Shown: positions 1 to 20,554, numbered from the stretch's first letter. The stretch: 20,554 nucleotides of DNA from a virus (IMGVR_UViG_3300032284_002413:1-20554); one strand, 5' to 3'. A program made the numbers and translations. The notes: generated from the sequence alone by a model not told the origin.

Positions 1-189
1 AGTGACACCGAGCTTCACCACCACCTTGAGCGGATGAACAGACTGCGGCAGGAGTTCCGCGCGCGTTACACCGGGACCATCGCAAACGAGCGCCGGGCAT
101 GGCGGGAATTCCTCATTCAGCACGGCATCAGCGCCGACGCAGTTAAGCCGGACACCATTACGAAATGCACACCCAACCATGTAGCGTGA
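1..189 (+). CDS. 3' end of an unknown phage gene
   Basis: An open frame enters from the left edge and stops at TGA 187-189; the start lies outside the window. The visible 62 residues are rich in charged and His residues (HHHLERMNRLRQEFRARY) and look like one or two helices, with a polar tail ending CTPNHVA. I recognise no family. It lies directly upstream of the terminase genes, where phages often carry small DNA-binding or HNH proteins, but nothing in this fragment shows either. The stop codon sits inside the palindrome at 180-196. The continuous frame up to the edge is the main support. Confidence 0.55.
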   Translation, partial: SDTELHHHLERMNRLRQEFRARYTGTIANERRAWREFLIQHGISADAVKPDTITKCTPNHVA

Positions 190-196
190 CGCTACA
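180..196. promoter_or_regulatory. 17-bp perfect palindrome upstream of the terminase genes (operator or hairpin)
   Basis: TGTAGCGTGACGCTACA is a perfect inverted repeat with 8-base arms around a single central G. It overlaps the stop of the upstream gene and lies about 40 bases before the small terminase start. The odd-centred symmetry and length fit an operator for a dimeric repressor. No T-tract follows, so a factor-independent terminator is less likely. No promoter was recognised beside it. Confidence 0.4.
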
Positions 197-235
197 CCCC
201 ACCCCGCCGGAAGGAATCTGTTTAAGCCAATCCCT

Positions 236-739
236 ATGCAGGTGACCGACGAACCCCGACATGTCTTTATGAGAACCAAAAAAAACAAAGTCAGCAACAC
301 ACTCAAGCCGTTCACCAGCGTTGAACAAGTCGCCCAGGAAACCGGCATTGCATGGCGCACGGCAAAAGCGCGCCTCAAAGCCGCCGGGCTTCTGCCTATC
401 GAGGGCCGCACCCGTGCCGAGATTCTCGACGCCATCAAGCCGCCCACAGGTGACAAGCCCGGCGACAGCATCAAGGAGAAGCTTGTCTTTGAGCAGTGGC
501 GCAAGTTCAAGCTCGCAAACGATGAACGTGAGGGCCTGCTGATTTCCAAGGCCAGCATCATCGGCAGCATTCAGCGGCTCAACCCGAAGGTTGATGCGCT
601 CATCGAACAGAAGATCGTCAACGAGTACCCCGCCGCCGTCGCCGGGTTGGACGTGCCGGCCGCGCGGGAGTTTGGAAAGAGGTTCGCCGACGAACTCCGC
701 CGCGAGTGGGCCGCGTTCCGGGAGGAGTGGCAGGGATGA
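236..739 (+). CDS. Putative terminase small subunit (Nu1-like DNA packaging protein)
   Basis: This 167-residue protein sits immediately before the large terminase and its stop overlaps that gene's ATG in an ATGA junction, the usual place for the subunit that recognises the packaging site. Residues about 27-52 (SVEQVAQETGIAWRTAKARL) form a plausible helix-turn-helix, followed by a charged helical region (EKLVFEQWRKFKLANDEREG) that could oligomerise or bind the large subunit. This matches the general plan of lambda Nu1, but I see no long diagnostic motif. Start choice: ATG 236 is used; a second in-frame ATG at 269 is possible. A purine-rich GGAAGGAA lies near 209-216, rather far from ATG 236. 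Confidence 0.65.
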   Translation: MQVTDEPRHVFMRTKKNKVSNTLKPFTSVEQVAQETGIAWRTAKARLKAAGLLPIEGRTRAEILDAIKPPTGDKPGDSIKEKLVFEQWRKFKLANDEREGLLISKASIIGSIQRLNPKVDALIEQKIVNEYPAAVAGLDVPAAREFGKRFADELRREWAAFREEWQG

Positions 740-2604
740 ACTACGCCGTCCGGGATGCGTGGGGTGCGTCGATACCTCCAAAGGACCGACGCCCGATTTA
801 CGAGTGGGGCAAGGACCACATTCGGAACCTGCCGCCCGTGCTTTCCAAAACGGGCGCATTCGACATTGGTACAAGTACGCATTTCCGCGAACCGTTCGAG
901 GCCATCGCGGATGACCGCGTGCGCGAGGTGAACGTGTGCGCCCCGCCGCGCTCCGGTAAGACGTTGCTAGCTGACGTGTCGATTCCGTGGCTCGTATCAG
1001 TCCAGGGCTCTTCGATTCTCTTTGTAATCCAGACGGACGAAATGGCGAAGTCTCACGCGGAGCTGCGGACAATGCCGCTCTTGAATTCCGTCGCTAGTGC
1101 GCGGGCGATGCTCCCCGACGACCGGCATAAGAACCGGGGCCAGGAAATCATCTTTGCGAACGGCCTGCCTTTGATCGTATGCGGGCCGGCCATCTCCAAT
1201 CTTCAGAACCGGGGTTTCCGCACGGTCATCATAGACGAGGCCTGGCGCATTGCGGCGGACCATCCGGGGCGCATCGGGGAGGCCAAGACGCGCCTTGGCG
1301 ATTTTCTCCGGGAGCAACTATCAAAGCTCCTCGTCATCTCGCAGGGCGGAACGTGGGACGACGATTGGCACATTCAATTTTCGTCCAGCGTCCTGCACGA
1401 ATGGACCGTCCCTTGTGCGGGCTGCGGCCAGTTCATCATCCCGAAGATTCACGGGAAGCACGCCGACGGGCGGCGGTGGGGACTCGTTTGGGATTCGCGG
1501 GACCGCCCCGACGGCAAGTTTGACCGCGCCCACGCACTCGCCACGCTTCGCTTTGAGTGTCCGCTGTGTGCGCACCGCCATTACGACACCCCCGCCACCA
1601 AGGCCGCTTGGAGCGCGGCAGGGCGGTATCAGTGCATAGACATGGGCGGCGACTTGACGAAGAAAAGCTATCACTGGGAAAATGTCATTGATTACCCGTG
1701 GAAAGAACTGGCCACGCTTTGGTTCAGCGCGAGAGAGCAGGCGCACATCGGCAACGAAGGACCGACGATTCAGTTTTTCCAAAAGCAGTGCGCCAGCTTC
1801 TACAACCCGTCTTTCGGCGCGCACGTCGAGACGTTGCCTAGTGTCGAGATCGTCACCCCCGCCCCGGAGACAAAGAGGTTTTGGGAAAAGCAGGACGCGA
1901 TTTGTCTGTCGGTCGATATGCAGTACGGCCACTTTTGGGGACTGGTTGAAGCGTGGAACCGGGACGGCGAATCAATGGTCCTATGGGCCGACCGGCTTGA
2001 AACGTGGGCGGACATCGCCACCAAGCAAGCCGAGTTTCACGTCCCCGACGATTGCGTCATGGTAGATGCTGGAAATTGGCGGAGTGAGGTTGCCGCGCAA
2101 TGCGTGCAGCATGGGCACGCCACCAGCTCCCGGCTGTGGTGGGAAAAGTGGTCATGCTGGTGGGCGATGCTGGGTGATGATGCTCACAGCTTCACATACA
2201 GCTACGTCGAGCGAGGCGAGAAAAAAACAAAGCGCCTTCCCTACTCATGGGAACCGGAAGCGTTCGACCCGTGCTTTGGTCAACACACGGACGCCGCACT
2301 TCACAAGCTCACCCAGGGCCGCAAGTGTCCCACGATCCGGTGGAGTAACCCGACGATCAAGGACATTATGGGCAGCCGCCGCCAAGCCTTGATGGAAGGG
2401 AAGCTGGCCTTTGTCGCAAAGGGAGTCAGTGAACACTTCGCGCGTCACATCTTCGCAGAGGCCAAAATGCCGGACCCGAAGAACCTCGGCAAAATGAAGT
2501 GGGCACCGAAAAGTAAGAAGCTGCCAAACCACCTATGGGATTGCTGGTGTCAGTCCGCCGTCTTCGCGGCGCGGAGGCGGATCATTCGGGCGTTTGGGGA
2601 ATGA
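736..2604 (+). CDS. Terminase large subunit, gpA family (ATPase and nuclease)
   Basis: This is the packaging motor that cuts concatemeric DNA and pumps it into the prohead. Counting from ATG 736 (622 residues), a Walker A motif APPRSGKT lies at about 69-76 and Walker B VIIDEAW at about 164-170 (D167, E168). Paired CxxC motifs follow at C227/C230 (CAGC) and C275/C278 (CPLC), a feature common in the gpA family. C-terminal nuclease acidic residues are candidates at D394 (SVDMQYG), D444 (MVDAGNW) and D602 (HLWDCW). ATG 736 is preferred over an earlier in-frame ATG at 706 because it overlaps the previous stop as ATGA and has a strong GGAGGAG ribosome site. The length is typical. Its last 72 bases overlap a gene on the other strand. 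Confidence 0.95.
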   Translation: MNYAVRDAWGASIPPKDRRPIYEWGKDHIRNLPPVLSKTGAFDIGTSTHFREPFEAIADDRVREVNVCAPPRSGKTLLADVSIPWLVSVQGSSILFVIQTDEMAKSHAELRTMPLLNSVASARAMLPDDRHKNRGQEIIFANGLPLIVCGPAISNLQNRGFRTVIIDEAWRIAADHPGRIGEAKTRLGDFLREQLSKLLVISQGGTWDDDWHIQFSSSVLHEWTVPCAGCGQFIIPKIHGKHADGRRWGLVWDSRDRPDGKFDRAHALATLRFECPLCAHRHYDTPATKAAWSAAGRYQCIDMGGDLTKKSYHWENVIDYPWKELATLWFSAREQAHIGNEGPTIQFFQKQCASFYNPSFGAHVETLPSVEIVTPAPETKRFWEKQDAICLSVDMQYGHFWGLVEAWNRDGESMVLWADRLETWADIATKQAEFHVPDDCVMVDAGNWRSEVAAQCVQHGHATSSRLWWEKWSCWWAMLGDDAHSFTYSYVERGEKKTKRLPYSWEPEAFDPCFGQHTDAALHKLTQGRKCPTIRWSNPTIKDIMGSRRQALMEGKLAFVAKGVSEHFARHIFAEAKMPDPKNLGKMKWAPKSKKLPNHLWDCWCQSAVFAARRRIIRAFGE

Positions 2605-2715
2605 CGGAAGAGGCGCGTCAATATGGCCCGCAACAGTCCCACATCTTTTCTTCAAAAGCACGCGGAGCATTACAGGCTTAAGTTTTGGAAGCCAAGATGG
2701 GATCGGTTCGCTCAT
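2533..2715 (-). CDS. Small hypothetical protein, last gene of the minus-strand cassette
   Basis: This 60-residue ORF starts (MSEPIPSW) at an ATGA overlap with the preceding small gene and has GAGGA just before the ATG. Its 3' 72 bases run antisense to the end of the large terminase gene. The N-terminal half is basic and hydrophobic (LKPVMLRVLLKKRCG) and the C-terminal half is rich in Pro (SFPKRPNDPPPRRED). No family is recognised. Support comes from translational coupling and the ribosome site. The long antisense overlap lowers confidence, because codon bias of the terminase could keep the frame open. Confidence 0.45.
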   Translation of the reverse strand: MSEPIPSWLPKLKPVMLRVLLKKRCGTVAGHIDAPLPSFPKRPNDPPPRREDGGLTPAIP

Positions 2716-2864
2716 TCCTCGCATCCTTCTTCCGCGTGCGGCTTATCGCCCTGACCGCCGCTGGACGCCCGCGCCAGCTCTTCCAATTCCTCCGTCACGG
2801 CACGCAGCGCGCTCTCGATTGCGCGCAAAAGTTGCGACTTGAACGGCGGCAGAAGCTCGCTCAT
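2712..2864 (-). CDS. Small acidic helical protein (50 residues) of the minus-strand cassette
   Basis: The reading frame begins MSELLPPFKSQ, continues as an amphipathic helix (LLRAIESALRAVTEELEEL) and ends in a Gly/Glu-rich tail. It overlaps the upstream gene by ATGA at 2861-2864 and the downstream gene by ATGA at 2712-2715, so three small genes are chained by 4-base overlaps. An AAAGG lies about 8 bases before the ATG. The heptad-like Leu/Ile spacing suggests self-association or binding to a partner. No family is recognised. Two successive coupled overlaps in an otherwise non-coding gap make it a likely real gene. Confidence 0.6.
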   Translation of the reverse strand: MSELLPPFKSQLLRAIESALRAVTEELEELARASSGGQGDKPHAEEGCEE

Positions 2865-3040
2865 TTATCAGCCTTTCTCTTTTCAGTCTGCCTTGATTCG
2901 CCACCGATAAGAATCGCGGCAAGGGCATTCCTTTTCTTTACCGAGCGCGTCGGCTGGCCGTAGGAGATTATCAAGCCGTCGCGAGAGGGTTCAGACCAAA
3001 TGCGTTTCCCTTTTCCAATCGGCACAAATCGAGACTTCAT
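2861..3040 (-). CDS. Small basic hypothetical protein (59 residues) of the minus-strand cassette
   Basis: The protein begins MKSRFVPIGKGKRIWSEP and is strongly basic through its second half (TRSVKKRNALAAIL, TEKRKADK). Its ATG follows directly after the TGA of the helix-turn-helix gene (TGA at 3043-3041, ATG at 3040-3038), with AAAGGTGAG as ribosome site. The basic character would suit a nucleic-acid-binding accessory protein, but that is inference; no motif is recognised. It belongs to the same transcription unit as the two regulators upstream. Confidence 0.6.
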   Translation of the reverse strand: MKSRFVPIGKGKRIWSEPSRDGLIISYGQPTRSVKKRNALAAILIGGESRQTEKRKADK

Positions 3041-3496
3041 TCACTCACCTTTCTTTTTTGGTGACTCGCGACCGCCGCCCGGCACATCGCTCCTTTTCTT
3101 CTTCAATCCAGCAATAAACTTCCGCCGCTTCAGTGATTTCAAATGAGCGTGACGCATCTTCTCGCGGGCCGAATCTGACCGGACGTAACCAATTCCAAGA
3201 ATATCGCGCAAGTCGTTTATATGCTTATGGACGGCTTGTTTTGTAACACCCATGCGCTTCGCAATGTCGGATGGGCTAAGGCCACCCAGTGCCACCGGGG
3301 AAAGCAGGTAGAGCATTGATGCCGTCCGAATAGAGCAGGTGAAAAAACCGCGTTCACCCGGACGGCGGCTGGCGCGGATTAAAGGCTCCGCAATCCACTG
3401 CAACACTTTTTCCTCATTAGATAGACCAGCGCGGCTCGCGAGCCATGCAGAGCTATGATCAACATCAGGCAAGTAATCAATCGTGTTATCCGTCAT
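3041..3496 (-). CDS. Helix-turn-helix regulator, related to the C-terminal domain of the 3859-4557 protein
   Basis: A 151-residue protein with a helix-turn-helix at about 72-99 (GLSPSDIAKRMGVTKQAVHK), of the kind seen in sigma-region-4 and MarR-type domains. A basic stretch RSDSAREKMRHAHLKSLKRRK and a Lys-rich C-terminus (ESPKKKGE) follow. The block W-x(3)-PL, an IRT/IRA helix, VTKQA, LR, then RS-x(3)-R-x(2)-M-x(2)-A recurs in the larger regulator two genes upstream, so the two appear paralogous. The start has the best ribosome site in the window on this strand, AAAGGAGG five bases before ATG. It probably binds DNA as a transcription regulator; its targets are unknown. The gene lies between two copies of an 18-bp repeat. 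Confidence 0.75.
   Translation of the reverse strand: MTDNTIDYLPDVDHSSAWLASRAGLSNEEKVLQWIAEPLIRASRRPGERGFFTCSIRTASMLYLLSPVALGGLSPSDIAKRMGVTKQAVHKHINDLRDILGIGYVRSDSAREKMRHAHLKSLKRRKFIAGLKKKRSDVPGGGRESPKKKGE
3061..3078. repeat. 18-bp direct repeat, copy A
   Basis: GTGACTCGCGACCGCCGC is identical at 3526-3543. Both copies lie in the 3' ends of minus-strand genes and encode the same C-terminal residues (GGRES). Copy A also shares a 14-base stretch, TTTTTTGGTGACTC (3054-3067), with 3900-3913 near the 3' end of the third regulator gene. Confidence 0.75.
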
Positions 3497-3508
3497 TTAA
3501 CCCTCCTT

Positions 3509-3895
3509 TCATGCTCCCGCTTCGCGTGACTCGCGACCGCCGCTTTTTCCGACCGCCTTGCTGGCGACACCCCATTCAGATATTGCAGTTTTCATTTCTC
3601 GGCGCGCCGGACCTTCGGCCCCGCAATTCATGCAGGCCACTCTAAACCATACATCGCCAAGCCATTTCTGAGACCAATCAGAATCGGACTCTTCATCGCG
3701 CGCTTCAAAAGCCTCAACAACCGAATCGCTAACCCCGCAAAATGGGCACGGTAAAAGCTTTGCGCCATGATTTTTAACAAGGCAGCACCTTTCCTCCTGA
3801 TTAACTGAGACGTTATCGGCGGTTAGCGGACCATTTGGAAGCGAGTCGTCAAATGGGACTATCCCGCGCGGGTCAATGTATTGGTTTTTTTGCAT
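3509..3895 (-). CDS. Lar-like zinc-ribbon protein (restriction alleviation family)
   Basis: Residues 50-53 (CPFC, in LLPCPFCG) and 88-91 (CMNC, in VACMNCGAEGP) form a four-cysteine zinc ribbon, followed by AISEWG. This arrangement, LxPCPFCG ... CxxCGAxGP ... AIxxWN, is characteristic of the Lar family. Lar of the Rac prophage modulates type I restriction-modification, but many phage members have no tested function, so the counter-restriction role is inference. The usual family length is about 60-100 residues; this one has an extra N-terminal segment of about 45 residues and a C-terminal tail GGRESREAGA. Its ATG at 3895 overlaps the upstream gene by 37 bases and lacks a clear ribosome site. 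The frame stays open further upstream, so the start is uncertain. Confidence 0.7.
   Translation of the reverse strand: MQKNQYIDPRGIVPFDDSLPNGPLTADNVSVNQEERCCLVKNHGAKLLPCPFCGVSDSVVEAFEARDEESDSDWSQKWLGDVWFRVACMNCGAEGPARREMKTAISEWGVASKAVGKSGGRESREAGA
3526..3543. repeat. 18-bp direct repeat, copy B
   Basis: Identical to 3061-3078. The two copies are 465 bases apart and bracket the whole 151-residue helix-turn-helix gene except its last few codons. This could be the footprint of a duplication or of homologous exchange between 3' ends. Confidence 0.75.
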
Positions 3896-4557
3896 AGATT
3901 TTTTTGGTGACTCCGCCGCGCCGCTTCCGCCATCCGCGCCCGTGATTCCTGACTCCGCAGATTCGGCAGCGGCAGCCGCAGGTCGTCAAGGCAGAGCCGC
4001 CGCAGTTCGCCCATCGCTTTGTTGAGCGCCTGCTTTGTAACCGCCTTGCCGTCCTTCTTTTTCAGCCGGGCCGCCAGCTTCTCAATCCGCGAGTCATCAA
4101 ACACCCCGCCGCCCGTCACGAGCAACGCCAGCGCGTGTGCCCGGATGTTGGTTGCCGTCGCGTTGCACTTCGGGCCGACCAGCCAGGCGCACACGGTGCG
4201 GATCACGTCCGCCGCCCCTTGGAGCGGACTAGGGGATTCCGGCTCAATGTCGTCAATCTGGTGCGCGGCGCGGGCCATGCGCGGATCAAGGTCGATGTTG
4301 TAATCCTCCCCGAGTCCGTCCGTCGCCGGGTTGTCATCCGACAGAATGCGCTCGCCAGCCGGTTTCCGCCCCCGGCGCTTTGCCTTCAACGCGGCAACCC
4401 CGTCGCGGATCGCGATACGCCACCAGCGGGCTACTGAGCTGTGATGCACCCCCAGCATCATCGCCGCCTCGCGGGTGGTTTTCTCCCCTACCCACTTCAT
4501 GGACTCTTCGCGCTTCCTTTCCAGCTCGAAAATATCCAAGGGCTTGTTGCAAAGCAT
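3859..4557 (-). CDS. Double helix-turn-helix regulator, first gene of the minus-strand cassette
   Basis: Counting from ATG 4557 (232 residues), an N-terminal helix-turn-helix at about 26-50 (TTREAAMMLGVHHSSVARWW), followed by DGVAALKAKRRGRKP, resembles the winged helix-turn-helix of IS630-type transposases and Pax-like domains. After an acidic linker (about 72-115), a second domain (about 118-187, VTKQALNK) and the tail RSQESRARMAEAARRS match the 151-residue protein of the same cassette. No transposase catalytic domain is present. Start choice: the frame is open to a TTG at 4644. ATG 4557 keeps the first helix (DIFELERKREES) but lies inside a palindrome. ATG 4500 has purine-rich GGAAAGGAAG upstream and is a real alternative. 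It is a likely DNA-binding regulator, possibly autoregulated. Confidence 0.75.
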   Translation of the reverse strand: MLCNKPLDIFELERKREESMKWVGEKTTREAAMMLGVHHSSVARWWRIAIRDGVAALKAKRRGRKPAGERILSDDNPATDGLGEDYNIDLDPRMARAAHQIDDIEPESPSPLQGAADVIRTVCAWLVGPKCNATATNIRAHALALLVTGGGVFDDSRIEKLAARLKKKDGKAVTKQALNKAMGELRRLCLDDLRLPLPNLRSQESRARMAEAARRSHQKNLCKKTNTLTRAG

Positions 4558-4563
4558 TTGCAA
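4547..4563. promoter_or_regulatory. 17-bp palindrome at the 5' end of the minus-strand cassette (candidate operator)
   Basis: TTGCAAA-GCA-TTTGCAA has perfect 7-base arms around three bases. It lies at the beginning of the double helix-turn-helix gene in the gap facing the head operon, and covers the ATG at 4557. If translation really starts at ATG 4500, it would fall in the leader near the transcription start, the classic place for an autoregulatory operator. Confidence 0.45.
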
Positions 4564-4593
4564 TAGTGAGCACCACAACGCCGCCAAGGTCAA
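4563..4593 (-). promoter_or_regulatory. Possible promoter of the minus-strand cassette
   Basis: On the minus strand TTGACC (4593-4588) is followed after 19 bases by CACTAT (4568-4563), immediately before the palindrome at 4547-4563. The -35 box is good; the -10 box and the spacing are poor. Position rather than sequence is the main support. Confidence 0.25.
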
Positions 4594-4649
4594 GCCGTTT
4601 TGTCGCACAATTAAAAACCGCCAGCCGTTGACTTCCTGCGACAAGGGGA

Positions 4650-4913
4650 ATGGCTTACTGGAACTTTCCGGGCAAGACGCAAGCTTGGCTGCTCGCCGAG
4701 CTGGACAAGCTCAATGACGACAAGTCAGCGGGCAAGACCGTCGTCGCCAGCAGTGCCGGGGACTCCAATCTAACCGAGCGAACCGAGACTTCAATCTCGG
4801 CCAGGGACAACATGCTTCGACAGGACCTAGCCGCGCTGGCTGCGGCCAACATTACCACCGTTCCTCTCGACTTCACCCGCCCGGCCAAGCGCGTTCGCCC
4901 TCATTACAAGTGA
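4650..4913 (+). CDS. Putative gpW-like head completion / head-tail joining protein
   Basis: An 87-residue protein directly before the portal gene, the position of lambda gpW. It starts MAYWNFPGKTQAWLLAELDKLN and has a helix (ARDNMLRQDLAALAAAN) near the middle, compatible with the short helix/hairpin fold of gpW-type proteins that plug the portal after packaging. I rely on position, size and the L-x-ELDKL-x(5)-G opening, not on a clear signature. ATG 4650 is the first start after an upstream in-frame stop; the purine run AAGGGGA abuts it too closely for a normal ribosome site. Its TGA overlaps the portal GTG (GTGA). Confidence 0.5.
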   Translation: MAYWNFPGKTQAWLLAELDKLNDDKSAGKTVVASSAGDSNLTERTETSISARDNMLRQDLAALAAANITTVPLDFTRPAKRVRPHYK

Positions 4914-6472
4914 ACTCTCTAATCCTCGCCCCCAATGGACGGCCCGCCCGCGAGCAAATCGGGTACGCCCGCCCCGCCGCCCCGCCGCAGCCGAAAGCCT
5001 ACGGGTGGGGGCTTTACGCCACACCCCGGAGCACGGGCCAAATGGACAGCTACCGGCAGCGGAGCATCTACCTCGGCGGCTCGCTGGATTACGAGCTGAA
5101 CGGCTACAACTGGCGGGAGCTGCTCTCCTACTCCCGGCAGCTTTTCGCCCAGCTTGGAAACTTGGGCGGCGCACTGGTTCAGAAGGCCACTTACGCGGTC
5201 GGGGAGTCGTGGAAACCCCAGTTTTACGGCGAAAATCAAGCGTGGGGGGATCAGGCGGAGGAATGGCTTTCAGAGACATTTTTCCCCGTCGCCGACGTGC
5301 GCGGCGGCGGCTTCGATTTCACGACGAATCTGTTTCTTGATTCCCTCGCCCTCGACGTTGACGGGGACGCGGCAATGATTCTCACCAGCGCGGACAGCGG
5401 TTTTCCGCAGGTGATGTTCGTTCCTTCCGACCGCATTTCTGGCACGGAAAAGGAAATTCAAAAGGGCCGTTTTAAGGGCAATATGCTCGTAAACGGCTGC
5501 ATCCTGAACAGCGACGGGCGCGTTATTGGATACCGGGTTTACAACACCGGCATGGCGGATTTCGAGGAGTACTCCACGACGAATTGCCAGCTCCTCTTTG
5601 AGCCGGAATGGCAGGGCCAACGCCGGGGCGTGCCGCGCATTGCGCGCGTGCTCATGGACTGGTTCGACATTCAGGACATCAATGCGTTTTTGAAACGCGG
5701 TGTGAAGCTGGACGCCTCGCAGGGCATCATTCACAAAACGGAGACAGGTACCGCCGACACCAGCGCGACGGAAATCTCTCCCAACACGGACGTTGGCACC
5801 ACGGACACGGACCTGCGAATCGAGCAGCGCGAGGGCGGAGAGATTCTTTACATGAAGGCGGGCACCGGGGAGACGATTGAAAGCTTCTCCAGTGACCGCC
5901 CGCACCCAAATACCGAGGCATTCGTCCGCCGATTGGAGCGCGCTGGATTGCTCGCGGTGGGCTGGTTTTATGAGCTGATTGACCCCTCCGGCATTGGTGG
6001 GGCGAGTGTCCGGCTCATTCAAGACCAGGCCCGCAACTCCATTCGTTACCGGCAGAAAACCATCCGCAAACGGGCCAAGCGCGCGGTTACTTACGCCGTG
6101 GCGATGGCGATGAAAAACGGCTTCCTGCCGAAGAATCCGGGCGATTGGTGGAAATGGAATTTTGAGCTGCCCGCGCAAATCACGGTGGATGAAGGGTACA
6201 GCCGGCAGGCGGAGATCGAAGACTACAAGCTCGGCTTCCAAACCAAGGCCGGAGTCACCCAGTCGCGCGGCAAGTTTTGGAAGGACCAGGACAAGCAGCG
6301 GGATCAAGAGTTCGACGCCCTGCTCACCCGCGCCAAGGCGCACGCCGACAAGTTCAAGCTGCCGCTGGATTACGTTCTGGACCGGCTCGAGCAACGCAAC
6401 CCGAATCCACCGACCATCGCGCAAGATTTGAGCGGCGGAAAACCTTCGCAAACTGCCCCTGAAAAGCCATGA
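4910..6472 (+). CDS. Portal protein, lambda gpB family
   Basis: The dodecameric portal forms the DNA entry and exit channel at one head vertex and docks the terminase. The 520-residue length, the position between gpW and the head protease, and features such as NGRPAREQIGYARPAAP at the N-terminus, DVDGDAAMILT, FVPSDRISG, GRVIGYRVYN, the clamp-like RGVPRIARVLMDWFDIQD and the stem-like GWFYELIDPSGIGGASVRL fit the lambda-type portal family. The start is GTG 4910, overlapping the preceding stop. No ATG occurs before residue 45, and the family's N-terminal segment would be lost if that one were used. The gene ends with an ATGA overlap into the protease gene. Confidence 0.88.
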   Translation: MNSLILAPNGRPAREQIGYARPAAPPQPKAYGWGLYATPRSTGQMDSYRQRSIYLGGSLDYELNGYNWRELLSYSRQLFAQLGNLGGALVQKATYAVGESWKPQFYGENQAWGDQAEEWLSETFFPVADVRGGGFDFTTNLFLDSLALDVDGDAAMILTSADSGFPQVMFVPSDRISGTEKEIQKGRFKGNMLVNGCILNSDGRVIGYRVYNTGMADFEEYSTTNCQLLFEPEWQGQRRGVPRIARVLMDWFDIQDINAFLKRGVKLDASQGIIHKTETGTADTSATEISPNTDVGTTDTDLRIEQREGGEILYMKAGTGETIESFSSDRPHPNTEAFVRRLERAGLLAVGWFYELIDPSGIGGASVRLIQDQARNSIRYRQKTIRKRAKRAVTYAVAMAMKNGFLPKNPGDWWKWNFELPAQITVDEGYSRQAEIEDYKLGFQTKAGVTQSRGKFWKDQDKQRDQEFDALLTRAKAHADKFKLPLDYVLDRLEQRNPNPPTIAQDLSGGKPSQTAPEKP

Positions 6473-7299
6473 AATACCCCCTAATTGCCGCCCGCGTCGC
6501 CCGTGAAGTCTGGCTCACCACGCCGGAGGTTCACCAAGCGATTCACGCCGCCGTATTTCACGGTCAGACATTCACTGCGCCGCCCGCCGGGAAGGCACTT
6601 TACGGAGAGGATGATGACGCTGATTTCGATGGGGACGAGGCTGAAATGACCGGCGGGCGCACGGCCATCATTCAGGTGTTCGGCGTGCTCGGCAAGCACT
6701 TGGACAGCATGGAGATGGCTTGCGGCGGGTGCTCCGTTGACCGCATTGCCGCACTGCTCACCGCTGCCGACAAAGACCCGGACTGTGAAACCATCGTGAT
6801 GATGTTCAATTCGCCCGGTGGGGCCGCGATGGGAATCCCTGAGTTGGCCGCGAAGATCAAAGACATCGGCACACGCAAAAACATCATCGCCTACACCGAT
6901 GGACTTTGCTGCTCAGGAGCGCTCTGGCTGGCTTCGCAATGCGACACATTCCTCGCCTCTCCTTCCAGCATCATCGGCAGCGTCGGTTGTTGCCTGACTG
7001 TCCCGGATGAATCCCGAAAACTTGAGCTTGAAGGCGTGAAAATGCAGTCGATTTACGACGGAAAGTTCAAGACGACAGGTTCCAGTTTCCGACCGCTGAC
7101 ACAGGACGAAACCGACATGCTCACCATCCGCGTGCAATCCATCGGAGCCGCGTTCCGGGCCGCCCTGACTAACGCACGCGCCATCGCTACGGAGGATATG
7201 CAGGGCCAAACCTTCACCGGTGAAGAAGCGTGCGCCAAGGGTTTTGTGGACGGGCTGGCAAACGATTTGGATGAGGTTCTTGAAATCGTCGCAAGTTGA
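6469..7299 (+). CDS. S49 family peptidase, head maturation protease (lambda gpC-like)
   Basis: SppA/ClpP-fold serine peptidase of 276 residues that would cleave scaffold and portal during prohead maturation. The oxyanion-hole region FNSPGG lies at about 113-118, the nucleophile is Ser149 in GLCCSGALWLAS, and the general base is probably Lys201 in DGKFKTTG, the Ser/Lys dyad of S49 enzymes. SSIIGSVG after the nucleophile is typical of the family. It is shorter than lambda gpC, which carries the scaffold domain (Nu3) in its C-terminus; here a separate coiled-coil gene follows. It starts at ATG 6469, coupled to the portal stop by ATGA. Confidence 0.9.
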   Translation: MKYPLIAARVAREVWLTTPEVHQAIHAAVFHGQTFTAPPAGKALYGEDDDADFDGDEAEMTGGRTAIIQVFGVLGKHLDSMEMACGGCSVDRIAALLTAADKDPDCETIVMMFNSPGGAAMGIPELAAKIKDIGTRKNIIAYTDGLCCSGALWLASQCDTFLASPSSIIGSVGCCLTVPDESRKLELEGVKMQSIYDGKFKTTGSSFRPLTQDETDMLTIRVQSIGAAFRAALTNARAIATEDMQGQTFTGEEACAKGFVDGLANDLDEVLEIVAS

Positions 7300-7301
7300 C
7301 T

Positions 7302-7317
7302 CACGCCGCAAGGTGTG
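7302..7317 (+). promoter_or_regulatory. GCAA-tetraloop hairpin covering the scaffold start codon
   Basis: CACGCC-GCAA-GGTGTG can fold into a 6-bp stem (one G-U pair) closed by a GNRA loop, with the GTG start 7315-7317 inside the 3' arm. The surrounding 19 bases (7295-7313) recur at 11036-11054 with two differences. It may limit initiation of this gene or stabilise the message. Confidence 0.35.
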
Positions 7318-7722
7318 ACGAGCTACTTTGTAAATCTCAAGAAGGCGAACGCCGAAGTCTCCCGCCTCTCCGGCGAGCTTGACGCGGTGAACGTGAAGTT
7401 GACCGACGCGCTCGCGCAAATCGCGGACCACAACACCAGCGCCGAGGCCGTCACGGCCAAAGCTGACGCCACGATTACCGACCTCACGGGCAAGCTCACC
7501 GCCGCTGAAGCGCGCGTGAAGGAGCTGGAGGCCAGCGCAAAGACCGCCGGCCAGATCGCTGCCGAAGTGGTCGCCGGCCAGGGCGTCCCTGCCAGCCAGC
7601 TTCCCAAGGAAGCTGCCGCCGGCGAAATCAAGGCGCCGACCATCACCCGCGCGGAATTCACCAAACTGGATGCCCGCGCCCAGCTCAAGTTCATCAAGGA
7701 TTCCGGCAAAATCACCGACTGA
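7315..7722 (+). CDS. Coiled-coil protein, candidate capsid scaffold
   Basis: A 135-residue protein lying between head protease and major capsid, where scaffolding or decoration genes occur. Residues about 9-85 are a long Ala/Lys/Glu-rich coiled coil (VSRLSGELDAVNVKLTDALA, LTAAEARVKELEASAKTAG). The C-terminus TRAEFTKLDARAQLKFIKDSGKITD resembles the short terminal element of many capsid-assembly proteins. Such a helical rod fits a scaffold better than a decoration protein such as lambda gpD, which is beta-rich. The start is GTG 7315 (no ATG available), buried in a hairpin. The function is inferred from position and shape. Confidence 0.6.
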   Translation: MTSYFVNLKKANAEVSRLSGELDAVNVKLTDALAQIADHNTSAEAVTAKADATITDLTGKLTAAEARVKELEASAKTAGQIAAEVVAGQGVPASQLPKEAAAGEIKAPTITRAEFTKLDARAQLKFIKDSGKITD

Positions 7723-7736
7723 AAAACTGACCATTT

Positions 7737-8903
7737 ATGGCAAACGTACTAACCCCCCTCATCCCATCGGCCATTGCTGCGCTTGACGTTGTTTCGCGCG
7801 AAATGGTCGGTTTCCTGCCCAGCGTCAACCGCGATCCGAAGGCGGACCGCACGGCGAAAAACCAGACGCTCACCATCCCCGTCGCCCCCGCGAACGCGCA
7901 AGGTGACATCGCCGCGAGCGCGACGCTCTCCGCTGAATCCGACCAGACCGCCGGCAGCGTCTCGCTGGTGATCGACAATTACAAGAAGGCCGGTTTCAAC
8001 TGGACGGGTGAGGAAATCCTCGCCGTGAACGCGCCCAACGGCATCGGCCAGCAACGGTTCATGCAGGACCAGATCGAGCAGGCGCTCCGCTCGCTGGTCA
8101 ACGGCGCTGAACTAGTGGTTTCGACCGCCGCTTACCTTGGCGCCTCCCGCGCCTACGGCACCGCCGGCACCACGCCGTTCGCCTCGACCGTTGGCGAGAC
8201 GGCCCAGGCCCGCAAGATTCTGGACGATAACGGTGCTCCGTTCGGCAATCGTTCACTCATCATCGACACCACGTCCGGGGCCGCGCTCCGCACGCTGGCG
8301 AACCTCACGAAAGCGAACGAGGCCGGGACGAACGTCACGCTTCGCGATGGCGAACTGCTCGCGTTGAACGGTCTGAGCGTCAAGGAATCGGCGCAGGTCG
8401 TAACGCCTGCCGTCGGCACCGCCTCCAGCGCGACGGTGAATAACGCGGGCTACGCGGTCGGAGCAACCACTCTGACCCTCTCCGCCGCCGGGACTGGCAC
8501 CATCCTCGCGGGTGACATTCTCACCTTCGCGGGCGACGCGAACAAGTACGTCGTGGCCAGCGCGGGCACTGCCGGTGCGGACGTGTCCGCCGGTGGCACC
8601 ATCGTTTTGGCCGCTCCCGGTCTCCGCAAGGCCATGTCCGCCGCGACGAAGGCGATCACAGTCGTCGCCGCCGGCCCGCGCATGGTAGCTTTCAGCCAGA
8701 ACGCGATTTGCCTCGCGACCCGCCTCCCTGCCGCCCCGCCCCGCGATTTGGCGATTGACCGCCAGACCATCACCGACGCCCGCAGCGGCATCAGCTTCGA
8801 GCTGGTGGCGTGGCCCGGCCAGGACATGGTTGTCTATCAGGCGCGCATCGCCTACGGCGTTAAAGTCGTGAAGCCTGAACACATCGCAATCCTGCTCGGC
8901 TAA
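7737..8903 (+). CDS. Major capsid protein, P22 coat-like
   Basis: A 388-residue protein beginning MANVLTPLIPSAIAALDVVSREMVGFLPSV, the typical opening of P22-coat-like major capsid proteins (HK97 fold). The DRTAKNQTLTIPVAPANAQG segment and IEQALRSLVNGAELVV helix fit the E-loop and spine-helix regions. An Ala/Gly/Thr-rich beta insertion at about 240-310 (VNNAGYAVGATTLTLSAAG, LAGDILTFAGDANKYVV) corresponds to the accessory insertion domain of that group. The C-terminal RSGISFELVAWPGQDMVVYQ is also typical. A strong terminator hairpin follows, consistent with a highly expressed gene. ATG 7737 has no ribosome site (ACCATTTATG). Confidence 0.85.
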   Translation: MANVLTPLIPSAIAALDVVSREMVGFLPSVNRDPKADRTAKNQTLTIPVAPANAQGDIAASATLSAESDQTAGSVSLVIDNYKKAGFNWTGEEILAVNAPNGIGQQRFMQDQIEQALRSLVNGAELVVSTAAYLGASRAYGTAGTTPFASTVGETAQARKILDDNGAPFGNRSLIIDTTSGAALRTLANLTKANEAGTNVTLRDGELLALNGLSVKESAQVVTPAVGTASSATVNNAGYAVGATTLTLSAAGTGTILAGDILTFAGDANKYVVASAGTAGADVSAGGTIVLAAPGLRKAMSAATKAITVVAAGPRMVAFSQNAICLATRLPAAPPRDLAIDRQTITDARSGISFELVAWPGQDMVVYQARIAYGVKVVKPEHIAILLG

Positions 8904-8932
8904 TTTTGGGTTTGGGTTCCTTGGTTCCTCTG

Positions 8933-8970
8933 GGGCCGGCCAGTCAAGCGCTGGCCGGCCCTTCTACTTT
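8933..8970 (+). terminator. Strong intrinsic terminator or attenuator after the major capsid gene
   Basis: GGGCCGGCCAG (8933-8943) and CTGGCCGGCCC (8951-8961) form a perfect 11-bp GC-rich stem with a 7-base loop, followed by TTCTACTTT. The run of T is interrupted, so termination may be partial. It ends at the next gene's ATG, which suggests a step-down in expression from capsid to neck genes. Confidence 0.7.
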
Positions 8971-9288
8971 ATGAGCCGCCTCTCCGCCAGTCAAAGCCGG
9001 GGCCTCGCGCACCAGCAAACCGCGCAAGGCTCGCCCGCGTTCACCTTCGCGAGCACTGAAATCCCGTGCGCGGTATCCTCTTTGAAGCGCGGGACAGAAC
9101 TCATGGTCGGCGGTTTCACGGCGATGATTCACACAACTTTGATCGTGCGGCAGGGAGACATTACTGGGAGCGTCCCGACCGCCGGCCAGTCCGTGACCTA
9201 CGCGGGCACGTCTTACCGCGTGCTGGCCGTCACGCGCACCGCCGGCGCGGCAACGTATGAATTCGACCTTGGAAACGTGAACAAGTGA
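8971..9288 (+). CDS. Putative head-tail connector (neck) protein
   Basis: A 105-residue protein placed just after the capsid gene. The C-terminal half (LIVRQGDITGSVPTAGQSVT, YRVLAVTRTAGAATYEFDLG) is beta-rich and has the P-x-AGQ-x-VxYxG-x-YRV pattern seen in small phage head-tail joining proteins of the lambda FII type. The family assignment rests on this pattern and position. Its stop TGA is followed immediately by the next ATG (TGAATG). The ATG is preceded by the terminator stem instead of a ribosome site. Confidence 0.5.
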   Translation: MSRLSASQSRGLAHQQTAQGSPAFTFASTEIPCAVSSLKRGTELMVGGFTAMIHTTLIVRQGDITGSVPTAGQSVTYAGTSYRVLAVTRTAGAATYEFDLGNVNK

Positions 9289-10080
9289 ATGGACGCAACC
9301 TTTAACGTCAAGCTGGCGGGCATGGATAAGGCCGTCGAAGACGCCATGCTGGTGACCAAGAAGACGGTTGCGGAGCAAATTAACCAGACAACCTTCAACG
9401 TGGCCGCGCGCGGCTTCCACTACACCACACCGAACACATGGAACGACTCGAGCGCGATTGCCCGGCAGCGTTGGAAGGTGCAGAGCTACTTGAAGGAACC
9501 GGTCGGGCCCGAGGGCGCAAACCGCTTTGGCTCACGTCACAAGCGCGGTTCACGGATGCTCCGCCGGGTCACACTCATCGCCCAGGCTTTGTTTTACCGC
9601 AAGCACGGCTACGGCATCGGCAAAGGGAAGAGCAACAAGCGGACGCGCCGCGCCTCGACGGTCAAAGGCGCTAAGCCCGGAAAGATGGTTTACGCCAGCG
9701 ACTACGGACAGGCCATGACGGCCTACGCCGGCACGATGTTGCGCCGAAATTCGGCCAACGTCGGCTACCTCAAAACGGTCTGGATGGCTGGGATAGACGC
9801 GCTCGCGCCGCTGGTGAAGTTCAAAGGCTACCTGAAAAACTTCTCCGGTCTGGCCGGGTTAAGGCGGCAGCTTGGCAGCTCTTCCGGCAGCGCGACGCCG
9901 GCATCCGACGGATCATTACGCGCCCGCATTTCCGGACTCCTGTCGGCGCGTAAGCTCACCGACAAGAGCCAGCAAATCATTGACGCAGCCGCGCGGCAGG
10001 CGATGACCGACGAGGAGAAGGAGCTTCGCCGGCACACGGAAGAGCAGCTCAAGAAAGCGTTCCAAAAACTCACCCGGTAA
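9289..10080 (+). CDS. Putative tail completion / minor tail protein (gpZ-like by position)
   Basis: A strongly basic 263-residue protein between the neck protein and the tail terminator candidate, the place of lambda gpZ or HK97-gp10-type tail completion proteins. It opens MDATFNVKLAGMDKAVEDAML, similar in style to gp10-like proteins. Next comes a basic central region (YGIGKGKSNKRTRRASTVKG) and a charged helical C-terminus (DEEKELRRHTEEQLKKAF). No catalytic motif is seen. Arg/Lys-rich segments would suit contact with DNA in the neck. The family is not recognised with certainty. Confidence 0.4.
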   Translation: MDATFNVKLAGMDKAVEDAMLVTKKTVAEQINQTTFNVAARGFHYTTPNTWNDSSAIARQRWKVQSYLKEPVGPEGANRFGSRHKRGSRMLRRVTLIAQALFYRKHGYGIGKGKSNKRTRRASTVKGAKPGKMVYASDYGQAMTAYAGTMLRRNSANVGYLKTVWMAGIDALAPLVKFKGYLKNFSGLAGLRRQLGSSSGSATPASDGSLRARISGLLSARKLTDKSQQIIDAAARQAMTDEEKELRRHTEEQLKKAFQKLTR

Positions 10081-10083
10081 TTT

Positions 10084-11028
10084 ATGGCCATCACGAACAA
10101 GATCGAAACAGCGGTCAAGCGGTTGCTGGTGGCGGGCAAGGTTTGCTCGCTTTGGGCTGACGAAGTCATCGAGGAAGAGTTATCTTGGAGCAGTGACTTG
10201 ACCGCTCCAAACACGACCGAAACCATGCTGGCCGACATCCAGGTGATAGAGTTCAACACCGCTGCACCATCGCTCGCGTCCGTCACCTTCACGCTTCCGG
10301 ACGGAATTGTCCACGCTTGGCCGGGGAGCTTGGTTTTGACAGTGGTCGGAACCGATGTTGAGCTTTCCAACTACACGGGTGGAACCGTGGGGGACGACTC
10401 TCATTTCATGGCCGGCGGAACGCCTCCGGGGGACAACTTCAACCGGGCCAAGCTTCTCATTTCCTCGCCGTCCAGCAACTACGTTTTGAACGCCGGAATC
10501 AGCAGCCAGCTTCACAGCTTCCAATACACCCAGTCGATCCCCGTAAACGAAGGCGCAAGCATTACGCTAATCCTTGATTCGGTTGACGGGCAGGCGATTC
10601 GACCGCTCAGCCGGCACCAGAAGGTTTCTGTCTCGTTCGATTATTTCAGCTACGATTCCGACGCCCCGAAATGCACTAAGGGCGAAGATTACCACGACAA
10701 GGACATTGCCGCGTTTCAAGTCATCGCCAGCAAGGGCGAAGAGTCTCCTCCGTTCTCCGGAAACTACCTCGTCAACGTCCGCGTGCTTTGCTCTGCCCAG
10801 GCCGATGACGGTTCCGGCGCGCTCGCCTTGGTCGAATCCCGCATGGACGCGCTCCAGGCGTGCTTGGACACTGACGACCTCGCCGACCGCATCACAATTG
10901 CGGCGCGGAGCGGCTTGACCGTTTTCCCCGGCAGCATTTGGGGCCGGGGCGTTACCGAGGGCGTCGAGGGGCGCAAGTTTTCCTCCGGATGGGAATTCAC
11001 CTGCATGGCCTGCAAAGCGGACCTTTAG
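10084..11028 (+). CDS. Putative tail terminator with a large inserted beta-rich domain
   Basis: The C-terminal part (about 205-314: SGNYLVNVRVLC, SRMDALQACLDTDDLADRI, GLTVFPGSIWGRG, WEFTCMACKADL) has the layout of small tail terminator proteins (gpU-like), with conserved spacing of a strand, a long helix, LADRI and a final strand. The N-terminal MAITNKIETAVKRLL resembles the first helix of the same fold. Between them, about 21-190 is a Gly/Ser/Thr-rich beta region (LASVTFTLPDG, LVLTVVGTDVELSNYTGG, KLLISSPSSNYVLNAG) without an obvious family. At 314 residues it is about twice the usual size. The position, directly before the tube gene, agrees with a terminator. The role of the middle part is unknown. 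Confidence 0.45.
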   Translation: MAITNKIETAVKRLLVAGKVCSLWADEVIEEELSWSSDLTAPNTTETMLADIQVIEFNTAAPSLASVTFTLPDGIVHAWPGSLVLTVVGTDVELSNYTGGTVGDDSHFMAGGTPPGDNFNRAKLLISSPSSNYVLNAGISSQLHSFQYTQSIPVNEGASITLILDSVDGQAIRPLSRHQKVSVSFDYFSYDSDAPKCTKGEDYHDKDIAAFQVIASKGEESPPFSGNYLVNVRVLCSAQADDGSGALALVESRMDALQACLDTDDLADRITIAARSGLTVFPGSIWGRGVTEGVEGRKFSSGWEFTCMACKADL

Positions 11029-11035
11029 ACCGCCG

Positions 11036-11058
11036 GTTGACTCCTGCCGCAAGGCATG
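11036..11058 (+). promoter_or_regulatory. Intercistronic repeat with GCAA-tetraloop hairpin before the tail tube gene
   Basis: GTTGACTCCTGCCGCAAGG matches 7295-7313 at 17 of 19 positions. TGCC-GCAA-GGCA (11045-11056) forms a 4-bp GNRA hairpin whose last base is the A of the ATG at 11056. Confidence 0.35.
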
Positions 11059-11487
11059 AGCGCATCATTTCGCGGCGTGGCAGTCATCTACGGAGCCAAG
11101 GGCGGCATCACCATCGACGGCACCGCCGTTGGCTCCCTCAATTCCAGCGTGGAAGTCAGCCGCCCGATGGATCATATCGTGAAGCTGACCGGCAGCGATG
11201 GCACCCGGAAGGGCTACGTCATCCCAGAGGATCGCCGGAAGATTTCGATTACCTTCACCCCGACCGCCGCCTCGCTGGCAACCATCGCCGCCGCGTCTGC
11301 CGTGCCCGCCGCCCTCGCCTTGATGGTCATCGCCGCCGCTGACGTTGCTGACGTGAACGGGACCTACGTCATCGACGAGAACTGCTCGGCCAAGTTCACG
11401 AACACCGGGCCGCAGGAGACTCAGATCACCGCTACCCGCTACACCGATGACGCGACCACTGCTGACATCGCCACCGTCATCACGTAA
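11056..11487 (+). CDS. Putative major tail (tube) protein
   Basis: A 143-residue protein, beta-rich, in the slot between tail terminator and tail chaperone where the tube subunit is encoded. It contains GGITIDGTAVGSLNSSVEVS, then KISITFTPTAASLATIAAAS, an Ala-rich helix and a C-terminal pair of strands (KFTNTGPQETQITATRY). Tube subunits are usually 130-250 residues with this two-sheet plus helix design. No signature motif is visible, so the call depends on order and predicted fold. ATG 11056 follows the repeated intercistronic hairpin. Confidence 0.55.
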   Translation: MSASFRGVAVIYGAKGGITIDGTAVGSLNSSVEVSRPMDHIVKLTGSDGTRKGYVIPEDRRKISITFTPTAASLATIAAASAVPAALALMVIAAADVADVNGTYVIDENCSAKFTNTGPQETQITATRYTDDATTADIATVIT

Positions 11488-11492
11488 CCGCC

Positions 11493-11506
11493 TGGCCTTC
11501 GGGCCA
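11493..11506 (+). promoter_or_regulatory. UUCG-tetraloop hairpin upstream of the tail chaperone candidate
   Basis: TGGCC-TTCG-GGCCA is a perfect 5-bp stem with the very stable UUCG loop, six bases after the tube gene's stop and five before ATG 11512. It has no T-tract, so it more likely stabilises the message or shapes initiation than terminates. Confidence 0.4.
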
Positions 11507-11511
11507 ATCTC

Positions 11512-12195
11512 ATGCTGCGCGAAGACTACTTACGGGCAGCGTACCCCGACCGGCACACGGTCCTTGGCGTAACGCTGCGGGACTACTCCATCGGGCACGA
11601 CCTGCTCTTGGAGCGGATCAGCTCGCCGTTTGTCGTGCCGGGTCGGGCTGGGGCTGACGACCTTTTCATTGCGCTCCTGATTTGCTCAATGGACGCCGGG
11701 GAGGCCGCTGAGTTGCTCAACCAGCCGGACCTCCCCGGCGTGGTTGCGGACTTCGCGGCGCGGCAACTCCGGGCCGCCAGCAAGCCCGCCCATTGGTGGC
11801 AGCCAGCGCGGGCACTCAACCCTGACGACTACATCGCGGCCCTCGCGCGCTACGTTGGCGAGGCCAAACAGGGCTGGCCGGGGCTGGATTGGAACAAGGG
11901 AGACAGCAGCGAGGTAGTACAGCTTTCCTCACACCCGTTGCACGTCATCTGCATCACGCTCATGTCAGAGCTTCACTTCACCGAGCGGGAAGCATTGGAG
12001 ATGCCCTACGCCCGCGCGCATTGGCACTACGTCACGCATTTCGAGCAGTCCGGCAAAGCGAGCCTCTTTGACCGCGTGGAACGCGCCAAGAAGCAAACAG
12101 AGGCCAACGCGATGGCGGAAGAATTTCACGCATTCCTGAAGGCCGGCGGGCGTCCGCAGGCTTTCGTCCCCAGCAAATCATGGGCGTCAAACTAG
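11512..12195 (+). CDS. Putative tail assembly chaperone (gpG-like by position)
   Basis: A 227-residue protein between tail tube and tape measure. It begins MLREDYLRAAYPDRHTVLGV and is mostly helical (DDLFIALLICSMDAGEAAEL, ISSHP-like HPLHVICITLMSELHFTERE). It has no membrane segment. Proteins in this position load the tape measure protein for tube assembly. In many phages a longer form is made by frameshifting, but I see no slippery heptamer near the 3' end. The gene overlaps the tape measure start by 16 bases (12180-12195). I do not recognise its family. Confidence 0.45.
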   Translation: MLREDYLRAAYPDRHTVLGVTLRDYSIGHDLLLERISSPFVVPGRAGADDLFIALLICSMDAGEAAELLNQPDLPGVVADFAARQLRAASKPAHWWQPARALNPDDYIAALARYVGEAKQGWPGLDWNKGDSSEVVQLSSHPLHVICITLMSELHFTEREALEMPYARAHWHYVTHFEQSGKASLFDRVERAKKQTEANAMAEEFHAFLKAGGRPQAFVPSKSWASN

Positions 12196-13901
12196 ATGTT
12201 GAGATCGGCGGAAATACCGCTGGATTTGCGACCGCGCTGAACAAAGCGAAGGCCGATGCGAAGACGTTTGCTGGCGACGTGTCCGGGGGCGTGTTCAAGA
12301 ATTTTAACACGGGTTTTGCTGGCGTCGTCACCGGGCTGAAATACGGATTAATCGGGGCCATTGTTGGCATCCCGGCGTTACTCTCCGCCAAATTCGGCGA
12401 GCTACAGGACAGGGCCAAGGCTGTCAAGATCGGCACCATCCGCACCGGCCTGGACGTGGATCAATTCCAGCGCGTCCAAAACACCACCGAATCCGTCGGC
12501 CTTGATTCCGGTAGCGCGGCGCACGCGATTGACCACATCGCTAAGGCGCAGCAGGAACTCAAAAGCGGATCACTCGACGCCACCCGCCAGACGGACAAGC
12601 TCGCCGCCGCGTTCGCCGCCTTGGGCGTCAACGTCTCTGAGATTGAACGCCTCTCACCTCAACAGCTTTTCTTTCGCATCGCGTCCGCCATGCAGGACGC
12701 CGCCGCCGCCGGCAAGCTCACTGGCGAGCAGTTGGCCGCGATGCGTGAAATCCTGGGCAAGGGCGGAACTGAACTGATTCCCGCCTTCGCGAAAGGCTTT
12801 GACGGCAGCGTCAAAAACACGGCGGACTTGACCGAAGAAGAGGTTGCCCGGCTGGTAAAAGCCTCCAAGTCTCTCGACGGTGTAAAAGGCATTTGGGCGG
12901 AATTCGTAAAGGGCGCCTCAACCCTCGGCGGGAGTGCCATAAGCGAATTCCTACCGTGGCTCTTCAACGCGATGCCCGGCGGCAAACTCAGTGGCGAGAC
13001 CGGCATCACGCTCTCCCCGGAAGCCGTCGCGGGCCGTGAGCGTCTCACCGCCACCGAGCAGGCCAAGCGCACGGAGGCAGCGGAAGCGGCGGACAAAGCT
13101 CTAGCCGACAAGAAATTTGCCGAAGAGGCCAAGAAGATCGAAGCCGAGATTACGGCGGAGAAGCTCAAGCAGGGCACGCCGGAGGAACGCCGCCTTGCCT
13201 TGCTGGGCGACATCGCAAAGCACGAGCAGGAGATTGCCGATATCCGCGCCTACCAAGAGGCCGGGGCTTTCAGCGAGACGGAAGCCCGCAAGCGTATCGA
13301 CCTTGAAGAGCTGGAGATTCTGAAACACCGGGGCGCATTGAAGGAACTCGAACGCAACGCCGACAAGAAGGACGCCGACCGCTGGACGCGCATCGGCTTA
13401 ATTGACCGGCGCACGCCGCTGCCCGGCGCCAGCTCAGTAAAGCCGCCCGCGCCCAACGGGTTTGAAATCCCCGGAATCCGAATCGGAAACCAACAGCCCG
13501 AAGGGCAGGGATTCGGAACTGATAATTTCGTCGGGCCGCTTGAAGAACTCGGTTCGCTGATTGACCGGATGAACCGGGGGTTTTCGGAAAGTGAACCGAC
13601 CTCAAGCTTCATCGGGCCGCCCGCTGAACCGCTCAATTCCGTTTACGAGCGGGCACAGCAGGAGGCGGTTGAAAACGCCCGGCGTGAAGATGATCGACGA
13701 CGCGAAGCGGACGCCGTGATTCGCACGATGACCAGCCCGCTTGGCTCCAACGCCGTCGCGCCGGTCGGCTCCACCGCAATGGTCCCGTCCGCCGGAAATC
13801 CCGAATCCGAGCGGCAGATGCTCACACAGTTGCAGGAGGCCAACGCCTCGCTGCGGGAATCCCAAGCCTCCATGCGCCGGCTGGTGGACGCGCTCGCCTG
13901 A
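12180..13901 (+). CDS. Tail tape measure protein
   Basis: A 573-residue protein that would set tail length and travel through the tube at infection. The N-terminal MGVKLDVEIGGNTAGFATAL and helix KADAKTF are typical of tape measures. A hydrophobic segment at about 44-70 (FAGVVTGLKYGLIGAIVGIP) may insert in the host membrane. Residues about 95-200 match the tape-measure core (DQFQRVQNTTESVGLD, LSPQQLFFRIASAMQDAAA, GGTELIPAF). A charged coiled coil follows at about 285-400 (KKFAEEAKKIEAEITAEKL, IAKHEQEIADIRAYQ) and a Pro/Gly-rich stretch after it. With about 0.15 nm per residue, a tail near 85-90 nm is expected, short for a siphovirus. Confidence 0.8.
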   Translation: MGVKLDVEIGGNTAGFATALNKAKADAKTFAGDVSGGVFKNFNTGFAGVVTGLKYGLIGAIVGIPALLSAKFGELQDRAKAVKIGTIRTGLDVDQFQRVQNTTESVGLDSGSAAHAIDHIAKAQQELKSGSLDATRQTDKLAAAFAALGVNVSEIERLSPQQLFFRIASAMQDAAAAGKLTGEQLAAMREILGKGGTELIPAFAKGFDGSVKNTADLTEEEVARLVKASKSLDGVKGIWAEFVKGASTLGGSAISEFLPWLFNAMPGGKLSGETGITLSPEAVAGRERLTATEQAKRTEAAEAADKALADKKFAEEAKKIEAEITAEKLKQGTPEERRLALLGDIAKHEQEIADIRAYQEAGAFSETEARKRIDLEELEILKHRGALKELERNADKKDADRWTRIGLIDRRTPLPGASSVKPPAPNGFEIPGIRIGNQQPEGQGFGTDNFVGPLEELGSLIDRMNRGFSESEPTSSFIGPPAEPLNSVYERAQQEAVENARREDDRRREADAVIRTMTSPLGSNAVAPVGSTAMVPSAGNPESERQMLTQLQEANASLRESQASMRRLVDALA

Positions 13902-13904
13902 CCT

Positions 13905-14633
13905 ATGGCTGAAATCTACGGCAACAACACGATCAGCCCGCTGCTACCGCGCCGCGTGTACCGGCCCAATGTCGGCTGGCGAACCGAGCGCCGCTTTCGC
14001 GGCTTGATGGCCTCACTGAACGCGGAAGCCGCCGCCATTCTCGCGGGCAGCCCGGCGGTTGAAATCCAGATTGACCCGCCCTCGAATGACGTAGGCGAGG
14101 GCGTGATGACGGTGAGCATCCCTGACGCGCAAGACGGCTCAAATGCGGATGATAACGTCCATGTCGTGTGGGGTTGCCCGAACTCTTCGCGGGACCGGGC
14201 CATTATCGACCATCCGAAGTTCGACGCACTCAGCGCGCCGAATAAAGACCTGCTCTCGAAATACTACCAGGACCGCGCTGCGGGCGGGCTGGCAACAACC
14301 GGCGACGCTCAATCGTTCTCTGACGCCATCGAAAAGGGAAACCTGCAATACGCGGAGAACGTATTCACCCTACGCCGCACTCAGACCGCTCCTTCAGGTT
14401 GGACTGTTCCAAACCTCCGACAATATGTTGACGTTGTGTTTACACGGGCGCAGATGATTAGCGAATTCAGCCCGCCGACCAACATACTGACGCAGATGCC
14501 GGAGAGCACCGAGGGCGAGTACCTCTGCCTCCGCGCGGAACTTGAACAGACCGACAAGGGCGGCTGGCAGGTCGTCATGGAGTGGGCGCACGCGCCCGTT
14601 GCGTGGTCCTTTGTTTACACCCGCTGGCCTTGA
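13905..14633 (+). CDS. Tail protein of unknown function, first after the tape measure
   Basis: A 242-residue protein starting three bases after the tape measure stop (TGACCTATGG), where distal tail or tail-tip proteins are encoded. Recognisable pieces are a basic N-terminus (LLPRRVYRPNVGWRTERRFR), a helix (LMASLNAEAAAILAG) and a beta-rich C-terminus (NLRQYVDVVFTRAQMISEF, WQVVMEWAHAPVAWSFVY). No catalytic or carbohydrate-binding motif is evident. By position it could be a distal tail adaptor that links tube and tip; this is inference. Confidence 0.5.
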   Translation: MAEIYGNNTISPLLPRRVYRPNVGWRTERRFRGLMASLNAEAAAILAGSPAVEIQIDPPSNDVGEGVMTVSIPDAQDGSNADDNVHVVWGCPNSSRDRAIIDHPKFDALSAPNKDLLSKYYQDRAAGGLATTGDAQSFSDAIEKGNLQYAENVFTLRRTQTAPSGWTVPNLRQYVDVVFTRAQMISEFSPPTNILTQMPESTEGEYLCLRAELEQTDKGGWQVVMEWAHAPVAWSFVYTRWP

Positions 14634-14634
14634 T

Positions 14635-15342
14635 ATGCCTCTCCCGATTTCATCCGGTTTGGGCGGCAAGTACGGGCGCATTATCGACGCGATCCTCGCG
14701 GAGCTTCGCGCGCTCCGGCCTGTCCCCGGAATCAACACGTTCGCCGGTCAGAACTCCATCGGCACATCGCGCACAGTGCAGCCTGTCGGGACCGCTCCCA
14801 TCATTCAGCAACTCACGGTTCAAATCGAGGGCGCGGACGCACTGCTTTGCACCGACGCGGACGGCAACGATGTCTATGTGATGAAGCCTTACACCCTTCA
14901 GTCGACGCAGTGGGTTGACGGTGGGCCGCAGGGCGGGACAAACTTCATCTGGGACGCCTCCGGTGCACAGGCAACGTACTTCATTGATCATTCCTTTGTG
15001 CTCACCAAGTCTGACACCTGGGGCGATGAACATCTGAAAATCTGGCCGCCCTACTCCTGGAGCAACCCGGCCAACGGAGCCTGGCCCACGACGCGCAAGC
15101 ACGATGACGTAGGCGCGTTCGGCCACACCATCCTTGCTGCCCGGCTGCCCGCAACCGTCGGCATTGACGCGGCGCAGCTCGCACTCGTACCCAGCTCCTT
15201 CAACCCCGACGTTTCACCAGACACGCAAGTCCGCTGGATGGATTTGAACGTCATCGGTCGGCAGTGGACCCCGATTTCCGCCGTGGCCACCTCGCAATTC
15301 GTGACCGTCGGCGGGACGGACTACCCCGTGAAGGGAACTTGA
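14635..15342 (+). CDS. Tail-tip protein of unknown function
   Basis: 235 residues from ATG 14635. The frame is open further upstream to an ATG at 14542, but that would overlap the previous gene by more than 90 bases; ATG 14635 follows the previous stop by one base, like other junctions here. The N-terminus is a short helix (GGKYGRIIDAILAELRAL). The rest is beta-rich with many aromatic residues (STQWVDGGPQGGTNFIWDA, LKIWPPYSWSNPANGAWP), reminiscent of receptor-facing or tip proteins. No family recognised. A 28-base gap separates it from the next gene. Confidence 0.5.
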   Translation: MPLPISSGLGGKYGRIIDAILAELRALRPVPGINTFAGQNSIGTSRTVQPVGTAPIIQQLTVQIEGADALLCTDADGNDVYVMKPYTLQSTQWVDGGPQGGTNFIWDASGAQATYFIDHSFVLTKSDTWGDEHLKIWPPYSWSNPANGAWPTTRKHDDVGAFGHTILAARLPATVGIDAAQLALVPSSFNPDVSPDTQVRWMDLNVIGRQWTPISAVATSQFVTVGGTDYPVKGT

Positions 15343-15370
15343 CCGGTTGACACCCAGCCCATAACAGACA

Positions 15371-16267
15371 ATGACACGCGACCTTTTCGTGAACATGACT
15401 CCGGCCAGCGATGCGGGCGCGTTCATCGTTTCGCACAAAAACGGAGCGGCCTACAAGCTGCCGCCTTTGAAGCGGCAGGAGAAGCTGGAGCTGCGCATCT
15501 TTTTCGTGACGCCGAATCCAACGGGAGGATTCGCAAACCCGTTCACCATCGAGGACGTTTCGACCTACACGCTCCGGGTTGCTATTGGCACCAGCCACAC
15601 GCCGCTAGCCGGGCCAGGAAGCTTCACCTGGGATTCCGGGAACCTCTGTTGGACTGGTACCCTGGACCTTTACACGTCGCAAATGGAGGCCGCGCTCGCC
15701 GCCGTGGCGCCCGCCGCACTGACGGGCAAGATTTTCGAGGTGGAACTTTCCAAAACCGGCAAACTCTCACGCGCACAGCAAACAGTCACGGTTAGCCAGT
15801 GCGTTTTGGACGACATGGCCGGCGACCCGACAAATGTTGACCCCGGTGTGTTCGCCTCGCAGGTTGCGCTTGCGCTCCAAGGCATCAACATCGGCGTTTA
15901 TCGGCTCACCGCGAGCACTACGGACGCGACGCCGACCGAGCTTCTCCGCGTGGACAACGGCGGGCGGATGACGCTCTCCGACGCCACGGCGCGCGGCTTC
16001 TCAATCCTCATCACCGGAACGCAGGTTTCCGGCGGCGCGGTCGTGGCCAGCCAGCTCTACCGGATTGAAGGCATCGGCACGCGCGGCACCGGGGCGGGCA
16101 CTGTGGCGATTGGCTCGGGCGAGCAACTGCGGCTTGACCCCATCGGAGCGCAACCTTTCGGCACGCCAGCCGTTGACGCCGACACTACCAACGGAGCCGT
16201 GCGATTCAAGGTCACCGGCCTCGCCGCAACAAATATCACTTGGAACGCTACTTTGATTTGGGCATGA
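15371..16267 (+). CDS. Putative tail fibre / receptor-binding protein
   Basis: 298 residues. The N-terminal half (LPPLKRQEKLELRIFFVTPN, YTLRVAIGTSHTPLAGPGSF) resembles the beta-sandwich platform module of tail-fibre or upper-baseplate proteins. The C-terminal 120 residues (YRLTASTTDATPTELL, DATARGFSILITGTQVSGG, DADTTNGAVRFKVTGLAATN) match a repeat-free beta domain widespread in phage tail fibres, typically ending in xITWNATL. It would attach to the tip and contact the host surface. The gene is followed by an ATGA overlap with the exported fibre-like gene. Confidence 0.6.
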   Translation: MTRDLFVNMTPASDAGAFIVSHKNGAAYKLPPLKRQEKLELRIFFVTPNPTGGFANPFTIEDVSTYTLRVAIGTSHTPLAGPGSFTWDSGNLCWTGTLDLYTSQMEAALAAVAPAALTGKIFEVELSKTGKLSRAQQTVTVSQCVLDDMAGDPTNVDPGVFASQVALALQGINIGVYRLTASTTDATPTELLRVDNGGRMTLSDATARGFSILITGTQVSGGAVVASQLYRIEGIGTRGTGAGTVAIGSGEQLRLDPIGAQPFGTPAVDADTTNGAVRFKVTGLAATNITWNATLIWA

Positions 16268-17274
16268 AAAACCTTCTCGCCATCCTGTTTCTTTCGTGGG
16301 CCGTCACGCTGGCCGCGCAAACTTACCCGGTCATTTCGACCACCACTAATCGCACGCTGGCCATCACGCCGCTTGCAGTGCAACTGGTCAGCAGCAACAC
16401 GGCGGCAGGCGTTCGAACACTCCTCAACGTCACCAACGCCACCGGCCTTGAAGCCACCGCAGCCAACCTGACTACCGTTTCAAACACCGTCACGACCCAG
16501 GGCAACACGCTTGCGACCAACGTGGCATTGCTCAACGGCACGAACACCTTCACCGGAACTAACAGATTCACCGCCCCAGTCATCATCACCAACGCGGCCA
16601 GCACGATCAGCGGCAACGGCGCAGGGTTGACAAACCTTGCGGCGGGCAACATCGCGTCTGGCTCGCTCGCCGATGCGCGGCTCTCGGCGAATGTGGCCCT
16701 GCTCAACGGCACGAACACGTTCACGGGGACGAATGCGTTTTCAGTCGCTCCAATCGGAAGCGCGTCAAGCCTCACAAACACACTGCACATTGCCGGGCAG
16801 GTTCCAACCAACATTTTTCTAGCATCCCTTTCGACCACGGCGGCGGGCACACTCACCAATAACGGAGGGTGGGCCAGCGGAACCTACATCGCAAAAATTC
16901 GATGCTCGGCAGCACCCACCGCGCACGCAAAACTGTGTCTGGATGCGCAGTATTATTGCACAAACGGAAACACTACGGTTGGAAGCGTCTATGCTTACGT
17001 CGGACCGAATACAAATTTCATTTCAACCGGCCAGGGGTGGACCACCACCGCCCACGCCCGCGCAATCATCAGCATATCGCAAACGGTTATTCAGAATTAC
17101 GGAAGCTACACAAACCAGATTGTTGGCACCGCTTTTTCTGGCCCGCCCTTCGCTAACGGAGTGACCAATGCCGTGGACACTTCCGTGCCGTTTGACCTAT
17201 ACCTCTGCGGCGCAACGGTAACGTCCTTCACCAACGCGATTTTGACGCAGATAAAAGCCTACTGGATTGACTGA
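16264..17274 (+). CDS. Fibre-repeat protein with Sec signal peptide
   Basis: From ATG 16264 (336 residues), which overlaps the previous stop as ATGA. The start MKNLLAILFLSWAVTLAAQT is a classical signal peptide: basic n-region, hydrophobic core and an Ala-rich cleavage site near residues 18-20. Next come low-complexity Thr/Asn/Ala regions and two copies of NVALLNGTNTFTGTN, with ISGNGAGLTNLAAGNIASG between them. This is the trimeric-fibre repeat style common in phage fibres and in surface proteins of Verrucomicrobiota. The C-terminal third has several Cys (KIRCSA, KLCLDAQYYC, YLCGA) that could form disulfides outside the cytoplasm. A structural virion protein does not need export, so it may be displayed on or secreted from the host. 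Confidence 0.65.
   Translation: MKNLLAILFLSWAVTLAAQTYPVISTTTNRTLAITPLAVQLVSSNTAAGVRTLLNVTNATGLEATAANLTTVSNTVTTQGNTLATNVALLNGTNTFTGTNRFTAPVIITNAASTISGNGAGLTNLAAGNIASGSLADARLSANVALLNGTNTFTGTNAFSVAPIGSASSLTNTLHIAGQVPTNIFLASLSTTAAGTLTNNGGWASGTYIAKIRCSAAPTAHAKLCLDAQYYCTNGNTTVGSVYAYVGPNTNFISTGQGWTTTAHARAIISISQTVIQNYGSYTNQIVGTAFSGPPFANGVTNAVDTSVPFDLYLCGATVTSFTNAILTQIKAYWID
16519..16569 (+). repeat. 51-nt fibre repeat, unit 1
   Basis: Encodes NVALLNGTNTFTGTNRF. The copy at 16690-16740 has the same length and encodes the same residues except R to A; the DNA copies differ at several third positions, indicating selection on the protein. Confidence 0.75.
16690..16740 (+). repeat. 51-nt fibre repeat, unit 2
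   Basis: Encodes NVALLNGTNTFTGTNAF, 171 bases (57 codons) after unit 1 and in the same frame. Confidence 0.75.
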
Positions 17275-17276
17275 CC

Positions 17277-17456
17277 ATGAAAATTACATTCGATGGATTC
17301 ACCCAGCCAGTTGAACAATACGTTGCGGGCGCTGCGGATGTTCCTCCCCAGTTTATTCGCGCAGTAATCATCGCATGTTTCAAAGGTGTATACACCGCGC
17401 CCGAGTTGACGTTTATCGTTGAAGGCATTACACGGAACAACGCAACCTTTTCGTGA
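17277..17456 (+). CDS. Small hypothetical protein (59 residues)
   Basis: An ORF starting two bases after the fibre gene's stop (TGACCATG), a junction like others in this operon. It begins MKITFDGFTQPVEQYVAGAA, has a hydrophobic middle (RAVIIACFKGVYT) and ends FIVEGITRNNATFS. No family is recognised. It fills the gap between the fibre and lysis genes. After it, 17457-17499 holds only a 10-codon frame (17460-17492). Confidence 0.5.
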   Translation: MKITFDGFTQPVEQYVAGAADVPPQFIRAVIIACFKGVYTAPELTFIVEGITRNNATFS

Positions 17457-17499
17457 CCTATGGCCGACCGCACCAAATCACTGCTAACGTAACACTGAC

Positions 17500-17772
17500 A
17501 TGAGCGACCATGAATTCAACCCCGGCAGCACGGACGCAATGTTTGCGACGATTTTGACACGGATGGATTCGCAGGCGGCGGCGAGCAAGGCGCAGGCGGA
17601 TGAAACGGCGAGTTTCCGGCGGGACTTAATCAGCAGGATGGAAGCGCACGGGAAGCGGATTGAAGAGCTGGAAGGCGACCGGAAGAAGTTGATTGGCATT
17701 GCGGTTGGAACCGGGATCGGCGGCGGCGGAATCTGGCACGCGGTTACGCAATTATTTTCAGGAAACCATTGA
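17500..17772 (+). CDS. Coiled-coil protein with C-terminal membrane segment (XhlA/holin-accessory-like)
   Basis: A 90-residue protein: a helical coiled coil at about 12-60 (MDSQAAASKAQADETASF, RMEAHGKRIEELEGDRKK) followed by one Gly-rich membrane segment at about 63-85 (KLIGIAVGTGIGGGGIWHAV). This layout, cytoplasmic coiled coil then a C-terminal membrane anchor, is that of XhlA-type haemolysin or holin-accessory proteins next to phage holins. It does not fit an i-spanin, which has an N-terminal anchor. It starts at ATG 17500 with no ribosome site. Confidence 0.55.
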   Translation: MSDHEFNPGSTDAMFATILTRMDSQAAASKAQADETASFRRDLISRMEAHGKRIEELEGDRKKLIGIAVGTGIGGGGIWHAVTQLFSGNH

Positions 17773-17778
17773 ACGAAT

Positions 17779-18333
17779 ATGAACACAGACCGAATCACCA
17801 CTATCGCCGGGCTTGTCGCCGCCATCTGCGCGGGCATCGCCGCAACCAACACCACCGACCCCGTCGTGATGAAGTGGGCTGGACTCATCGGCGCCGCCGC
17901 GCTGGCTGTGAAGGGCTACTTCACAAACAAACCGAGCGTCTCCGCGCTCCTGCCGTTCATTCTCGCTGTCGGGCTGGCCGGGGGCGTCGGATGCGCGACT
18001 CTGGCACCCAACGCTGACCCCGTGGAAGTGCGCGCTGAACAGGCTGTCTCCGTCGCGTTCGATACCTTCGACGCGTTCCTCAAGATCGAGCTGGCTAACG
18101 AAGCGCAGTTGCGCGCCAAAGCCCCCGACGTGGTGAAATTCGCCGCGTGGCTCACCGAGCGCCAGCCGGACGGCCAGCCGCGAGGCGTTTCGATTATCCA
18201 GTCAGCCAACGCCGCGCGCCGCGCCTACAAGGCCAACAGGAGCGCCGATAATAAGGCTACCCTTACCGCCGCACTGGCCGCACTCGAAACCGCCCTCGCT
18301 GAAACCAACAAGCAACTCGCAAACGCCCACTGA
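17779..18333 (+). CDS. Holin-like membrane region fused to a lipoprotein domain
   Basis: 184 residues. Two hydrophobic segments (about 6-22 TTIAGLVAAICAGI, and 32-48 KWAGLIGAAALAVKG) look like a small holin. A third (about 55-71, ALLPFILAVGLAGG) ends in a lipobox-like GGVGC at Cys72. The remaining 112 residues are soluble helices (VSVAFDTFDAFLKIELANEA, LTAALAALETALAETNKQL). An in-frame GTG at 17908 would give a protein starting MKGYFTNKPSVSALL, a textbook lipoprotein signal peptide. So the locus may encode two products from one frame or be a fusion of formerly separate holin and lipoprotein genes. Its position fits lysis. Confidence 0.6.
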   Translation: MNTDRITTIAGLVAAICAGIAATNTTDPVVMKWAGLIGAAALAVKGYFTNKPSVSALLPFILAVGLAGGVGCATLAPNADPVEVRAEQAVSVAFDTFDAFLKIELANEAQLRAKAPDVVKFAAWLTERQPDGQPRGVSIIQSANAARRAYKANRSADNKATLTAALAALETALAETNKQLANAH

Positions 18334-18335
18334 TT

Positions 18336-18524
18336 ATGCCCATCGCCGCCATTCTCGCCCTCGCCCCGCAGTTCATCTCTGCGGGCAAGTCCTTGTTCGA
18401 TTTCATCTCTCACGTCCGCGAAACGGCCCAGCAGTCCGGCGAGTGGGACGATGCCCACGAGGCCGCGTTTCAGCAGGTACTCGCCGCCGCCGGCCAATCG
18501 CCGCAGTGGAAACCGCGCGATTAA
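18336..18524 (+). CDS. Small hypothetical protein in the lysis region (62 residues)
   Basis: It begins MPIAAILALAPQFISAGKSL, a short hydrophobic N-terminus, and continues with an acidic helix (GEWDDAHEAAFQQVLAAAGQ) ending SPQWKPRD. The W-x(4)-EAAF-x(2)-VLAAAGQSPQW pattern resembles small phage proteins of unknown role found near lysis genes. It could be membrane-associated. It starts two bases after the lipoprotein stop and ends directly before the next ATG (TAAATG). Confidence 0.5.
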   Translation: MPIAAILALAPQFISAGKSLFDFISHVRETAQQSGEWDDAHEAAFQQVLAAAGQSPQWKPRD

Positions 18525-19019
18525 ATGCTCACCACACGCAAAGACTTCCTCGACGCACTGCTCGCGGTGTATCCTTCATGCAAGCTGCCGGACACCTGGC
18601 AGCCGGGCGGGGACGTGCTTTATGTGCCGACGATGGAGTGGGTAACTGGAGACTGGGCGCAGCAATGGCTGGACTACCGCAACGCCCGGCCCACGCTGAA
18701 GCGCGGCGTCGGGACGTGCGTCCTCTGGTCCATGCTTTCATTTTGCGAGCAGTGGATTGATTGCGAGGCAAACGATATGTACGAAGCCATGCCGTTTCGT
18801 CCCGCTACTGCTCACCTGATCGTGACACTTGCGCCCGGCGTTGAATTGAACGGCATCGGCGCACCGGAGGGCGGCGGACACTGTACGCAGCTCCGCGCCA
18901 TCACCAGCGACAATGGGAAAACCTTCAGACTCTATGCCGACGAACCCCAAAGCGGATTCCGCACGCCGATTGACCAACTGCCTGCTGGCGTCACTGTTGA
19001 CGCTGTGGCTTGCGTGTAG
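18525..19019 (+). CDS. Putative papain-like phage protein (possible cell-wall or lectin-MOA-type domain)
   Basis: 164 residues. A Cys in GVGTCVLWSM (C65), a His in GGGHCTQLRAI (H119) and an acidic residue in YADEPQSGF (E140) recur in the order expected for a Cys/His/acid triad. The last part, GHxxxLxAI...G..xxYxxEPQxG....QLPAGV, resembles phage proteins annotated as lectin-MOA-related, which have a papain-like fold. Some relatives lack enzyme activity. Placed among lysis genes, it could cleave peptidoglycan crosslinks; this is inference, and no other endolysin is seen in the window. Its 3' end contains an out-of-frame lipoprotein gene. Confidence 0.45.
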   Translation: MLTTRKDFLDALLAVYPSCKLPDTWQPGGDVLYVPTMEWVTGDWAQQWLDYRNARPTLKRGVGTCVLWSMLSFCEQWIDCEANDMYEAMPFRPATAHLIVTLAPGVELNGIGAPEGGGHCTQLRAITSDNGKTFRLYADEPQSGFRTPIDQLPAGVTVDAVACV

Positions 19020-19080
19020 CGGCTGTGAAACCGCCAAGACCGTGCCGGTCATCATCCCGGCCCCGGTCCCGATCCGGTAA
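18934..19080 (+). CDS. Rz1-like outer-membrane lipoprotein (o-spanin candidate), overlapping frame
   Basis: A 48-residue ORF in another frame, starting inside the 3' end of the preceding gene and ending TAA 19078-19080, which overlaps the ATG of the next gene (TAATG). It has a positive n-region (KADSARR), a hydrophobic core (LTNCLLASLLTLWLA), a lipobox-compatible Cys28 (LWLAC) and a short Pro-rich mature part (VPVIIPAPVPIR). Small size, lipobox, Pro richness and embedding in a neighbouring lysis gene are hallmarks of Rz1-type o-spanins, which with an i-spanin fuse the two membranes at lysis. An i-spanin partner is not obvious nearby. It also fills an otherwise unexplained 60-base gap. Confidence 0.7.
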   Translation: MPTNPKADSARRLTNCLLASLLTLWLACSGCETAKTVPVIIPAPVPIR

Positions 19081-19811
19081 TGAACATCACGCGCAAATGG
19101 CGACGCTTGCTGGCCGTGGGCTGCTCTCACGGAATCCACGCCGACCGAAAAGCTATTGCCGCCATACTTACCTTCCGTGACGCATTTAAGCCAAGTACGG
19201 TTGTCCATCTCGGCGATTTTTGCGACACAACCGCGTTCCGCAGCGGCGCTAAAGGCACCTCCGACGAATCGGAGCCAATCCAGCCGGACGTTGACGGGGG
19301 GATTGACTTCCTCGAAAAGCTGCGGCCAACCCTTGTTTTTTGCGGCAACCACGAGGACCGGCTTTATCGGATGCAGCATTCCAGCAACGCCATCGTGAGC
19401 CATTGCGCCGCCGGCGTCATCGCGGAAATCCAAAAGACGTGCGGCAAATTAAAAGCGGAGCTGGTTGAGTGGTCTGGCATCACCCAGGGCCGCATTATCG
19501 GCGGACACCGATTCATGCACGGGGTGTTTTACAACGAGAACGCCACACGGGACCACGCGGAAGCCTTCGGTCCCGTCGTCCACGCGCACACGCACCGCGC
19601 TGCCGTCGCGAAGGGCCGCAGGAGTGATAACCCGACCGGCTACTGCGTCGGCACGCTCACCGCCGCCGGCGCGATGGAATACGCCAAAGGCCGCCGCGCC
19701 ACACTGGCTTGGAGTCAGGGGTTTGTATGGGGGGAATACTGCGACAAATCCGCCGTTCTGTGGCTTCACGAACAGCCTTCCAACGTCGCTGAATGGAGGC
19801 TCCCGGCATGA
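19080..19811 (+). CDS. Calcineurin-like metallophosphoesterase
   Basis: 243 residues with the metal-binding series of this superfamily: CSHGIHAD at about 15-22, HLGDFCD (D46), FCGNHEDR (N90, H91), FMHG (H147) and VHAHTH (H168, H170). They would bind two metals and hydrolyse phosphoesters. The first motif, normally D-x-H, has Cys15 in place of Asp, a variant I associate with a phage subgroup opening GCSHG. The substrate cannot be read from sequence; nucleic acids, nucleotides or phosphoproteins are possible. Translation is probably coupled to the lipoprotein (TAATG) and to the following gene (ATGA). Confidence 0.85.
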   Translation: MNITRKWRRLLAVGCSHGIHADRKAIAAILTFRDAFKPSTVVHLGDFCDTTAFRSGAKGTSDESEPIQPDVDGGIDFLEKLRPTLVFCGNHEDRLYRMQHSSNAIVSHCAAGVIAEIQKTCGKLKAELVEWSGITQGRIIGGHRFMHGVFYNENATRDHAEAFGPVVHAHTHRAAVAKGRRSDNPTGYCVGTLTAAGAMEYAKGRRATLAWSQGFVWGEYCDKSAVLWLHEQPSNVAEWRLPA

Positions 19812-20047
19812 AGCCAAACGACCTGCTCGCGAAGATTTACGAAGCCTCTGGAAAGCTCAAGGAAGAGCCGGTGCCGGCTGGTTTCCGAAATGCTGACCAG
19901 TGGGCTAAAGCGTGGGGGATGCACCGCACCAACGCCTTGCGCGCTTGCCGAATCGGCGTCAGGGCAGGACTGCTCGAATGCCGCAAAATCAGGCGCGCTA
20001 CCGGATCAAATACCGCGCTGGTGTCTTTCTTCAAACCCGTCAAATAA
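19808..20047 (+). CDS. Small winged-helix-like DNA-binding protein
   Basis: 79 residues from ATG 19808, which overlaps the phosphoesterase stop (ATGA) and has GGAGG eight bases upstream; an ATG at 19793 is possible but less likely. The segment FRNADQWAKAWGMHRTNALR followed by GVRAGLLECRKIRR and LVSFFKP reads as a helix-turn-helix plus wing. Such small proteins act as regulators or replication accessories in phages. Its targets are unknown. Confidence 0.6.
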   Translation: MKPNDLLAKIYEASGKLKEEPVPAGFRNADQWAKAWGMHRTNALRACRIGVRAGLLECRKIRRATGSNTALVSFFKPVK

Positions 20048-20055
20048 ACGCAACC

Positions 20056-20084
20056 TTGACCCCGCCGCGCGCGTCTGCGCTACC
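20056..20084 (+). promoter_or_regulatory. Possible promoter upstream of the 63-residue gene
   Basis: TTGACC (20056-20061), a 17-base spacer and GCTACC (20079-20084) lie in one of the few intergenic gaps, 11 bases before ATG 20095. The -35 is good and the spacing ideal, but the -10 is GC-rich. Confidence 0.3.
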
Positions 20085-20094
20085 CCCACGACCA

Positions 20095-20286
20095 ATGACT
20101 ATCACGATTCAACTAACCAGCCACGCGGAAGCCAAACGCGGAGAGACGGAGCGACAGGCGGAGATTTTCACCATCGAGTTGAAGCGCAACGGGGACGCGC
20201 GCGACAAGTTCATCCAGGCATTCGCGGAGGACGTTCGCAGGCTGGCGGCAGCGCACAATGCACGGTTTGACCGGGAGCACGCTTGA
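20095..20286 (+). CDS. Small charged hypothetical protein (63 residues)
   Basis: From ATG 20095: MTITIQLTSHAEAKRGETER, then IFTIELKRNGDARDKFIQAF and an amphipathic helix (AEDVRRLAAAHNARFDREHA). The frame is open from 19912, but earlier starts would lie inside the previous gene. No family is recognised. An ORF on the other strand (20113-20355) overlaps most of it, so only one of the two is likely to be expressed in full. The helical, charged composition here looks more protein-like. Confidence 0.5.
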   Translation: MTITIQLTSHAEAKRGETERQAEIFTIELKRNGDARDKFIQAFAEDVRRLAAAHNARFDREHA

Positions 20287-20355
20287 TCCCGCGCGCGGCG
20301 TCCGGCACGCAAACCGCCGCGCTAGGTTCTCCGCGTCAAATTCAACGGGGATCAT
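20113..20355 (-). CDS. Doubtful minus-strand ORF downstream of the small basic gene
   Basis: It starts MIPVEFDAENLARRFACRTP at an ATGA overlap (20352-20355) with the upstream minus-strand gene, which has GGAGG in its last codons at a good distance. The coupling argues for translation of at least the start. However, the 81-residue frame runs antisense to the 63-residue forward gene for about 170 bases, and its C-terminal part (LDGENLRLSLRLSAFGFRV) looks like shadow sequence. No family recognised. Confidence 0.3.
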   Translation of the reverse strand: MIPVEFDAENLARRFACRTPRAGSSVLPVKPCIVRCRQPANVLRECLDELVARVPVALQLDGENLRLSLRLSAFGFRVAG

Positions 20356-20504
20356 TTGGCGTCCTCCTTCTTTGTCCTGCGCTTCGCCCACATCGCGCGG
20401 GCTGCCGCGCTGGCTTGCGCCGTCGTGCGCGCCTTGGCCTTCCCCGTCGTCTTGCCGCCCTTGCGCCCGATGCCGGCGAGGTATTTTGAGATTTCGGATT
20501 TCAT
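20352..20504 (-). CDS. Small basic Ala/Lys-rich phage protein (50 residues)
   Basis: It begins MKSEISKYLAGIGRKGGKTT and continues with Ala/Lys/Arg-rich sequence (ARTTAQASAAARAMWAKRR) ending KKEDAK. This xxIAKYLASLGRKGGK-type opening is common in very small phage and prophage proteins of unknown function, possibly nucleic-acid-binding. It is read from the minus strand opposite to the late genes and ends in an ATGA overlap. About 50 bases remain upstream to the window edge, where I see no clear promoter. Confidence 0.55.
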   Translation of the reverse strand: MKSEISKYLAGIGRKGGKTTGKAKARTTAQASAAARAMWAKRRTKKEDAK

Positions 20505-20554
20505 TTCAGGATTTGTAAATTGCCCGCTGCGACGGGGAGACGGCGGAATCAGAG

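Follow-up and report, generated by a model that had tools for sequence, protein, structure and literature searches.

The terL gene and the gpW/portal genes of the phage analysed here are kept apart by six chained minus-strand ORFs, A to F (2533-4557; Table 1), and this segment is best explained as a self-regulated accessory antisense operon that would work in the manner of the acr-aca operons, without a claim to membership among them; we give this explanation about an even chance of being right. The evidence that carries it is the coding constraint on gene A, the position, orientation and dyad that have been kept around this regulator in related phages, and the turnover of the cargo genes behind it. 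The window, i.e., the whole stretch of DNA analysed, is a 20,554-bp linear IMG/VR contig.

Table 1. Features of the terL-portal region, in window coordinates.
Feature	Position	Strand	Remarks
terL	706..2604	+	Upstream flank; start approximate; GpA_ATPase E 3.4e-18
ORF F	2533..2724	-	63 aa, or 60 aa from ATG 2715; SD AAGGA before ATG 2715
ORF E	2712..2864	-	50 aa; ATGA overlap with D; SD AAGG
Gene D	2861..3040	-	59 aa, no known family
Gene C	3041..3496	-	151-aa HTH regulator; paralogous to the second half (C-terminal) of A
Direct repeat GTGACTCGCGACCGCCGC, copy 1	3061..3078		End of C
Gene B	3509..3895	-	128-aa Lar-like zinc ribbon, candidate anti-restriction protein
Direct repeat GTGACTCGCGACCGCCGC, copy 2	3526..3543		End of B
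Gene A	3859..4557	-	232-aa regulator, two HTH modules; 213 aa if started at ATG 4500
Putative operator TTGCAAAGCATTTGCAA	4547..4563		Overlaps A start codon (ATG 4557)
A-gpW intergenic region	4564..4649		Putative minus-strand promoter
GTTGACT element	4627..4633	+	Upstream of gpW
gpW-like head-joining gene	4650..4913	+	Downstream flank; kept before portal in relatives
Portal gene	4910..6472	+	Phage_portal_2 E 8.4e-18

A preliminary description of this DNA had reported six chained minus-strand ORFs between the terminase and the gpW/portal block, and they were found at that place. The 3' end of ORF F runs for 72 bp antisense to the end of terL; the gpW-like gene, by itself, had no match in Pfam. 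D and E share an ATGA overlap, and one of the possible starts of F shares another with E, in agreement with the linkage first proposed for the last three genes, and the lower GC noted in the middle of the cassette was borne out (0.50-0.53 in B, C and D, against 0.64 in A and a window median of 0.61). The ribosome sites, held to be better than those of the late genes, are so for C to F, with SD matches of 4-7 nt against 0-4 in most late genes, but not for A and B, which have little or none. Most late genes lack a Shine-Dalgarno sequence, whereas ORFs C to F have one, which suggests either that the small genes of the cassette are of other origin or that the host makes little use of such sequences. 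The cassette had been drawn up to 4563, where an in-frame TTG lies, but ATG 4557 or 4500 is the likelier start; the palindrome reported at its 5' end is present and overlaps the start codon of A. A search of Rfam gave no match, and the sole match in PADLOC was a weak HTH match for C.

Coding status was assessed by comparison with a sister phage (RFSE01000048.1, L095), whose TerL is 97% identical and whose DNA is ~94.6% identical over most of the shared stretch. Since the same layout recurs in this independent assembly, an assembly artefact could be ruled out. Gene A is 95% identical at the protein level in the sister, with a dN/dS of 0.083, 36 of the 47 differences at third codon positions and the other frames broken by stops, a pattern indicating that A is under purifying selection in its annotated frame only. 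B and D (93% and 88% identical, respectively) are open in both phages, with too few differences for their coding status to be discriminated, the dN/dS of 0.38 for D coming from 16 differences only. The sister lacks C, E and F, and has an unrelated 86-aa ORF where E/F would be. As a gene, C is supported by homology, being 38% identical to the antisense HTH protein of the related phage L002 (E 1e-18) and 41% identical to a C-like protein of phage L019. No homologue was found for E, nor for F outside its overlap with terL, and both are kept as putative, unproven coding ORFs that may have arisen by chance. Frame-specific selection rules out chance ORFs for A, for the antisense HTH gene of L002/L003 (dN/dS 0.149, with stops in the other frames) and the 46-aa ORF that follows (0.115), and for an 82-aa ORF of L009/L014 that is discussed below. 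A sister contig (L102:10335-11309, minus strand) carries a gene for a tyrosine integrase, the 5' end of which overlaps a gene predicted to encode tRNA-Ala (11269-11339), so that a temperate lifestyle, with an att site at this tRNA gene, is possible for this phage.

The identification of A and C as HTH proteins was upheld by matches of the A N-terminus to HTH_28 (E 1.6e-5) and of C to MarR_2 (28.3 bits). The double HTH protein of the preliminary description was recovered as well, since a second HTH was found in the C-terminal half of A, homologous to C via relatives and to the antisense HTH proteins of L002, L003, L018 and L006; an AF2 model of A has two helical HTH modules (pLDDT about 80). 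These homologies indicate that A and C are paralogues, A corresponding to a full-length copy of the single regulator (conserved HPxxxxEP motif) with an N-terminal HTH added, and C to a shortened paralogue of that single regulator. Both apparently belong to an undescribed phage HTH family, whose HTH is weakly like sigma-70 region 4 and MarR. Neither the ArpU/RinA families nor the named Aca models matched the regulator in Pfam, NCBIfam or PHROGs. Single-sequence searches of IMG/VR with A and C also gave no matches, nor did cultured phages when searched by tblastn with A and with the HTH protein of L002, and comparison with the PDB (by sequence) and Foldseek, with models of moderate confidence (pLDDT 67 and 70), gave no significant match. 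Other phages, and prophages too, do have homologues (profile comparison 96.6%), which are sense-strand genes lying before terS/terL, in L135 directly before terS, and 12 of 289 genomes from the phylum of L095's assembly have a family member. In the host genomes L137 (9375-10186) and L138 (9322-10238, minus strand), the family member adjoins a protein that by eye is DUF3102/partition-like, and a protein of this kind, also judged by eye, lies beside the family member in the cassette of phage L110 (5743-6740), which makes a possible recurring pair.

The putative operator has arms TTGCAAA-N3-TTTGCAA; no second exact copy of TTGCAAAGCATTTGCAA occurs in the window, and each of the genomes with these arms has a single site. 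Taken alone, the palindrome of the window does not reach significance (13/300 and 23/200 shuffles), and it is convincing by its conservation across phages, not by window statistics. The sister has the same dyad extended to 21 bp (0/300 shuffles), L019 has the same arms with 1 mismatch at the 5' end of its regulator, and in L002 the same arms stand upstream of the regulator start, outside the coding sequence, between TTGACA and AATAAG. Because the L002 regulator, 26% identical, lacks the N-terminal HTH, its possession of the dyad suggests that the shared C-terminal HTH recognises the putative site; the binding sites of A and C may differ. At the same place, L006 has a different dyad, AGGTCAAACGGTTTGACCT (1/200 shuffles), and so has L110 (12/200 shuffles), while no clear copy of the dyad was found at the regulator 5' end in L003 and L018. 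The putative minus-strand promoter consists of TTGACC, then CACTAT about 18-19 nt on, both weak hexamers read by eye, and a strict promoter scan found none in the A-gpW intergenic region. Between window and sister there are 2 differences in the 150 bp of 4501-4650 and 0 in 4564-4649; A differs by 7%.

Relatives were gathered with TerL and portal profiles, and their synteny goes against the refuting outcome named in the preliminary description, namely relatives with no conserved regulator pair and with unconserved ORFs. An antisense HTH gene of one family occupies the terL-gpW gap in all seven of the closest phages (window, L095, L019, L002, L003, L018 and L006), and the pair of A and C recurs in L019, together with an unrelated 212-aa ORF, its A-like protein being 54% identical to A. 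The gap of L002/L003 holds one HTH gene and a 46-aa ORF, that of L018 one HTH gene and a 77-aa ORF, and that of L006 one HTH gene; in L004 and L016, which are slightly more distant, the gaps measure 18 and 70 bp and have no cassette. The regulator is constant and the downstream cargo is exchanged between phages. An exact 18-bp direct repeat in two copies brackets C (chance expectation 0.14, up to 3 mismatches), and the sister, without C, retains one copy, which suggests that C was lost or gained through recombination at the repeats. The cassette of L002/L003 has its own history, given that dS is 1.2 for the HTH gene and 0.28-0.33 for the flanking terL/gpW.

A scan with the regulator profile found a further, distant set, L110 to L114, probably one phage species. 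In it, terL and a gpW-like gene lie on one strand, and between them the opposite strand encodes the HTH homologue, a protein of 190 aa and one with an SNase domain; the HTH gene is the sole family member in the 60-kb contig. The copy of L110 sits better with the sense group, and since forcing all antisense copies together was marginally rejected (AU p=0.048, SH p=0.084), two separate moves to the antisense slot are likely, though not certain. In a wider survey of the gap, automatic ORF picking preferred long spurious frames, and therefore only homology-supported ORFs were used. In another group of phages, an antisense gene of 82 aa was seen immediately 5' of the gpW-like gene (L009:4218-4466 and L014:7245-7493, minus strand; 83% identical, dN/dS 0.11), and the gap between terL and portal may generally accommodate antisense genes. 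No equivalent of antisense genes between terminase and portal was found described in open-licence papers, to which the search was limited, so that this counts as weak evidence.

Among the cargo proteins, a counter-defence family could be assigned to B only. B matches PF14354 with 34.8 bits (cutoff 28.6), as expected from its first description as Lar-like, and phrog_599 with an E of 7e-9. Its zinc-ribbon domain thus matches the Lar restriction alleviation proteins (PF14354, TIGR03655) above the Pfam cutoff, but B scores 36.6 bits against TIGR03655, below the NCBIfam cutoff of 39.6, and differs from them in a 40-residue N-terminal extension and in its location in an antisense cassette. From its family, B probably counters host restriction. 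No Acr family was matched by the cargo in Pfam, NCBIfam or PHROGs, bearing in mind that many Acrs are without a family model, and PADLOC found no defence family among the cargo.

In the course of events that we infer for a self-regulated operon, which extends to DNA binding, repression, timing and cargo function, the regulator family has its usual place, in other phages, on the sense strand between replication and packaging genes, and in this lineage the gene would have been turned round into the terL-gpW gap. Early after DNA entry, the host polymerase would read the minus-strand promoter and both regulator and cargo would be made. A would then bind the dyad overlapping its own promoter and start, and enough of the protein would shut the operon down; the operon would be on early and off later, in the acr-aca manner. 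The genes behind A would be exchanged cargo, and among their products the Lar-like protein would oppose restriction by the host. The known acr-aca operons mostly have the regulator after the cargo. The cassette shares with them a phage-borne HTH gene in one operon with small, variable genes of counter-defence type, and an inverted repeat at its own putative promoter, with the same arms in four phages (promoter hexamers by eye), comparable to the Aca proteins, which are the operon's own HTH protein and bind an inverted repeat in the core promoter (PMC9410906). It differs in that the regulator is first, not last, is unrelated in sequence and has two HTH modules, in that no known acr is present and repression is predicted from the site, and in that the whole is nested antisense between terL and gpW.

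The main rival, by virtue of the position of the sense relatives upstream of terS/terL, is a relocated late-gene regulator of the Ltr/RinA/ArpU type, which would control the gpW-portal operon from the divergent region of 90 bp that they share, with the cargo as incidental; we regard it as unlikely. Genes for Ltr late regulators sit upstream of terS/terL (PMC13123087), as the sense homologues do, and the size range (about 100-240 aa) and the weak resemblance of the HTH to sigma-70 region 4, as well as to MarR, also fit. Moreover, no other gene of the cassette is invariant, and in all phages with a cassette the regulator is oriented divergently from gpW/portal. However, the gene of the window is antisense and downstream of terL, so that the upstream position is seen in its relatives only, the ArpU/RinA families are unmatched in Pfam and NCBIfam, and Ltr proteins bind direct repeats, whereas the cassette site is inverted. 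L004 and L016, in addition, have the same gpW-portal arrangement and no regulator.

The late genes themselves have an element that bears on this. All three exact copies of GTTGACT in the window (4627, 7295 and 11036) lie 20-23 nt upstream of late-gene starts, and the element, including a GTTGACA at 15346, is found 20-25 nt before selected late genes, on the plus strand only. It is followed by about GC-CAAGG-ATG, also before the matching genes of L095, L019, L018 and L003, and stands directly before gpW in relatives both with and without the cassette. It looks like a late-gene 5' element, and its presence before other late genes that have no dyad weighs against a late regulator acting at the dyad. 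GTTGACT...CAAGG may give gpW/portal its own start and, if real, read-through from terL would not be needed.

That point also touches a second rival, in which late and cassette transcription silence each other, as in a noncontiguous operon, and the orientation itself is the function. The orientation is kept in the whole clade and was apparently acquired twice (AU p=0.048). As had been said of this DNA, no terminator above chance is visible after terL, in scans that are unreliable for the hosts of these phages, so read-through into the cassette is possible. A precedent exists in ith/tha of phage 80alpha, an antisense gene with its own promoter nested in a phage operon (PMC11087260), which the cassette resembles in its antisense genes nested inside an operon. 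That operon, however, serves lysogeny and is not a late one, and the cassette has an HTH regulator and cargo in place of an RNase inhibitor. With a possible start element for gpW, with promoter and terminator scans unreliable in these hosts and with the layout as its sole evidence, we find this rival rather doubtful.

The preliminary description had offered, as the first of its readings, an acquired, self-regulated moron. What is borne out of that interpretation is a self-contained unit on the opposite strand, led by regulator genes, that includes a gene of counter-restriction type and is compositionally distinct in its middle; its recent acquisition as one autonomous block, moved between unrelated phages, was not supported and appears improbable. 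The lower GC of B to D, the good SD sites of C to F, the variable content and the direct repeats either side of C would suit it, but the whole block was not found elsewhere, the GC of A is native (0.64), no terminator rises above chance, and the regulator has ordinary phage genes as homologues, is common to the clade and present in every close member, with A conserved in place as the cargo changes. A prophage maintenance unit, with A as immunity repressor or with a lysogen-expressed cassette excluding other phages, is very improbable, since such a unit would be unusually placed in the late region and no defence family occurs among the cargo, although the sister contig has a tyrosine integrase beside tRNA-Ala and no CI-like gene was recognised among the ORFs examined, in a search that was not exhaustive.

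Beyond the self-regulated operon preferred here, we tentatively put forward a wider proposal that seems unlikely to hold as a whole. An undescribed regulator family, usually sense before the packaging genes, would have been turned round at least twice into the terL-gpW gap, and would there have founded an islet of antisense genes that has an operator of its own and counter-defence cargo open to exchange. Its antisense placement would couple the islet to the transcription of the late genes, whose timing would then differ from that of the cassette. If the preferred explanation is right, the terL-gpW gap would be a marked site, where accessory and probably counter-defence genes could be read behind a conserved antisense regulator. 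Aca proteins have served as bait for anti-CRISPRs, and the regulator with its dyad could be bait of the same kind for guilt-by-association searches in the phages of poorly studied hosts. The cassette would also be a natural test of whether antisense placement in a late operon is itself regulatory.
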